NCBI RefSeq assembly: GCF_002995495.1
Contig: NZ_PVZV01000002.1
Span: 558,001-622,000 of the forward strand
DNA length: 64,000 nt
Direction: 5' to 3'
Origin: Actinocorallia populi
GTDB taxonomy: Bacteria > Actinomycetota > Actinomycetes > Streptosporangiales > Streptosporangiaceae
A model generated the notes under the pieces. That model had not been told where the DNA came from and did no database searches. It saw only the letters and a program-made list of their open reading frames with translations. A program made the translations under genes and the position numbers. Position 1 is the first letter of the stretch; every line of letters starts with the position of its first letter. This document shows positions 1 to 64,000 of the stretch, piece by piece.

Positions 1-1140
1 TACGAGGAGGCGCTCGCCGCCGCCTCCGCCGAGCCGCCTCCCGTCACCCCGAGCGGCGACGACCTGCACATCCTCTACACCGGCGGCACGACCGGCATGC
101 CCAAGGGCGTGCTGTGGCGCATCGCCGACCTGGTCGACGGACCGCTGGGCCTGCGCCGCCGCGACGGAGACCCCTACGCCTCCGTGGCGGAGGCCGTCGA
201 GGCGGCCGAGGCGCGCAAGACCGCCAAGGTGCTGGTGCTGCCGCCGATGATGCACGGCTCGGGCACCTGGGTCTCGCTCGGCGGCTGGCTGGGCGGCGCG
301 ACCGTGCTGCTGCCCGACGTCGTCGACCGGCTCGACATCGCGAGCGCCGTGGACCTCCTGGAACGGGAGGGCGTCTCCCGGATGCCCGTCATCGGCGACG
401 CCTTCGTCCGCCCGCTGGTGGCCGAGCTGGAGAGCAGGCCGCGGGAGCTGCCCCGGCTGCGCCAGATCGTCAACTCCGGCGCCGCGATCAACCCCGTCAC
501 CAAGGCGCGGCTGGCCGAACTGCTGCCCGGCACCCGCATCATCGACATCGTCGGCTCCTCCGAGAGCGGCTTCCAGATCACCCGGACGGGCGGCGCCGAC
601 ACCCCCTTCCTGCCGACCCCCGGGGCCGCGGTGCTCAGCCAGGACCGCACCCGGAAACTGGAACCGGGCGAGGACGAGCTGGGCTGGCTGGCCAAGGGCG
701 GGTCCATCCCGCTGGGCTACCTGGGCGACCCGAAGAAGACGACGGCGACCTTCGTGCGGATCGGCGACTACCGCTGCGTCATCCCCGGCGACCGGGCCAG
801 GCTGCGCGCCGACGGGTTCGTCGAGATGCACGGCCGCGACTCCATGACCATCAACACCGGCGGCGAGAAGGTCTTCGCCGAGGAGGTCGAGGCGGTCGTG
901 CGGGCCGTCCCCGGCGTGGCCGAGGCGCTGGTGCTGGGCCGTCCCAGCGAGCGCTGGGGGACCGAGATCGTCGCCGTCGTCCGGCTCGCCGAGGAGCTGA
1001 GCGACGAGCACCTCAGGCAGGCCTGCGCCGCCCGCCTGGCCCGCTACAAGGTGCCCAAGAGCTTCATCCGGACCGAGGACGGCCTGCGCCTGCCCAACGG
1101 CAAGGCGGACTACGCCGCCGCACGCTCTCTCATCCAGTAG
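1..1140 (+). CDS. Acyl-CoA synthetase (AMP-forming), 5' end cut by window
   Basis: Activates a carboxylic or fatty acid to acyl-AMP and then acyl-CoA in the cytoplasm. The frame is open from base 1, so the N-terminal part lies outside the window. The P-loop-like AMP-binding motif YTGGTTGMPKG lies at 76-108, and the C-terminal subdomain carries the catalytic lysine context PNGK just before the stop. The MPKGVLWR context is typical of actinobacterial FadD enzymes acting on lipids or sterol side chains; the substrate cannot be told from sequence. A second synthetase gene follows 28 bp downstream on the same strand, suggesting an operon for lipid or sterol degradation. Confidence 0.9.
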   Translation, partial: YEEALAAASAEPPPVTPSGDDLHILYTGGTTGMPKGVLWRIADLVDGPLGLRRRDGDPYASVAEAVEAAEARKTAKVLVLPPMMHGSGTWVSLGGWLGGATVLLPDVVDRLDIASAVDLLEREGVSRMPVIGDAFVRPLVAELESRPRELPRLRQIVNSGAAINPVTKARLAELLPGTRIIDIVGSSESGFQITRTGGADTPFLPTPGAAVLSQDRTRKLEPGEDELGWLAKGGSIPLGYLGDPKKTTATFVRIGDYRCVIPGDRARLRADGFVEMHGRDSMTINTGGEKVFAEEVEAVVRAVPGVAEALVLGRPSERWGTEIVAVVRLAEELSDEHLRQACAARLARYKVPKSFIRTEDGLRLPNGKADYAAARSLIQ

Positions 1141-1168
1141 CAGAGAAACTCCAACCGCAGGAGCGAGC

Positions 1169-2902
1169 ATGTCCCCCACTCCCAGGACCCTGGTCGAGGC
1201 GTTCCACCGGACCGCGGACGCGTTGCCGGACGCGGTCGCGCTGCGCACTCCCGGTGACGCCGCCGTCTACACGTGGACCCAGTACGCCGCCGAGGTCGAA
1301 CGGACCGCACGGGCCCTGCGCAGGCTGGGGGTGCGGGCCGGCGACCGGGTCGCGATGATGCTGACCAACCGGCCCGAGTTCCACTTCGTGGACAGCGCCG
1401 CCCTGCACCTGGGCGCGATCCCGTTCTCGGTCTACAACACCAGCTCGCCCGAGCAGATCGCCTACATCATCGGCCACGCCGGGCCGAAGGTCGTGGTGGC
1501 CGAGGAGCAGTTCATCGGCAGGATCACCGAGGGCGGCGCCGCCTCGACCGACCACCTGATCGACGTGGCGGACCTCGGCTCGCTGGAGACCGACGACGAG
1601 TTCGACTTCGAGGCCGCCTGGAAGGCCGTCGACCCCGAGAGCGTCGTCACCCTCATCTACACCTCCGGCACCACCGGCCCGCCCAAGGGCGTCGAGGTCA
1701 CCCACCGGACGGTGCTGGCCAACATCGAGGCCTTCCAGAAGGGCTACCCCGTCCGCCGGGGCGACAACGTCACCTCCTACCTGCCGGCCGCGCACGCCGT
1801 GGACCGCATGGGCAGCCACTGGATGCACATGTGGCAGGGCACGGTCGTGACCTGCGTCGCGGACATGACCGGGATCCTCGGCGCGCTCACCGAGGTCCAC
1901 CCCGACGTCTGGGTCGCGGTCCCGCGCGTGTGGGAGAAGATGAAGAACGGCATCCAGGCGATGCTGGCCGGCGCCGAGGAGGACAAGCGCAAGGCCGTCG
2001 AGGGCGCCTTCGAGGTGGGCCTGCGCAAGGTCGCCCTGGAGCAGGCCGGCGAGGAGGTGCCCGAGCAGCTGCTGGCGGAGTACGAGTTCGTCGACGAGGT
2101 CGTCTTCGCCAACATCCGCGCGCTGCTGGGCCTGGACCGGATGCGCTACGCCTTCTCCGGCGCGGCCGCCATCCCCAAGGAGACCCTGGAGTTCTTCCTG
2201 GCGATGGGCCTGAACATCGTCGAGGGCTGGGGCATGACCGAGGTGACCTCGGTGGCCACCTGCAACCCGGTCGGCAAGGTCAAGGTCGGCACCGTCGGCG
2301 TCCCGCTGGACGGCATGGAGGTGAAGCTCGGTGAGGACGGCGAGCTGCTCGTCCGCGGCCCGTGGGTCATGAAGGGCTACCGCAACGACCCGCAGAAGAC
2401 CGCCGAGACCATCGACGCCGACGGCTGGCTGCACACCGGCGACATCGCCACGATCGACGGCGACGGGTACGTCACCATCGTCGACCGCAAGAAAGAGATC
2501 ATGATCAACGCGGCCGGCAAGAACATGTCGCCGTCGAACATCGAGAACACCATCCGGGCGAACTCCCCGCTGCTCGGCGGCATCGTCGTCATCGGCGAGG
2601 CCAGGCCCTACAACGTGGCGCTGCTCTGCCTCGACCCCGACGCGGCGGCCCTGGTGGCGGCGAAGTACGGGCTGGAGGCCGATCCCGCCGTCCTGGCCAA
2701 GGACGCCCGCGTGCTGGAGGAGGTCCAGGCCGGCGTCGACGCCGCCAACGCCAGGCTCTCGCGGGTCGAGCAGATCAAGAAGTTCACGATCCTGCCGTCC
2801 TACTGGGAGCCGGGCGGCGAGGAGCTGACCCCGACCATGAAGCTGCGGCGCCGCCCGATCGCCGAGAAGTACACCGCGGAGATCGACGCCCTCTACGCAT
2901 AG
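1169..2902 (+). CDS. Long-chain fatty-acid-CoA ligase (FadD15-like)
   Basis: 577-aa AMP-forming synthetase making acyl-CoA from long-chain fatty acids. The adenylate motif YTSGTTGPPKGV, the A5-type motif GWGMTEV and the hinge/A8 region with HTGDI and DRKKE are all present in order, so the enzyme looks complete. The ATG is preceded by AGGAGCGAGC, a reasonable ribosome binding site. It is probably cotranscribed with the preceding acyl-CoA synthetase. Length and motifs fit the FadD15 group of actinobacteria rather than the shorter sterol-type enzymes. The substrate range is inferred. Confidence 0.92.
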   Translation: MSPTPRTLVEAFHRTADALPDAVALRTPGDAAVYTWTQYAAEVERTARALRRLGVRAGDRVAMMLTNRPEFHFVDSAALHLGAIPFSVYNTSSPEQIAYIIGHAGPKVVVAEEQFIGRITEGGAASTDHLIDVADLGSLETDDEFDFEAAWKAVDPESVVTLIYTSGTTGPPKGVEVTHRTVLANIEAFQKGYPVRRGDNVTSYLPAAHAVDRMGSHWMHMWQGTVVTCVADMTGILGALTEVHPDVWVAVPRVWEKMKNGIQAMLAGAEEDKRKAVEGAFEVGLRKVALEQAGEEVPEQLLAEYEFVDEVVFANIRALLGLDRMRYAFSGAAAIPKETLEFFLAMGLNIVEGWGMTEVTSVATCNPVGKVKVGTVGVPLDGMEVKLGEDGELLVRGPWVMKGYRNDPQKTAETIDADGWLHTGDIATIDGDGYVTIVDRKKEIMINAAGKNMSPSNIENTIRANSPLLGGIVVIGEARPYNVALLCLDPDAAALVAAKYGLEADPAVLAKDARVLEEVQAGVDAANARLSRVEQIKKFTILPSYWEPGGEELTPTMKLRRRPIAEKYTAEIDALYA

Positions 2903-2948
2903 TGAACGCTTAGTGGCGCTCGCGTCACGCAGGGTGTACGAATTCTGC

Positions 2949-3719
2949 ATGACCTACACGCGCCGTCAGCGTTCCAGCCTGCTGTACCAGATCCAGTACG
3001 CGATCCGGAATCCCGACCGGATCCGCCCTTACGTGAGCCGGTACGCCCGCGACCTCATCCTGCGCGCGGGCGCACCGGACCATGTGGCCTACTACCGCGA
3101 GGTCATGCGGTCGGACGTCACCGAGAAGAGCCCGTACAAGGCGGTCGGCAGCCCGACCGAGGAGAGCTGGCTGCGCAACGGCCTCCTGCAGTTCGAGTAC
3201 CTGGTGTCGCACGGCCTGGAGCCGCACCACCGGGTGCTGGAGATCGGCTGCGGCAACCTGCGCGCCGGCTGGCGCATCATCGAGCACCTGGACGCAGGCA
3301 ACTACTACGGCCTCGACATCTCGCCCGACATCCTGCTGGCCGCCAACGACACCGTCATCCGCTACGAGCTGCAGGACAAGCTGCCGAACCTGCACCTGGT
3401 CAAGGACCTCACCTTCGGCTGGCTGCCCGACGCGCACTTCGACGTCGTGCACGCGCACAGCGTCTTCTCCCACACCCCGCTGGAGATCGTCGAGGAGTGC
3501 TTCGCGCACGTCGGCCGCATCCTGAGCCCGGAGGGGTTCTTCGACTTCACCTTCGACCGCACCGAGCTGGCCGAGCACCAGGTGCTGCGCGAGGACTTCT
3601 ACTACCGCACCGAGACCCTGGTCGACCTGGCCGCCAAGCACGGCCTCCAGGCCAGGTTCATGTACGACTGGGAGAAGAACCCCCACAAGCAGAGCAAGAT
3701 CCGGATCACGGCGCTCTGA
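2949..3719 (+). CDS. Class I SAM-dependent methyltransferase
   Basis: About 256 aa. The SAM-binding motif I reads VLEIGCGNLRAGWR, followed by the acidic strand end GLDIS and a motif IV-like stretch with FDVVHAHSVF, giving a Rossmann-fold methyltransferase. The acceptor is unknown. Start choice is uncertain: the frame is open from a GTG at 2913, but neither start has a clear Shine-Dalgarno. TACGAAT about 7 nt before the ATG at 2949 could be a -10 box for a leaderless message, which is why 2949 is preferred. It follows the fatty-acyl ligase by 46 bp and may be a separate unit. Confidence 0.8.
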   Translation: MTYTRRQRSSLLYQIQYAIRNPDRIRPYVSRYARDLILRAGAPDHVAYYREVMRSDVTEKSPYKAVGSPTEESWLRNGLLQFEYLVSHGLEPHHRVLEIGCGNLRAGWRIIEHLDAGNYYGLDISPDILLAANDTVIRYELQDKLPNLHLVKDLTFGWLPDAHFDVVHAHSVFSHTPLEIVEECFAHVGRILSPEGFFDFTFDRTELAEHQVLREDFYYRTETLVDLAAKHGLQARFMYDWEKNPHKQSKIRITAL

Positions 3720-3763
3720 GCACGGGCGGCCGCGGGGGGCGGCCGGGGGCCGCCCCCGGCACG

Positions 3764-4729
3764 TCAGGCCACCTCGGCCTCGGACGCCTCGCGGGAGCGG
3801 GGGAGGGCGCGGACGAAGGCGCCGATCTCGGCGATGGACGCGAGACCCTCGGGGCAGAGGTCGGCGAAGATCTGGAAGACGTGCGGCTGGCGGTCCCAGA
3901 GCGTCAGCGTCGCCGGGACGCCCGCGGCGGCCAGGCGCTCGGCCATGAGCTCGGCGTCCGCCCGCAGGATCTCGGTCGAACCCGCGTGGATGAGGACGGG
4001 CGGGAGGTCGGCCAGGGCGCCGTTGACGGGGGAGTGCAGCGGGTCGGGCACCATGTCGCGCAGGACCAGCTCGCGCAGCACGCCCAGCCTGGTGCCGGGG
4101 ATGAAGGCGTCCAGCCTCAGGTTCTCGTGCGCGAGCTTGGCGGCGTCGTCCAGGTCGGTCAGCGGTGAGATCGCGACGATGCCGCCGGGCGCGGGCAGCC
4201 CTTCACTGATCGCCTTCAGCGGGGCGGCCAGGGACAGGAAGCCCCCGGCGGAGTCGCCCGCGACGATGATCTGCTCGGGCCGGTAGCCCCGGTCCAGGAG
4301 GTGGCGGTAGGCGGTGACGCAGTCGTCCACGCTGCCGGCGAGGTTGGCCTCCGGGAGCTGGCGGTAGGCCACCGACAGCGCCGGGGCGCCCGCCGCGGCG
4401 GAGATCCGCGAGACCAGCCGGCGGTGGGTGTTCAGGCCCGCGACCATGAAGCCGCCGCCGTGGAAGTAGAGGATGATCCGGTCGGCGCCCTTGACCCCCG
4501 GCCCGCAGACCAGCTCGGCCTTGAACCCGTCGAAGGCCACCTTCTGCTTCCTGGTCCCGCGCGGCGAGACGAAGAAGAACGCCAGCGCGTCGACCAGGTA
4601 CATGTAGCGCAGGACGCGCGGGGTGAAGGGCGCGTGGAGCATCAGCGGCCGGAGGGTCAGCCGCAGGAAGCGCACGAACAGCCGGGCCCGGAGACTGATG
4701 CCCTTCCGCATCTCGACGACGGGTTCCAC
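3764..4729 (-). CDS. Alpha/beta hydrolase, HSL-type esterase
   Basis: About 321-aa esterase or lipase of the hormone-sensitive-lipase family. It shows the oxyanion motif HGGGF, the nucleophile elbow GDSAGG, an acidic residue in the ILRADAE segment and the catalytic histidine in QPHVF. The frame is open from a TTG at 4741, but a GGAGG with 5-nt spacing points to the GTG at 4729. The N-terminus is basic and amphipathic, without a clear signal peptide. It is convergent with the methyltransferase. It probably hydrolyses short or medium acyl esters; the true substrate is unknown. Confidence 0.86.
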   Translation of the reverse strand: MEPVVEMRKGISLRARLFVRFLRLTLRPLMLHAPFTPRVLRYMYLVDALAFFFVSPRGTRKQKVAFDGFKAELVCGPGVKGADRIILYFHGGGFMVAGLNTHRRLVSRISAAAGAPALSVAYRQLPEANLAGSVDDCVTAYRHLLDRGYRPEQIIVAGDSAGGFLSLAAPLKAISEGLPAPGGIVAISPLTDLDDAAKLAHENLRLDAFIPGTRLGVLRELVLRDMVPDPLHSPVNGALADLPPVLIHAGSTEILRADAELMAERLAAAGVPATLTLWDRQPHVFQIFADLCPEGLASIAEIGAFVRALPRSREASEAEVA

Positions 4730-4826
4730 GGGGGCCTCCAATTATCGAACGCTCATCGCATATCGTCTGCGCCGGAGCGTCCCACCTATTGGACGGCCAG
4801 TCAATGTGCCGGGGGTCACGCCCGCC

Positions 4827-5549
4827 CTAGGCCTGGGCGCCGCGCCGCATCGCCTCGCTGATCCGCTCCGCGGCGGCGACGACGGGGGCCGCGTGCACCC
4901 GGCCGGGGGAGCGGCTGAGCCGCTCCAGCGGGCCGGAGACCGAGATGGCGGCGATGACCCGGCCGCCGCTGCCGCGCACCGGGGCCGAGACCGAGCCCAC
5001 CCCCGGCTCGCGCTCGCCCACCGACTGCGCCCAGTTGCGGCGGCGCACCGAGGCCAGGGCCGCGGCGGTGAACTTGGCGCCGCGCAGCCCCCGGTGCAGC
5101 CGGTCGGGCTCCTCCCAGGCGAGCAGGATCTGCGCGGCCGAGCCCGCGGTCATGGGCAGCGCGGCGCCCACCGGCACGGTGTCGCGCAGGCCGCTGGAGC
5201 GTTCCGCCGCGGCGACGCACACCCGCACGTCGCCCTGCCTGCGGTAGAGCTGGGCCGACTCGCCGGTGAGGTCGCGCAGCTGGGTCAGGACGGGCTGGGC
5301 GATGGCCAGCAGCCGGTCCTCGCCGGCCGCCACGGCCAGCTCGGCCAGCCGGGGGCCGAGGATGAACCGGCCCTGCGTGTCGCGGTGGACGATGCGGTGG
5401 TGCTCCAGCGCGACGGCCAGCCGGTGGGCGGTGGGGCGGGCCAGGCCGGTCGCGCTGACCAGCTGGGCGAGCGACGCGGGGCCGGCTTCCAGGGCGTTGA
5501 GGACCAGAACCGCTTTATCCAGTACGCCGACTCCGCTAGAGTTGTCCAT
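4827..5549 (-). CDS. ndgR: IclR-family transcriptional regulator, NdgR-like
   Basis: 240-aa regulator with an N-terminal winged helix (residues about 10-70, with the LARPTAHRLAVAL recognition helix) and a C-terminal IclR effector-binding domain. It is divergent from leuCD, exactly the place of NdgR/AreB in Streptomyces, where it controls leucine and other amino-acid genes. The ATG at 5549 lies 96 bp from the leuC start, so one intergenic region serves both. The frame continues far upstream as an artefact antisense to leuCD; the conserved family start is MDNSSGVGVLDKA. The role is inferred from family and position. Confidence 0.93.
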   Translation of the reverse strand: MDNSSGVGVLDKAVLVLNALEAGPASLAQLVSATGLARPTAHRLAVALEHHRIVHRDTQGRFILGPRLAELAVAAGEDRLLAIAQPVLTQLRDLTGESAQLYRRQGDVRVCVAAAERSSGLRDTVPVGAALPMTAGSAAQILLAWEEPDRLHRGLRGAKFTAAALASVRRRNWAQSVGEREPGVGSVSAPVRGSGGRVIAAISVSGPLERLSRSPGRVHAAPVVAAAERISEAMRRGAQA

Positions 5550-5551
5550 AC

Positions 5552-5580
5552 CTCGATATTGCCGTCTCGATACTTGAGAC
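5552..5580. promoter_or_regulatory. Candidate NdgR operator between ndgR and leuC
   Basis: Two direct copies of CTCGATA (5552-5558 and 5566-5572) overlap an inverted repeat, GTCTC-gatactt-GAGAC (5564-5580). The site lies just upstream of both divergent starts, where autoregulation and leuCD control would act. That NdgR binds here is inferred. Confidence 0.45.
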
Positions 5581-5645
5581 GCAACTCGGGGTGACCTGGA
5601 AGGGTCGCAGCGAACGCAGCCGGACTCGACGGAGAGGTGGGAACG

Positions 5646-7043
5646 ATGGGCCGCACACTGGCCGAGAAGGTTTACGACGCACACGTCGTGCGTCACGTGG
5701 AGGGCGAGCCGGACCTTCTCTACATCGACCTGCACCTGGTCCACGAGGTCACCTCGCCCCAGGCGTTCGACGGGCTGCGCCTCACCGGCCGCAAGGTCCG
5801 CCGCCCGGACCTGACCATCGCCACCGAGGACCACAACGTCCCCACCCAGAACATCCACCTGCCGATCGCCGACCTGGTCTCGCGCACCCAGGTCGAGACG
5901 CTGCGCAAGAACGCCGCCGAGTTCGGCCTGCGCCTGCACCCCATGGGCGACGCCGGCCAGGGCATCGTGCACGTCATCGGCCCGCAGCTGGGCCTGACCC
6001 AGCCCGGCATGACGGTGGTGTGCGGCGACTCCCACACCTCCACCCACGGCGCGTTCGGCGCGCTCGCCCACGGCATCGGCACCTCCGAGGTCGAGCACGT
6101 GCTGGCCACCCAGACGCTGCCGCAGGTCAAGCCGAAGATGATGGCCGTCACCGTCGAGGGCGCGCTGCCGCCGGGCGTCACCGCCAAGGACCTGGTCCTG
6201 GCGGTCATCGCCGAGATCGGCACCGGCGGCGGCCAGGGCTACATCATCGAGTACCGCGGCGAGGCCGTGCGCTCCCTGTCGATGGAAGGCCGCATGACGG
6301 TCTGCAACATGTCCATCGAGGCGGGCGCCCGCGCCGGCATGATCGCCCCCGACGAGACCACCTTCGCCTACCTCAAGGGCCGCCCCCACGCGCCCCAGGG
6401 CGCGGACTGGGACAAGGCCGTCGAGTACTGGAAGACCCTGCGCACCGACGACGACGCGGTCTTCGACAAGGAGGTCGTCATCGACGCCTCCACCCTGACC
6501 CCGTTCGTCACCTGGGGCACCAACCCCGGCCAGGGCGTGCCGCTGGGCGCGACCGTGCCCTCGCCCGAGGACTTCGAGGACCCGATCCAGAAGCAGGCCG
6601 CCGAGCGCGCCCTGGAGTACATGGGCCTGCAGGCCGGCACCCCGCTGCGCGAGGTCGCGGTCGACACGGTCTTCGTGGGCTCGTGCACCAACGGCCGCCT
6701 GGAGGACCTGCGGGCCGTCGCCGAGGTGCTCAAGGGCCGCAAGGTCGCCGACGGCGTGCGCGCGCTGATCGTCCCCGGCTCGGTCCAGGTGAAGAAGGAG
6801 GCCGAGGCCGAGGGCCTGGACAAGGTCTTCGTCGAGGCGGGCGCGGAGTGGCGCGAGGCCGGCTGCTCGATGTGCCTGGCGATGAACCCCGACAAGCTGA
6901 CCCCGGGCGAGCGCAGCGCCTCGACCTCCAACCGCAACTTCGAAGGCAGGCAGGGCCCCGGCGGCCGCACCCACCTGGTGTCGCCCGCCGTCGCCGCGGC
7001 CACCGCCGTCAAGGGCCGCCTGGCCGCTCCCGCCGACCTGTAA
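5646..7043 (+). CDS. leuC: 3-isopropylmalate dehydratase large subunit
   Basis: 465-aa catalytic subunit that, with LeuD, isomerises 2-isopropylmalate to 3-isopropylmalate in leucine biosynthesis. The three [4Fe-4S] ligand cysteines are visible in GSCTNGR and AGCSMC, and the [12 protein letters not shown] signature is present. The start is set at ATG 5646 (MGRTLAEKV), the conserved N-terminus; an in-frame GTG lies 9 bp earlier. A purine-rich GAGAGGTGGGAA precedes it. leuD follows 12 bp downstream, so the two are cotranscribed. Confidence 0.98.
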
Positions 7044-7055
7044 GGAGGACTTCTG

Positions 7056-7643
7056 ATGGAAAAGTTCACGGTTCACACGGGTCGTGCGGTGCCGCTGCGG
7101 CGCAGCAACGTCGACACCGACCAGATCATCCCGGCGGTGTGGCTGAAGCAGGTCTCCCGTACCGGCTTCGAGAAGGGCCTGTTCTCCGCCTGGCGCGAGG
7201 ACCCGGAGTTCGTGCTGAACAACCCGGCCTACGAGGGCGCCACCGTCCTGGTCTCGGGCCCGGACTTCGGCACCGGCTCCTCCCGCGAGCACGCCGTCTG
7301 GGCGCTGCAGCAGTACGGCTTCCGGGTGGTCATCGCCTCCCGGTTCGGCGACATCTTCCGCAACAACTCCACCAAGATGGGCCTGCTGCCCGTCATCCTG
7401 GACGAGAAGACCGTCGGTGAGCTGCAGGACGCGGTGGAGAAGGACCCGGCCACCGAGATCACCGTCGACCTGGAGAGGCGCGAGGTGCGCTCCGGCGGCC
7501 TCACCGCCTCCTTCGACCTGGACGACTACACCCGCTGGCGGCTGATGGAGGGTCTGGACGACATCGGCCTGACCCTGCGGCACGCCGAGGACATCGAGGC
7601 CTTCGAGGCCACCCGGGCGTCCTGGCTGCCGGTCACCCAGTAG
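7056..7643 (+). CDS. leuD: 3-isopropylmalate dehydratase small subunit
   Basis: 195-aa swivel-domain subunit of isopropylmalate isomerase. Typical motifs are [10 protein letters not shown] near the N-terminus and [11 protein letters not shown], the substrate-binding loop. A strong GGAGG overlaps the leuC-leuD junction, indicating translation from the same message as leuC. Length is usual for the actinobacterial family. A long perfect hairpin terminator follows. Confidence 0.98.
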
Positions 7644-7710
7644 ACCCGGCCCGCACCAGGGCCGAGAACGGTCCCCCGGGCCACGAGCCGGGCCGGGCCT
7701 GCATCACGGG

Positions 7711-7748
7711 CGCGCACCCCGCGGAAGCACCTTTCCGCGGGGTGCGCG
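7711..7748. terminator. Perfect 16-bp hairpin after leuD
   Basis: CGCGCACCCCGCGGAA (7711-7726), a 6-nt loop, then its exact reverse complement (7733-7748). There is no T tract after it, as often in actinobacterial hairpin terminators. It ends the leuCD transcript before the next small gene. Confidence 0.8.
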
Positions 7749-7817
7749 TCGCGTTCCGCGGCCGTTGCGCAGGGGGCGGCGCGGGGCCGATGATCGCCGC
7801 ACTGCGACAATGACGGC

Positions 7818-8057
7818 ATGGGCGTGAGTGAGATCTGGCCGTCGGGCCCGGCCTGGGAGGACCCGGAGCTGACGCTGCTGGCCGCCCGGCTGCGGGCGGC
7901 CCACGAGCGGATCTCGGTGCTGCCGCGCCAGGCGCGGATGCGGCTGCACCGCCACCTGCTGGCGATCACCGACCTGGCCAAGCGGGACCAGGAACTGGCC
8001 GCGCGGCGGCTGGCGGTCTTCCTCGACGAGCTGGACCGGGGCGTCGAACCGGAGTGA
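7818..8057 (+). CDS. Small conserved helical protein, function unknown
   Basis: 79 aa, mostly charged, predicted all-helical, with no signal peptide or membrane segment. ATG at 7818 with no evident Shine-Dalgarno. It stands between the leuD terminator and hup, a position where small uncharacterised genes occur in actinomycetes. Strong GC3 bias supports coding. The middle part (RMRLHRHLLAI) is amphipathic. No known domain is recognised, so function is left open. Confidence 0.7.
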   Translation: MGVSEIWPSGPAWEDPELTLLAARLRAAHERISVLPRQARMRLHRHLLAITDLAKRDQELAARRLAVFLDELDRGVEPE

Positions 8058-8151
8058 GCACGCCCCGGGCAATTCCCAACGAATCCCAATAGAACCGGTG
8101 ATTTCTCTCGATGGTTTCGGCCATGACATGGGAAAACTCGCCACGGGGTGA

Positions 8152-8180
8152 TTGTGCGCCTGCCTGGATGCCCTTAGTTT
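8152..8180 (+). promoter_or_regulatory. Housekeeping promoter of hup
   Basis: -35 TTGTGC (8152-8157), 17-bp spacer, -10 TAGTTT (8175-8180). It is 36 bp upstream of the hup start codon in a stretch of lower GC. Matches the actinobacterial SigA/HrdB-type consensus. Confidence 0.6.
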
Positions 8181-8216
8181 CGGGGGCGCAACGGGGTAAC
8201 CGGAGGAGCAAACCCT

Positions 8217-8495
8217 ATGAACAAGCGTGAGCTGGTCGACGCGATCGCCGAACGGCTGAGCGGCAGCAAGAAGGAGGCCGCCGAAGCCGTGGACGCGGTC
8301 CTCGACACGATCCAGGCGACGGTGGCCAAGGGCGAGAAGGTGGCCATCACGGGATTCGGTTCGTTCGAGAAGGCGGACCGCCCCGCCCGTACCGCGCGGA
8401 ATCCCGCGACCGGCAAGACGATCGAGGTCCCCGCGACCTCGGTGCCCAAGTTCAAGGCCGGGGCCGACTTCAAGAACCTGGTCGCGGGCAAGTAA
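8217..8495 (+). CDS. hup: HU-family nucleoid protein
   Basis: 92-aa HU protein that bends and compacts DNA as a dimer. It has the two N-terminal helices (MNKRELVDAIAERL), the GFGSF hinge and the DNA-binding arm region with ARNPATG, ending at the usual HU length. It therefore lacks the lysine-rich C-terminal tail of HupS-type proteins. RBS GGAGG with 8-nt spacing precedes ATG 8217. Monocistronic: own promoter upstream and hairpin terminator downstream. Confidence 0.97.
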   Translation: MNKRELVDAIAERLSGSKKEAAEAVDAVLDTIQATVAKGEKVAITGFGSFEKADRPARTARNPATGKTIEVPATSVPKFKAGADFKNLVAGK

Positions 8496-8514
8496 CACCC
8501 GCCCGCCGGAAGAG

Positions 8515-8547
8515 CGCCCGCACGTTCCGCGTGCGGGCGTTCCCTTT
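8515..8547 (+). terminator. Rho-independent terminator of hup
   Basis: CGCCCGCACG (8515-8524), 5-nt loop, CGTGCGGGCG (8530-8539), followed by the T-rich TTCCCTTTC. A 10-bp perfect stem plus pyrimidine tail. Confidence 0.85.
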
Positions 8548-8646
8548 CCCGGGCGTCCGCCGGAGCGCCCTCGCGGACGCTGCCACGAGGCGGCGCGGTC
8601 CTCGGGCCTGTTTCAAAGTTCTCTGCGGAAGAACTTTGGCGACTCC

Positions 8647-8676
8647 TTGCGCTTAAATGAACACCCTGTGTAAGGT
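8647..8676 (+). promoter_or_regulatory. Promoter inside the inverted-repeat element
   Basis: -35 TTGCGC (8647-8652), 18-bp spacer, -10 TAAGGT (8671-8676), in a locally AT-richer stretch. No coding sequence follows it on this strand before the convergent gene, so it would drive a non-coding transcript. Confidence 0.45.
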
Positions 8677-8682
8677 TTGTGG

Positions 8683-8899
8683 TGGGGCTGCAAGGAGCCC
8701 CGGCCGGGTCAACCTTCATCGACCCCATCCCGCACTGACGGGGGAAGGGCAGGAAGGCGGCCGCTCTCACCTGCGAGCGGCCTCTGCCCGGCCGATTCCG
8801 GAACGCCAGTGGCGCCGACCCCGGACAGGGGCCCGCAAGGGACCCCGCCGGACAGACGCCATCGGGCACCGGACTGTTTCAGCGACTTTGAAACAGACC
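8683..8899 (+). ncRNA. Candidate structured small RNA, about 215 nt
   Basis: Predicted to start about 7 nt after the -10 at 8671-8676 and to end at the hairpin CTGTTTCA-gcgactt-TGAAACAG (8874-8896). Between them are a perfect hairpin GGCCGCTC/GAGCGGCC, with arms around 8759-8784, and a stem capped by a GNRA-type loop, GGGGCCC-GCAA-GGGaCCCC. No reading frame with codon bias is present. It does not resemble SRP RNA, tmRNA or RNase P RNA as far as can be judged by eye. Family unknown; existence inferred from promoter, structure and terminator. Confidence 0.35.
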
Positions 8900-9100
8900 T
8901 TAGGGCAGGGGGAGCGTCGAGAGGGTGAGCGCGGTGACGCGCTCGCCGTCCCAGGCGAGGTTGACCCGCTGGCCGAACCGCAACAACCGCAGCCCGCCCG
9001 CGTCGAAGGCCGCGGCGTCGAACGGCAGCTCGCTCCCGTCGTCGAGCAGCACGCTGCCCGAGCGTCCGGCGGGGTCGAAGTCCTTCACGGTGGCCTGCAT
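8900..9100 (-). CDS. Cold-shock-like small protein
   Basis: 66-aa protein beginning MQATVKDFDPAGRSGSVLLD, a compact beta-barrel of the cold-shock/OB type: it keeps the glycine-rich strand pattern but lacks the classical KGFGF RNP1 motif. The start at 9100 is the conserved one; longer upstream frame is not supported. It lies 23 bp downstream of cofC on the same strand, so it is likely cotranscribed. Nucleic-acid binding is inferred. The TAA stop directly abuts the inverted-repeat element. Confidence 0.75.
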   Translation of the reverse strand: MQATVKDFDPAGRSGSVLLDDGSELPFDAAAFDAGGLRLLRFGQRVNLAWDGERVTALTLSTLPLP

Positions 9101-9123
9101 GCCCGGCAGCCTACCCGGCCGCC

Positions 9124-9765
9124 TCAACGGGGAAGCGCCGCCAGGATCCGCTCGGCGACCGCCGCGGTGTGCGGCCCGACGCCCAGCTCCAGAGCGGCCC
9201 GCAGGTCGGCCAGGGTGTCGACGTCCGTCCGCACGCTGGGGACCGGCCCGGGAGCGAGCTCCGGCACGCCCAGGGCCAGGTGGCGGGCGCGGGAGGCCCC
9301 GCCGAAGGCCGGGGCGAACACCTCGCCGGGGCGGGCGCTGTAGAGCACCGTGCCGATCCCGGCGCGGTCGGGGAGGAAGGCGCGGGGGAGGAGCTCGGCC
9401 TCGGCCAGCACGGCGTGCAGCTCCGCGGGCCGCAGCGCCGGGAGGTCCGCCTGCAGCGCGGCGACGCCCAGGCCCAGCGGCCCGGCGTGCTCCGCGCCCC
9501 GCCGCAGCGCCTCGTTCAGACCCGGCGCGGGGCCCTCCGGGACGACCAGCGCGCCCAGCCCGCCGAGCCTGCCGGCGGCCAGCGGATCTGCGGTCACGAC
9601 CACCACGGCGCCCACCGCCGGGCAGCGCAGCGCCGCGTCCACGGTGTCCGTCGCGACGGCCAGGGCGAGCTCGCTCCGGTACGCCCCGGCGGCGGCCGCC
9701 AGCCGGGACTTGCCCAGCTCCAGCCGCTTCACCGGAACGATCATTGACCAGAGGTTCTTTGACAT
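9124..9765 (-). CDS. cofC: Phosphoenolpyruvate/2-phospholactate guanylyltransferase
   Basis: 213-aa CofC/FbiD enzyme, which transfers GMP from GTP to phosphoenolpyruvate (or 2-phospholactate) to start the side chain of coenzyme F420. N-terminal nucleotide-binding motif IVPVKRLELGKSRL, then ALQADLPAL and a GIGTVLYSA segment typical of the family. The start is uncertain between ATG 9765 and ATG 9744; no Shine-Dalgarno is seen. A TAATCT about 9 nt before 9765 may be a leaderless -10. Divergent from the acyltransferase gene. Presence implies the organism makes F420, as actinomycetes do. Confidence 0.9.
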   Translation of the reverse strand: MSKNLWSMIVPVKRLELGKSRLAAAAGAYRSELALAVATDTVDAALRCPAVGAVVVVTADPLAAGRLGGLGALVVPEGPAPGLNEALRRGAEHAGPLGLGVAALQADLPALRPAELHAVLAEAELLPRAFLPDRAGIGTVLYSARPGEVFAPAFGGASRARHLALGVPELAPGPVPSVRTDVDTLADLRAALELGVGPHTAAVAERILAALPR

Positions 9766-9834
9766 CAAGGGCGAGATTATTGTGTTGCGGTCCCCGTCCG
9801 TCCGCCAGACCGCCGTAAGGGGGTGTCCTCCCTC

Positions 9835-10554
9835 ATGAGCTACCGGTATTCCCGAGGGTGGCGCCTGTTCACGCTCGTTCTCCTGAGGCCCCTGCTGTTC
9901 CTCCTGCTGCGCCGCGACTGGCACGGCCGGCACCGGATACCCGCCTCCGGCGGGGTGATCCTGGTGGCCAACCACCTGTCGGAGGCCGACCCGCTGGCCC
10001 TGGGCCACTACGTCTACGAGGCGGGGCGGTTCCCCGTCTTCCTCGCCAAGGACGTGCTGTTCCGGGTGCCGCTCCTCGGGCGGCTGCTGGAGCTGATCGG
10101 GCAGATCCCCGTCGCCCGCGCCACCGGCGAGGCCGCGGCCGCCTACGACGGCGCGCGCGAGGCGCTGGCCGCGGGGGAGTGCCTGGTCTTCTACCCCGAG
10201 GGGACCTGCACCCGCGACCCGGACCTGTGGCCGATGACCGCCAGGACCGGAGCCGCCCGGCTGGCCCTGGAGACGGGGGCGCCGGTCGTCCCGATCGCCC
10301 ACTGGGGGGCGCAGGACCTGCTGCGATACCGCAGCTCGCGGCTGCGCCCGCTGCCGCGCAAGACGATGAGCGTGCTCGCCGGCGAGCCTTTGGACCTGAC
10401 CGTCCATACGGGGCGCCCCCCGGACGCCGATACGCTCAGAGCGGCGTCGGACGACATCATGCGGGCGATCGCGGAGCTGCTGGGCGAGTTGCGCGGGCAG
10501 AAGCCGCCCCCGGAGCTGCATGTCCATCACAGGGAAGTCCGTCCGGAACCGTAG
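9835..10554 (+). CDS. plsC: 1-acyl-sn-glycerol-3-phosphate acyltransferase
   Basis: 239-aa PlsC-family enzyme making phosphatidic acid from lysophosphatidate at the inner membrane face. The HX4D catalytic motif is NHLSEAD and the glycerol-phosphate-binding motif is YPEGTCT. A hydrophobic N-terminal segment (LFTLVLLRPLLFLLL) anchors it. ATG 9835 is preferred over GTG 9823 because the AAGGGGG lies directly against the GTG. It precedes gpsA by 22 bp; together they feed phospholipid synthesis, a pairing conserved in actinobacteria. Confidence 0.93.
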   Translation: MSYRYSRGWRLFTLVLLRPLLFLLLRRDWHGRHRIPASGGVILVANHLSEADPLALGHYVYEAGRFPVFLAKDVLFRVPLLGRLLELIGQIPVARATGEAAAAYDGAREALAAGECLVFYPEGTCTRDPDLWPMTARTGAARLALETGAPVVPIAHWGAQDLLRYRSSRLRPLPRKTMSVLAGEPLDLTVHTGRPPDADTLRAASDDIMRAIAELLGELRGQKPPPELHVHHREVRPEP

Positions 10555-10576
10555 GTGCGAGGGAGCGTAGACAGAC

Positions 10577-11584
10577 GTGACACGGGTTGCGGTGATGGGC
10601 GCGGGGTCCTGGGGGACGGTCTTCGCGAAGGTCCTGGTGGACGCCGGCTGCGAGGTCGTGCTGTGGGGCCGCAGGGCCGAGGTGGTGCAGGACGTCAACG
10701 AGCGGCACGCCAACAGCGAGTACCTGCCGGAGGTGCGGCTGCCCGAGGGGCTGCGGGCGACCACCGACCTGGCCGAGGCGCTGGCGGGCGCCGAGTTCGT
10801 CTGCCTGGCGGTGCCCGCCCAGACCCTGCGGGAGAACCTGGCGACCTGGGCGCCGCACATCCCGTCCGACGCGGTGCTGGTCAGCCTGATGAAGGGCATC
10901 GAGTCCGGCACCACCCTGCGCATGTCCGAGGTGATCGCCGAGGTGCTGGGCGCCGGGCCCGAGCGCATCGGCGTGGTCTGCGGGCCCAACCTCGCGATGG
11001 AGATCGCCCGCGGCGAGCCGGGCGCGGCGGTGGCGGCCTGCGCCGACGAGGAGACCGCGCAGCGGCTCCAGGCCACCTGCATGACGCCCTACTTCCGGGT
11101 CTACACCAGCACCGACGTGGTCGGCTGCGAGCTGGCCGGCGCGGTCAAGAACGTCATCGCCCTGTGCGTCGGCATCGCCACGGGCCTGGGCTTCGGCGAC
11201 AGCACCAAGGCGCTGCTGATGACCCGCGGCCTGGCCGAGATCACCCGGCTGGGCGTGGCGCTGGGCGCGCAGGAGCCGACCTTCGCCGGGCTCGCCGGGC
11301 TCGGCGACCTGGTCGCGACCTGCAGTTCGCCCTACTCGCGCAACCGCACGTTCGGCGAGAACCTCGGCCGGGGCATGACCCTGGAGGAGGTCATCGCGGT
11401 GACCAAGCAGACCGCCGAGGGCGTCAAGTCCTCCCGGCCGGTGCTGATCCTGGCCCGGAAGCACTTCGTGGAGATGCCGATCACCGAGGTGGTGGCGGCG
11501 GTCATGCACGACGGGGTGCCCATCGAGGAGGCCTACCTCAAACTCATGACGCGCTCGCCCAAACCCGAGCGGTACGGGGTATAG
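10577..11584 (+). CDS. gpsA: NAD(P)-dependent glycerol-3-phosphate dehydrogenase
   Basis: 335-aa cytosolic enzyme reducing dihydroxyacetone phosphate to sn-glycerol-3-phosphate for phospholipids. The Rossmann motif GAGSWGTVFA is at residues 7-16, and the catalytic lysine region reads GAVKNVIAL. GTG start with GGGAG upstream. Downstream of plsC in the same direction and followed by ddl after 50 bp. Length and motifs are typical. Confidence 0.97.
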   Translation: MTRVAVMGAGSWGTVFAKVLVDAGCEVVLWGRRAEVVQDVNERHANSEYLPEVRLPEGLRATTDLAEALAGAEFVCLAVPAQTLRENLATWAPHIPSDAVLVSLMKGIESGTTLRMSEVIAEVLGAGPERIGVVCGPNLAMEIARGEPGAAVAACADEETAQRLQATCMTPYFRVYTSTDVVGCELAGAVKNVIALCVGIATGLGFGDSTKALLMTRGLAEITRLGVALGAQEPTFAGLAGLGDLVATCSSPYSRNRTFGENLGRGMTLEEVIAVTKQTAEGVKSSRPVLILARKHFVEMPITEVVAAVMHDGVPIEEAYLKLMTRSPKPERYGV

Positions 11585-11634
11585 CTCGGGCGAGAGGGAG
11601 GGACCCGGGCCGACCGCCGGTAGGGTCAGGCATC

Positions 11635-12687
11635 ATGCCCGAGAAGATCAGAGTGGCCGTGGTGTTCGGCGGCCGTAGTTCAGAACACGCGATCTCCTGC
11701 GTCACCGCGGGCGGCGTGCTGGCCGCGATCGACCGCGACCGCTACGAGGTCCTGCCGGTCGGCATCACCCGCGACGGGCGCTGGGTGCGCGTCCCCGGCG
11801 AGCGGAGCCTGGCCATCGCCGACGGCACGCTCCCCGAGGTGCCCGGCGACGCCGAGGAGCTGGACCTGCAGCGCACCCTCGACGGGGTCGACGTGGTGCT
11901 GCCGCTGCTGCACGGCCCGTACGGCGAGGACGGCACCATCCAGGGGCTGCTGGAGCTGGCCGGGGTGCGGTACGTCGGCGCGGGCGTCCTGGCCAGCGCC
12001 GCCGGCATGGACAAGGCGTTCATGAAGCTGATCTGGCAGGCCCAGGGGCTGCCGGTGGGCCCGTACGTGATCGTCACCGACCGCGAGTGGCGGCTGGAGC
12101 GCGAGCGCAAGCTCGACGAGATCAAGCAGCTCGGCTGGCCGGTGTTCGTCAAGCCCGCCCGCGCCGGGTCCAGCATGGGCATCTCCCGGGTCACCCGCGA
12201 GCAGGACCTCGTCCCGGCGATCGAGGCGGCCCGCGAGCACGACCCCAAGCTGATCGTCGAGGCCGGGATCGAGGGCCTCGAGGTGGAGTGCGGGGTGCTG
12301 GAGGGCGTGGCGGACGGCCCGAACGAGGCGAGCCTGCCCGCCGAGATCGTCATGCTCGGGCGGCACGACTTCTACGACTTCGAGACCAAGTACCTGGACG
12401 GGACCTCCCGGCTGGAGATCCCGGCCGGCCTGCCGCCCGAGGTCGTCGAGCGCCTGCGCGAGACCGCCGTCCGGGCGTTCGACGCCCTGGGCTGCGAGGG
12501 CCTGGCCCGCGTCGACTTCTTCGTCACCCCCGGGCACGAACTGGTGCTCAACGAGATCAACACCATGCCCGGCTTCACCCCGACCTCGGCGTTCCCCCAG
12601 ATGTGGGCGGCCACCGGCGTCGACTACCCGTCCCTGGTGGACCGCCTGATCCAGACGGCCCTGCGCCGCCCCGTCGGCCTGCGCTGA
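11635..12687 (+). CDS. ddl: D-alanine-D-alanine ligase
   Basis: 350-aa ATP-grasp ligase making the D-Ala-D-Ala dipeptide for peptidoglycan. N-terminal GGRSSEH motif, ATP-grasp core with KPARAGSSMGI, and metal/substrate site NEINTMPGFT near the C-terminus. ATG 11635 has no Shine-Dalgarno. A TAGGGT hexamer (11621-11626) lies 8 nt upstream, suggesting an own promoter and a leaderless transcript. Convergent with the following lipoprotein gene; a double hairpin separates them. Confidence 0.97.
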   Translation: MPEKIRVAVVFGGRSSEHAISCVTAGGVLAAIDRDRYEVLPVGITRDGRWVRVPGERSLAIADGTLPEVPGDAEELDLQRTLDGVDVVLPLLHGPYGEDGTIQGLLELAGVRYVGAGVLASAAGMDKAFMKLIWQAQGLPVGPYVIVTDREWRLERERKLDEIKQLGWPVFVKPARAGSSMGISRVTREQDLVPAIEAAREHDPKLIVEAGIEGLEVECGVLEGVADGPNEASLPAEIVMLGRHDFYDFETKYLDGTSRLEIPAGLPPEVVERLRETAVRAFDALGCEGLARVDFFVTPGHELVLNEINTMPGFTPTSAFPQMWAATGVDYPSLVDRLIQTALRRPVGLR

Positions 12688-12693
12688 GCCCTA

Positions 12694-12740
12694 CCGCCTT
12701 CGGGCGGCGGCGCCGGGTGGGGGTCCACGTCCCGGCGCCG
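12694..12740. terminator. Double hairpin between convergent ddl and lipoprotein gene
   Basis: CCGCC-TTCG-GGCGG (12694-12707, a UUCG tetraloop) is followed at once by CGGCGCCGGG (12708-12717) paired with CCCGGCGCCG (12731-12740). Both stems are symmetric, so they could end transcripts from either side. Confidence 0.7.
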
Positions 12741-12747
12741 CGCGGGG

Positions 12748-14562
12748 TCAGCGCCTCCAGGGGGTCCATGAGCGCTGGGTGAGCGTGGCGGCGTCGTTGA
12801 CCTTCACGCCGGCGTGGGAGATCGTCCACAGGGCGTCGCCGATGACGAGGGAGCGCTGGATGTGGCCGTCGCCGGGGTGGCCCACCGAGCCTCTGCGGGT
12901 GATGGAGTCGTCCTTGACGGTCAGGACGAGGGCCTTGCCGTTGGTGTCGGGCAGGACGGTCAGGCCGGTCCGCGGCCAGTGGAGGAAGGCGTGCTGGTCG
13001 TAGGCGACCTGCGTGTCGTAGATCTTCGGCAGGTGGAGGCGGGAGAGGCGCCGGGGCGCGCCCGTCACGTCGAAGAGCGAGATCTGGGCGCCCAGGGCCT
13101 GTCCCTTGGCGTTCGCCTCGCGGCCCACGCCCAGCAGCCGCCCCGCGGCGGTGGGGTGCAGGTAGGCGGAGTAACCGGTGATCTTCAGCTCCCCCAGGGA
13201 CCTCGGCCGCCTCGGGTGGGAGAGGTCGAGGACGTACAGGGGGTCCACCTGGCGGAAGGTCACCACGTAGCCGCGGGTCCCCGCGAACCGCACCGCGTAG
13301 ATCTGCTCGCCCCGGCCCAGCCCCGTCAGGGAGCCGACCTCCCGCAGCAGTGGGCCGCCGTCGGCGTCGAGCACGTGGACGGTGCTCACCTTCTCGTCAT
13401 CGTCGGTGACGGCGACGCGCAGATGCCCCTCGTGCTCCGACATCGAGTACTGGTTGAGCAGCCTCCCGCGCACCTGGCCCGAGGCGGCGTAGCGCGGGGG
13501 CCCGTCGCCGACCTCGAACCGGTGGATCCGGGTGACGGGCCTCTGCCAGGCCGAGCCCGTCACGTACAGGCTCCGCCCGGTGCCGTAGACGGTGTCGCCG
13601 TCGGCCACCACCGAGACGGGAGTGCCGTCGCCGAACCCCCTGGTGAGGTCCACGGTGAGGACGGTGAGCATGTTGATCTCTTTGGAGTCCGCGCCGTCCT
13701 GCGGGTGGCTGATGCGCTCGCAGGGCACGCGGTGGGTGGTCCGCCTCCCGTCGACCGTGATGTCGTAGCGCGGCTGGAAGGCCTCCAGTGGCGCCTTCCG
13801 CACCAGCGCCCGGTTGCGCTTCTCTGCCTGCTTCTCCTTGCGCTCCGGCTTGCCGGGAAGGCCCCAGTCCAGGTCCGGGAAGTCGATGTCGGGGGAGGTA
13901 CGCATGACGAGCCGCGCCACCGAGCCGACCTGCCTCGCGTCCACCAGCGTGCCTTCCGCCTTCAGGCGGCCGAGGATCTTCGGTTCGGCCAGATCCACGT
14001 ACAGGACGTTCAGTGCACCGGATCCCGCCGGCATGATGCCCGCGGCGGGACGCGCGAGGTAGGGGAAGCCGGTCTGCATCACCAGCGCGCGGTCGCCGCT
14101 GATGAGGAGGTCGGCCGAGCCCTGGAACTCCTCGGGAAGCTTCAGCCGGTGCACGACCTTGCGGGTCGCCGCGTCGACGATCTGGAGGCGGCCTTCGGCG
14201 ACGGTGTAGACGCGCGAGCCGTCCGTCTTCACCAGGTCGGGCTCGTCCACGCCGGCCTCGTGCACGTTCGTGCCCGAGTGCGGTGCGGCGTTCGCGGTGG
14301 CGAGGCTCTTCTGCGCCGGACCGGCGGCCTCCGCCATGTCGCGGCTGAAGAGCCCGTACCCCGGGTCGAAACCGAACGGGCCGACCCGGGCGGCGGCGGA
14401 GGCGCGCAGCGACTCCAGCAGCTCGTCGCAGCCGGAGTAGGAGACCAGCCGCATCGGAGGGGCCTCTCCGGACTGGGAGGAGCGATCCGGAGCGCTCTGG
14501 CAGCCGGCCAGGAGCACCGAGGCACCGAGCAGAGCGGTGAAAGCACGTCGCATGGGTCGCAT
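12748..14562 (-). CDS. Secreted beta-propeller lipoprotein
   Basis: 604 aa. The N-terminus is a lipoprotein signal peptide: basic MRPMRRAF, a hydrophobic core and lipobox LLAGC with Cys21 as the lipidation site. The rest matches the beta-propeller-domain family (PF09826-like) in which blades carry patterns such as SRVYTVAEGRLQIVDA. These proteins are extracytoplasmic and of unknown function. ATG 14553 (three codons in) has the better-spaced GGAAG. It stands alone between the ddl terminator and a divergent formamidase-like gene. Confidence 0.85.
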   Translation of the reverse strand: MRPMRRAFTALLGASVLLAGCQSAPDRSSQSGEAPPMRLVSYSGCDELLESLRASAAARVGPFGFDPGYGLFSRDMAEAAGPAQKSLATANAAPHSGTNVHEAGVDEPDLVKTDGSRVYTVAEGRLQIVDAATRKVVHRLKLPEEFQGSADLLISGDRALVMQTGFPYLARPAAGIMPAGSGALNVLYVDLAEPKILGRLKAEGTLVDARQVGSVARLVMRTSPDIDFPDLDWGLPGKPERKEKQAEKRNRALVRKAPLEAFQPRYDITVDGRRTTHRVPCERISHPQDGADSKEINMLTVLTVDLTRGFGDGTPVSVVADGDTVYGTGRSLYVTGSAWQRPVTRIHRFEVGDGPPRYAASGQVRGRLLNQYSMSEHEGHLRVAVTDDDEKVSTVHVLDADGGPLLREVGSLTGLGRGEQIYAVRFAGTRGYVVTFRQVDPLYVLDLSHPRRPRSLGELKITGYSAYLHPTAAGRLLGVGREANAKGQALGAQISLFDVTGAPRRLSRLHLPKIYDTQVAYDQHAFLHWPRTGLTVLPDTNGKALVLTVKDDSITRRGSVGHPGDGHIQRSLVIGDALWTISHAGVKVNDAATLTQRSWTPWRR

Positions 14563-14729
14563 GCTTCCAGGACGGGACCGGCGGCACCCGGCGTTGCACC
14601 GAAAAGGTGATCTCGGATGGTGAGACGACGATTACTTGTGGGAAAAGGTCGGGAAACAGGGTGGAAAAGCGTCCGGTGCACCATCTCTCAGGACGGCTGT
14701 TCCCCCGCACGAGAACGAGAGGACCCTTC

Positions 14730-15221
14730 GTGCCCCTGTCGTACGGCTCCCGGACAGTGCTGGGACACACCCGCTGGCATCCGGAGATCCCGGCCGTCGC
14801 CGAGGTCATCTCGGGCGGCTCGGTGCGGTTGGAGTGCCAGGGGCAGCAGGGCGCCCGGGAGGCGCTGCTGTGCGGCCCGGTCGCGGTGGTCGGGGCCGAA
14901 CCGGGCGACGTGGTCGTGGTGGACGTCCTGGGCGTCGGCCGCCTGGACGGCGTCACCGTCCCGGAGGCCCATCCGGGGGTCATCGGGTGCGCGCCGGGGA
15001 GCGCGGACCCGCCGGTCGGCTCCTGCGCCGAGGCGCGGCTGGGCGCGGGGTCGCGGATCGTGCTGCCCGTCCGGGTGCGCGGAGCCAAGCTCTCCGCCGG
15101 AGACCTGCACTTCGGCCGCGGCTGCACCGCCCTGGACGGCTGGATCGACCTGCGCGTCAACCTCACCAAACGCGGCGTCGAGCGCTTCCACGTCACCGGC
15201 CCGCTGCTGATGCCGGTCTAG
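14730..15221 (+). CDS. Compact acetamidase/formamidase-like protein
   Basis: 163 aa, less than half the length of FmdA/AmdA formamidases (about 400 aa). It aligns by eye with their N-terminal GHTRWHPEIPAV and GAEPGDVVVVD parts, then skips to HPGVIG, LSAGDLHF and the C-terminal GWIDLRVNL segment. The central region is therefore missing, though the frame is intact and GC3-biased. GTG 14730 has GAGAGGA upstream. It may be a reduced paralogue or a degraded copy; amidase activity is doubtful. Its TAG stop overlaps the convergent gene's stop. Confidence 0.65.
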   Translation: MPLSYGSRTVLGHTRWHPEIPAVAEVISGGSVRLECQGQQGAREALLCGPVAVVGAEPGDVVVVDVLGVGRLDGVTVPEAHPGVIGCAPGSADPPVGSCAEARLGAGSRIVLPVRVRGAKLSAGDLHFGRGCTALDGWIDLRVNLTKRGVERFHVTGPLLMPV

Positions 15222-15703
15222 TACTGGCCTTCGGGCTTCTTCGGGAGCTTGTCGAGGGCGGGGGTGAACTCGGTGAGGAGCTCGCCGGGGGGAGAGCCCG
15301 CGGGGGCGTACTTGGGCGGGATCGTGACCTCGACGTAGGCGGCGCGGCCCACCAGCGTCCACACGCGCGGCTGGTCGGACTCCTCGGGGAGCCACTCGAG
15401 GCCGTCGATGGCCACGACGCGCTCGATGAGGCCGGAGTCCGGGTCGGACGGGCGCGGCACCCCGCAGCGCAGCGCGAGCGGGGGGCTGCCCCAGACCGCG
15501 ACGTAGGGCGTCTCGGGGTCGGTCTCGCGGCGCTGCAGCCCGTCGACCTCGGCGGGGAGCCGCAGCTCCCGGCAGGCCTGCGCGGCCGCGGGGTCGGGGG
15601 TGGGCTCCGCGACCCGGACGGGCCCGCCGGAGCAGGCGGTGGCCGCCAGGATCGCGGCGGTAGCGGAGCCGAGAAGGGCGCCTCGTTTCAGCGGTCGTCT
15701 CAC
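15218..15703 (-). CDS. DUF3515 lipoprotein
   Basis: 161-aa exported protein of the DUF3515 family found next to thiL in actinobacteria. Basic N-terminus, hydrophobic segment and a weak lipobox ending ATAC suggest lipidation. It has two further cysteines (in QACREL and ALRCGV) that could form a disulfide. GTG start overlaps the upstream regulator's stop (GTGA), so the two are translationally coupled. Function unknown. Confidence 0.8.
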   Translation of the reverse strand: MRRPLKRGALLGSATAAILAATACSGGPVRVAEPTPDPAAAQACRELRLPAEVDGLQRRETDPETPYVAVWGSPPLALRCGVPRPSDPDSGLIERVVAIDGLEWLPEESDQPRVWTLVGRAAYVEVTIPPKYAPAGSPPGELLTEFTPALDKLPKKPEGQY

Positions 15704-15933
15704 AGGTGCACGATAGGACAGGTCAGGGTACGGGTGATTCCGGGCACCGTCTGGATCTCGGCGGCGACGAGCCTGCCCAGATCGTCCATGTTGGGCGCCG
15801 CCGCCTTGACGATCACGTCGTAGGGGCCGGTGACGTCGTCCGCCTGGACGACACCGGGGAGCGCGCCGACCGCCCCGGCCACCTCGGCGGCCCTGCCGAC
15901 CTCGGTCTGGATCAAGATATACGCCTGCACCAT
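15700..15933 (-). CDS. Stand-alone Lrp/AsnC ligand-binding (RAM) domain protein
   Basis: 77 aa consisting only of the alpha/beta RAM domain of Lrp/AsnC regulators, with no helix-turn-helix. Such short proteins beside thiL are known in actinobacteria and are thought to bind amino acids or to partner full-length Lrp proteins. ATG 15933 (MVQAYILIQTEVGRA). The TGA stop overlaps the DUF3515 start by 4 nt. Divergent from thiL. Confidence 0.88.
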   Translation of the reverse strand: MVQAYILIQTEVGRAAEVAGAVGALPGVVQADDVTGPYDVIVKAAAPNMDDLGRLVAAEIQTVPGITRTLTCPIVHL

Positions 15934-16019
15934 CGCGGTCTTCCCGGTAGGGGTGGGAGCAAAGACGACTGATCGTCACCGTACCCTGACCCGGCGGAGA
16001 AGTTCAGGGGAGGGACGTC

Positions 16020-16934
16020 ATCGAGATCTCGGAGGCCGGCGAGTTCGGTCTGATCGCCAGGCTCACCGGGCGTTTCCCGCAGGGGCCGCTGGTGGAGCTG
16101 GGGCCGGGGGACGACGCCGCGGTGGTGCGGGCCCCGGACGGGCGCTACGCGGCGACCATGGACCTGCTGGTGGAGGGCCGCCACTTTCGCACCGACTGGT
16201 CGAGCGCCTACGACGTGGGCCGCAAGGCCGCGGCGCAGAACCTCGCCGACGTCGTGGCGATGGGCGCGCGGCCGACGGCGCTGCTGGTGGGCTTCGGCGC
16301 CCCGCCGACCCTGGACGTGGCCTGGGCCGAGGAGTTCGGCGACGGGCTGCGGGACGAGTGCGCTCTGGTGGGCGCCTCGATCGTCGGCGGGGACACGGTG
16401 CGCGCGGAGGCCGTCACGGTGGCCGTCACCGCGCTCGGCGACCTGGGCGGGCGGCCGCCGCTGACCCGGACGGGCGCGCGGCCCGGCGACGTGGTGGCGG
16501 TGCGCGGCAGGCTCGGATGGGCCGCCACGGGCCTGGCGGGACTGAGCGGGGCGGCGGGGGTGCCCGAGCGGTTCACCGCCGCGCACCGGCGTCCTGAGCC
16601 GCCCTACACCGCGGGGGAGGAGGCCCGTTCGCTCGGCGCCACGGCGCTGCTGGACGTCTCGGACGGGCTCGTGCAGGACCTGGGGCACCTGGCGCGGGGA
16701 AGCGGGGTGGGGCTCGTCCTGGCCTCGGCCCTGGTGCCGTTGGACGAGGGGGTGGCGCTGCGGGACGCGCTGACCGGGGGGGACGACCACGCGTTCGCCG
16801 GGACGTTTCCCCCGGACCGCGTGCTGCCGCCGTCCTGGCGGGTGGTCGGCGAGGTGGTCGGGGGCGCGGGCGTGACGGTGGACGGCCGTCCGGTGGAGCG
16901 CGGCGGGTGGGATCACTTTGGCGTTCCCGATTGA
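16020..16934 (+). CDS. thiL: Thiamine-monophosphate kinase with non-canonical start
   Basis: Phosphorylates thiamine monophosphate to the pyrophosphate cofactor with ATP. PurM-like fold with PGDDAAVV, TMDLLVEGRHF and VSDGLVQDL. The conserved N-terminus (ISEAGEFGLIARLTGR) lies upstream of the first ATG/GTG/TTG in frame (GTG 16092). An in-frame stop at 15987 leaves no ordinary start. AGGGGAGGG sits about 6 nt before an ATC at 16020, and a GTC is at 16017, so initiation probably uses ATC (304 aa). A sequencing error or truncation to 280 aa is possible. Confidence 0.88.
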   Translation: MEISEAGEFGLIARLTGRFPQGPLVELGPGDDAAVVRAPDGRYAATMDLLVEGRHFRTDWSSAYDVGRKAAAQNLADVVAMGARPTALLVGFGAPPTLDVAWAEEFGDGLRDECALVGASIVGGDTVRAEAVTVAVTALGDLGGRPPLTRTGARPGDVVAVRGRLGWAATGLAGLSGAAGVPERFTAAHRRPEPPYTAGEEARSLGATALLDVSDGLVQDLGHLARGSGVGLVLASALVPLDEGVALRDALTGGDDHAFAGTFPPDRVLPPSWRVVGEVVGGAGVTVDGRPVERGGWDHFGVPD

Positions 16935-17037
16935 TCGCATCTCTGTTAATAAGAGTCTTTTAAGGGGCTTGACTTACTCATCCGGTAGGCGGACTTGGGC
17001 GGGCTTTGGTATACATCCCAAGAACGAAGAGGATGGG

Positions 17038-17700
17038 ATGGGACGACACACCAAGTTCTGGGACAGGGCGAGTGGACAAGAGGCCCCTTCGGACGGAGCG
17101 CCCCCGGTCGCCGCACCCCAACGCCTGGCCTGGTTGGGCCGCACTCCGCTGATGCCCCTCCTGGCGGGGGTCGTCGCGGTCGGCGTCATCGCGGCGGCCT
17201 TCAGCACCCGGCAGATCTCGCTGAACTTCGCGGGAGGCGCGCCCTCGGGGCAGGACTCCGCGGCGTGCGCGGGCTGCGACGGCCTCGCCGACCTCCGGGA
17301 GGAGGGGAGCGGGCAGCCGGAGACCGCCGGGCCGCAGGTCGTGGCCGGGCCGTCGGAGGCGTCGCTGCCCCGGCAGTCCACCCGGACGGTGTCGCAGCGG
17401 CCGCTGCGGGTGGAGATCCGGCTGGGCGAGATGATCTCCGGCGGCTTCACCGCCGTGGCCGTCGTGCGCAACACCTCCCGGACGGCCAAGGACTGGAAGC
17501 TGTCCTTCCGCATCCCCAACGCCGTCATCGTCGCGGCCGAGGGCGCCGGCCTCCGGACGACCAGCAAGAACGGCGGCACCACCTGGCTCGACGGCCTCGG
17601 CGCGCTCGAAGGCCGCCAGAGCGTCAAGGTGACCTTCACCGCCGAGGGCGCCTGGTCCAAGCCGTCGGTCTGCAAGGTCAACGGTTACGACTGCTCCTGA
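17038..17700 (+). CDS. Membrane-anchored protein with CBM2-like domain
   Basis: 220 aa. Cytoplasmic N-terminus, one membrane segment ([18 protein letters not shown], about residues 38-55), a low-complexity linker with CAGC, then a C-terminal beta-sandwich. That domain resembles a family 2 carbohydrate-binding module: [19 protein letters not shown] and a closing Cys pair. ATG 17038 has AGAGG 5 nt upstream. It lies between thiL and thiD but has no evident link to thiamine. It may bind cell-wall or plant polysaccharide; inferred from fold resemblance only. Confidence 0.7.
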
Positions 17701-17731
17701 GGCTTCTCTCCCGGTTCGATATGGTCTGTCC

Positions 17732-18529
17732 ATGGCCATCGCCCCTCCCCGCGTGCTGACCGTCGCCGGCTCCGACTCCGGCGGCGGCGCCGGCATCCAG
17801 GCGGACCTCAAGACCATGCTCGCCCTGGGCGTGCACGGCATGAGCGTCGTCTGCGCGGTGACCGCGCAGAACTCGCTGGGCGTGCAGGGCTACTGGGAGC
17901 TGCCGCCCGAGGCGGTCGAGGCGCAGCTGGACTCGGTGCTGTCCGACATCGGGACGCAGGCCGTCAAGACGGGCATGCTCGCCTCCGGCGCGCTGGTGGA
18001 GGTCGTCGCGGCACGGCTCGCGCGGTACCCGGCGCCGCTGGTCGTCGACCCGGTGGGCGTCAGCAAGCACGGCGACCGCCTGCTGGCCGAGGAGGCCGTC
18101 GACGCGGTGCGGCACGCCCTGCTGCCCGTCGCGACGGTCGTCACGCCGAACCTGTGGGAGGTCGAGCTCCTCACCGGGGTGAAGGTGGAGTCCGAGCGGG
18201 ACCAGCGGCGCGCCGCCGAGGCGGTCAAGGAGTTCGGGCCCGAGTGGGTGCTGGTCAAGGGCGGGCACCTGTCCGGCAGCCCGGTGGACCTGCTCTACGA
18301 CGGTGACGAGGTCCACACCTACACGGCGCCGCGCCACGACAACCGGCACACCCACGGCACGGGCTGCACGCTGGCCTCGGCGATCGCCTCGCGGCTGGCG
18401 CTGGGCGACACCGTCCCCGAGGCGGTGGCCGCGGCCAAGGACTACGTCACCGGGGCGCTGGCCGCCGGTTTCCCGCTGGGCTCGGGGATCGGCCCGGTCG
18501 ACCACGGCTGGCGGACGCGGGGCCGTTGA
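17732..18529 (+). CDS. thiD: Hydroxymethylpyrimidine/phosphomethylpyrimidine kinase
   Basis: 265-aa ribokinase-fold enzyme performing two successive phosphorylations of the thiamine pyrimidine precursor. Motifs: [16 protein letters not shown] at the N-terminus, VDPVGVSK, and the anion-hole/catalytic [17 protein letters not shown] 17732 has no Shine-Dalgarno. TATGGT (17720-17725) lies 6 nt before it, indicating a leaderless transcript. With thiL nearby it supplies thiamine pyrophosphate. Confidence 0.96.
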
Positions 18530-18540
18530 CCGTTCCGCTC

Positions 18541-18660
18541 TTTTTCGGGTTTCCTCGGTTGTGTTGAAATTCCTGGCGAAAAATCCGCTGAATTTTTCAA
18601 ACTGAGATCTCAGGACCGCACCCATTCCCCCGATTCTCGGCGTCCTTCTCATTGACATGC
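18541..18660. promoter_or_regulatory. AT-rich patch with palindromes upstream of small gene
   Basis: This intergenic stretch is clearly lower in GC than its neighbours. It holds an inverted repeat GAAAAAT-ccgctga-ATTTTTC (18578-18598) and a perfect 12-bp palindrome CTGAGATCTCAG (18602-18613). Together they could be the thiD terminator and an operator for the gene at 18692. A TTGACA occurs near 18653 but no matching -10 is seen. Confidence 0.4.
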
Positions 18661-18691
18661 AGTAAGAAGGCGTGTGGGAGGGGGGTGGGCG

Positions 18692-19072
18692 ATGGCGCAG
18701 GTGGCCCTGATCGAGGTGTCCGAGCCGGACGCCGATCCGTTCCGCAGGGACGAGCTGGCCCGGAGGCTGCGCCGGGAGCTGTGGGAGCGGGGCGTCGCGG
18801 CGGACTTCGTGTCCCTGCTGCCCCCGCCGGGCGGTCCGGGAGAGGCCATGGCCAGCGGCGCGCTGGCCGTCCCGCTGTGCTCCGGCTCCGCCGCCGCGGC
18901 CCTGGCCGAGGGGGTGTGCCGCTGGCTGGCGGCCGGCGAGGGGCGGGCGGTGCGGGTGCGGGCGGGCACCGGGAGCGTCGAACTCACCCGGGGCGCGGGC
19001 GAGTGCCGGCGGAGCCTCCTGGAGTGGCTGCTGCGGCACGGTTGCGGCGCGGAGCCGGAGGGCGCCGGCTGA
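18692..19072 (+). CDS. Small protein resembling EACC1 (effector-associated constant component)
   Basis: 126 aa. ATG 18692 with a GGAGGGGGG tract upstream. It has an N-terminal beta strand (VALIEVSEP), a helical arginine-rich stretch, a small-residue hydrophobic helix (SGSAAAALAEGVCRWLAA) and a closing strand/helix pair (RAVRVRAGTGSVEL). This order resembles EACC1, a small component described with actinobacterial NTPase/protease conflict systems. No effector, caspase-like or NTPase gene is adjacent, so here it is an orphan. The assignment rests on pattern memory only. Confidence 0.5.
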   Translation: MAQVALIEVSEPDADPFRRDELARRLRRELWERGVAADFVSLLPPPGGPGEAMASGALAVPLCSGSAAAALAEGVCRWLAAGEGRAVRVRAGTGSVELTRGAGECRRSLLEWLLRHGCGAEPEGAG

Positions 19073-19141
19073 GGGACGACGAAGACCCGGCACGCCATGA
19101 CGGCGACCGGGTCTTGCGAAGCACCTCGGAGGGTGGGGGTC

Positions 19142-19339
19142 CTAGCGGGCCAGGGGGCGCTGGATCTTGCCGGCCTTCAGGCAGGACGTGCAGACGTTCA
19201 CGCGCTTGGTCGTGCCGCTGATGACCGCGCGGACGCGCTGGATGTTGGGGTTCCAGCGGCGCGGGGTGCGACGGTGCGAGTGGGACACGCTCATACCGAA
19301 GCCGGGGCCCTTGCCGCACACTTCGCAGTTGGCAGCCAC
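19142..19339 (-). CDS. rpmB: 50S ribosomal protein L28 (zinc-binding form)
   Basis: 65-aa ribosomal protein starting GTG 19339 (VAANCEVCGKGPGFG) with GGAG 5-6 nt upstream. It keeps two CxxC pairs, CEVC and CTSC, typical of the zinc-binding C+ form, of which some actinomycetes carry a zinc-free paralogue under Zur control. Divergent from the DAK-domain gene. Confidence 0.96.
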   Translation of the reverse strand: MAANCEVCGKGPGFGMSVSHSHRRTPRRWNPNIQRVRAVISGTTKRVNVCTSCLKAGKIQRPLAR

Positions 19340-19566
19340 GGTAACTCCAAACAGTCGAGAACTCGGACGGCCCGGAGCACACGGCGGTGCTGGGGCGGTC
19401 ACACGGAAAGACATGAAAAGGTCCCCACGCAGGGGACGCCCCCCAAGGTTAGCCGACCCGCGCCCGGGAGGCGAATCGGCGCCAGAGCAGATCCGGAGAA
19501 GACGTGCGGGTGGTGACGAACAAGTCGCCGACGGGCGGAATACGCTCTGAAGCCTAGGAGGTGCTG

Positions 19567-21141
19567 GTGCTCGACATTCTGGACGCGTCGGCGGTCCGGC
19601 GCTGGGTGGAGCTGTCCGCCGAGGCGCTGGGGCGGACCAGGCGGGAGATCGACGCGCTGAACGTCTTCCCCGTGCCCGACGCGGACACCGGCACCAACCT
19701 GCACCTGACCGTCCTGGCGGCGGCCGAGGGCGTGGCCGGGCTGCCGCCGGACGCCCCGCTGCCGCAGGTGTGGCGGGCGCTGAGCCGGGGCGCGCTGATG
19801 GGCGCGCGGGGCAACTCCGGAGTGATCGTCAGCCAGATCCTGCGCAGCCTCGCGGAGATCCTGGGCGCCGGGAGCAGGAGCGACGGGCTCCTGCTGGAGG
19901 AGGCGCTGGCGTACGCGACGGAACTGGCCAGGGCCGCGGTGGCCCATCCGGTGGAGGGCACCATGCTCACCGTCCTGCGGGCGGCCTCGGAGGCGGCGGG
20001 CGGTGCGACGGTGGCGGAGGTGGCGCGGTCGGCGGCGCGCGGGGCGCGCAGGGCGCTGCGCGAGACCACGGGCCAGCTGGACGTGCTGGCCGAGCGGGGC
20101 GTGGTGGACGCGGGCGGGGCGGGCCTGTGCGTGCTGCTGGACGCGCTCGCCGCGGTGGTGACCGAGGAGTTCCCCGAGCGCTACGAGATCCCCGCCCGCG
20201 ACGAGAGCAAGAACGCCGTCATCGTGCGCCCGCAGGAGAAGGACTACGGGTACGAGGTCATCTACCTGCTGGAGACCGAGGACGAGCGGATCCCCGAGCT
20301 GCGCGCCGCCCTCGACGGGCTCGGCGACTCGCTGGTGGTGGTCGGCGGCGACGGGTTGTGGAACGTGCACGTCCACGTGGACGACGCGGGCGCGGCGATC
20401 GAGGCGGGCCTGGCGGCGGGCCGCGCCTACCGCATCAGGGTGACCCACCTGGGCACGGCCCCGGCGCCGCGGCCCCCGCACACCGGCCGCGGCGTGGTGG
20501 CCGTGACCGCGGCGGACGGGCTGGCCGCCCTGTTCGAGGAGGCGGGCGCGTCGGTGGTGCGGCGCCCGCCGGGCGGCCTGCCGCAGCTGGCGGTCCTGGT
20601 GGAGGCGATCCTGCTGGCCGGCGACGAGGTGGCGGTGCTGCCCAACGAGCCGGAGGTGCTGGGCCTGGCCGAGGCCGCGGCGACGCGGGCCCGCGACAGC
20701 GGCGTCAAGATCGCGGTGATCCCGACGCGGGCCTCGGTGCAGGGGCTGGCCGCGCTGGCCGTGCACGATCCGCTGCGCCACTTCGACGAGGACGTCATCG
20801 CGATGGCGGGCACCGCCCGCGCCACCCGGTTCGGCGCGCTCCAGATCGCCGCGGAGGAGGCGATGACCAGCGTGGGCATCTGCCAGCCCGGCGACGTGCT
20901 GGGCCTGCTGGAGGGCGACGTGGTGATGATCGGCTCGGAGCCCGGCGGGGTCGCCAGGGAGCTGCTGGGCCGCATGCTGTCGGGCGGCGGGGAGCTGGTG
21001 ACGGTGGTCACCGGGGCGGGGGAGCCGCCGGGGCTCGTGGCCGAGGTGGCCGAGGAGCTGCGGGTCCGGCGGCCCGACGTGGAGCTGACCGTCTACGACG
21101 GGGGCCAGGTGCTCTACCCGGTGCTGTTCGGCGTGGAGTAG
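19567..21141 (+). CDS. DAK-domain protein, FakA-like fatty acid kinase
   Basis: 524 aa. N-terminal Dak2/DhaL nucleotide-binding domain with the metal-binding NVFPVPDADTGTN motif and GARGNSGVI, followed by the C-terminal DegV-like/DAK1_2 region. Proteins of this type phosphorylate fatty acids bound to FakB partners. GTG 19567 is chosen because AGGAGG (19556-19561) overlaps the earlier GTG. It sits between rpmB and recG, as in many Gram-positive genomes. Its substrate carrier is not in this window. Confidence 0.9.
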   Translation: MLDILDASAVRRWVELSAEALGRTRREIDALNVFPVPDADTGTNLHLTVLAAAEGVAGLPPDAPLPQVWRALSRGALMGARGNSGVIVSQILRSLAEILGAGSRSDGLLLEEALAYATELARAAVAHPVEGTMLTVLRAASEAAGGATVAEVARSAARGARRALRETTGQLDVLAERGVVDAGGAGLCVLLDALAAVVTEEFPERYEIPARDESKNAVIVRPQEKDYGYEVIYLLETEDERIPELRAALDGLGDSLVVVGGDGLWNVHVHVDDAGAAIEAGLAAGRAYRIRVTHLGTAPAPRPPHTGRGVVAVTAADGLAALFEEAGASVVRRPPGGLPQLAVLVEAILLAGDEVAVLPNEPEVLGLAEAAATRARDSGVKIAVIPTRASVQGLAALAVHDPLRHFDEDVIAMAGTARATRFGALQIAAEEAMTSVGICQPGDVLGLLEGDVVMIGSEPGGVARELLGRMLSGGGELVTVVTGAGEPPGLVAEVAEELRVRRPDVELTVYDGGQVLYPVLFGVE

Positions 21142-21245
21142 GCGGGAAAGGGGAGACCCCGCCCGCGGTGAGCCTCAGGGGGAGGAGGAAGGCTCATCGC
21201 GGGCGGGGTCCCGGGACGGCCGGGCGGGGACCCGGCCGGGAGGGT

Positions 21246-21518
21246 TCAGTTCAGGGAGGGCGCGTGCACGCCCAGGACCCGGCAGATGCCCGCGACGGCG
21301 GTGTCGAGGTTGCTGGCGGCGGCGAGCAGGTCGCCCCAGGACCACCAGAGGGCCTGGTCCTTCAGGAAGACGCTCTCGGTGGATCCGGGGACACCGGGGT
21401 TGCTGACGTAGAGCGCCCGCGGACGGCCGATGGGCTGGTCGATCCGGACGCGCAGACCGCGGTCGGTCAGCCGGTCGGCGAGCTCGCGCAGGCAGTCGGT
21501 AGAGGTCAGAGTGACCAT
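21246..21518 (-). CDS. Small hypothetical protein
   Basis: 90 aa starting MVTLTSTDCLREL at ATG 21518, with GGAG spaced 7 nt. A longer frame to 21536 lacks support. No signal peptide or known domain; the sequence mixes amphipathic helix (LRELADRLTDRGL) and beta/trp-rich segments (ALWWSWGDLL). Small proteins of this kind occur near helix-turn-helix or DUF397 genes in actinomycetes, but none is adjacent here. Divergent from recG; a long inverted repeat lies in its upstream region. Confidence 0.65.
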   Translation of the reverse strand: MVTLTSTDCLRELADRLTDRGLRVRIDQPIGRPRALYVSNPGVPGSTESVFLKDQALWWSWGDLLAAASNLDTAVAGICRVLGVHAPSLN

Positions 21519-21550
21519 GGAAGATCTCCACTTCATTGTGGGGGGTTTCC

Positions 21551-21599
21551 GGGCACTTACTTAAGGATTGCCCGGTTTTACCGAAATAAGCAAGTGCCC
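21551..21599. promoter_or_regulatory. Inverted repeat in the recG upstream region
   Basis: GGGCACTTaCTT (21551-21562) and AAGcAAGTGCCC (21588-21599) match at 11 of 12 positions across a 25-nt AT-rich centre. It lies 33 bp upstream of the divergent small gene and about 150 bp before recG. Operator or hairpin; the binding factor is unknown. Confidence 0.45.
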
Positions 21600-21747
21600 C
21601 GAGTGATCTTTACCATTGTGCCGGGGCACATGGTGTTGCGATGGGCGTATCGCACCACCGGTTCGCCCCGCCGGACGTGGGCTGCCTCACCGCCGCGCCG
21701 CCCGCTCCCGCCCGGCCGCGGACCGGATGTCGGCGGGATCGGCTGTA

Positions 21748-23940
21748 ATGGGGCGCGTGGTGAATCTCAGCGGCGCACTGGCCGGGGTGATCGGAGACAA
21801 GACCGCCAAGATCCTGGCGGCCAAGTGGGAGATGCGCACCGTGGGCGACCTCCTGCGCCACTATCCCCGCCGGTACATCCGGCACGGCGAGCTGACCGAC
21901 CTCGCCTCGCTCGCCGACGGCGAGGACGTGACGATCGTGGGCCGGGTGGTGCGGCGCGAGCTGCGCAGGCTCCAGCGCAAGCCCTACCAGGTGTTCGAGG
22001 TCACGGTGCAGGACGCCACCGGCAACACGCTCCAGCTGAGCTTCTTCGGCACCGGCGTCCACCGTGCCGACAAGGAGCTCCAGCAGGGCACCCTGGCGAT
22101 GATCGCGGGCCGGGTCGGCAGCTACCGGGGCAGGGTCCAGCTCAACCACCCCGACTTCGAGGTCCTGCCGGGACAGGCCTCCACCGAGACGGTCGAGGAG
22201 TACGCCAGCCGGCCGATCCCGCTCTACCCGGCGACCAAGGAGCTCGCCTCCTGGAAGATCAAGAGGGCGGTCGACCAGGCGCTGGGCCCCGGCGGCCTGG
22301 AGGTGCCCGACCCGATGCCGCCCGAGCTGCTGGCCCGCCACCGCCTGATCTCGCTGACCGACGCGCTGGAGCGGATCCACCGCCCCCGCGACGACGAGGA
22401 GCTGGCCGCCGCCCGGCGCCGGCTGAAGTGGGACGAGGCCTTCTACGTCCAGCTCGCCCTGGCGCGGCGGCGGCACGCGGCGTCCGCGCTGCCCGCCGCG
22501 CCGCGGCCCGTGCGGCCCGGGGGGCTGCTGGCGGCGTTCGACGCGGCGCTGCCCTTCACCCTCACCGACGGCCAGCTCGCCGTGGGCGAGGAGATCTCCG
22601 CCGACCTCGCCCTCGCCCACCCGATGCACCGGCTGCTCCAGGGCGACGTGGGCGCGGGCAAGACGATCGTGGCGCTGCGGGCGATGCTGCAGGTCGTCGA
22701 CGGCGGCGGGCAGGCCGCGCTGCTCGCCCCCACCGAGGTGCTGGCCCAGCAGCACTACCGCTCGATCACCGCGATGCTGGGGCCGCTGGCCGAGGCGGGC
22801 CGGCTCGGGGGGGCAGAGCACGCCACCCGGGTGGCGCTGCTCACCGGCTCCCAGGGCGCCAAGGTCAAGCGGGCCGCGCTGCTGGAGGCCGCCTCCGGCG
22901 AGGCCGGGATCATCGTGGGCACGCACGCGCTGATCCAGGAGCACGTGCAGTTCGCCGACCTCGGCCTGGTCGTGGTCGACGAGCAGCACCGCTTCGGCGT
23001 CGAGCAGCGCGACGCGCTGCGCGAGAAGGTCGCGGGGGGCCGCCCGCACGTGCTCGTCATGACCGCCACGCCCATCCCGCGCACGGTCGCCATGACGGTC
23101 TTCGGCGACCTGGAGACCTCGGTGCTGCGCCAGCTGCCCGCCGGACGGGCCCCGATCGCCACCCACGTCGTGCCGCCGGAGAAGCCGGCCTTCCTGAAGC
23201 GGGCCTGGGAGAAGATCCGGGAGGAGGCCGATCAGGGGCGGCAGGCCTACATCGTGTGCTCCCGCATCGGCGAGGGCGACTCCGCGGCGGGGGAGGAGGG
23301 CTCCCCGCAGCCGCAGGAGGGCGCCCGCCCGCCGCTGGCCGTCCTGGACCTCCTGCCGATGCTGGAGGGGGAGCTGCTGGCGGGCCTGCGCGTCGGCGTC
23401 CTGCACGGGCGGCTGCACCCCGACGACAAGGACGCGGTGATGCGCCGGTTCGCCGCGGGGGAGCTGGACGTCCTGCTGGCCACCACGGTGATCGAGGTGG
23501 GCGTGGACGTGCCCAACGCCACCGTGATGATGATCATGGACGCGGACAGGTTCGGCGTCTCCCAGCTGCACCAGCTGCGCGGCCGGGTCGGCCGGGGGAG
23601 CCTGCCGGGCCTGTGCCTGCTGGTCACCGACGCCCCGCCGGAGAGCGCCTCGCGCGTCCGGCTGGAGGCGGTGGCCGCCACCACGGACGGCTTCGAGCTC
23701 TCCCGCCTCGACCTGGAGCAGCGCCGCGAGGGCGACGTGCTGGGCGCCGCGCAGTCCGGCCGCGGCTCCAGCCTCCGCCTGCTCACCCTGCTGTACGACG
23801 AGAAGCTCATCGCCCGCGCCCGCGAGGAGGCCGCCGCGCTGACCGCCGCCGACCCGGACCTGTCGGCCCACCCCGCGCTCGCCGAGGGCCTGGCCGAGCT
23901 CCTGGACGAGGACCGCGCCGAGTACCTGGAGAAGGCGTGA
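21748..23940 (+). CDS. recG: ATP-dependent DNA helicase RecG
   Basis: 730-aa superfamily 2 helicase that remodels stalled replication forks and Holliday junctions. N-terminal wedge (OB) domain, then Walker A GDVGAGKT, DEQH box in VVVDEQHRFG, motif III TATPIPRT and C-terminal helicase motifs VGVDVPNA and QLRGRVGRG. ATG 21748 is taken as start, though GTG 21757 or 21760 is possible because no Shine-Dalgarno is seen. rsmD follows 10 bp downstream, so they form one operon. Confidence 0.96.
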   Translation: MGRVVNLSGALAGVIGDKTAKILAAKWEMRTVGDLLRHYPRRYIRHGELTDLASLADGEDVTIVGRVVRRELRRLQRKPYQVFEVTVQDATGNTLQLSFFGTGVHRADKELQQGTLAMIAGRVGSYRGRVQLNHPDFEVLPGQASTETVEEYASRPIPLYPATKELASWKIKRAVDQALGPGGLEVPDPMPPELLARHRLISLTDALERIHRPRDDEELAAARRRLKWDEAFYVQLALARRRHAASALPAAPRPVRPGGLLAAFDAALPFTLTDGQLAVGEEISADLALAHPMHRLLQGDVGAGKTIVALRAMLQVVDGGGQAALLAPTEVLAQQHYRSITAMLGPLAEAGRLGGAEHATRVALLTGSQGAKVKRAALLEAASGEAGIIVGTHALIQEHVQFADLGLVVVDEQHRFGVEQRDALREKVAGGRPHVLVMTATPIPRTVAMTVFGDLETSVLRQLPAGRAPIATHVVPPEKPAFLKRAWEKIREEADQGRQAYIVCSRIGEGDSAAGEEGSPQPQEGARPPLAVLDLLPMLEGELLAGLRVGVLHGRLHPDDKDAVMRRFAAGELDVLLATTVIEVGVDVPNATVMMIMDADRFGVSQLHQLRGRVGRGSLPGLCLLVTDAPPESASRVRLEAVAATTDGFELSRLDLEQRREGDVLGAAQSGRGSSLRLLTLLYDEKLIARAREEAAALTAADPDLSAHPALAEGLAELLDEDRAEYLEKA

Positions 23941-23950
23941 GAATGGAGGC

Positions 23951-24511
23951 ATGACACGGGTGATCGCCGGGGTGGCGAAGGGCAGGAGGCTGGCGACGCC
24001 GGAGGGGCGCGACACCAGGCCGACCGCCGACCGGGCCCGCGAGGGCCTGTTCTCCAGCGTGGGCTCGCTGCTGGGCTCCCTGGAGGGCGCGCGGGTCGCC
24101 GACTTCTACGCCGGCTCCGGCGCGGTGGGCCTGGAGGCGCTGTCGCGCGGCGCGGAGCACGCCCTGCTGGTGGAGTCGGCACCCAAGGCCGCCCGGGCGA
24201 TCAGGGAGAACATCGCGGCGCTGGGGCTGCCGGGCGCCGAACTGGTCGTCGACCGGGCCGAGCGGGTGACGGCGGAGCGCCCCGCGGAGCCCTACGACCT
24301 CGTCTTCGCCGACCCGCCCTACACGGTGCCGGACGAGACGGTCACCGCGCTGCTGGAGGCGCTGCGGGACAACGGGTGGCTGGCGGGGGACGCGCTGGTC
24401 GCGGTGGAACGGGCGAGCCGGGGAAGGACCCTGGTGTGGCCCGAGGGGTACACCGCCGAGCGGGACCGCAGGTACGGCGACGCGGTCTTCTACTACGGGT
24501 CATACCTGTGA
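23951..24511 (+). CDS. rsmD: 16S rRNA (guanine966-N2)-methyltransferase
   Basis: 186-aa RsmD enzyme methylating G966 of 16S rRNA. SAM-binding motif DFYAGSGAVGLEALSRGA and catalytic ADPPY tetrad are present; the N-terminus MTRVIAGVAKGRRL is the conserved RNA-binding start. GGAGG precedes the ATG closely. Located between recG and coaD as in most actinobacteria. Confidence 0.96.
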   Translation: MTRVIAGVAKGRRLATPEGRDTRPTADRAREGLFSSVGSLLGSLEGARVADFYAGSGAVGLEALSRGAEHALLVESAPKAARAIRENIAALGLPGAELVVDRAERVTAERPAEPYDLVFADPPYTVPDETVTALLEALRDNGWLAGDALVAVERASRGRTLVWPEGYTAERDRRYGDAVFYYGSYL

Positions 24512-24586
24512 CGGCGAGGGCGCCGTCCGGCGGATGAACCCGATTTGGTACGGTCTCGCCGTTCAAGCCGGAAGGGAATGATCGTC

Positions 24587-25066
24587 GTGCGCCGTGTCGT
24601 CTGTCCGGGCTCCTTCGACCCGGTGACCAATGGCCATCTGGACATCATCAGCAGGGCCTCGCGTCTCTACGACGAGGTGGTGGTGATGGTGTCCATCAAC
24701 CTGGCCAAGAAGAGCCTGTTCACGGTGGAGGAGCGGCTCGACCTGATCCGCGAGGTCACCAGGGACTACGGCAACGTGAAGGTGGACGCCTTCCGCGGCC
24801 TCACCGTCGACTACTGCAGGCAGCACGACATCCCCGCGATCGTGCGGGGGCTGCGGGCGGTCACCGACTACGACTACGAGCTGCAGATCGCCCAGATGAA
24901 CCACCGCATGTCGGAGGTGGAGACCCTCTTCATGGCGACCAACCCGCTGTACGCCTTCCTCTCCTCGAGCCTGATCAAGGAGGTCGTGCAGTGGGGCGGC
25001 GACGTGACCGGCCTGGTGCCCCAGCTGGTGCACGACCGGCTGATCGAACGGCTCAAGGACGCCTGA
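24587..25066 (+). CDS. coaD: Phosphopantetheine adenylyltransferase
   Basis: 159-aa nucleotidyltransferase for the fourth step of CoA synthesis. It has the SFDPVTNGH signature at the N-terminus, RGLRAVTDYDYE, and the SSSLIKEV motif. The start is placed at GTG 24587 (VRRVVCPGSFDP), 10 nt after GGAAGGG; ATG 24578 is the alternative. TACGGT about 22 nt upstream of that ATG may be the -10. Confidence 0.96.
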   Translation: MRRVVCPGSFDPVTNGHLDIISRASRLYDEVVVMVSINLAKKSLFTVEERLDLIREVTRDYGNVKVDAFRGLTVDYCRQHDIPAIVRGLRAVTDYDYELQIAQMNHRMSEVETLFMATNPLYAFLSSSLIKEVVQWGGDVTGLVPQLVHDRLIERLKDA

Positions 25067-25092
25067 TCGTCTCGGCCGCGACGGCGGGCGAG

Positions 25093-25121
25093 TTGGGATA
25101 GCACCCGGGCTTCGGTATCCT
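25093..25121 (+). promoter_or_regulatory. Promoter of the DUF177-rpmF operon
   Basis: -35 TTGGGA (25093-25098), exactly 17 bp, -10 TATCCT (25116-25121). A housekeeping-type promoter for the following ribosome-related genes. Confidence 0.6.
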
Positions 25122-25156
25122 TGGTGGTCGGCCATGCCTGACGTGGCGATCCAACC

Positions 25157-25735
25157 GTGCACGAAGGGGGAACCCTGTCCAGTCTTGATCCCAAGGCCCC
25201 GCTCGTCGTCGATGTCAGAGCGCTGGGCCGCCGTCCGGGATCGATGAAGGAGCAGCGGATCACCGCCCCGGCACCGGAGGGTCTCGGCGTCGAGATGGTC
25301 GGCGTTCCCAAGGACGCCGAACTCGAGCTGGATCTGCGGCTCGAATCGGTGATGGAGGGCGTGCTCGTCTCGGGCACGGCGCTCTTGCCCATCACGGGTG
25401 AGTGCGCGCGCTGCCTGGACGAGATCTCCTTCACGATGGAGATCGAGTTCCAGGAACTGTTCGTCTACGACGACACCCGCTCAGCGGCGGAGGCCGACGA
25501 AGACGAACGCCGTCTGGAAGGGGATCTCTTCGATCTCGAGCCGGTGCTCAGGGACGCGGTGGTGCTCGCACTGCCTCTGTCCCCCCTGTGCCAGGACGAT
25601 TGTCCCGGCCTCTGCGCGGAGTGCGGTGAACGGCTGGCCGATGTCGGTCCCGATCACTCACACGACGTCGCCGACCCCCGGTGGGCGGCATTGCAGGGCC
25701 TTGTCGAACCACGAGAAGAAAGCCAGGAGGGCTGA
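25157..25735 (+). CDS. DUF177 (YceD) protein
   Basis: 192-aa conserved protein of the YceD/DUF177 family, always next to rpmF and linked to 23S rRNA or ribosome assembly. It has Cys pairs GECARC and a C-terminal zinc-like set CQDDC/CAEC. The first ordinary start, GTG 25157, has no Shine-Dalgarno. An AGGGGG tract lies within this reading frame, a few nt before an in-frame CTG at 25175, whose product LSSLDPKAP matches the usual family start. Start therefore uncertain. rpmF follows after 3 bp. Confidence 0.9.
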   Translation: MHEGGTLSSLDPKAPLVVDVRALGRRPGSMKEQRITAPAPEGLGVEMVGVPKDAELELDLRLESVMEGVLVSGTALLPITGECARCLDEISFTMEIEFQELFVYDDTRSAAEADEDERRLEGDLFDLEPVLRDAVVLALPLSPLCQDDCPGLCAECGERLADVGPDHSHDVADPRWAALQGLVEPREESQEG

Positions 25736-25738
25736 CAA

Positions 25739-25918
25739 GTGGCCGTCCCGAAGCGGAAGAAGTCCCGCAGCAACACCCGGCACCGCCGGTCCCAGTGGAA
25801 GGCGCCGCGCATCGCGCTGGTCGAGTGCCCGCAGTGCCGCGACCAGAAGCTGCCGCACGTGGCGTGCGGCACCTGCGGCACCTACAACAAGCGCCAGGTC
25901 GTCGAGACGACGGCCTGA
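25739..25918 (+). CDS. rpmF: 50S ribosomal protein L32
   Basis: 59-aa ribosomal protein, start GTG 25739 with AGGAGG 9 nt upstream. Basic N-terminus MAVPKRKKSRSNTRH and zinc ribbon CPQC/CGTC identify L32 of the zinc-binding form. It is immediately downstream of the DUF177 gene and followed by a long hairpin. Operon partner assignment is conserved across bacteria. Confidence 0.97.
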   Translation: MAVPKRKKSRSNTRHRRSQWKAPRIALVECPQCRDQKLPHVACGTCGTYNKRQVVETTA

Positions 25919-25935
25919 CAGCCTGAAATGTGAGT

Positions 25936-25976
25936 CCGGGGGTCGGTTCCGTGCATGACACGGGGCCGTCCCCCGG
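25936..25976. terminator. Long hairpin after rpmF
   Basis: CCGGGGG-t-CGG-TT-CCGTG (25936-25953), loop catga, then the paired arm (25959-25976). Counting two G-U pairs the stem is 18 steps with a single U-U mismatch. No T tract follows. Confidence 0.65.
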
Positions 25977-26123
25977 TCTCATCGAGGGCGGGAGCACCCG
26001 AGGCCGTGGTGCACGCCGGAACCACGTGGCGAGCAGGCCCCGCGCGAGCGGGCCGCCGCCCCCGGCGCGCACCTCGTCTTCCGGTACCGGCGCCCTCCTC
26101 CGCCATCACCCGAGGAGCGAGGC

Positions 26124-26852
26124 ATGACCGTCCCCACTTCCGAACTCGAGGCCCGCATCGGGCTGACGCTCGACCCGCAGCTGCTGGAGCGGGCGCTGAC
26201 CCACCGCTCGTTCGCCTACGAGAACGGCGGGCTGCCCACCAACGAGCGCCTGGAGTTCCTCGGCGACTCGGTGCTCGGCCTGGTCGTCACCGACACCCTG
26301 TACCGCAACCACCCAGACCTGCCCGAGGGCCAGCTGGCCAAGCTGCGCGCGGCGGTCGTCAACATGAAGGCGCTGGCCGGCGTCGCCCGCTCGCTGCTGG
26401 ACCTGGGCGCCCACATCCGCCTCGGCCGGGGCGAGGAGGGCACCGGGGGCCGGGAGAAGGCCTCCATCCTGGCCGACACGCTGGAGGCGGTGATCGGCGC
26501 GGTCTACCTGGACAAGGGCCTCGAGGAGGCCTCGGCGCTGGTGCACCGGCTCTTCGACGACCTGATCGAGCACTCCTCCAGCCTCGGCGCGGGACTGGAC
26601 TGGAAGACCTCCCTGCAGGAGCTCACCGCCGACGAGGGCCTGGGCGTGCCGGAGTACCTGGTGACCGAGAGCGGCCCCGACCACCAGAAGAACTTCCGCG
26701 CCTGCGTGCGGGTCGGCGGCCGCACCTACGGCGAGGGCAGGGGCCGCAGCAAGAAGGAGGCCGAGCAGAAGGCGGCCGAGGCGGCCTGGACGGAGATCCG
26801 CGCGGGCCTCGGTGACCGTGCCGGAGGGCGCGGCGAGACCGCGGATGCCTGA
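26124..26852 (+). CDS. rnc: Ribonuclease III
   Basis: 242-aa double-strand-specific endoribonuclease for rRNA processing and RNA decay. Catalytic signature [18 protein letters not shown] and second acidic site [16 protein letters not shown], then a C-terminal dsRNA-binding domain (from about residue 155). ATG 26124 with GGAG 6 nt upstream. Its end overlaps the mutM start by 8 nt. Confidence 0.97.
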
Positions 26853-27714
26853 GCTTCCCGAGGTCGAGGTCGTCCGGGCCGGGGTGGCCCGCTGGGTCGC
26901 GGGCCGGACGGTCGCCTCCGTGGAGGTGCTGCACCCGCGCGCGGTGCGCCGCCACCTGCCCGGCGCGGCCGACTTCGCGGCACGGATCGCCGGACGCACC
27001 CTGGGCGAGCCCCGGCGGCGCGGCAAGTACCTGTGGCTGCCCTTCGGGGAGGCCGCGGTCCTGACCCATCTGGGCATGAGCGGCCAGCTGCTGGTGGGGG
27101 AGGCCTCCGCCGCGCCGCAGCGGCACCTGCGGGCGCGCCTGGCGTTCGCCGACGGCGGCACCGACCTGCGGTTCGTCGACCAGCGCACGTTCGGCCACCT
27201 GATGGTCTGCCCCCTGGTGCCCGACCCGCGCGGCGGCGAGGCGGGCGTGCCCGACGTGATCGGCCATATCGCGGCCGACCCGTTCGAGCCGGTGTTCGAC
27301 GACGAGGCCTTCGTCACGGCGCTCCGGCGCAGGCGGACGGGCGTCAAGCGCGCCCTGCTCGACCAGTCGCTGATCAGCGGGGTCGGCAACATCTACGCCG
27401 ACGAGGCGCTGTGGCGGGCGGGGCTGCACGGGGAGCGGCCCACCGAGCGGCTGACCGCGGCGCAGGCGCGCCTGCTCCTGCGGTCGGCGCGGGAGGTCAT
27501 GGGCGAGGCGCTGCAGGCCGGCGGCACCTCCTTCGACAGCCTGTACGTGAATGTGAACGGTGAAAGCGGATATTTCGCACGTTCCCTGAACGCCTACGGC
27601 CGGCGCGACGAACCGTGCGGCCGTTGCGGAACGGCGATCCTGCGGGAGGTTTTCATGAATCGTTCTTCGTTCAGTTGCCCGCGCTGCCAGCCGAGGCCAA
27701 GAAATGCCCACTGA
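26845..27714 (+). CDS. mutM: Formamidopyrimidine-DNA glycosylase
   Basis: 289-aa bifunctional glycosylase/AP lyase removing 8-oxoguanine and Fapy lesions. Mature N-terminal Pro-Glu (MPELPEVE) provides the catalytic proline, the helix-two-turn-helix contains NIYADEALW, and the C-terminal zinc finger uses CGRC...CPRC. The start is fixed by the obligatory PE N-terminus; it overlaps rnc by 8 nt, so they are coupled. Confidence 0.97.
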
Positions 27715-28036
27715 GCCGATTTCCCCGGGCGGCGGCCTCGGGGCCCTCGATCCGGCCTCCGAGCCGCAGGTGCGGCTCACCGCCTGGGTGCGGGGCCGGG
27801 TCCAGGACGTGGGCTTCCGGTGGTGGACACGGGCGCGCGCGCTGGAACTGGGCCTGGTCGGGTCGGCCTCGAATCTGCGGGACGGCAGGGTGGAGGTCGT
27901 CGCCGAGGGAGGGCGTCCGGCCTGCGAGAACCTGCTCGAACTGCTGCGCTCTGCGGGGACTCCGGGACATGTGACGGGTGTGACGGAGTTGTGGAGTGGG
28001 GCTCGTGGGGGCAAAGTCGGCTTCGTTGAGAGATGA
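27704..28036 (+). CDS. acyP: Acylphosphatase
   Basis: 110 aa; hydrolyses acyl phosphates. The family core is complete: [12 protein letters not shown] carries the catalytic arginine, and [13 protein letters not shown] the catalytic asparagine. A 20-residue N-terminal extension is unusual but common in actinomycetes. ATG 27704 overlaps the mutM end by 11 nt. Confidence 0.94.
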
Positions 28037-28220
28037 CCGGGTGGGTATTCCGTCCGCGACCTGCTAAACTCTGTAGGACAAGGTTGTTACTGGTCTGTGA
28101 TGTCCAGCTTGACCGGCGCACCGGCCGGAACACCTGAGATGAATGGATAGACACGGCCCTCGCATTCCCGAGGGTACAGTGTGATCTCTGCTGGTTACTC
28201 AGCGTGGAGGACCCTCAATC

Positions 28221-28406
28221 ATGGCGAAGGCTCTACTCGGCCACGTCGGCGGTCCCGACCCCCGGATGGTCGCGGAGATGCGACGTCTCCAGCGGCGCGT
28301 ACGGGATCTGGAAGCCGAGCTTGTCAGGCTCCAGGAAGAGAACGAAGCACTCTCCTCGTCCGAGGTGGTGCACTCCGTGAAGGACCGCGAACCCGCGCTC
28401 ACCTGA
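28221..28406 (+). CDS. Small coiled-coil protein
   Basis: 61 aa. The sequence from about residue 15 to 46 (MVAEMRRLQRRVRDLEAEL and on) is a heptad coiled coil rich in Arg/Glu. ATG 28221 with GGAGG upstream. Conserved small genes of this kind lie just before smc in actinomycetes, but no function is known. It has its own upstream region of 184 bp with a TACAGT -10-like element and a T-tailed terminator behind it. Confidence 0.8.
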   Translation: MAKALLGHVGGPDPRMVAEMRRLQRRVRDLEAELVRLQEENEALSSSEVVHSVKDREPALT

Positions 28407-28446
28407 GACGCCGGTTCGCACCCGCGAAGTCGGGTGCTGACAGAAC

Positions 28447-28474
28447 AGGGACGTCGACCGCGGCGTCCCTTTTG
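28447..28474 (+). terminator. Rho-independent terminator before smc
   Basis: AGGGACG (28447-28453), 10-nt loop, CGTCCCT (28464-28470), then TTTTG. A classical stem with T tract, rare in this GC-rich sequence. Confidence 0.85.
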
Positions 28475-28605
28475 TCATTTCACCGCGCCGCCCTCCCCCC
28501 GCGGCCGCCGTCCCCGGGTGCGCCGACCCCGCACACGGGGCCGACCAGCGGCGCTAAGCTGCTGTGTCACTTCGCCACCGGCACCGTGAGGGGGACCCGC
28601 CGCGC

Positions 28606-31600
28606 GTGTACCTGAAGAACCTCACCCTGCGCGGGTTCAAGTCCTTCGCCTCCTCCACGACGCTGCGCTTCGAGCCGGGCATCACCTGCGTGGTCGGCCC
28701 CAACGGCTCGGGCAAGTCCAACGTCGTGGACGCCCTCGCCTGGGTCATGGGCGAGCAGGGCGCCAAGTCGCTGCGCGGCGGCAAGATGGAGGACGTCATC
28801 TTCGCCGGCACCGCCAACCGGGCCCCGCTCGGCCGGGCCGAGGTGCTGCTGACGATCGACAACTCCGACGGCGCCCTGCCGATCGACTACTCCGAGGTGA
28901 CGATCAGTCGGCTGATGTTCCGCTCCGGCTCCAGCGAGTACGCCATCAACGGCGACCCGTGCCGCCTGCTGGACGTGCAGGAGCTGTTGTCGGACTCGGG
29001 CATCGGCCGCGAGATGCACGTGATCATCGGTCAGGGCCAGCTCGACCAGGTGCTCAACGCCGGCCCCGAGGGCCGCCGCGCCATCGTCGAGGAGGCCGCG
29101 GGCGTCCTGAAGCACCGCAAGCGCAAGGAGAAGGCGCTGCGCAAGCTCAGCGCCATGGAGGCCAACCTCACCCGGGTGCAGGACCTCACCGCCGAGCTGC
29201 GCCGCCAGCTCAAGCCGCTGGGCCGCCAGGCCGAGATCGCCCGCAAGGCCGCGGTGATCCAGGCCGAGCTGCGCGACGCCAGGCTGCGGCTGCTCGCCGA
29301 CGACCTGGTGACGCTGCGCGAGAAGCTGGAGCGCGAGGCCGCCGACGAGGAGTCCGTCCGGCGCCGCCGGGCCGAGGTGGAGCAGGCGCTGGCCGCCGCC
29401 CAGGCCCGCGAGGAGGAGCTGGACGCCGAGTCCGCCGCCGCGGCCCCGGTCCTGGCCGCCGCCCAGGAGACCTGGTTCAGGCTGTCGTCGTTGAAGGAGC
29501 GGCTGCGCGGCGTGGCGGACCTGGCGGCCGAGCGGCACCGCAACGCCGCCGACTCCGGCCAGGACGAACGTTTCGGGCGCGACCCGGAGGAGCTGGAGCG
29601 CGAGGCCGAGGAGGTCCGCGCCCAGGAGGAGGTGCTGGAGGAGCGCCTGGAGGACGCCCGCGAACGCCTGGAGAAGGCGGTCGCCGAACGCGCGGGAGCC
29701 GAGTCGGCGCTGGCCGGGGAGGACCGCAGGCTCCAGCAGCTGGCCAAGGCCGCCGCCGAGCGCAGGGACGCGCTGGCCGCCCGGCGCGGGCGGCTGGAGT
29801 CGCTGCGCAGCCGCCTGCAGGCCGCCGAGGCCGAGATCGGCAGGCTCGCCGAGGCGCGGTCGGCCGCCGAGGACCGGGCGGAGGCGGCGCAGGCCGAGGC
29901 CGAGGCGTTCCAGGCGCAGGCCGCCGTCGATCCCCGGCTGGCCGAGGAACTGGAACTGGCCGAGGAGGCGCTGGACACCGCCAAGGAGCGGGTGGGCCAG
30001 GCCCGTGCCGCGGTCGAGGAGCCGCAGCGGGCGTTGAAGTCGGCCCGCGAGCAGGTGACGGCCGCCCGCGCCGCCGACCAGCGCGCGCAGAAGGAGCTCA
30101 CCGCGCTGCAGGCGCGCATCGAGGCGCTGGAGCTCAGCCTCGGCTCGGCCGCCGACGGCGGCGAGGCGCTGCTGGGCTCGGGGATGAAGGGGGTCCTCGG
30201 CACCCTGGCCGCCGAACTCGCGGTCAGGCCCGGCGCCGAGACGGCGATCGCCGCCGCGCTCGGCGCGCTCACCGAGGCCGTCTCGGTCGCCTCGCTCGAC
30301 ACCGCGGCCGAGGCGCTGGCCTTCCTCGCCGAGCACAAGGCCGCCGCCGGGCTCGTCATCGGCGCGGCGCCCGGCCAGGCCGACCCGCCGGCGCGGCCCG
30401 CCCGCACGGACGGCAGCGTCTGGGCGGCGGAGCTGGTGACGGTCCCCGACCGCCTCCGCCCGGCGATCACCGCCCTGCTCGACGGCGTCGTCGTGGTGGA
30501 CGGGCTGGAGCGGGCGCACGAGATCGTCCGCGCCGAGCCGCGCCTGCGCGCGGTGACCGCGGACGGCCAGGTCCTGGGGGCGTACTGGGCGCGCGGCGGC
30601 GGCACGGGAGGCCAGGGGCTGCTGCAGATGCGCGCCACGCTGGAGGAGGCGCGCGAGGCGCTGGTGCGGGCAGGGGAGGAGGCCGAGCTGACGGCCGCCG
30701 CCCTGGAGGAGGCCGGCGAGGCCGAGAACGACGCGCAGGGCCTGCTGGAGGCAGCGCAGTCCGGGGTCAACCAGGCCCAGTCGGGAGTGGGCCGGGCCCA
30801 GTCCGAGCTGGACCGCCTCAGGGCGCGGTTGCGCGAGGCCGACGCCGCGGCGGCCCAGGAGGCCAAGCAGGAGGCGCGGCTGCAGGCGGCCGCCCAGGCC
30901 GCCCGCCAGGAGGCCGAACGGCTCGCCCGCAGCGTCGCCGACGCCGGAGAGCACCGCGACCGGGACGCCGAGGCGCTGGCCGCGCTCCAGGAGCGGTACG
31001 AGGCCGAGTCCGCGGCCGAACCCGAGGACGAGCCCGACACCGAGATCCGCGACGAGCTCGCCGAACGGGTGGAGGAGCTGCGCGGCCTGGAGATGGACGC
31101 GCGGCTGGCGGTGCGCACCGCGGAGGAACGGGTCAACGCGATCTCGGGCCGGGCCGCCGCGCTGGAGAAGCAGGCGGACGCCGAGCGCCGCGAGCGCGCC
31201 CAGGCCGTGGAGCGGCGGCGCAGGCGGGAGCGGCAGGCCCGCGTGGCGCAGGCGGTGCGGCAGGGCGCGGCGGCCGCGCTGGAGCGGATCGAGCACTCCC
31301 TGGCCGTCGCGGTGGCCGAGCGCGAGGAGGCCGAACGGCGGCGCGCCGAGCGCGAGGAGGAGCTCAAGGTCGTCCGCGGCCGGGTCCGCGAGTACGGCAC
31401 GCAGCTGGAGCGGCTGGTCAACGTCGTGCACGGCAGCGAGGTGGCCCGCGCCGAGCAGCGCCTGCGGCTGGAGCAGCTGGAGACTAGGGCGCTGGAGGAG
31501 TACGGCATGGAGGTGGCGGGGCTGGTCGTCGAGTACGGCCCCGACCAGCCGGTGCCCCCGCAGGACCCGGAGGACTCGCCCGAGCCCTTCGACCGCGCCG

Positions 31601-32253
31601 TCCAGGAGAAGCGGGCCAGGGCAGCCGAACGCCAGATGACGCAGCTGGGCAAGGTCAACCCGCTGGCCCTGGAGGAGTTCGCGGCGCTGGAGGAGCGCCA
31701 CGCCTTCCTCACCGCGCAGCTGGAGGACCTCAGAAAGACCCGCAAGGACCTCTTCGACATCGTCAAGGACGTCGACCGGCGGGTGCAGGAGGTCTTCGCC
31801 GCCGCGTACGCCGACACCGCCGAGCACTTCTCGGGGATCTTCGGCCGGCTCTTCCCCGGCGGGGAGGGCTCCTTGTCGCTCACCGACCCCGAGGACCTCC
31901 TGGCCACCGGCATCGAGGTCGCCGCCCGCCCGCCGGGCAAGAAGGTCAAGCGCCTGTCGCTGCTGTCCGGAGGCGAGCGCTCCCTGGTGGCCGTGGCGTT
32001 CCTGGTGGCGGTGTTCAAGGCGCGGCCCAGCCCGTTCTACGTGCTGGACGAGGTCGAGGCGGCGCTGGACGACACCAACACCCAGCGGCTGATCAAGGTG
32101 TTCGAGGAGCTCAGGGAGTCCTCGCAGCTGATCATCATCACCCACCAGAAGCGCACCATGGAGGGCGCCGACGCGCTGTACGGGGTGAGCATGCGCGGCG
32201 ACGGGGTGAGCCAGGTGATCAGCCAGCGGCTGCGCGAGCCCGAACCGGCCTGA
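28606..32253 (+). CDS. smc: Chromosome segregation ATPase SMC
   Basis: 1215-aa condensin subunit. Walker A GPNGSGKSN lies near residue 33; two long coiled-coil arms flank a hinge (GVLGTLAAELAV to about residue 700). The C-terminal head has the ABC signature LSGGERSL and Walker B FYVLDEVEAALDD. GTG 28606 (VYLKNLTLRGFKSF) is the conserved start, with GAGGGGG 11 nt upstream. ScpA/ScpB partners are not in this window. ftsY follows. Confidence 0.98.
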   Translation: MYLKNLTLRGFKSFASSTTLRFEPGITCVVGPNGSGKSNVVDALAWVMGEQGAKSLRGGKMEDVIFAGTANRAPLGRAEVLLTIDNSDGALPIDYSEVTISRLMFRSGSSEYAINGDPCRLLDVQELLSDSGIGREMHVIIGQGQLDQVLNAGPEGRRAIVEEAAGVLKHRKRKEKALRKLSAMEANLTRVQDLTAELRRQLKPLGRQAEIARKAAVIQAELRDARLRLLADDLVTLREKLEREAADEESVRRRRAEVEQALAAAQAREEELDAESAAAAPVLAAAQETWFRLSSLKERLRGVADLAAERHRNAADSGQDERFGRDPEELEREAEEVRAQEEVLEERLEDARERLEKAVAERAGAESALAGEDRRLQQLAKAAAERRDALAARRGRLESLRSRLQAAEAEIGRLAEARSAAEDRAEAAQAEAEAFQAQAAVDPRLAEELELAEEALDTAKERVGQARAAVEEPQRALKSAREQVTAARAADQRAQKELTALQARIEALELSLGSAADGGEALLGSGMKGVLGTLAAELAVRPGAETAIAAALGALTEAVSVASLDTAAEALAFLAEHKAAAGLVIGAAPGQADPPARPARTDGSVWAAELVTVPDRLRPAITALLDGVVVVDGLERAHEIVRAEPRLRAVTADGQVLGAYWARGGGTGGQGLLQMRATLEEAREALVRAGEEAELTAAALEEAGEAENDAQGLLEAAQSGVNQAQSGVGRAQSELDRLRARLREADAAAAQEAKQEARLQAAAQAARQEAERLARSVADAGEHRDRDAEALAALQERYEAESAAEPEDEPDTEIRDELAERVEELRGLEMDARLAVRTAEERVNAISGRAAALEKQADAERRERAQAVERRRRRERQARVAQAVRQGAAAALERIEHSLAVAVAEREEAERRRAEREEELKVVRGRVREYGTQLERLVNVVHGSEVARAEQRLRLEQLETRALEEYGMEVAGLVVEYGPDQPVPPQDPEDSPEPFDRAVQEKRARAAERQMTQLGKVNPLALEEFAALEERHAFLTAQLEDLRKTRKDLFDIVKDVDRRVQEVFAAAYADTAEHFSGIFGRLFPGGEGSLSLTDPEDLLATGIEVAARPPGKKVKRLSLLSGGERSLVAVAFLVAVFKARPSPFYVLDEVEAALDDTNTQRLIKVFEELRESSQLIIITHQKRTMEGADALYGVSMRGDGVSQVISQRLREPEPA

Positions 32254-32344
32254 GTTTCCGCGGTTCTGGCCTCCGGGGCGGTGGAACGGCTCGGGGACGG
32301 GGATCAATCAGCCGTCGGGTGGAGTCTGCGAGACTGGACGGGCT

Positions 32345-33490
32345 ATGGAATATCTGATTCTCGGTATCGCGCTTTTCGTCGTCTTGGCCGTGGGCGGAAT
32401 GGTCGCCCTGCTGAGATCCCGGTCGGGGTCCGGCACGGTGGAGGCGCCGCCGGAAACCCCGACGATCACCAGACCGGCGCCGCCGGCCGAAGAAGAGGCG
32501 GTGGTCGCCCCGCCGGCCGAACGGGCGCCGGTGGCCGAGGCCCCGGCGGCGCCGGAGATCGAGCTGCCGCCCCCGTCCGCCGGCCGGCTGCAGCGGCTGC
32601 GCGCCCGGCTCGCCCGCTCGCAGAGCACCCTCGGCCAGGGCCTGCTGAACCTGCTGGCCCGCGACTCGCTCACCGACGAGGACTGGGACGAGATCGAGGA
32701 CCTGCTGATCAGCGCCGACGTCGGCGTCGCCCCGTCCCGGATGATCGTGGACGAGCTGCGCACCAGGGTGAAGGTCACCGGCCAGCTCTCCTCCGACCAG
32801 GTGCGCTCGCTGCTGCGCGAGCAGCTCGTCGCCCAGATCGGCCCCGACATGCAGCGGGCCCTGCACGTGGACGCGCACGGCGGCCACCCGGCCGTGGTGA
32901 TGGTCGTCGGCGTCAACGGCACCGGCAAGACCACCACCACCGGCAAGTTGTCGCGGGTGCTGGTCGGTGACGGCAAGCAGGTGCTGCTGGGCGCCGCCGA
33001 CACCTTCCGCGCGGCGGCGGCCGAGCAGCTGACCACCTGGGGCGAGCGGGTCGGCGCGCGGGTCGTGCGGGGCCCGGAGGGCTCGGACCCGGCCAGCGTC
33101 GCCTTCGAGGCGGTCAAGCAGGGCATCCAGGACGGCGTGGACACCGTGATCATCGACACCGCGGGCCGCCTGCACACCAAGACCGGCCTGATGGACGAGC
33201 TGGGCAAGGTCAAGCGGGTGATCGAGAAGCAGGCGTCGGTGGACGAGGTGCTGCTGGTGCTGGACGCGACCACCGGCCAGAACGGGCTCACCCAGGCGCG
33301 GGTGTTCGCCGAGGTGGTGAACGTCACCGGCATTGCGCTGACCAAGCTCGACGGCACGGCCAAGGGCGGCATCGTCATCTCCGTGCAGCGCGAGCTGGGG
33401 GTGCCGGTCAAGCTGGTGGGGCTGGGCGAGGGCCCGGACGACCTCGCGCCGTTCGACCCCGAGGCCTTTGTGGACGCCATTTTGGGATAA
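32345..33490 (+). CDS. ftsY: Signal recognition particle receptor FtsY
   Basis: 381-aa SRP receptor GTPase. N-terminal transmembrane helix (LILGIALFVVLAVGGMVALL, residues 4-23) followed by a Pro/Glu-rich linker, then the NG domain: G1 GVNGTGKTTTT at residues 189-199, DTAGR at the G3 site and TKLDGTAKGG at the G4 site. The membrane helix is the actinobacterial version of the targeting segment. Works with Ffh encoded 5 kb downstream. Confidence 0.98.
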   Translation: MEYLILGIALFVVLAVGGMVALLRSRSGSGTVEAPPETPTITRPAPPAEEEAVVAPPAERAPVAEAPAAPEIELPPPSAGRLQRLRARLARSQSTLGQGLLNLLARDSLTDEDWDEIEDLLISADVGVAPSRMIVDELRTRVKVTGQLSSDQVRSLLREQLVAQIGPDMQRALHVDAHGGHPAVVMVVGVNGTGKTTTTGKLSRVLVGDGKQVLLGAADTFRAAAAEQLTTWGERVGARVVRGPEGSDPASVAFEAVKQGIQDGVDTVIIDTAGRLHTKTGLMDELGKVKRVIEKQASVDEVLLVLDATTGQNGLTQARVFAEVVNVTGIALTKLDGTAKGGIVISVQRELGVPVKLVGLGEGPDDLAPFDPEAFVDAILG

Positions 33491-33610
33491 ACCAGACTTC
33501 GTCCTGACCTTGGGGCGGGCGTTCTGTGGTTCCGTGAGAAGAAGGCGGCCGTCCGCGGTGCCGGCGACCGCCCAGGGCTGTCCGCAGGTGCCACGGATCG
33601 GGGGTTGACC

Positions 33611-34291
33611 ATGGCCACACGCACCAGGAGAGCGCACGGGGCGACGGCCGAGGGGACATCGGCCGAGATCGGCGAACTGCCGCCGCTGAGTACCGAGGAA
33701 CGCTCCTCCGAACTGGCGTCCCGGGGGGCCGCGGCGGCGGCGGGAGTGCTGATCCTCGCCACCCTGCTGCCCTGGGTGGGCGTCACGTTCTTCAGCGCGG
33801 CGACACTCAGCGGCGTCCGCGTCTGGGAGGGCAGGATCACCCTGGTCCTGGCGCTGGTGGCCGGAGCGTGCGCCCTGGCCGCCCTCTACTGGAGGGAGAT
33901 GGACCGGCGCACCCTGCTCGTGGCCTCCGCGGTCTGCGGGGGCCTGTCGTTCCTCGCCGCGCTCGTCTACGGCTTCCGCTTCCGCGACGCCCTCGACCTC
34001 CCCGCCATCCTCGGCACCGGCCAGGCGCTGGGGCTGGTCAGGGCGGGTGCGGGCCTGGAAACCGGCTGGTACCTCGCCATGGCCGCCAGCATCGCCCTGA
34101 CCGCCGTTTCGGTCTGGGGCTACCTGAACGCCAGGGAGTCCGGCCCCGCCGAGGCCGTCCCCGGAATGGAATGGGTCGAACCCGGCACCCACCAGGGCTC
34201 CACCCGGGACACCGGTTCCACCCGGGACACCGGCTCCACCTCCACCACCCGTCCCACCGGCCCCGGGCACACCCCGGGCGAACACCACTAG
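33611..34291 (+). CDS. Four-helix membrane protein, function unknown
   Basis: 226 aa with about four hydrophobic helices (for instance AAAAGVLILATLLPW and LVLALVAGACALAAL) and cytoplasmic ends. The C-terminal tail has short Gly-Ser-Thr-Arg-Asp-Thr repeats. ATG 33611 has GGGGG 6 nt upstream. It sits between ftsY and the amtB operon; no family is recognised. Confidence 0.75.
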   Translation: MATRTRRAHGATAEGTSAEIGELPPLSTEERSSELASRGAAAAAGVLILATLLPWVGVTFFSAATLSGVRVWEGRITLVLALVAGACALAALYWREMDRRTLLVASAVCGGLSFLAALVYGFRFRDALDLPAILGTGQALGLVRAGAGLETGWYLAMAASIALTAVSVWGYLNARESGPAEAVPGMEWVEPGTHQGSTRDTGSTRDTGSTSTTRPTGPGHTPGEHH

Positions 34292-34404
34292 ACCAGGCTC
34301 ACCACGGGCGGCCGACCGCGCAGCGGTCGGCCGCCTCCGCGTGTCCGGAGCCTCCGGTCCACCGCGGCGGCGCGCCGCCGCCCCATTGGAACGATGCGAT
34401 CGGT

Positions 34405-34473
34405 GAAACACCGGAGAAACATCGTCCAGGCATGTTTCACACGTCGGAAACATCTGTGCACCTCTGGTGAAAC
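34405..34473 (+). promoter_or_regulatory. GlnR-type operator upstream of amtB
   Basis: TTCAC-n6-GAAAC-n6-GCACC-n6-GAAAC at 34436-34473 fits the four half-site actinobacterial GlnR box with exact 6-nt spacing. A second GAAAC-n6-GAAAC pair is at 34405-34420. Expected to allow GlnR activation of ammonium uptake when nitrogen is scarce. Confidence 0.75.
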
Positions 34474-34531
34474 CGCCGGGGAAGAGCCTTCTCGCGAACG
34501 GAAAACCCGCACAAGGAGGGCGCTCTCCGAG

Positions 34532-36162
<1,631 letters not shown>

Positions 36163-36246
36163 GCGGGGCGGCGGGTTCGGGGGAGAGCGCAGGGGCGTTC
36201 CGGAGCAGATCCGGGACGCCCCTTACTCTGTTCTGGAGGTAGGGAT

Positions 36247-38499
36247 TTGCGAAGTTTCGCGGACGAGCGCGCGGCCCGGGTCGCCGAGCTGGACGGCTGG
36301 CTGGCCGGTCTGGTGGGGGACGAGCCGGGGGTGGCGCTGCTGGCCGTCGGCAGTTTCGGCCGGGGCGACCTGACCCCCGGCGGGGACCTGGACCTGGTGC
36401 TGCTGCACGAAGACAAGCCCGACATCGCAGAGTTCGCGGAGAAGCTCTGGTACCCGGTCTGGGACCGCGGCCTGCGGCTCGACCACTCCGTCCGCACCGT
36501 CCCGGAGGCGCGCGGCGTCGCGGCGCAGGACCTCAAGGCGGTGATGGGCCTGCTGCGCACCCGGCTGATCGCGGGCGATCCGAAGCTCGCCGAAGGGCTG
36601 CGCAGCGCCGTCCTGGCCGACTGGCGCGCCGCGGCGAAGCGGCGCCTGCCGGAGCTGGCGCAGCTGACGCGGGAGCGCTGGGAGCGGTTGGGGGAGCTGG
36701 CCTTCCTGCTGGAGGGCGACCTGAAGGACTCCCACGGGGGGCTGCGGGACCTCCACGTGATGGAGGCGGTCGTGGCGACCTGGGTCGTGCCGCCGCCGGG
36801 CCCCCGCGTACGGACCGCCTACGGCCGGCTGCTGGAGATTCGGCACGCCCTGCACGCGGTCACCGGCCGTGCGAACGACCGGCTCCTGCTCCAGGAGCAG
36901 GACGCGGTCGCCGCCCACCTGGGGATGGAGGACGCCTACGATCTGCTCGGGACGGTCGCCGAATGCGCCCGGACGATCACCTACGCCGGTGAGCACGTCT
37001 GGCGGCATGTCGAGCGGCACGGCACCTCGCAGAGCAGGAGCGAGCGCCGTCCGCTGGCGGACGGGTTCGTGGAGTTCGCGGGAGAGGCCGTTCTGGCCCG
37101 TGACGCGGACCTGACCGACCCGTCCCTGCCGCTGAGAGCCGCCGCCGCGGCGGCGCGCGCGGGGCTTCCGCTGGCGCCCGCGACGGTGGACCGGCTCGCG
37201 AAGTCCTTCACGGAGCTGCCCGTGCCCTGGCCGGAGCGGGCGCGCACCGCGCTGGTGTCGCTGCTGGGCGCCGGTCCCGCGGCGATCGGCGCGTGGGAGG
37301 CGCTCGACCAGGCCGGGCTGGTGGTCCGGATGATCCCCGACTGGACGCGGGTGCGCAACAGGCCGCAGCGCAACGCCGTCCACAAGTACACCGTCGACCG
37401 GCACCTGGTGGAGGCCGCCGCCCGCGCCGCCGCCCTCACCCGCGAGGTGGCCCGGCCCGACCTCCTGCTGGTGGGCGCGCTCCTGCACGACATCGGCAAG
37501 GACGGTTCGGGCCGCGACCACTCGGTGGTGGGCGCGGAGTACACCCGCCCCCTCGCGGAGCGCCTCGGCTTCCCGCCCGAGGACGTGGAGATCCTGGAGC
37601 GGGTGGTCCTGCACCACCTGCTGCTGCCCGACACCGCCACCCGGCGCGACCTGGACGATCCGCTGACGCTTCAGACGGTGGCGGACGCCGTCGGCTCGCC
37701 GGTGGTGCTGGAGCTGCTGCACGCCGTCGCCGTCGCCGACGCAGGCGCCACCGGGCCCGCGGCCTGGGGCGGCTGGAAGGCGCGGCTGATCGACGAGCTG
37801 GTGCGGCGCACCGGTGTCCTGCTGCGCGGCGACGCGCCGCCGCGCACCCCCGAGCCGACCGCGGGGCAGCTGGCCCTGGCCCGGCACGACGGGGTGGCCG
37901 TGCGGGTGAGCGGTACGGCGGTGCGCGGCTCGTGGGCCAGGCACACCGGGGGAGCGCTGACCGTCACCGTCGTGGCGGCCGACCGCCAGGGATTGTTGTG
38001 GCAGGCCGCCGGAGTGCTGGCGCTGCACCGGCTGGTGCTGCGGACGGCGCGGACGTTCTCGCACGGCGGCGGCAACGCGGTGATCGAGTTCACCGCGGAG
38101 CCGGAGTTCGGCAGCCCGCCCGACCCGGCCGCGATCGAGGCGGACCTGCGCCGGGTGCTGGCCGGGCGGATGGACGTCGCCGACCGGCTGGAGAAGCGTG
38201 CCGCGGCCGTGCGGGGCAGGCGGGGCGTGCCGGTGGCGCCGCCGAAGGTGGTCGTCGTGGAGGAGGCCTCGCACACCGCGACGGTGGTGGAGGTCCGCGC
38301 GCCGGACCGGCCGGGGCTGCTGTGGCGGATCGGGCGGGTCTTCGGCGAGCTCGGGCTGCACATCAGGGCCGCGAAGGTGGACACGCTGGGTTCCGAGGCG
38401 GTGGACGTCTTCTACGCGGTGGACGGGGAGGGGCTTCCGGTCTCCGATCCGGGGCTGCTGGGCGAGGTGCGGGAGGGGATTCTCGCCGCGCTCGGCTGA
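36247..38499 (+). CDS. glnD: PII adenylyl/uridylyl-transferase
   Basis: 750-aa bifunctional enzyme modifying GlnK. The nucleotidyltransferase motif reads GSFGRGDL followed by the catalytic D-L-D in GGDLDLVLL; the HD domain carries LLHDIGKD; two ACT domains close the C-terminus (near residues 570-650 and 680-750). It starts at TTG 36247 with GGAGG spaced 7 nt. Third gene of amtB-glnK-glnD, an operon conserved in actinomycetes. Confidence 0.96.
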   Translation: MRSFADERAARVAELDGWLAGLVGDEPGVALLAVGSFGRGDLTPGGDLDLVLLHEDKPDIAEFAEKLWYPVWDRGLRLDHSVRTVPEARGVAAQDLKAVMGLLRTRLIAGDPKLAEGLRSAVLADWRAAAKRRLPELAQLTRERWERLGELAFLLEGDLKDSHGGLRDLHVMEAVVATWVVPPPGPRVRTAYGRLLEIRHALHAVTGRANDRLLLQEQDAVAAHLGMEDAYDLLGTVAECARTITYAGEHVWRHVERHGTSQSRSERRPLADGFVEFAGEAVLARDADLTDPSLPLRAAAAAARAGLPLAPATVDRLAKSFTELPVPWPERARTALVSLLGAGPAAIGAWEALDQAGLVVRMIPDWTRVRNRPQRNAVHKYTVDRHLVEAAARAAALTREVARPDLLLVGALLHDIGKDGSGRDHSVVGAEYTRPLAERLGFPPEDVEILERVVLHHLLLPDTATRRDLDDPLTLQTVADAVGSPVVLELLHAVAVADAGATGPAAWGGWKARLIDELVRRTGVLLRGDAPPRTPEPTAGQLALARHDGVAVRVSGTAVRGSWARHTGGALTVTVVAADRQGLLWQAAGVLALHRLVLRTARTFSHGGGNAVIEFTAEPEFGSPPDPAAIEADLRRVLAGRMDVADRLEKRAAAVRGRRGVPVAPPKVVVVEEASHTATVVEVRAPDRPGLLWRIGRVFGELGLHIRAAKVDTLGSEAVDVFYAVDGEGLPVSDPGLLGEVREGILAALG

Positions 38500-38543
38500 C
38501 CGGCCGGAATCGGCGTTATTGGTCTTTTATTCACCTTCCGTAA

Positions 38544-38571
38544 GGGAGAAGGCCATTGGGTGCCTTCTCCC
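38544..38571 (+). terminator. Terminator of amtB-glnK-glnD
   Basis: GGGAGAAGGC (38544-38553), 8-nt loop, GCCTTCTCCC (38562-38571), a 10-bp perfect stem 44 bp after the glnD stop. Confidence 0.75.
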
Positions 38572-38693
38572 TGGCCGTCCGATAAGTCCAGAGTGATCGC
38601 GACCTGCTCGTCGTCACCGTTTCTCCCGCCCCCCGTTTCCCGTTCCTCCCGGGGGTCCGTACGGCGGAAGCGGTTCTGGAAGGAAGGCCGGAG

Positions 38694-38810
38694 TTGGACT
38701 GGAGCACTTTCTCGGCCGCCCTGTCGGTGGGCGCGCTGCTCGCCCCGCTGGTCCTCACCGCCTCGCTGCGCCCGGCGCCGCCCGTTCCCGCCGGGGCCGA
38801 GGACGAATAG
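38694..38810 (+). CDS. 38-aa single-helix membrane protein
   Basis: Start TTG with AAGGAAGG 6 nt upstream. The product MDWSTFSAALSVGALLAPLV continues as one hydrophobic helix and a Pro/acidic tail. Too short for a domain call. It stands alone between the glnD terminator and ffh. Codon bias and the Shine-Dalgarno support it, but homologues could not be checked. Confidence 0.45.
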   Translation: MDWSTFSAALSVGALLAPLVLTASLRPAPPVPAGAEDE

Positions 38811-38901
38811 CCGGAGCCCGGCGGGCTCGGGGCGCGCGACGTGCCGCGCGCGGCGGATAGGCTTGGATCGTTCGCATCAAGCGTCGGGCTAGGACGGGCC
38901 A

Positions 38902-40446
38902 GTGTTCGAGAATCTCTCCGATCGGTTGACCTCGGTCTTCACCAACCTGCGCAGCAAGGGCAGGTTGTCCGAGGCCGACATCAACGCCACCGCGCGGGAG
39001 ATCCGGGTCGCGCTGCTCGAGGCGGACGTGGCGCTCCCGGTGGTCAAGGAGTTCATCTCCCGCATCAAGGAGCGGGCGCGCGGCGCCGAGGTGTCCCAGG
39101 CGCTCAACCCCGCCCAGCAGGTCGTCAAGATCGTCAATGACGAGCTCATCGCCATCCTGGGCGGTGAGACCCGGCGCATCCGCTTCGCCAAGACCGCGCC
39201 GACCGTGATCATGCTCGCCGGCCTCCAGGGCGCGGGCAAGACCACCCTGGCGGGCAAGCTGGCCCGCTGGCTGAAGGAGGAGGGCCACACCCCGCTCCTG
39301 GTGGCCTGCGACCTCCAGCGCCCCAACGCCGTGCAGCAGCTGCAGGTGATGGGCGAGCGGGCCGGGGTCGCGGTGTACGCGCCCGAGCCGGGCAACGGCG
39401 TGGGCGACCCGGTGCGCGTCGCGCAGTCCTCCATCGCCGAGGCCAAGCGCGCCCAGCACGACGTGGTGATCATCGACACCGCGGGACGCCTGGGCGTCGA
39501 CGCCGAGATGATGCAGCAGGCCGTCGACATCCGCCGGGCCACCGAGCCCGAAGAGGTGCTGTTCGTCGTCGACGCCATGGTCGGCCAGGACGCGGTGAAC
39601 ACCGCCCAGGCCTTCATGGACGGCGTCGGCTTCGACGGCGTCGTGCTCACCAAGCTGGACGGCGACGCCCGGGGCGGTGCGGCGCTGTCGGTGCGCGAGA
39701 TCACCGGCAAGCCGATCATGTTCGCCTCCACCGGTGAGAAGCTCGAGGACTTCGACCTGTTCCACCCCGACCGGATGGCCGGCCGGATCCTGGACATGGG
39801 CGACATCCTCACCCTGATCGAGCAGGCCCAGCGCACGTTCGACGAGGAGCAGACGGCCAGGATGGCCGGCAAGCTCGCGTCGGGCGAGGACTTCACGCTC
39901 GAGGACTTCCTCGACCAGATGATGATGATCCGCAAGATGGGCCCGATCGGGAACCTGCTCGGCATGCTGCCCGGTATGGGGCAGATGCGGCAGCAGGTGA
40001 ACCAGATCGACGACAAGGACCTCGACCGGGTGGCGGCGATCATCCGCTCGATGACCCCGGCGGAGCGCGCGGAGCCGAAGATGATCAACGGATCCCGCCG
40101 GGCCCGCATCGCCAAGGGCTCCGGGGTCTCGGTCGGCGAGGTCAGCTCCCTGGTCACCCGGTTCTTCCAGGCGCAGAAGATGATGAAGGCCATGGCGGGG
40201 GGCATGGGCATCCCCGGGATGCCCGGCACCCGGCGCAAGGCCGCCAAGCAGGTCAAGTCCAAGAAGGGCAAGCAGCGCTCGGGCGACCCGCGCAAGCGCG
40301 CCCTGGGCCCGGCGGCCAAGGGCGAGCCGGAGCAGCAGCAGCAGGAGCCCGGCGGCCTGCCCCCGGCGTTCGGCGGCGGCCTGCCCGGCCAGCTTCCGCC
40401 GGGCTTCCAGTTGCCCGACCTGGGCGATCTGGGCAAGAAGCGCTGA
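38902..40446 (+). CDS. ffh: Signal recognition particle protein Ffh
   Basis: 514-aa SRP54 GTPase: N domain, G domain with GLQGAGKTT (residues 107-115), DTAGR and TKLDGDARGG, then the methionine-rich M domain with IRKMGPIGNLLGMLPGM. The C-terminal tail is long, basic and then Gln/Pro/Gly-rich. GTG start lies 6 nt after TAGGAC (38890-38895), suggesting a leaderless transcript. Cooperates with FtsY. Confidence 0.98.
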   Translation: MFENLSDRLTSVFTNLRSKGRLSEADINATAREIRVALLEADVALPVVKEFISRIKERARGAEVSQALNPAQQVVKIVNDELIAILGGETRRIRFAKTAPTVIMLAGLQGAGKTTLAGKLARWLKEEGHTPLLVACDLQRPNAVQQLQVMGERAGVAVYAPEPGNGVGDPVRVAQSSIAEAKRAQHDVVIIDTAGRLGVDAEMMQQAVDIRRATEPEEVLFVVDAMVGQDAVNTAQAFMDGVGFDGVVLTKLDGDARGGAALSVREITGKPIMFASTGEKLEDFDLFHPDRMAGRILDMGDILTLIEQAQRTFDEEQTARMAGKLASGEDFTLEDFLDQMMMIRKMGPIGNLLGMLPGMGQMRQQVNQIDDKDLDRVAAIIRSMTPAERAEPKMINGSRRARIAKGSGVSVGEVSSLVTRFFQAQKMMKAMAGGMGIPGMPGTRRKAAKQVKSKKGKQRSGDPRKRALGPAAKGEPEQQQQEPGGLPPAFGGGLPGQLPPGFQLPDLGDLGKKR

Positions 40447-40639
40447 GCCGCATCCGGCGGAACGGCGGAGCGGCGTGACGGAGTAGTCACGGGGATCTGG
40501 CACAATGGTCCACTGGAAACCCGGTACGTGAGGCGCCCTCTCTCGCTCTGACGCCCGGAGTCCATCCGAGCAGCCCGGTCCGGTCCCCACTCAGGTCCGG
40601 CGCTGTTCTCCTGTTACTGAAACCGGAGTTACCACACCC

Positions 40640-41071
40640 GTGGCTGTCAAGATCAAGCTCAAGCGTCTCGGCAAGATCCGTGGCGCGCAGTACCGCATCG
40701 TCGTCGCCGACGCCCGCACCAAGCGTGACGGTCGGGCGATCGAGGAGATCGGCAAGTACCACCCGAAGCAGGAGCCCTCGCTGATCGAGGTGGACTCCGA
40801 GCGGGTGCAGTACTGGCTCGGCGTCGGCGCGCAGCCGACCGAGTCCGTCCAGAGGCTGTTCAAGATCACCGGTGACTGGCAGAAGTTCAAGGGCGAGCCC
40901 GGTGCCGAGGGCACCCTGAAGACGGCCGCTCCCAAGCCGGACCGCGCCGAGGTCTTCGCCGCCGCCGCCAAGGAGGCCGCGAACCTCGACGGCGGCGAGG
41001 CCACCACGCCGAAGGCGAAGAAGAAGGCCGAGCCCAAGGCCGACGACACCGAAGCCGCGAGCGAGGCCTAA
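40640..41071 (+). CDS. rpsP: 30S ribosomal protein S16
   Basis: 143 aa; core S16 ([20 protein letters not shown]) of about 85 aa plus a long Lys/Ala/Glu-rich C-terminal extension typical of actinobacteria. GTG start with CCGGAG upstream. First gene of the rpsP-khpA-rimM-trmD cluster. The 193-bp leader upstream is GC-rich. Confidence 0.97.
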
Positions 41072-41314
41072 GTGCTCGAAGAAGCGCTCGAGCACTTGGT
41101 GCGCGGCATCGTCGAGAACCCCGACGATGTCCGGGTCCACGCCAAGCGGATCCGCGGCGGCCGGGTCCTGGAGGTGCGCGTGCACCCCGAGGACCTCGGC
41201 AAGGTCATCGGCCGTAGCGGGCGGACCGCCAAGGCCCTCCGCACGGTCATGGGCGCCCTCTCGGGCGGCCGCTATGTCCGGGTGGACCTGCTCGACGTCA
41301 ACGAGGTCCGCTGA
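41072..41314 (+). CDS. khpA: KH-domain RNA-binding protein KhpA
   Basis: 80-aa protein with one type II KH fold; the GxxG loop is IGRSGRTAKAL. Binds RNA, usually with KhpB, and affects cell size in some bacteria. GTG start immediately follows the rpsP TAA, so translation is coupled. Position between rpsP and rimM is conserved in Gram-positives. Confidence 0.95.
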   Translation: MLEEALEHLVRGIVENPDDVRVHAKRIRGGRVLEVRVHPEDLGKVIGRSGRTAKALRTVMGALSGGRYVRVDLLDVNEVR

Positions 41315-41317
41315 CCG

Positions 41318-41818
41318 GTGCAACTGGTAGTGGGCCGGATCGGCAAACCGCACGGGATCCGCGGCGACGTCACCGTCGACGTGCGCACCGACGACGTTGA
41401 AACCCGGTTCGCGCCGGGGGCGGCGCTCGCCACGGATCCCGCGGCGGCCGGTCCGCTGACGGTCGACACCGCCCGCTGGCACAGCGGGAGGCTCGTCGTC
41501 CGTTTCGCGGGAGTCTCTGACCGCAACCGCGCCGAGGAGCTGCGCGGCACCTGGCTGGTGATCGACTCCTCGGAGATCCTTCCTTCGTCCGATCCGGACA
41601 CCTTCCACGACCAGCAGCTCGTCGGGCTCGAGGTCGTCACCACCGCGGGCGAGCGGATCGGCACCGTCTCGGAGGTGCTGCACCACGCGCAGGAGCTGCT
41701 GGTGGTCGACACCGAGCACGGGGACAGGCTGGTGCCCTTCGTGTCGGCGATCGTGCCCGAAGTGGACGTTGAGGGCGGCCGGCTGGTGGTCGACCCGCCC
41801 GAGGGCCTCTTCGACTGA
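41318..41818 (+). CDS. rimM: 16S rRNA processing protein RimM
   Basis: 166-aa 30S maturation factor that binds S19 and the 16S head. N-terminal beta-barrel ([15 protein letters not shown]) and C-terminal PRC barrel ([16 protein letters not shown]). GTG start 3 nt after the khpA stop. Part of the rpsP operon. Confidence 0.96.
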
Positions 41819-41826
41819 CGGGCCCC

Positions 41827-42603
41827 ATGCGCTTCGACATCATCTCGATCTTCCCGGAGTACTTCACTCCGCTGTCGGCCTCCCTGCTGGGCAAGGCCCG
41901 CGACCGGGGGCTGCTCTCCTTCGGCGTCCACGACCTGCGCGACTGGGCCTACGACCGGCACCGGACCGTGGACGACACCCCGTACGGCGGCGGCCCCGGC
42001 ATGGTCATGCGGCCCGAGCCGTGGGGCCAGGCGCTGGACGACGTCCTGACGCCGCAGGCCCGGCTGGTGGTGCCCACCCCGTCGGGGCGCCCGTTCACCC
42101 AGAAGGTCGCCGGCGAGCTGGCGGACGCCTCCCACCTGGTCTTCGCCTGCGGCCGCTACGAGGGCATCGACTCGCGCGTCATGGCGCACTACTCCTCGGT
42201 GGTCGAGGTCGACGAGCTGAGCATCGGCGACTACGTGCTGGCCGGCGGGGAGGTCGCGGTGCTCGTCATGATCGAAGCGATCAGCAGGCTGGTGCCCGGG
42301 GTGCTGGGCAACGCCGAGTCGGTGAGCGACGACTCCTTCGCCCCCGGCCGGATGGAGCGCCTGGTGGAGGGGCCCGTCTACACCAAGCCGCCCGCATGGC
42401 GGGGCCTGGAGGTGCCGGCGGTGCTGACGTCGGGCCACCACGGAAGGATCGCGCGCTGGCGGCGGGACGAGGCGCTGCGGCGCACCGCCGAGCGGCGCCC
42501 CGACCTGCTGGCCGGGCTGGACCGGGCGGACCTGGACAAACATGACCGCAGGCTGCTGGAGTCGCTCGATTTGGCCGAGCATCCCGATCCTGTGGCAGAC
42601 TAG
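41827..42603 (+). CDS. trmD: tRNA (guanine37-N1)-methyltransferase
   Basis: 258-aa SPOUT enzyme making m1G37 in tRNA to prevent frameshifting. N-terminal [13 protein letters not shown], the SAM trefoil-knot motifs CGRYEGID and [10 protein letters not shown], and the flexible linker with PAWRG are all present. Last coding gene of the rpsP-khpA-rimM-trmD run; rplS follows after 104 bp. Confidence 0.98.
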
Positions 42604-42707
42604 AGCGTCTGCGCTTGCGAAGCGCGGCTACTCACTTCCCTGCCTGACGCCCCCACCGATGCAACCCGGGGCCTCTCTCGGCACGGGCGAATCCACAGCG
42701 AGGAAAC

Positions 42708-43061
42708 ATGCACACCCTGATCCAGGAGATCGAGAAGGCCGCGCTGCGGTCGGACCTGCCGAGCTTCCGCCCCGGTGACACCGTCAAGGTGCACGTGCGG
42801 ATCACCGAGGGCAAGGTCAGCCGTATCCAGGTCTTCGAAGGCGTCGTGATCCGCCGTCAGGGCGGCGGCGCCCGCGAGACCTTCACCGTCCGCAAGGTCA
42901 GCAAGGGCGGCTACGGCGTGGAGCGGACCTTCCCGCTGAACCTGCCGGCCATCGAGAAGCTCGAGGTCGTCATCCGCGGTGACGTGCGCCGCGCCAAGCT
43001 CTACTACCTGCGCAACCTGCGGGGCAAGGCCGCCCGCATCAAGGAGAAGCGCGAGTTCTGA
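42708..43061 (+). CDS. rplS: 50S ribosomal protein L19
   Basis: 117-aa ribosomal protein at the 30S-50S bridge, starting [18 protein letters not shown] with GAGGAAAC upstream. The 104-nt spacer from trmD contains a small hairpin GCGCTT-gcg-AAGCGC (42611-42625) and a TAGAGC near the trmD stop, so it may have its own promoter and leader. A strong terminator follows. Confidence 0.98.
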
Positions 43062-43081
43062 GCCTCCCCTCGCACTCCGGC

Positions 43082-43111
43082 GAACGCCCGGTCCCCTGGG
43101 ACCGGGCGTTC
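43082..43111. terminator. Terminator of rplS
   Basis: GAACGCCCGGTCCC (43082-43095) and its exact complement GGGACCGGGCGTTC (43098-43111), separated by only 2 nt. A 13-14-bp hairpin closing the ribosomal operon. Confidence 0.85.
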
Positions 43112-43195
43112 GTCCGTTCTTGGTGATCTTCTGGTGGACTCCGGGCACTTCCTCGATCTTCGTCCGGGGGCGGGCGGCGCTAGGCTCGTGGCCTG

Positions 43196-44140
43196 ATGAG
43201 TGACGAAGAGGGCGGACGGCCCGGCGGCGGGGCCGACAGGCCCGTGCCCGCGGAGGAGCGGAGAGAAGTGCGTTCCGAGACCGAGGGGCCGGCATCCGGC
43301 GAGCCCGAATCCACCGCGCCCGCCGAGGAGGCCGGATCCCCGGAGCAGGGGCGGCGCAAGCGCTCCCGGGACGGCCAGGGCTCCTTCTGGCGCGAACTGC
43401 CGGTCCTGATCGGGGTGGCGCTGGTCCTGGCGTTGGTGATCAAGACGTTCGTGGTGCAGGCCTTCTACATCCCGTCGGCGTCGATGGAGAACACCCTGCG
43501 GGTCGGCGACCGGGTGCTGGTCAACAAGCTCGTCTACCACCTGCGCGACATCGAGCGCGGCGACATCGTGGTCTTCAGCGGCCTGGACAGCTGGGATCCG
43601 GCGCCCGCGGAGACCGGATCGTCCAACCCGGTGATGCGGGGCCTGCGGGCGGTGGGGACGGCCTTCGGGCTCGTCGCCGGCGAGAAGGACTACATCAAGC
43701 GGGTGATCGGCCTGCCCGGCGACCACGTGGTCTGCTGCGAGGCGGCCACGGGGCGGGTCACGGTGAACGGGATCCCCCTGGACGAGACCTCCTACCTCTA
43801 CGCCGACCCGGAGACGGGCGAGCAGGACGTCCCGTCGGCGCTGAAGTTCGACGTCGTGGTGCCTCCCGGGCGGTTGTGGGTGATGGGGGACCACCGCGAG
43901 GTCTCCTGGGACTCCCGGGGCCACCAGGCCGACAGCGGCAGCGGCACCATCCCCCTGGAGAGCGTGGTGGGGCGGGCCTTCGTGGTGATCTGGCCGGTCT
44001 CGCACTGGCGGGTGCTGGAGATCCCGGCCACCTTCCGGCAGCCGGGGCTGGGCGGTGCCGCGCTGGGCGCGGTGCCGGTGGTGCTGGGGCTGGCGGGTGC
44101 GGCCCCGGTGTTCTGGTTGCGCCGCAGGCAGCGCCCCTGA
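43196..44140 (+). CDS. lepB: Type I signal peptidase
   Basis: 314-aa membrane protease that cleaves signal peptides. A long acidic cytoplasmic N-terminus leads to one helix (residues 69-88), then the catalytic Ser96 in IPSASMENT and Lys168 in [12 protein letters not shown] second hydrophobic segment lies at the C-terminus. ATG 43196 is 9 nt after TAGGCT with no Shine-Dalgarno, so its transcript may be leaderless. It is the only LepB gene in this window. Confidence 0.95.
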
Positions 44141-44179
44141 GACCGGATCTGAGGGCCGGGAGCGGCCGTCCACAAGGCG

Positions 44180-44210
44180 TTGGGCGGATGTCCTGCGGTG
44201 GGCGTATGGT
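44180..44210 (+). promoter_or_regulatory. Promoter for the rnhB leader ORF
   Basis: -10 TATGGT (44205-44210) with a poorer TTGGGC -35 (44180-44185) at 19-bp spacing. The -10 is 7 nt before ATG 44218, so transcription would start at or next to that ATG. Confidence 0.5.
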
Positions 44211-44217
44211 TCCGGGT

Positions 44218-44277
44218 ATGCACAGCCTTCACTACCGGTACCCGAGGTGGTCACGGCGGTTCCGGAGGTTCCGTTGA
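44218..44277 (+). CDS. 19-aa arginine-rich leader peptide of rnhB
   Basis: Reads [19 protein letters not shown], with seven arginines among nineteen residues. The ATG sits 7 nt after TATGGT, the pattern of a leaderless message. Its TGA overlaps the rnhB TTG start (TTGA at 44274-44277), and the GGAGG for rnhB lies inside it, so translation of the leader probably controls or couples rnhB. No homologue could be searched; inferred from arrangement. Confidence 0.5.
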
Positions 44278-44990
44278 TCTCGGAGGCCAGGCGCCCGCTG
44301 CGGTTCACGCCGCGCCGGGACGCCGGGATGTACGGCTATGAGAGGGCCCTGGCGCACGGCGGCTTCCGCCGCGTGGCGGGGGTGGACGAGGCGGGGCGCG
44401 GCGCGTGCGCGGGGCCGCTGGTGGTGGCCGCCGTGATCCTGGACGGGGTCCGGATAGCGGGTCTGGCGGACTCCAAGCTGCTCACCCCGGCCCGCCGTGA
44501 GGCGCTCTACGAGGAGATCACCGCCCGTGCGGTGTGGTCGGTGCTGGTCGTCCCCAGCGCCGAGATCGACCGGGTGGGGCTGCACCGCAGCAACATCACG
44601 GGAATGCGCCGGGCGCTGGCGGCGCTACCCGTACGTCCGTCGTACGTGCTCAGCGACGGCTTCCGGGTGCCGGGCCTGGAGGCGCCGAGCCTGGCGGTGA
44701 TCAAGGGGGACCGGGCGGTGGCCTGTATCGCGGCGGCCTCGGTGGTGGCCAAGGTCACCAGGGACAGGATCATGACCGGGCTGCATCTCACCCATCCTGT
44801 ATACGGATTCGACGTCCACAAGGGGTACAACACCCCGGAACACATGGCCGCGCTCGGCCTGCACGGCCCCTGTCCGGAGCACCGGTTCTCGTTCTCGAAC
44901 GTGGTTTCGAGGCCGGATGCGCGGCGGGACGCGGGGCGGGGCGCGCCGGTGGGGAAGAATGAAGAGGTGGGAGGGGACGATGAGCGCTGA
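44274..44990 (+). CDS. rnhB: Ribonuclease HII
   Basis: 238-aa nuclease removing single ribonucleotides from DNA. Active-site motif [14 protein letters not shown] holds the first Asp-Glu pair; later acidic residues occur in ADSKLL and the VLSDGF segment. The start is TTG 44274 with GGAGG (44264-44268) spaced 5 nt; a longer frame upstream has no support. It overlaps the leader ORF before it and the DUF2469 gene after it (11 nt). Confidence 0.94.
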
Positions 44991-45288
44991 GGACCTGGAG
45001 AAGTACGAGACCGAGATGGAGCTCCAGCTCTATCGCGAGTACCGGGACGTCGTCGGGCTCTTCACCTACGTGGTCGAAACCGAACGCCGCTTCTACCTCA
45101 CCAACGCGGTGGACCTGCAGGTGCGCAGCCTGGACAACGGCGAGGTCTACTTCGAGGTGAGCATGCAGGACGCCTGGGTCTGGGACATGTACCGCCCGGC
45201 ACGTTTCGTGAAAAACGTTCGGGTCGTGACCTTCCACGATGTGAACGTGGAGGAGCTGGCGAAGCCCGATCTTCAGCTTCCCAGCTGA
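44980..45288 (+). CDS. DUF2469 protein
   Basis: 102-aa acidic protein of the DUF2469 family, invariably beside rnhB in actinobacteria. [20 protein letters not shown] start is the conserved one, with GGAGGGG upstream; it overlaps the rnhB end. Function unknown, perhaps a partner in ribonuclease or membrane processes; no membrane segment. Confidence 0.9.
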
Positions 45289-45524
45289 TGCCGGCTCTCC
45301 CGGAACGCGTGATCTCGCCCGGGCCCGAACGCTCCCACCCCGGGCCCGGCATCCCCCGCCGATCACCGACCGGTTTCGCCGCTTCGTCGAATGCGTGATT
45401 CGTATTCCCTTCGGTCGGTGGAAAGAAGCACAGAAGTAACGATCTGGCCAACGATTCGGGCGTCGGCTCCCTTTTTCATGACCCATCTTGATCAAGACCT
45501 GCGAACGGGCTGCTTCGCACGGGG

Positions 45525-45605
45525 TTCTCGGGCGTACGCGGGCTTTCGAGTGTTCGCGAGTTCTCGGGCGTTCGCGAATTTTTGGGCGTATGCGGGTTCT
45601 TGGGC
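45525..45605. repeat. 18-bp tandem repeat, about 4.5 copies
   Basis: Units at 45525, 45543, 45561, 45579 and a partial at 45597; consensus TTCTCGGGCGTTCGCGGG with several variable positions. The period equals six codons, so open frames on both strands show six-residue repeats; this looks like a minisatellite and not a protein domain. Confidence 0.75.
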
Positions 45606-45821
45606 AGAAAGGCCGCCGGAGCGGTCGGCCCGTGTCACGGTGATCGGTGGTGATCCCTGCGGGGGACCGCGATCCCTCTTCGCCTCCTGAACCCCCTGCC
45701 GCCTCGTCGAGTGTGCTGGAGCCGCCCCGGAACGCTTCCGGCAGCCTGCTCCCACCCGCTCCTCCACCCTGCCGAGGGGCGTGTCCGCCGAGCCCGCGGG
45801 CCGGGCAGTGCCGGGCAGTGC

Positions 45822-45980
45822 CACCGGGCGGTCGTGGCGATGCCTCGGCTGGGTGGTCTTGGGATGCGGTCCCTGTCGGGTGGAGGTGGCGATGCCTCGG
45901 CTGGGCAGTGCCGGGCCTTGTCACCGGGCGGTCGTGGCGATGCCTCGGCTGGGTGGTCTTGGGATGCGGTCCCTGTCGGG
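45822..45980. repeat. Long direct repeat, 59 bp identical at 100-bp spacing
   Basis: Bases 45822-45880 recur unchanged at 45922-45980. Inside each, a smaller motif around GGCGATGCCTCGGCTGG recurs at roughly 50-bp steps, with degenerate copies to about 46030. Not a CRISPR array: units abut and the spacers are themselves repeats. Confidence 0.75.
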
Positions 45981-46521
45981 CGGTCGTGGTGACGCCTCGG
46001 CCGGGTGGCCCCGGGACATGGCCCCTGCCGGGCGGCGGACTCGGCCCACCCGCACCGGATCCGGACCACGAGAAAGCGGCTGGCAGGTCCTGTGCCGACG
46101 CTCCTGCGATCGACGCGGCCTCCGCCACCGCGCAAGCGGATCTTCACCCGAGCGTGGTGGCGTTCGGGGCGATTCGCTACGGGCAGCAGGGGAGGGCCGG
46201 TCCGCCGTTCGTCGGTGATCTGCGGTTCCCGAGGACCGCTGTGAGGGGGCCCGGGGTGCAGAACAGGGGCAGAGTCGGAATTTTCTGTGGGTTGTGGTTT
46301 CCTTTCGGGCGCAAGGGAGGAGTTCCGGCCGGGGCACCGGTCGCAGGACGCGGGAAAGGGCGGGAGGACGGTCGGTGAACGGTCGGGTGAGGGTGCTCTC
46401 CGCCTCTGGCGAGGCCTGTGGCGGAGCCGTCGGGGCGTCTGCGGGGACGGAACGGGACTGACATGGCCGGAGAGATCGATGTGCGGTTCCCGGCGGGAGG
46501 ACGGACCGTGGTGACGACACC

Positions 46522-46890
46522 GTGCGCGGCGATGTCGTCCGCCCGACCGCCGAAGCCGTCGGCATCGCAGAGGGCACCATGGGCGGACGCGTCATCGGCG
46601 ACATCTCCGGCGGGCCGGTGCCGCGGAGGGCCGAGCGCAACGCCTCGTGGGCCGGCGTGAAGGGCAACGGCCGCCTCGTCCAGGGCGACTGCGATGGCGG
46701 AACCGACGAGGACGGTTTCCAGGCGCACCGGAGCGTCGAGGGTCGGGGGACCGGAAGCGTGTTCTGCGGCGACATCGATCTCGGCGGGTCGGCAGGTGTC
46801 GGCATCAACGGCACCGCAGAGGGGAACACGACCGCCTGTGACGACCTGGTCACCAGCGGTCCGCTCATCAGGAAAGACGGTTGTTCCTGA
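46522..46890 (+). CDS. Unknown protein, possibly remnant of secreted protein
   Basis: 122 codons from GTG 46522, with about 88% GC at third positions, which supports real coding history. The product is Gly/Asp-rich with four cysteines, the most distinctive part being GSVFCGDIDLGGSAG to TACDDLVTSGP. No Shine-Dalgarno precedes the GTG. A different frame upstream (MAGEIDVRFPAGG, from 46463) also has good bias, so a frameshifted or truncated gene is likely. No family recognised. Confidence 0.35.
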   Translation: MRGDVVRPTAEAVGIAEGTMGGRVIGDISGGPVPRRAERNASWAGVKGNGRLVQGDCDGGTDEDGFQAHRSVEGRGTGSVFCGDIDLGGSAGVGINGTAEGNTTACDDLVTSGPLIRKDGCS

Positions 46891-46930
46891 GTCGGGAGCT
46901 CAGGTGCGGAAAACCTTAGGAGTAGTGGTA

Positions 46931-48262
46931 ATGGACGTTTCGGAGCTGCCCAGGCTCACCGTCATCGGCACCGGGTACCTGGGCGCGACCCACGCCGTCT
47001 GCATGGCCTCGCTGGGCTATGAGGTACTCGGCCTGGACGTGGACGCACGGAAGATCGAACGGCTGGCCTCGGGAGAGGTGCCGTTCTTCGAGCCGGGGCT
47101 GCCCGAACTGCTCGCCAAGGCGCTGGACTCAGGCCGGCTGCGGTTCACCACCTCCTACCGGGAGGCCGCCGAGTTCGGCGACGTGCACTTCATCTGCGTG
47201 GGCACCCCCCAGGAGCCCGGCTCGGACGCCTGCGACCTGCGGTACGTCGACGCGGCGTTCGGCGACCTGGCGGCGCACCTCACCCGCAAGGTCCTCGTCG
47301 TCGGCAAGTCGACGGTGCCCGTGGGGACCGCGCAGCGGCTGACCACGATGGTCCGGGAGAAGGCGCCCGCCGGCGAGGAGGTCGAGCTGGCCTGGAACCC
47401 CGAGTTCCTGCGCGAGGGATTCGCGGTCGACGACACGCTGCGCCCCGACCGGCTGGTGTTCGGCACGACCTCCGCGTGGGCGCGGGAACGGCTCGCGGCG
47501 GCCTTCCGGCCGATCCTCGACATCGGCACACCCGTCGTGGACACCGACCTGGCGACCGCCGAGCTCGTCAAGGTGGCGGCGAACTCCTTCCTCGCCACGA
47601 AGATCTCCTACATCAACGCGATGGCCGAGGTCTGCGAGGCCACCGGCGCCGACGTCCGCGACCTCGCCAAGGCCCTCGCCTACGACGACCGGATCGGCGG
47701 GCGCTTCCTGCACCCCGGCCTCGGCTTCGGCGGCGGCTGCCTGCCCAAGGACATCCGCGCCTTCGCCCACCGCGCCGAGGAGATCGGCGTGGGCCAGGCC
47801 GTCTCGTTCCTGCGCGAGGTCGACGCCATCAACCGCCGGCGCCGCTCCCGCACCGTCGACCTCGTCCGCGAACTGCTCGGCGGCCGCCTCGACGGCGCCC
47901 GCATCGCCTGCCTCGGCGCCGCCTTCAAACCCAACTCCGACGACATCCGCGACGCTCCGGCCCTCGACGTGGCCCGCACCATGCACGGCCTCGGCGCCCA
48001 CGTCCGCGTCTACGACCCCGCCGCCCTGGACAACGCCCGCCTCGCCTACCCCGAACTCCGCTACGGCGAGAGCGCCCTCGACGTGGCCCGCGACGCCGAT
48101 GTCGTCGTCCTCCTCACCGAATGGTCCGAGTTCCGGGAGATCGACCCCGCCACCATGGCCCGGGTGGTCCGCCGCCCCCGCATCGTCGACGGCCGCCACG
48201 CCCTCGACGCAGCCCTCTGGCGCTCCGCAGGCTGGGAGTACCGAGCCCTGGGCCGCCCCTGA
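46931..48262 (+). CDS. UDP-glucose 6-dehydrogenase
   Basis: 443-aa enzyme oxidising UDP-glucose to UDP-glucuronate with two NAD+, feeding polysaccharide or capsule synthesis. N-terminal GTGYLGATHAVCMAS nucleotide site, STVPVGTA, and the catalytic Cys270 in GFGGGCLPKD. ATG 46931 has TAGGAG 8 nt upstream. It lies alone, flanked by repeat-rich non-coding DNA, between DUF2469 and the inverted yraN-comM-dprA block, a place where core actinobacterial order has no such gene, so it was probably inserted. Confidence 0.95.
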   Translation: MDVSELPRLTVIGTGYLGATHAVCMASLGYEVLGLDVDARKIERLASGEVPFFEPGLPELLAKALDSGRLRFTTSYREAAEFGDVHFICVGTPQEPGSDACDLRYVDAAFGDLAAHLTRKVLVVGKSTVPVGTAQRLTTMVREKAPAGEEVELAWNPEFLREGFAVDDTLRPDRLVFGTTSAWARERLAAAFRPILDIGTPVVDTDLATAELVKVAANSFLATKISYINAMAEVCEATGADVRDLAKALAYDDRIGGRFLHPGLGFGGGCLPKDIRAFAHRAEEIGVGQAVSFLREVDAINRRRRSRTVDLVRELLGGRLDGARIACLGAAFKPNSDDIRDAPALDVARTMHGLGAHVRVYDPAALDNARLAYPELRYGESALDVARDADVVVLLTEWSEFREIDPATMARVVRRPRIVDGRHALDAALWRSAGWEYRALGRP

Positions 48263-48969
48263 CCCACCCCTCACCCTGTCACTTCTCGGCCACTCCCCCC
48301 AGGCCGTCCTCCCGCCGCGTCCCTCCTGTCACGTCCCTCCTGTCACCTTCTTGTGGTTCTTCTCCTCCGGCTCCCGCTTCCGGTCACGCCCTTGAGCCTT
48401 CCTGCCTTCGCCCACGCCCGCGTGGCCCCGCCCTCTCCCGCCACGCCCCTCCGATCACGCTCTTGGCTTCACTCTTTTGATCTTTTCCTCCGGGCCATGC
48501 CCTTGCGGCTCCACCCTCTTCGGCATTCCTCATCGCACTTCACACGACCACGCTCACTGCCGCCCCGCTGCCGCGACAACTCGCGCGATCAGAGTGCCGT
48601 CGGCAGTGGTCGTGATGCCGTAATCGGTTGTGGCATCGGCATGCTGTCGCTGGTGGCGCGATGCGTTGCCTGACGTGGTCGGCGGTGCGTGTTGCCATAA
48701 ATGGTGTGACATCGACGCATCGTTATCAGTGAACGCGGTATTCGCCTTCGTCTAAGTGGCGGGCTCGTTTCCCTGGGTGGATATGTGGCTGGCTTTTTCG
48801 AGTAGGCGCGTAGAGGGGGTCGCGCTCAGGGCTGGTTCTTGGCAGCGGGCGGGAAGCGTCTTTTTCGACAGGTAGATGCGATAGAGGTCTGCGGGCGGGT
48901 GATCTAAGCGGTATGTGGCGGAGTTTCCGAAGAAGAAAACGGGGGCGGGGCGGCCAGGGATAGGCGGGT
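48263..48969. other. Intergenic region of 0.7 kb without a gene
   Basis: Codon bias is absent in all frames and GC is lower than average. A 14-bp unit CGTCCCTCCTGTCA occurs twice in tandem near 48320-48350. A short frame read on the minus strand near 48570-48660 has some coding look but no start. Likely decayed sequence beside ugd. Confidence 0.6.
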
Positions 48970-50223
48970 TCACGAGGGAGGGCCAGCGGGTGGGGCGGGC
49001 TCGGGGGAAGTCCGGGGACGGGGCGGGTTCTGGGGAGGGGAGGGCGGGCCGGGGGTGGGGCGGAGGCGCCAGCCGGTGCGGGTGCGGTCGATGAAGCCGG
49101 TGGCGGCCAGGAGGGAGAGGCGGCTGCGGGCGGTGGAGAGGTCGACGGCGGCGGAGGCGGCTATGGCGTGGGTGGGGGCTCCGGCGGGCGCGGCGGGGAC
49201 GGCTTCCAGGACGGCGCGGGAGTCGGGGTCCAGGTGGTCGCGGGGAAGGACGGGAGTGCCGTCGGGACGGTCGAGGCCCTCACCGATCAGGCCGACCTCC
49301 TCGATGACGTCGTCGGTGCAGGTGACCAGGCGGGCGGCGGGGGGAACGGCGCGCAGGAGCCCGTGGCAGCCCCGGGACATGACCGAGGTGACCGGGCCGG
49401 GGAAGGCCATGAGATGGCGGCCCAGGTCACGGGCGCGGTGGGCGGTGTTGAGGGCGCCGCTGCGCAGATCGGCCTCGACCACGACGGTGCCCTTCGTCAG
49501 GGCGGCGATCACCCGGTTGCGGACGAGGAAACGGGGACGGGTCGGGTGGGAGGCCAAAGGCCACTCGCTGACGAGAAGGCCGGTGCGTGCCATCTCGGCG
49601 AACAGGCCCTCATGGCGCGGGGGATAGGGGACGTCCACACCGTTGGCCAGCACGGCGACGGTGACGCCGTCGGCGGCCAGGGCGCCCCGGTGGGCCTCTC
49701 CGTCGATGCCCAGCGCGCCGCCGCTGACGACCGTCCAACCCCGTTCGGCCAGCTCGGCGCCCAGCTCGGCGGCGATCCGCCGTCCGTAGGGGGAGGCGGC
49801 GCGGGCGCCCACCACCGCCACGGACCGCAGGCACAACTGGCGCAGGTCTCCGCGGCCGCGCACCCACAACATGAGCGGCGCGCTCTCACCGAGCTGGTCG
49901 AGCGTGGTCGGCCATCCCGGATCCCCCGGGCACAGGATGCGCCCCCCGACCTTCTCCCCCAGGAACAGCACCCCGTCCAGATCGAACGACTCCGCCCGCG
50001 CCCGCCAGCCGGTGAGCTTCTTCTCGGTGACCCCCGACCCGTCCGGCACCCGCCCCCGCCGGATCGCCGCCACGGTCCCCTCCGCCCCGAGCCGCGCCAC
50101 CAGCCGCCAGGCCGCCTCGTCCCCCGGCTCGCACACCCCGCTCAGCCAGGCCCGAGCCATCCCCTCCGCGCTCACCCCGCACCGGATCTCCCCCTGCCCG
50201 CCCATCTCTCCCCGTCCATCCAT
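48970..50223 (-). CDS. dprA: DNA-processing protein DprA
   Basis: About 417 aa; loads RecA on incoming single-stranded DNA. Rossmann-like domain with VVGARAASPYGRR, VSGGALGIDGEAHRGAL and the PRHEGLF segment, then a C-terminal winged helix (STARSRLSLLAATGFI) and a Pro-rich tail. Start ATG 50223 has GGAGG spaced 5 nt; a longer frame to 50253 lacks an RBS. It is in the comM-dprA order but reversed relative to the neighbouring rnhB, and separated from comM by 0.5 kb of repeats. Confidence 0.92.
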   Translation of the reverse strand: MDGRGEMGGQGEIRCGVSAEGMARAWLSGVCEPGDEAAWRLVARLGAEGTVAAIRRGRVPDGSGVTEKKLTGWRARAESFDLDGVLFLGEKVGGRILCPGDPGWPTTLDQLGESAPLMLWVRGRGDLRQLCLRSVAVVGARAASPYGRRIAAELGAELAERGWTVVSGGALGIDGEAHRGALAADGVTVAVLANGVDVPYPPRHEGLFAEMARTGLLVSEWPLASHPTRPRFLVRNRVIAALTKGTVVVEADLRSGALNTAHRARDLGRHLMAFPGPVTSVMSRGCHGLLRAVPPAARLVTCTDDVIEEVGLIGEGLDRPDGTPVLPRDHLDPDSRAVLEAVPAAPAGAPTHAIAASAAVDLSTARSRLSLLAATGFIDRTRTGWRLRPTPGPPSPPQNPPRPRTSPEPAPPAGPPS

Positions 50224-50258
50224 CTCTTCCTCCACAGAACTCGAAAACTCCACTGCCT

Positions 50259-50324
50259 TCCTCCCTCACCCCGGCTCCCGTCCTCCCTCACCCCGGCTCC
50301 CGTCCTCCCTCACCCCGGCTCCCG
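50259..50324. repeat. 22-bp unit repeated three times without change
   Basis: TCCTCCCTCACCCCGGCTCC plus two more bases, at 50259-50280, 50281-50302 and 50303-50324. Pyrimidine-rich on this strand, just upstream of dprA. Confidence 0.85.
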
Positions 50325-50378
50325 CCCTCTCTCTCCCGCCCTCTCGCCCTCCATCTCTCCGCCCGTTCACCTCGCCGG

Positions 50379-50731
50379 TGGCCCGTGGCCCGCAGCCTTC
50401 GGTCCGCAGCCTTCGGTCCGTGGCCCGTGGCCCGTGGCCCGTGGCCCGCGCCCGTGACCCGCGGCCCGGGACCCGTGGCCTGGGGCTCGTAGTCCGTGGT
50501 CGTGGCTTGCGGCTCGTAGTCCGTGGTTCGGCCTGTGCCTGCAGTTCGTGGTCCGTGAGCCCGAGGCCTGCGGTCCGTGGTCTGTGGTCTGGCCTGTGCC
50601 TGTGGTCCGTGAACCGTGGCTTGCGGCCTTCGGTCCGTGGTCTGCAGTTTCGGTCCGTGGTCCGTGGCCTGTGGTCCGCAACCTTCGGTCTGTGGGCTGT
50701 GGCTTGCAGGTCGTGGTCTGCGGGACGGGAT
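50379..50731. repeat. Heptanucleotide minisatellite between comM and dprA
   Basis: About 350 bp built from variants of the 7-mer GTGGCCC/GTGGTCC, for example four perfect GTGGCCC units near 50420-50450, with interspersed CTTCGGTCCG motifs. Frames on both strands are therefore long but low-complexity. It occupies most of the 50324-50736 gap, where these genes normally nearly touch. Probable replication-slippage array. Confidence 0.8.
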
Positions 50732-50736
50732 TCAGG

Positions 50737-52284
50737 TCAGGAGCGGTTGCCTCGCCAGAGGTCGAGGGCCTCGGCGGTGTCCCAGGGGGCGGGGGTGTCG
50801 CGGGCGCCGAGGTCGGCGAGGGTCCAGGCGGTGCGCAGGGCGCGGTCCATGCCGCGGGCGCTGAGCGAGCCCTCCTGGAGGGCGCGTTCCAGGGGGGCCA
50901 GGGCCTCGGGGGAGACGGGGAAGCGGCGGCGGAGTTCGGGGCCGGGGATCTCGCTGTTGCTGCGCCAGGGGAGGCCGGACATGCGGGTGAGGGCGCGGTC
51001 GCGGGCCTCCTGGACGCGGGCGGCGACCGTGGTGCTGGACTCGGCGTTCTCCAGGTCGTAGCGGAGTTCGGCGCGGGTGGCGGGGCTGAGTTCGAGCTTG
51101 ATGTCGATGCGGTCCAGGAGGGGGCCGGAGATCTTGGCCAGGTAGCGGGTGCGGACGGACGGGGTGCAGCGGCACTGCAGGACCTTGGCCGCTGCGCAGG
51201 GGCACGGGTTGGCCGCCATGATCAGGGTGAACATGGCGGGGAAGCGGGTGCTGACGCCGCTGCGGTCGATGCAGACCTCGCCCGACTCCATGGGTTGGCG
51301 CAGGGAGTCCAGGACGCCGCTGGGGTACTCGGGTGCCTCGTCCATGAACAGCACACCGTTGTGGGCGAGGCTGATCGAGCCGGGGGTGACCCGGCGGCTG
51401 GATCCGCCGCCGATGACGGCGGCCCGGGAGGCGGTGTGGTGCGGGGAGTGGAAAGGGGGCTGGTCGATCAGCGGACGGCCCGGCGGGAGGGTACCGGCGA
51501 TCGAGTGGATGGCCGTCACCTCCAGCGCCATCTTGCGGTCCAGCGGCGGGAGCAGGGTGGGCAGCCGCTCGGCGAGCATCGTCTTGCCGCAGCCCGGCGG
51601 GCCGAGCAGGAAGAGGTGGTGGCCGCCCGCGGCGCTGATCTCCAGGGCGCGGCGGGCCTCCGCCTGGCCCCGTACGTCGGCCAGGTCGAGGGAGCCGCGC
51701 CGGGAACGGGCGGGTTCGGCCACCGCGGGGACGAGGCGTTCGACGGGTTCGTCGGGCTCCAGGGGCGGGGGCTCGTGGCGCAGATGGCACAGCAGGGCGC
51801 GGAGGCTGCCGACGGCGATGACCTTGACGTCGGGGACGAGTTCGGCCTCGACCTGGTTGGCCAGGGGCACGACGACGGTGCGGCAGCCCGCCTCGACGGC
51901 GCCCAGCACGGCGGGCAGCACCCCGGGAACGGGCCGGATGCGCCCGTCCAGGCCGAGCTCGCCGAGCATGACGAGGTCGGCGCAGCAGGAGAGGGCCAGC
52001 TCTCCGGCCGCCGCCAGGATCGCGACGGCGATCGCCACGTCGAAGCCCGCCCCCGCCTTGGGCAGGCCCGCGGGCCCCAGCGCCACGGTCGTGTGGCGTA
52101 CCGGCCATTCCTCGTTCGAGTGCATGATCGCCGCGCGTACCCTGTCGCGGGCCTCGCTGAGGGCGGTGTCGGGCAGGCCGACCAGGTGCAGGCCGGGGGT
52201 TCCGCTGGTGATGGCGGCCTCCACGTCCACGAGGTGGCCCGTCACTCCCATGAGGGCGACCGAACGGGTCCGGGCGAGGGCCAT
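50737..52284 (-). CDS. comM: ComM/YifB-type Mg-chelatase-like AAA ATPase
   Basis: 515-aa hexameric helicase-like ATPase aiding branch migration in DNA uptake. N-terminal Lon-like domain (VTGHLVDVEAAITSG), Walker A GPPGCGKTML, Walker B VLFMDEAPE and a Cys-rich NPCPC...CRC motif in the Mg-chelatase domain. ATG 52284 shares one base with the yraN stop (TGATG), with AAGGAGG upstream; the GTG at 52287 is too close to the RBS. Confidence 0.95.
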   Translation of the reverse strand: MALARTRSVALMGVTGHLVDVEAAITSGTPGLHLVGLPDTALSEARDRVRAAIMHSNEEWPVRHTTVALGPAGLPKAGAGFDVAIAVAILAAAGELALSCCADLVMLGELGLDGRIRPVPGVLPAVLGAVEAGCRTVVVPLANQVEAELVPDVKVIAVGSLRALLCHLRHEPPPLEPDEPVERLVPAVAEPARSRRGSLDLADVRGQAEARRALEISAAGGHHLFLLGPPGCGKTMLAERLPTLLPPLDRKMALEVTAIHSIAGTLPPGRPLIDQPPFHSPHHTASRAAVIGGGSSRRVTPGSISLAHNGVLFMDEAPEYPSGVLDSLRQPMESGEVCIDRSGVSTRFPAMFTLIMAANPCPCAAAKVLQCRCTPSVRTRYLAKISGPLLDRIDIKLELSPATRAELRYDLENAESSTTVAARVQEARDRALTRMSGLPWRSNSEIPGPELRRRFPVSPEALAPLERALQEGSLSARGMDRALRTAWTLADLGARDTPAPWDTAEALDLWRGNRS

Positions 52285-52640
52285 CACGCCACCTCCTTCA
52301 GATGGTCGACGGTGAAGCCGCCGGTCCCGCCGCCGACCAGGCCGATCAGGTCGATCCGCACCGACGACGTGCGCACCCCGTGCTCCCTGGCCCAGCGTCC
52401 CGCCAGCCTGCGCAGGCGCAGCGCCTTGGAGATCGTGATCGCCTCGGCGGGATCCCCGTAGGCACGGCTGCGCCGCGTCTTCACCTCGCAGACCACATGC
52501 CGCAGCCCGTCATGAGCCACGATGTCCAGCTCCCCCTCGGCACACCTCCAGTTGCGTTCGACGACCTGCCATCCCAGGCCCTCCAGGTACCGCGCCGCAG
52601 CGTCCTCTCCGCGGCGTCCAAGCTCGTGTCCGGCGTTCAT
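52284..52640 (-). CDS. YraN/UPF0102 endonuclease-fold protein
   Basis: 118-aa nuclease-like protein of the restriction-endonuclease fold (UPF0102/PF02021). It shows the catalytic pattern GELDIVAHDG...VCEVKTRRS, with Glu, Asp, Glu-x-Lys. Start ATG 52640 (MNAGHELGRRGEDAAARYLE) has GGAGG 8 nt upstream; earlier GTG/ATG are too close to it. First gene of the yraN-comM-dprA operon. Proposed role in recombination; unproven. Confidence 0.93.
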   Translation of the reverse strand: MNAGHELGRRGEDAAARYLEGLGWQVVERNWRCAEGELDIVAHDGLRHVVCEVKTRRSRAYGDPAEAITISKALRLRRLAGRWAREHGVRTSSVRIDLIGLVGGGTGGFTVDHLKEVA

Positions 52641-52938
52641 CGCCATCACCTCCGGTCATCACCCTGGGGCATCGGCGAGCACGGAAAGTGACCGAACTGA
52701 ATTCTGTGGATAACGAGTGGCGAAGTGCCGGGCGCCGGATCGGAAAGCGCGCCATTCGAGGGAGGTTCTGCCTGTTCGGCCCTGGTCGGACCGTTTGCCG
52801 GAGGCGCTTGAGGGCCTGTTCCGTTGCGTGGCCAGGGGTTCGGAGGGTTCTTCAGGCGGTGGGCGTAGCGGGTTCGGCGGTACGGGGAGCGGGCCGTGAT
52901 GGTGCAACGGGGGAGCCTGCGCCGCCCGTCTCGTATGT

Positions 52939-53400
52939 ATGAGGACTTCTCGAATCGGCGTCGCCGTCACCGGTGCGGTCCTGGTGCTGGGGGCGTTGGC
53001 CGCTTTCTGGTTCGTCCCGCGAGCCGGGAGCGACACCGGTTGTCCGGGGGAGGACCGCGACTCGATCGTCGACTGGACGCCGTTCCTGCGCTTCGACGGG
53101 CGTACGTATCACAGCACCGTCTTCGAGGATCCGGAACGGGTCGGACGTTCGCAGGTCGGGGAGGAGGTGGGCAGGGTCACCTGCCGGCTCTCGTCGCATT
53201 CGGACGCCGATCGTCCCACCGCGTCCTACCCCGACGGGACGGCCCCGTTCCTTCGGGTCGGCACTCCCATCCACCGCCTGGCCGGGCATCCGGTCGCGTG
53301 CCGGGTCGTGGTGGACGACGAGGGGAAATTCACCGTCTACGCGGCCCGCCACGAGGTGAACGGCCGGGAAGTGCCCTCCTGCCCGGAAGAGGAGGACTGA
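52939..53400 (+). CDS. Exported hypothetical protein
   Basis: 153 aa. N-terminal membrane segment (GVAVTGAVLVLGALAAFW, about residues 7-24) without a lipobox, so either anchored or cleaved. The outer part has four cysteines (TGC, VTC, VAC, PSC) that may pair. GC3 bias is strong. ATG 52939 has no clear Shine-Dalgarno. It interrupts the otherwise minus-strand yraN/xerC stretch. The 298-bp region before it holds no gene. No family recognised. Confidence 0.7.
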   Translation: MRTSRIGVAVTGAVLVLGALAAFWFVPRAGSDTGCPGEDRDSIVDWTPFLRFDGRTYHSTVFEDPERVGRSQVGEEVGRVTCRLSSHSDADRPTASYPDGTAPFLRVGTPIHRLAGHPVACRVVVDDEGKFTVYAARHEVNGREVPSCPEEED

Positions 53401-53409
53401 CGGGCGGGT

Positions 53410-54294
53410 TCAGGCCCGGGGGTGGGCTTGGGCGTGGGCGGCTTTGAGGTGGGCGGGGGAGAGGTGGGTGTAGAGCTGGGTGGTGTGGAGGGAGGCGTGG
53501 CCCAGGAGGTCCTGGACGGTCCGGAGGTCGGCGCCGCCTTCCAGGAGGTGGGTGGCGGCGGTGTGGCGGAGGCCGTGGGGGGTGAGGTCGGGGAGGCCCG
53601 CCCGCCGGAGGGCGCGGTGCACTATGCGGCGGGCCGTGTTGGGGTGGAGGCGGGAGCCGCGGACGCCCAGGAAGAGGGCCGGACCGCCGGCCGGGACGGC
53701 CCAGGCGGAGCGGGCGGACAGCCAGGCGCGGGTGGCCTGGAGGGCGGGCTCTCCTATCGGGACGGTGCGCTCCTTGTCGCCCTTGCCGAGGACGCGGACG
53801 GTCCTCGTCTCCTCGTCCAGATCGTCGACGTCCAGCGCGCACAGTTCGCTGACCCTGATGGCGGTGGCGTAGAGGACCTCCAGGACGGCCAGGTCGCGCA
53901 GAGACTCGGGTGAGGACTCGCGCGGGGCGTCCAGGAGCTCGGCGGCCTGCTCCTGGCGGAGGATGCGGGGCAGCGGGCGCGAGGCGCGGGGGACGCCCAG
54001 CAGCGGCCCGGGGTCCTGGGCCAGGAGCCCCCGCCGGTGGGCCCAGGCCGTGTAGGTGCGGGCGGAGGCCGTGCGGCGGGCCAGCGTGGATCTGGCCAGC
54101 CCTGAGTCGTGCAGGCGGGCCAGCCAGTCGCGCAGCAGGTCGACGTGCAGGTCCGCGGGCGTGGCCAGCCCCCTGGCCAGGGCGTGGGCCTCCAGGTCGC
54201 CCAGATCGCTCAGATAGGCGCGGACGGTGTGGGCCGCCAGGCCGCGCTCCAGCCGCAGATGCCGTTCGAACTCCGCCAATCCCAGCCCGTCCAC
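53410..54294 (-). CDS. xerC: Tyrosine recombinase XerC
   Basis: About 294 aa site-specific recombinase that resolves chromosome dimers at dif. N-terminal SAM-like domain (LRLERGLAAHTVRAYLSDL), and the catalytic set in the C-terminal domain: Arg in AIRVSELC, Lys in GKGDKERTV, HGLRHTAATH, LLGHASLHTT and Tyr in TQLYTHL. The start is uncertain: GTG 54294 is conserved-looking, while the frame stays open to ATG 54390. Catalytic residues make it complete. Confidence 0.9.
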   Translation of the reverse strand: MDGLGLAEFERHLRLERGLAAHTVRAYLSDLGDLEAHALARGLATPADLHVDLLRDWLARLHDSGLARSTLARRTASARTYTAWAHRRGLLAQDPGPLLGVPRASRPLPRILRQEQAAELLDAPRESSPESLRDLAVLEVLYATAIRVSELCALDVDDLDEETRTVRVLGKGDKERTVPIGEPALQATRAWLSARSAWAVPAGGPALFLGVRGSRLHPNTARRIVHRALRRAGLPDLTPHGLRHTAATHLLEGGADLRTVQDLLGHASLHTTQLYTHLSPAHLKAAHAQAHPRA

Positions 54295-54534
54295 GTCGGC
54301 AACGTTACCCGCGCGGACCCCCGAAGATCCGCTCCCGCCCCGAACGGAAAAACCACCCGAAAACGCACCCCGCTGTCCCCGTTGGCCCATCGGCCCGTCA
54401 TTCTGCCGACCGTCACCCCCGGCCTGTCGGCCTGTCGGCCGTTGCCTGTGGCCTTCTGGTCTGCCGGTTCGGCGCCGGGCGGTCCCGCGGGCCCGGTGGG
54501 CGTGATCGGGTCGCGGGGAGGGCCGGAGCGGGGG

Positions 54535-55050
54535 TCAGGAAGGGGGCCAGCGGGGGAGGAGGCGGATCTCCGGCGGGGAGAGGAGGGCCAGGGGGTCGAG
54601 GTAGGTGTCGGAGCGGCGCAGGCCCCAGTGGAGGCAGGCGGCGGGGCGGCAGTGGGAGCGGGCGGCCTGGACGGTGCCGATGACGGTGCCGGTGGTGACC
54701 GCGGTGCCGGGGGAGACCGCGGGGAGGACGGGTTCGTAGGTGGTGCGCAGGGGGCCGTGGGTGAGGGTGATCACACCTCGGCCCGCCAGATCGCGGGCGA
54801 AGGCCACCCGGCCGGGGGCGGGGGCCCGGACGGCCTGGCCGGGACGGGCGGCCAGGTCGACGCCGCGGTGGCCGGGGAGCCAGGGGGCGGCGGGCGGGGC
54901 GAAGGGGCGGACGACGCGGACGGGCGGGGGCAGCGGCCACCTCCACGGAAGCGGTGGGGCGGACGACGCAACGGGCGGTGCGGCGGGCGGGGGGAGGGTG
55001 AGCGGGACGGGCGGCGGCGTGGGCAGGAGGAGGGGGAGAAGGAGGATCAT
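54535..55050 (-). CDS. LytM/M23-type peptidase, secreted
   Basis: 171 aa. Hydrophobic Pro-rich N-terminus (MILLLPLLLPTPPP), likely a signal segment, then an M23 fold: GHRGVDLAA gives the first His/Asp, HGPLRTTYEPV the second His, and ACLHWGLR the metal-binding His. The residue before LHW is Cys where LytM has the first His of HxH, as seen in this short actinobacterial group. Probably acts on peptidoglycan. Divergent from rpsB; this position is conserved. Confidence 0.85.
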   Translation of the reverse strand: MILLLPLLLPTPPPVPLTLPPPAAPPVASSAPPLPWRWPLPPPVRVVRPFAPPAAPWLPGHRGVDLAARPGQAVRAPAPGRVAFARDLAGRGVITLTHGPLRTTYEPVLPAVSPGTAVTTGTVIGTVQAARSHCRPAACLHWGLRRSDTYLDPLALLSPPEIRLLPRWPPS

Positions 55051-55319
55051 GGCGCCAGCGTGGTCGCGCGGGGGTGCGGAGGAGGGGCCGAGCGGGGTTC
55101 TGGGGATGGCCGGGTTCGTCTTCGATTCGTGGTCGGCGGGCGCGTTCCCCTAAACTGGGGGGACGGTGCGGGTGGACTCTGTCCAGCCGCCCGAATTCTC
55201 AGCGTCCGCCGGCCGCTCAGGCGGGGCGCGTCTCCCAGGTCTGCATCGTCAGGAACGACGGGGCAGCGGGGCGCGTCCGGACGTGACAGGCGAACCGAAC
55301 AGAAGAAGGAGTACGGGCC

Positions 55320-56234
55320 ATGGCTCCCGTCGTCACCATGCGACAGCTGCTCGAGAGCGGCGTGCACTTCGGCCACCAGACGCGTCGCTGGAACCCGAAG
55401 ATGAAGCGCTTCATCCTCACCGAGCGCAACGGCATCTACATCATCGACCTCGAGCAGTCGCTCGGGCACATCGACCGCGCCTACGAGTTCATCAAGGCGA
55501 CCGTCGCGCACGGCGGCACGATCCTGTTCGTCGGCACCAAGAAGCAGGCGCAGGAGGCCATCGCCGAGCAGGCGACCCGTGTCGGGATGCCGTACGTCAA
55601 CCAGCGCTGGCTGGGCGGCATGCTCACCAACTTCTCCACCGTCCACAAGCGGCTGCAGCGCCTCAAGGAGCTCGAGCTCCTGGACTTCGACGACGTGGCC
55701 GGCTCCGGCATGACGAAGAAGGAGCTGCTGGGTCTCAAGCGCGAGAAGGACAAGCTGGAGAAGACCCTCGGCGGTATCCGCGACATGGCGAAGGTCCCCT
55801 CCGCCGTGTGGATCGTGGACACCAAGAAGGAACACATCGCGATCAGCGAGGCTAAGAAGCTGAACATCCCGGTCGTCGCGATCCTCGACACCAACTGCGA
55901 CCCCGACGAGGTCGACTACCCGATCCCGGGTAACGACGACGCCATCCGCGCCGTCAGCATCCTCACCCGCGTGGTCGCCGACGCCGCGGCCGACGGCCTG
56001 CTGGTGCGCTCCGGCGGCGGCGCCGGCGCGGACAAGGCGGCCGAGGTCGCCGAGCCGCTGGCCGAGTGGGAGCGCGAGCTGCTCGAGGGCAAGAAGGACG
56101 AGGCCCCCGCCGAGGCCGCTGCGGCCGAGGCTCCCGCCGAAGCCGCCGCCGAGGCGCCCGCCGAGGCCGCGGAGGCCCCCGAGGCCCCCGAGGCCGCCGC
56201 CGAGGCTCCTGCCGAGGCCCCTGCCGCCGAGTAA
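55320..56234 (+). CDS. rpsB: 30S ribosomal protein S2
   Basis: 304 aa. Core S2 ([20 protein letters not shown]) plus a 50-residue tail rich in Ala, Glu and Pro, an actinobacterial extension. ATG 55320. The leader of about 160 nt starts after a likely -10 TAAACT near 55152-55157. tsf follows after a hairpin. Confidence 0.98.
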
Positions 56235-56243
56235 GTCCTCATC

Positions 56244-56271
56244 GAGCGCGGTCCCGCACGGGACCGCGCTC
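56244..56271. terminator. Hairpin between rpsB and tsf
   Basis: GAGCGCGGTCCC (56244-56255), loop gcac, GGGACCGCGCTC (56260-56271). No T tract, so it may act as an attenuator or processing site that sets the S2:EF-Ts ratio. Confidence 0.6.
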
Positions 56272-56313
56272 GGTCCAGAGCAGACAGCGCACCAAAAAAG
56301 GGATTCGAGAACC

Positions 56314-57150
56314 ATGGCGAACGTCACCGCCGCCGACGTCAAGCGGCTCCGTGAGCTCACCGGCTCCGGCATGATGGACTGCAAGAACGCCCTCACCGAG
56401 GCCGAGGGCGACTTCGACAAGGCCGTAGAGATCCTGCGCCTCAAGGGCGCCAAGGACGTCGGCAAGCGCGCCGAGCGCACCGCCGGCAACGGCCTGGTCG
56501 CCGAGTACTTCCAGGGCGAGGGCGACGGCACCCTGCTCGAGCTCAACTGCGAGACGGACTTCGTCGCCAAGAACGAGGGCTTCATCTCCCTCGCCGACAA
56601 GATCACCAAGTTCGCCGCCGAGTCCGGCCTCGCGGACGTGCCGGCCCTGCTGGCCGCGGAGATCGAGCCGGGCAAGACCGTCCAGGCCCTGATCCAGGAG
56701 AACTCCGCCACCATCGGCGAGAAGCTGGAGCTGCGCCGCTTCGTGCACTTCACCGGCGCGTACGTGGCCAGCTACCTGCACAAGTCCGACCCCCAGCTGC
56801 CGCCGGCCACCGGTGTGCTGGTCCAGCTGGACAAGGCCAACCCGGAGATCGCCAAGGACATCGCCCAGCAGATCGCGGCGATGGCACCCAAGTACCTCAC
56901 CTTCGACGAGATCCCGGCCGACGTGATCGAGAAGGAGCGGGCGCTGGCCGAGACCAAGACCCGCGAGGAGGGCAAGCCCGAGGCCGCGATCGCCAAGATC
57001 GTCGAGGGCCGGGTCAACGCCTACCTGCGTGACTTCGTCCTGCTGGAGCAGGCCTTCGTCAAGGACAACAAGAAGACCATCGCCAAGCTTCTGGACGAGG
57101 CGGGCGTCAAGGTCGAGCGGTTCGTCCGCTTCAAGGTCGGCCAGGCCTGA
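56314..57150 (+). CDS. tsf: Elongation factor Ts
   Basis: 278-aa nucleotide exchange factor for EF-Tu. N-terminal UBA-like domain with [16 protein letters not shown], then the conserved dimerisation region [14 protein letters not shown] 56314. Cotranscribed with rpsB through the hairpin upstream. pyrH begins 91 bp downstream. Confidence 0.98.
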
Positions 57151-57217
57151 GCAGCACCTCCTTTCGGGGAGTGATCCGCTTTCTCCTTAGCCGGGGGAAA
57201 CCTAAGGTAGAACGTGA

Positions 57218-58000
<783 letters not shown>

Positions 58001-58015
58001 ACGGGAGCCAGTGCA

Positions 58016-58573
58016 GTGATCGATGACATCCTCCTCGAGGCAGAGGAGAAGATGGAGAAGGCGGTCGCGGTCGCCAAGGAGGACTTCACCGGTATCCGCA
58101 CCGGCCGGGTCACCCCCGCCATGTTCAACAGGATCATGGTGGAGTACTACGGCGCGTTGACCCCGGTGAACCAGCTCGCCTCCTTCCACCTGCCCGAGCC
58201 GCGCATGGTGGTCATCCAGCCGTTCGACAAGAGCTCGATGGCCGCCATCGAGAAGGCGATCCGCAACAGCGACCTGGGGGTGAACCCGGGCAACGACGGA
58301 TCGATCATCCGGGTGATCTTCCCCGAGCTGTCGGAGGAGCGCCGCCGGGAGTACATCAAGATCGCGGGCGGCAAGGCCGAGGACGCCAAGATCTCGATCC
58401 GCAACATCCGCCGCAAGGCCAACGACACCCTCGACAAGCTCGTCAAGGACGGCGAGGCCGGCGAGGACGAGGTACGGCGTGCCGAGAAGGAGCTCGACGA
58501 GGCGACCAAGAAGTACGTGGCCTCCGTCGACGCACTGCTCGAGCACAAGAAGGCAGAGCTGCTCGAAGTCTGA
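58016..58573 (+). CDS. frr: Ribosome recycling factor
   Basis: 185-aa factor that splits post-termination ribosomes with EF-G. Domain I helices ([20 protein letters not shown]) and the closing [21 protein letters not shown] segment match the family. GTG 58016. Stop overlaps cdsA start (TGATG), so pyrH-frr-cdsA are coupled. Confidence 0.98.
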
Positions 58574-59412
58574 TGGCCCAGTCGACAGAGCCCACGGCCA
58601 GACGCAATCCGGGGCGCAACGTTCCGGTGGCCGTGGGAGTGGGACTGGGACTGGCCACGCTGGTCCTGGTCTCGCTTTATACGGTACGGCAGTCCTTCAT
58701 CGTGGTCGTGCTGGTCTTCGGCGGGGTGGCGTTGTGGGAACTGAACTCGGGCTTCGCCAGCCGGGGGATCAGGATCCCGATGCTCCCCCTGGCGATCGGC
58801 GGGGCCGCGATGCTCCCCCTCGCGTTCTTCCACGGCCCCGGCGGCCTGGTCATCACCCTGGCGCTGACCGTCCTCGTCCTGCTGATCTGGCGGATGAAGG
58901 ACGGCGCCGACGGCTACGTCCGAGACGTCACCGCCGGTGTGTTCACCGCCGTCTACCTGCCGTTCCTGGTGGGCTTCGCGATGCTGCTGCTGGTGCCGGA
59001 GAACGGCGCGCACCAGATCGTGGTGTTCATCGCGGTGACGGTCGCCAGTGACATCGGCGGCTTCTTCGTCGGCGCCTACCTGGGCAAGCACAAGATCGCC
59101 CCGAGGATCAGCCCGAAGAAGACCTGGGAGGGCTTCGCCGGTTCGGCGCTGACGTGCATGGCGGTCGGCGCCTGGCTGCTGTCCTGGCTGCTGGAGCTGC
59201 ACTGGTGGCAGGGCGTGCTGCTGGGCGCCTGCGTGGTGCTGACGGCCACCCTCGGCGACCTCGTCGAGTCGATGATCAAGCGCGACCTGGGCATCAAGGA
59301 CCTGGGCACCCTGCTGCCCGGCCACGGCGGGGTGATGGACCGGCTGGACTCCCTGCTGATCACCGTCCCGGTGGTGTGGATCCTGCTGCAGGCGTTCCAC
59401 TCCTTCGGGTGA
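58573..59412 (+). CDS. cdsA: Phosphatidate cytidylyltransferase
   Basis: 279-aa integral membrane enzyme making CDP-diacylglycerol from phosphatidate and CTP. About eight hydrophobic helices; the signature is near the C-terminus ([25 protein letters not shown]). ATG overlaps the frr stop by one base. Links this operon to phospholipid synthesis. Confidence 0.96.
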
Positions 59413-59426
59413 GCGAGACTGGAAGC

Positions 59427-60560
59427 ATGTCGCAAGAGAACACCCCGCCAGCACCGCCCGCGCCCGGACGGCTCGTCTTCGCCGGGCCCCGGCGGGCCAA
59501 GCCGCCCCGCCACCTGGCCGACCTGACGGTCGCCGAGCGGCGGGAGGCCGTCGCGGCGCTGGGCGAGAAGCCGTTCCGCGCCGACCAGCTGTCCCGCCAC
59601 TACTTCGACCGCCTCGTCGACGACCCGGCCGACATGCCGGACCTCTCCAAGGCGCTGCGCGAGAAGCTGGTCCCCGAGCTGCTGCCGCGCCTGCTCACCC
59701 CTGTGCGGGACCTGGCCTGCGACGGCGGCAGCACCCACAAGACGGTGTGGAAGGCCTTCGACGGCGTCCTGTTCGAGTCCGTCCTGATGCGCTACCCCGA
59801 CCGGGTGACGATGTGCGTCTCCTCCCAGGCCGGGTGCGGCATGAACTGCCCGTTCTGCGCCACCGGCCAGGCGGGCCTGACCCGCAACCTGTCGACCGCC
59901 GAGATCGTCGAGCAGGTCGCGGCCGGGCAGCGGGCGCTCAACCAGGGCCGGATCACCGGCGGTCCGGGCCGGGTCAGCAACATCGTCTTCATGGGCATGG
60001 GCGAGCCCCTGGCCAACTACAAGGCGGTGCTGGGCGCGGTCCGGCGCATCACCGAGCCGGCCCCGGCGGGGCTGGGCATCTCCCAGCGCGGTGTGACGGT
60101 CTCGACGGTCGGGCTGGTCCCGGCGATCGAGAAGCTCACCGCGGAGGGCCTCTCGGTGCGCCTGGCGGTCTCCCTGCACGCCCCCGACGACGAGCTGCGC
60201 GACACCCTCGTGCCGATCAACACCCGCTGGAAGGTGCGCGAGGTGCTGGACGCGGCCTGGGGCTACGCGCGCGAGTCGGGCAGGCGGGTCTCCATCGAGT
60301 ACGCGCTGATCAAGGACGTCAACGACCAGGCCTGGCGGGCCGATCTGCTGGGCAGGCTCTTGAAAGGCAAGCTCGTTCACGTCAATCTGATCCCGTTGAA
60401 CCCCACACCGGGATCGAAGTGGACGGCGTCGCGTCCCGAGGACGAGCGCGAGTTCGTACGGCGGCTGGCCGGGCACGGGGTGGCAGTGACCGTCCGCGAC
60501 ACCCGGGGGAGGGAGATCGACGGCGCCTGCGGCCAGCTGGCCGCCGCCGTGAAGACCTGA
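59427..60560 (+). CDS. rlmN: 23S rRNA/tRNA adenine-C2 methyltransferase
   Basis: 377-aa radical-SAM methyltransferase modifying A2503 and tRNA A37. Cluster cysteines are Cys137, Cys141 and Cys144 (CGMNCPFC), the resolving Cys130 lies in MCVSSQ, and the methyl-carrying Cys is in the C-terminal [10 protein letters not shown] 59427 with GGAAG close upstream. Fourth gene of the pyrH-frr-cdsA run. Confidence 0.97.
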
Positions 60561-60577
60561 CCGAGGAGGTCCTCCAG

Positions 60578-61117
60578 GTGGCACGGTTCCCCCGAGTGCT
60601 GCGCGGCTACTTCACCAGCGAGGTCGACGCCCTGCTGCTGCGGATCGAGGCGGCGCTGGGCCGCACCGACGCGCCGGTGCCCCCGATCACTGCGGACGAG
60701 CTGCGGGCGACGAAGCTGAGCGTCGTGGTGCGGGGGTATGACCCGCACGCGGTGGACGGCGCCCTGCTGGAGTACGCCAGGGAGCTGGAGCACCGGGAGC
60801 GGGGCGGCGGCGAGCCCTACACCGAGACGGTCGCGGGCCAGGTGCCCTGGCTGGTCCGGTGGATCGAGCAGGCGCAGTTCTCCACCACGCGGCTGCGGCC
60901 GGGCTACCGGGAGCGGGACGTCGACGAGCTCCTGGACCGGGTGACGGCGGGCCTGCTCGGCCAGGCGCCTCCGGTCCACGCCGACGACATCCGCAAGTGC
61001 GTGTTCGGCTCGGCGTTCCTGGGCGCGGGCTACAACGAGGTCGAGGTCGACCGCTTCCTGGACGAGCTGGCCGCCGCGCTCGACCACCTCCGGCAGGCGG
61101 GCAGCGCACCCGGTTAG
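60578..61117 (+). CDS. DivIVA-domain protein
   Basis: 179 aa with several short DivIVA-like repeats: FTSEVDALLLRIEAAL, VVVRGYDPHAVDGALLEYA, RPGYRERDVDELLDRV and GAGYNEVEVDRFLDEL. Each has the aromatic/Glu-V-D pattern found in actinobacterial DivIVA-domain proteins. GTG 60578 with GAGGAGG 8 nt upstream. No long coiled coil, so unlike DivIVA itself; perhaps a polar or wall-synthesis adaptor. Its stop lies within the -10 of the HIT gene. Confidence 0.85.
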   Translation: MARFPRVLRGYFTSEVDALLLRIEAALGRTDAPVPPITADELRATKLSVVVRGYDPHAVDGALLEYARELEHRERGGGEPYTETVAGQVPWLVRWIEQAQFSTTRLRPGYRERDVDELLDRVTAGLLGQAPPVHADDIRKCVFGSAFLGAGYNEVEVDRFLDELAAALDHLRQAGSAPG

Positions 61118-61127
61118 GCTGGCCGCC

Positions 61128-61538
61128 ATGGACGGGTGCGTGTTCTGCGAGATCGTCTCCGGGCGTACGGCCGCCCACCGCGTGCTGGACGAGCCGGAGG
61201 GCGTCGCCTTCCTGGACACGCGCCCGCTGATCAAGGGCCATGTGCTGCTGGTGCCCAGGCGGCACCACGAGACGCTGACGGACGTGCCGCCCGAGCTGCT
61301 GGGCCCGCTGTTCACGCTGGCGCAGCGGCTGGCGGGGGCGGTGCAGCGGGGCACGGGCGCAGCGGGGACGTTCGTGGCGATGAACAACAAGGTCAGCCAG
61401 AGCGTGCCGCACCTGCACGTCCACGTGGTGCCGCGCGACCGCGGAGACGGCCTCAAGGGCTTCTTCTGGCCCCGCCACGCCTACGACTCAGACGAGGAGG
61501 CCGCCGCGCACGCCGAGCGGATCAGGGCGGCCCTGTAG
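61128..61538 (+). CDS. HIT-family nucleotide-binding hydrolase
   Basis: 136-aa histidine-triad protein; triad HLHVHVVPR is intact, the N-terminal CVFCEIVSG and the FVAMNNKVSQSVPH loop also. ATG 61128 follows TAGGCT (61115-61120) by 7 nt and has no Shine-Dalgarno, so leaderless. Cleaves adenosine phosphoramidates or dinucleotides in relatives; substrate unknown here. Confidence 0.93.
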   Translation: MDGCVFCEIVSGRTAAHRVLDEPEGVAFLDTRPLIKGHVLLVPRRHHETLTDVPPELLGPLFTLAQRLAGAVQRGTGAAGTFVAMNNKVSQSVPHLHVHVVPRDRGDGLKGFFWPRHAYDSDEEAAAHAERIRAAL

Positions 61539-61543
61539 GCGTC

Positions 61544-62008
61544 TCAGCGCGTTCCCCAGGAGTAGGTCTGCTTCCTGAGCTTGAGGTAGACGAAGCTCTC
61601 GGTGCTGACGACGGCGGGGACGGCGCGGATCCGGCCGAGGATCTCCAGCAGCTGCTCGTCGGTCTCGGCGACCAGCTCGACCAGCAGGTCGAAGGAGCCC
61701 GCCGTGATCACGACGTAGTCGATCTCCGGCATGGCGGCCAGCTCGTCGGCCGCCTTCTCCAGGTCGCCTCGGCACTTGATGCCGATCATCGTCTGCCGGG
61801 AGAAGCCCAGCATCATGGGGTCGGTGACCCCGACGATCTGCATGACCCCGGCGTCCAGCAGCCGCTGGACGCGCTGGCGCACCGCCGCCTCCGACAGCCC
61901 GACGGCCTTGCCGATGGCCGCGTAGGAGCGCCGGCCGTCCTGCTGCAGCTGCTCGATGATGCGCTTGGAGGTCTCGTCCAGATGGACGCGCCGGGCGGGC
62001 TCGCTCAT
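61544..62008 (-). CDS. Lrp/AsnC-family transcriptional regulator
   Basis: 154 aa: N-terminal helix-turn-helix (SYAAIGKAVGLSEAAVRQRV) and C-terminal RAM effector domain. Starts at ATG 62008, 9 nt after GGAAAG; ATG 62017 is also possible. Divergent from an aldehyde dehydrogenase/polyamine transporter locus, so it probably controls it in response to an amino acid or polyamine. This pairing is conserved in Streptomyces; the ligand is not known. Confidence 0.93.
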   Translation of the reverse strand: MSEPARRVHLDETSKRIIEQLQQDGRRSYAAIGKAVGLSEAAVRQRVQRLLDAGVMQIVGVTDPMMLGFSRQTMIGIKCRGDLEKAADELAAMPEIDYVVITAGSFDLLVELVAETDEQLLEILGRIRAVPAVVSTESFVYLKLRKQTYSWGTR

Positions 62009-62112
62009 GGGGGACATCTTTCCGGGTCGCCTTGGGTACGGAAGCCGCAGAACCTCGCGGCCCTGCCATTGAACCGTTCCTAGCTGCGACATCAGCTCAC
62101 CGGATGGCAGTT

Positions 62113-62180
62113 TTGCAAGTGATTCCGTCGAGAAACGTGTTTGTAACAACGGAATCTATTGTTTGCGGGGTTATGCTCTG
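62113..62180. promoter_or_regulatory. Divergent control region, Lrp regulator and dehydrogenase
   Basis: Holds inverted copies GATTCCGT (62121-62128) and ACGGAATC (62149-62156), a TTGCAA palindrome (62113-62118) and a TATGCT -10-like element near 62172. Likely binding site of the adjacent Lrp protein. The region is notably AT-richer than its surroundings. Confidence 0.5.
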
Positions 62181-62219
62181 CAACAGTCAGGTCGACACGG
62201 AACACGGCGGAGGTCGAGG

Positions 62220-63656
62220 ATGACCGGCAAGGAACTCTTGCGCAACTTCGTGAACGGGAAGTACGTCGACGCCAGGGACGGAGGGGTCTCCGACGTCGTG
62301 GACCCCAGTACCGCAGAGGTCTACGCGCAGGCGCCGGTGTCGGGCGCGGCGGACGTCGAGGCGGCCTGCGCGGCGGCGGCCGAGGCCTTCGAGGGGTGGC
62401 GGGACGCCACGCCCAAGGACCGCAGCCTGGCCCTGCTGAGGTTCGCCGACGCGATCGAGGCGCGCGGCGAGGAGCTCGTCGCGGCCGAGTGCCGCAACAC
62501 CGGCAAGCCGCTGCAGCTCACCAGGGAGGAGGAGCTGCCTCCCATGGTGGACAACATCCGCTTCTTCGCAGGGGCCGCCCGCATCCTGGAGGGCAGGTCC
62601 ACCGGCGAGTACCTGGCCGACCACACCTCCTCGGTCCGCCGCGAGCCGATCGGGGTCTGCGCCCAGGTCACGCCGTGGAACTACCCGATGATGATGGCGG
62701 TGTGGAAGTTCGCCCCCGCGCTGGCGGCGGGCAACACCGTGGTGCTCAAGCCGTCGGACACCACCCCGGTCACCACGCTGATGCTGGCCGAGATCGCCGC
62801 GGAGTTCCTGCCGCCCGGCGTGTTCAACGTCGTCACCGGCGACCGCGACACGGGCCGCGCGCTGGTGGAGCACCCGGTCCCGCAGATGGTGTCGATCACC
62901 GGCTCGGTGCGGGCGGGCAGGGAGGTCGCAACCTCGGCCGCCCGCGACCTGAAGAAGGTGCACCTGGAGCTAGGCGGCAAGGCGCCGGTGGTGGTGTTCG
63001 ACGACGCAGACATCGCCGCCGCGGCCGAGGGCATCGCGGGCGCCGGCCTGTTCAACGCGGGCCAGGACTGCACCGCGGCCACCCGCGTCCTGGTGCACGA
63101 GCGCATCGCCGCGGACTTCACCGCCGCGCTGGCCGAGGCCGCCGCAGGGCTGAAGACCGCGGGCCCGGACGACCCGGACGCCTACTACGGCCCGGTCAAC
63201 AACGCGGACCAGCTCGCCCGCGTCCAGGGCTTCCTGGACCGGGTGCCCGGCCACGCCACGGTCGAGACCGGCGGCTCCCGGGTGGGGGAGAAGGGCTACT
63301 TCTTCGCCCCGACCGTCATCTCGGGCGTGCGCCAGGACGACGAGCACGTCCAGGAGGAGATCTTCGGCCCGGTCATGACCGTGCAGCCGTTCTCCGACGA
63401 GGACCTCGCGGTGCGCTGGGCCAACGGCGTCAAGTACGGTCTTTCGGCGTCGGTCTGGACGAAGGACCACGGCAGGGCGATGCGGATGACCCGGCGGCTG
63501 GACTTCGGAGCGGTGTGGGTCAATACCCACATACCCTTTGTGTCCGAAATGCCGCATGGCGGCTTCAAGCACTCGGGATACGGCAAAGACCTGTCGATGT
63601 ACGGTTTCGAGGATTACACCCGGATCAAGCACGTCATGCACTACCTGGGCGCCTGA
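62220..63656 (+). CDS. Aminobutyraldehyde-type aldehyde dehydrogenase
   Basis: 478-aa NAD-dependent enzyme oxidising gamma-aminobutyraldehyde or a related aldehyde to the acid, the usual step after putrescine transamination or oxidation. Motifs: VTPWNYP substrate/NAD site, catalytic Glu in HLELGGKAP, catalytic Cys in FNAGQDCTAATR. ATG 62220 with GGAGG spaced 7 nt. Neighbouring potA-like gene supports polyamine use. Betaine or other aldehyde specificity cannot be excluded. Confidence 0.93.
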   Translation: MTGKELLRNFVNGKYVDARDGGVSDVVDPSTAEVYAQAPVSGAADVEAACAAAAEAFEGWRDATPKDRSLALLRFADAIEARGEELVAAECRNTGKPLQLTREEELPPMVDNIRFFAGAARILEGRSTGEYLADHTSSVRREPIGVCAQVTPWNYPMMMAVWKFAPALAAGNTVVLKPSDTTPVTTLMLAEIAAEFLPPGVFNVVTGDRDTGRALVEHPVPQMVSITGSVRAGREVATSAARDLKKVHLELGGKAPVVVFDDADIAAAAEGIAGAGLFNAGQDCTAATRVLVHERIAADFTAALAEAAAGLKTAGPDDPDAYYGPVNNADQLARVQGFLDRVPGHATVETGGSRVGEKGYFFAPTVISGVRQDDEHVQEEIFGPVMTVQPFSDEDLAVRWANGVKYGLSASVWTKDHGRAMRMTRRLDFGAVWVNTHIPFVSEMPHGGFKHSGYGKDLSMYGFEDYTRIKHVMHYLGA

Positions 63657-63737
63657 CGCCCGCAGCTCCACCGGCCCGGTGGGACGGCCCCCGACCGCCC
63701 CGCCGGGCTCCGCGCAACCCCCGAAGGACACAAGTCA

Positions 63738-64000
63738 ATGACGGATACCCCCGCCATCGAGCTCGCCGGCGTCGTGAAGGAGTTCACGTCGCACGGCGAG
63801 ACCGTCCAAGCCGTCAAAGGCGTCGACCTGAGCATCGGCGAAGGGGAGTTCTTCTCCCTTCTAGGGCCCTCCGGGTGCGGCAAGACCACGACCATGCGGA
63901 TGGTCGCGGGCTTCGACGAACCCACGTCGGGCCGGATCCTCCTGCACGGGCAGGACGTGGTGGGCGTGCCGCCGAACAGGCGGGACGTGAACATGGTGTT
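63738..64000 (+). CDS. ABC transporter ATP-binding protein (PotA-like), 3' end cut
   Basis: The first 87 residues of an importer ATPase: beta-strand [16 protein letters not shown], Walker [14 protein letters not shown] and [10 protein letters not shown]...RRDVNMVF, close to spermidine/putrescine PotA. ATG 63738, 82 bp after the dehydrogenase; GAAGGA upstream. The gene runs off the window; permease and binding-protein genes presumably follow. Regulation is probably by the Lrp protein at 61544. Confidence 0.88.

Follow-up and report, generated by a model that had tools for sequence, protein, structure and literature searches.

A 297-bp inverted-repeat element beside hup in Actinocorallia populi as a probable non-autonomous derivative of a TnpB transposon with an IS5-like parent

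What occupies the space between hup and a small convergent gene in Actinocorallia populi? The window, i.e. the whole stretch of 64,000 nucleotides analysed here, holds an inverted-repeat element at this junction, for which the original prediction offered two readings, a MITE-like unit and a small RNA of actinobacteria not yet described. Our data indicate that both were partly right at once, the body being a structured RNA without earlier description, namely the omegaRNA of a TnpB transposon. The segment 8604-8900 is probably a non-autonomous internal deletion of such a transposon, bounded by terminal inverted repeats (TIRs), the complete form of which occurs elsewhere with an IS5-like DDE transposase. 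This reading is built on features that can be read from the sequences compared: shared ends, an internal deletion, a covarying scaffold, intact tnpB genes in trans, a parent found elsewhere, absence from congeners and a preference for CTAG. The features of the locus are collected in Table 1.

Table 1. Features of the element and its immediate surroundings, with positions counted from the first nucleotide of the window
Feature	Position	Strand	Remark
hup, HU-type DNA-binding protein (upstream gene)	8217..8495	+	
Left flank/target remnant CTCG	8601..8604	.	CTAG expected, cf. L010, L011, L013, L015; A to C at 8603
Whole non-autonomous element, 297 bp	8604..8900	+ (orientation of parent tnpB gene)	dispersed copies; sharp right boundary; congeners without insertion
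Left terminal inverted repeat GGGCCTGTTTCAAAGT	8604..8619	+	terminal-repeat search of genome
Left-end hairpin CAAAGTTC...GAACTTTG	8614..8638	+	folding
Left-end block CTTTGGCGACTCCTTGCG	8635..8652	+	common to tnpB-bearing copies (CTTTGGTGACTCTCTGCG); includes -35-like hexamer
Promoter-like pair TTGCGC-18-TAAGGT	8647..8676	+	putative promoter role; hexamers 8647-8652 and 8671-8676
omegaRNA (reRNA) scaffold	8684..8903	+	in relatives overlaps tnpB 3' end and right end
Stem P1 GGGGCT-gcaagg-AGCCCC	8684..8701	+	codes GLQGAL in tnpB-bearing copies
Stem P2, 5' strand GGCCGGGT	8702..8709	+	long-range; pairs with 3' strand GCCCGGCC at 8786..8793 (+)
GCAA-capped stem CCC-GCAA-GGG	8832..8841	+	
Right-end hairpin CTGTTTC...GAAACAG	8874..8896	+	
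Right terminal inverted repeat AGGTCTGTTTCAAAGT (read on -)	8885..8900	-	
Convergent 66-aa gene	8900..9100	-	TAA stop supplied by the element's CTTAG
TAG directly after right end	8901..8903	.	TA, part of the CTAG target and presumably duplicated; G, first target base rightward
Predicted guide segment GGCAGGGGGAGCGTCGAGAG (flanking DNA)	8904..8923	+	guide position by analogy with ISDra2 (PMC8612924)

The inverted repeat pairs 8600-8619 with 8885-8904, and the earlier count of 14 matching bases in 15 at the ends was correct over 8605-8619, as was the claim of a hairpin at each end. The extent first assigned to the inverted-repeat element (8605-8899, 295 bp) had to be enlarged slightly to that of the homologous unit, which is flanked by a mutated TA at 8602-8603 and by TA at 8901-8902. 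On the right, the boundary was sharp and read CTTAG in 22/22 relatives in an alignment of the shared segment. The original prediction would have counted a lack of further genomic copies against itself. A blastn-type search, however, detected DNA matches at six further places in the same genome, seven with the window copy; two were near full length (C12, 95%, and C5:252698, 85%), and the remaining four covered only 8685-8904. The genome contains three miniature and four longer copies, dispersed as in a MITE family. Searching it for the terminal repeats returned 11 sites, as compared with one for the reversed control, and all except two of them lay at copies already known. Further characteristics of a MITE are the size of 297 bp, the lack of a transposase gene, TIRs matching at 14/15 positions and ends in common with the 2.2-kb tnpB-bearing copies.

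In the four longer copies a TnpB-type ORF lies directly upstream of the shared scaffold, intact in three and frameshifted in one. Because the left ends of these tnpB-bearing copies carry the same block, CTTTGGYGACTC..TGCG, as the left end in the window, the window copy is, by this comparison, an internal deletion in which the left end was joined to the tnpB tail and the right end. The statement that no protein is coded holds, since the 228-aa frame at 8657-9343 is a relic of the TnpB C-terminus read through into the flank (56% identity over TnpB residues 635-691).

The TnpB proteins of the longer copies are divergent and about 640-700 aa long. Pfam PF07282 (Cas12f1-like_TNB) was matched by all four, in two cases with a score slightly below the curated cut-off, and NCBIfam guided_TnpB by both copies tested, below its cut-off. 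Across 17 TnpB rows, every one of which contains PF07282, the RuvC D/E/D residues D354, E508 and D587 and the zinc-ribbon cysteines C560, C562, C577 and C580 were invariant. The parent nuclease hence combines the RuvC D/E/D residues, zinc ribbon and TNB domain by which TnpB and OMEGA nucleases are recognised. Comparison with PDB sequences yielded nothing useful with a 3-row profile and marginal matches with the 17-row profile (best E 0.005 for LaTranC, 0.17 for ISDra2 TnpB). Foldseek top matches of an AlphaFold model of low confidence (pLDDT 59) were Cas12f, ISFba1 TnpB, Cas12m, LaTranC and ISDra2 TnpB; despite the weak model, this comparison of folds was more informative than the sequence profiles.

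TnpB, from which Cas12 descends, has been described in elements of the IS605 (Y1) and IS607 (serine) types, where it protects peel-and-paste transposons from loss. In the present family, the transposase is of another kind. Scanning GTDB genomes with the TnpB alignment revealed 18 relatives in Streptomyces, Actinacidiphila and Acrocarpospora; the lineage is rare (4/201 family genomes, 3/395 class genomes), and the plasmid collections searched contained no relatives. Two complete elements of 3.1 kb from Streptomyces (L061:1-3129 and L064:1-3124) are bounded by CTAAGAG...CTCTTAG and comprise a divergently oriented transposase gene, a TnpB of about 650 aa and the omegaRNA, which reads out of the right end. 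The L061 transposase, encoded divergently to tnpB, contains HTH_Tnp_4 (PF13613) and DDE_Tnp_4 (PF13359) / DDE_Tnp_1 (PF01609) and is IS5-like. An HTH_Tnp_4 / DDE_Tnp_4 transposase inside matching TIRs, found in L061 and the TIR-matched complete loci, places the parent in the IS5 family; an assignment to IS607, with its serine recombinase TnpA, is opposed by the complete relatives, which have the DDE transposase at the transposase position. A transposase or its remnants occupied the same position in 14 of the 18 loci and in both independently sampled class genomes, and a remnant was located there in the family member L092. Contig ends L148 and L149 indicate that the L064 element is apparently present in at least two copies.

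These observations bear on a different origin, a PATE of the IS200/IS605 type with a Y1 (HUH) TnpA as its mobilising enzyme. The terminal hairpins would suit it, and so would the succession of left end, tnpB tail and right end, since a PATE-like element of Halanaerobium consists of a left end, the last 58 nt of tnpB and a whole right end (PMC7290912). PATEs (Haloquadratum, PMC3119063; Halanaerobium, PMC7290912) are likewise non-autonomous elements with a core deletion, and the Halanaerobium example retains the omegaRNA region as the window element does. They have no TIRs, however, and depend on IS605-type Y1 transposons (PMC3119063), whereas the window element has true TIRs and a DDE parent. 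The TIRs, the DDE transposase in complete relatives and the absence of Y1_Tnp (PF01797) from the genome speak against an IS605-type PATE with CTAG as its TAM, and we consider a Y1-mobilised origin highly improbable.

Only diverged or degraded relatives of the transposase remain in the genome of A. populi, and no intact related one was found there. Current mobility of the element in this genome is therefore doubtful. A degraded IS5-like transposase relic of the same genome (G000:C1:652636-652788, L077) may be a remnant of the autonomous partner.

The body of the element (8684-8903) is, on comparative grounds, the scaffold of a TnpB guide RNA (omegaRNA/reRNA). For either strand, folding of the element was far more stable than that of dinucleotide shuffles (z -5.0 and -5.8), and the GNRA-capped stem noted before was confirmed as CCC-GCAA-GGG. 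The scaffold is conserved in 22 aligned loci, which share a GGGCTGCAAG-AGCCC hairpin, the motifs CCGRGTCAACC and CTCTGCYCGG, and CTTAG at the right boundary. Compensatory changes among the relatives were observed in the P1 hairpin and in the long-range stem P2. In the 22 loci, 94.4% of cells were paired, compared with 88.2 after shuffling, and the covariation score was 0.242, compared with 0.137 for the shuffled alignments (0/500), a test limited by sequence relatedness; slid controls, which retain this relatedness, collapsed to 0.04-0.10. The covariation asked for in the original prediction is thus present across the 22 loci. A match to a known RNA family, which would have counted against that prediction, did not emerge: Rfam returned 0 families at the gathering threshold and only chance-level matches with E>1. 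Of the small-RNA reading, the structured RNA stood, but the link to TnpB and its omegaRNA had not been recognised.

Left boundaries of the insertions read YTA, usually CTA, and right boundaries TAG in 22/22 aligned loci, which fits, at the level of sequence, an insertion into CTAG with duplication of TA. TA on both sides of a CTAG target suits most loci; the left TA in the window is mutated, and the loci were compared without a same-species empty site. In 11/22 insertions, the window's included, the convergent flanking gene ended exactly at the TAA made by CTTAG, flanking genes being defined by strong coding bias (third-position GC >= 0.9, >= 260 codons open). Since CTAG contains the stop codon TAG, insertion swaps one stop codon for another. 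The remark on the contact between the element's end and the convergent gene's stop codon was true and finds its explanation here, because insertion into CTAG yields TAA via CTTAG. This preference for CTAG and stop codons accounts for the harmless insertion of such elements in GC-rich genomes. One tnpB-bearing copy (L011, G000:C5:323500-331500) sits exactly at the TAG stop of the transposase gene of another, unrelated IS.

The junction of hup with the convergent gene was free of the element in the congeners G001 and G002, and the element was absent at this junction in family members too. It reads ...GGCTCAGGGCAGGGGGAGCGTCGACAG in G001 and ...CCTTAG/GGCAGGGGGAGCGTCGAGAG in the window, the congeners being too diverged to fix the TA duplication to the base at this site; under TA duplication, an empty hup junction would be expected to read ...CTAG-GGCAGGGGG... 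For the other copies, synteny with the congeners was too poor for joined-flank searches to reveal empty sites. A free-standing gene for a small RNA, belonging to the hup-cofC region and having no connection with transposons, would share with the present locus its structured RNA, intergenic position and promoter-like hexamers. Both ends are common to tnpB transposons, however, and dispersed copies at unrelated loci together with the empty sites in congeners and family members refute this reading, to which we give next to no credence.

The element had also been credited with its own promoter and terminator. The hexamers of the proposed sigma70-like promoter are present, but a consensus scan detected no sigma-70-type promoter; the pair is only weakly suggestive. 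Its spacing of 18 recurs in the longer copies, where CTGCGT-18-CAGGAT precedes tnpB within the left end, and, by its position, the pair would place the start of an RNA on the scaffold's first base. The terminator claim was unsupported: the scan found none inside the element, and the only terminator-like hairpin nearby, a strong one at 8512-8542 just 3' of hup, lies outside.

In ISDra2, the reRNA spans the 3' end of tnpB together with the right end, and its guide consists of about 16 nt of flank (PMC8612924). We placed TAM and guide start by analogy with this system. The guide so predicted (8904-8923) occurs once in the genome and differs at one position from the empty site of the congener G001; the right flank from 8904 on would then match the element's own empty site. 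No second exact match was found among alternative targets in the genome, and matches with three mismatches equalled the control, i.e. chance level. This speaks against a domesticated regulator, in which the RNA, with TnpB or a nuclease-dead relative (cf. TldR), would target another locus and control a host gene. A stable structured RNA and intact TnpB in trans would be compatible with such a role, but the catalytic residues of the nuclease are intact and the flank differs at each copy, making it very unlikely.

We favour as the most likely mechanism, by analogy, a trans loading of intact TnpB and cutting of element-free sites. An IS5-like transposase, since lost or decayed in this genome, would have moved the element, with duplication of TA, into the CTAG at which the convergent gene had its stop codon. 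The promoter-like sequence of the left end may drive an RNA that begins near 8683 and continues past the right end into flanking DNA. This RNA would be bound in trans by TnpB made from the intact copies, with a guide of roughly 8904-8923. By cutting copies of the site that lack the element, the complex would help the element to be retained or copied back. TnpB-mediated retention has been shown for IS605 elements (PMC11870625).

The element could instead be an inert fossil, a dead MITE in which the omegaRNA segment is kept merely as part of the right end and is neither transcribed nor used by TnpB. The lack of a related intact transposase in the genome, the mutated left target base in the window (CTCG), the consensus scan without a promoter and the decayed left terminal repeat of the copy L014 are in line with this reading, which we regard as a real possibility, though not a probable one. 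Among the three miniature copies, however, each of the three pairwise comparisons showed higher conservation of the omegaRNA than of the left end (P = 0.002, 0.0015 and 3e-5), and 57-58 of the 61 positions invariant in tnpB-linked scaffolds were retained, 3-4 being different. This conservation could partly come from right-end or transposase binding, or from gene conversion with tnpB-bearing copies. Also opposed to a fossil is the survival of three intact tnpB genes without a linked transposase, which fits selection on the nuclease-guide pair.

Insertion sequences of the IS5 family (DDE_Tnp_4) and MITEs resemble the present family in their HTH_Tnp_4 and DDE transposase, their TIRs and a short presumed TA duplication at CTAG. 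To our knowledge, ordinary IS5 elements encode neither TnpB nor a guide RNA. The TnpB-omegaRNA system of ISDra2 (PMC8612924) is similar in that the RNA extends over the tnpB 3' end and right end, the guide (predicted here) comes from the right flank and the target lies beside the insertion motif. In contrast to ISDra2 (PMC8612924), the TnpB described here, with its 640-700 aa, has diverged too far to be matched with confidence to solved TnpBs by sequence, the motif is probably CTA(G) and the scaffold has no Rfam match. A parallel for the capture of a TnpB homologue by a TIR/DDE transposon, with non-autonomous versions, is found in the Fanzor1-bearing DDE transposons of eukaryotes (PMC3627910, PMC10711439), which differ in host and in protein clade from a bacterial TnpB in an IS5-like element. 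Bao and Jurka (PMC3627910) described TnpB-only elements as devoid of TIRs and TSDs and reported Fanzor1 from DDE transposons of eukaryotes. In the literature searched we found no description of TnpB in a bacterial DDE transposon; the novelty of this combination is provisional.

We give about even chances to a broader proposal, that a bacterial lineage of IS5-like, cut-and-paste DDE transposons captured a divergent TnpB whose omegaRNA reads out through the right TIR, and that omegaRNA-only, guide-carrying offshoots of about 300 bp borrow TnpB in trans as RNA-guided parasites and police their own empty sites. If true, the association of TnpB with a bacterial DDE transposase would mean that RNA-guided retention can go with more than one chemistry of transposition. 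It would have a counterpart in the eukaryotic DDE transposons that bear Fanzor1, and the compact nucleases would gain a divergent member whose guide RNA has a new fold. Copies reduced to the omegaRNA would constitute a natural test of non-coding elements exploiting TnpB in trans.

Other internal deletions of tnpB, fused to the omegaRNA hairpin, were observed in L073 (Streptomyces carpinensis) and in L075/L146 (Streptomyces sp. NRRL F-5122); for this reason, miniaturisation seems to have occurred repeatedly. Rearrangement in L073 extends to the omegaRNA itself. A truncated relic in the genome of A. populi (G000:C11:146595, L088) comprises the right end and omegaRNA of the same family. An even shorter element, CTAGGGTCTGTCC...GGGACAGGACTTAG, was found in another genus (L017, G003:C192, about 2261-2425); it keeps only the first omegaRNA hairpin and the GTCAACC motif.
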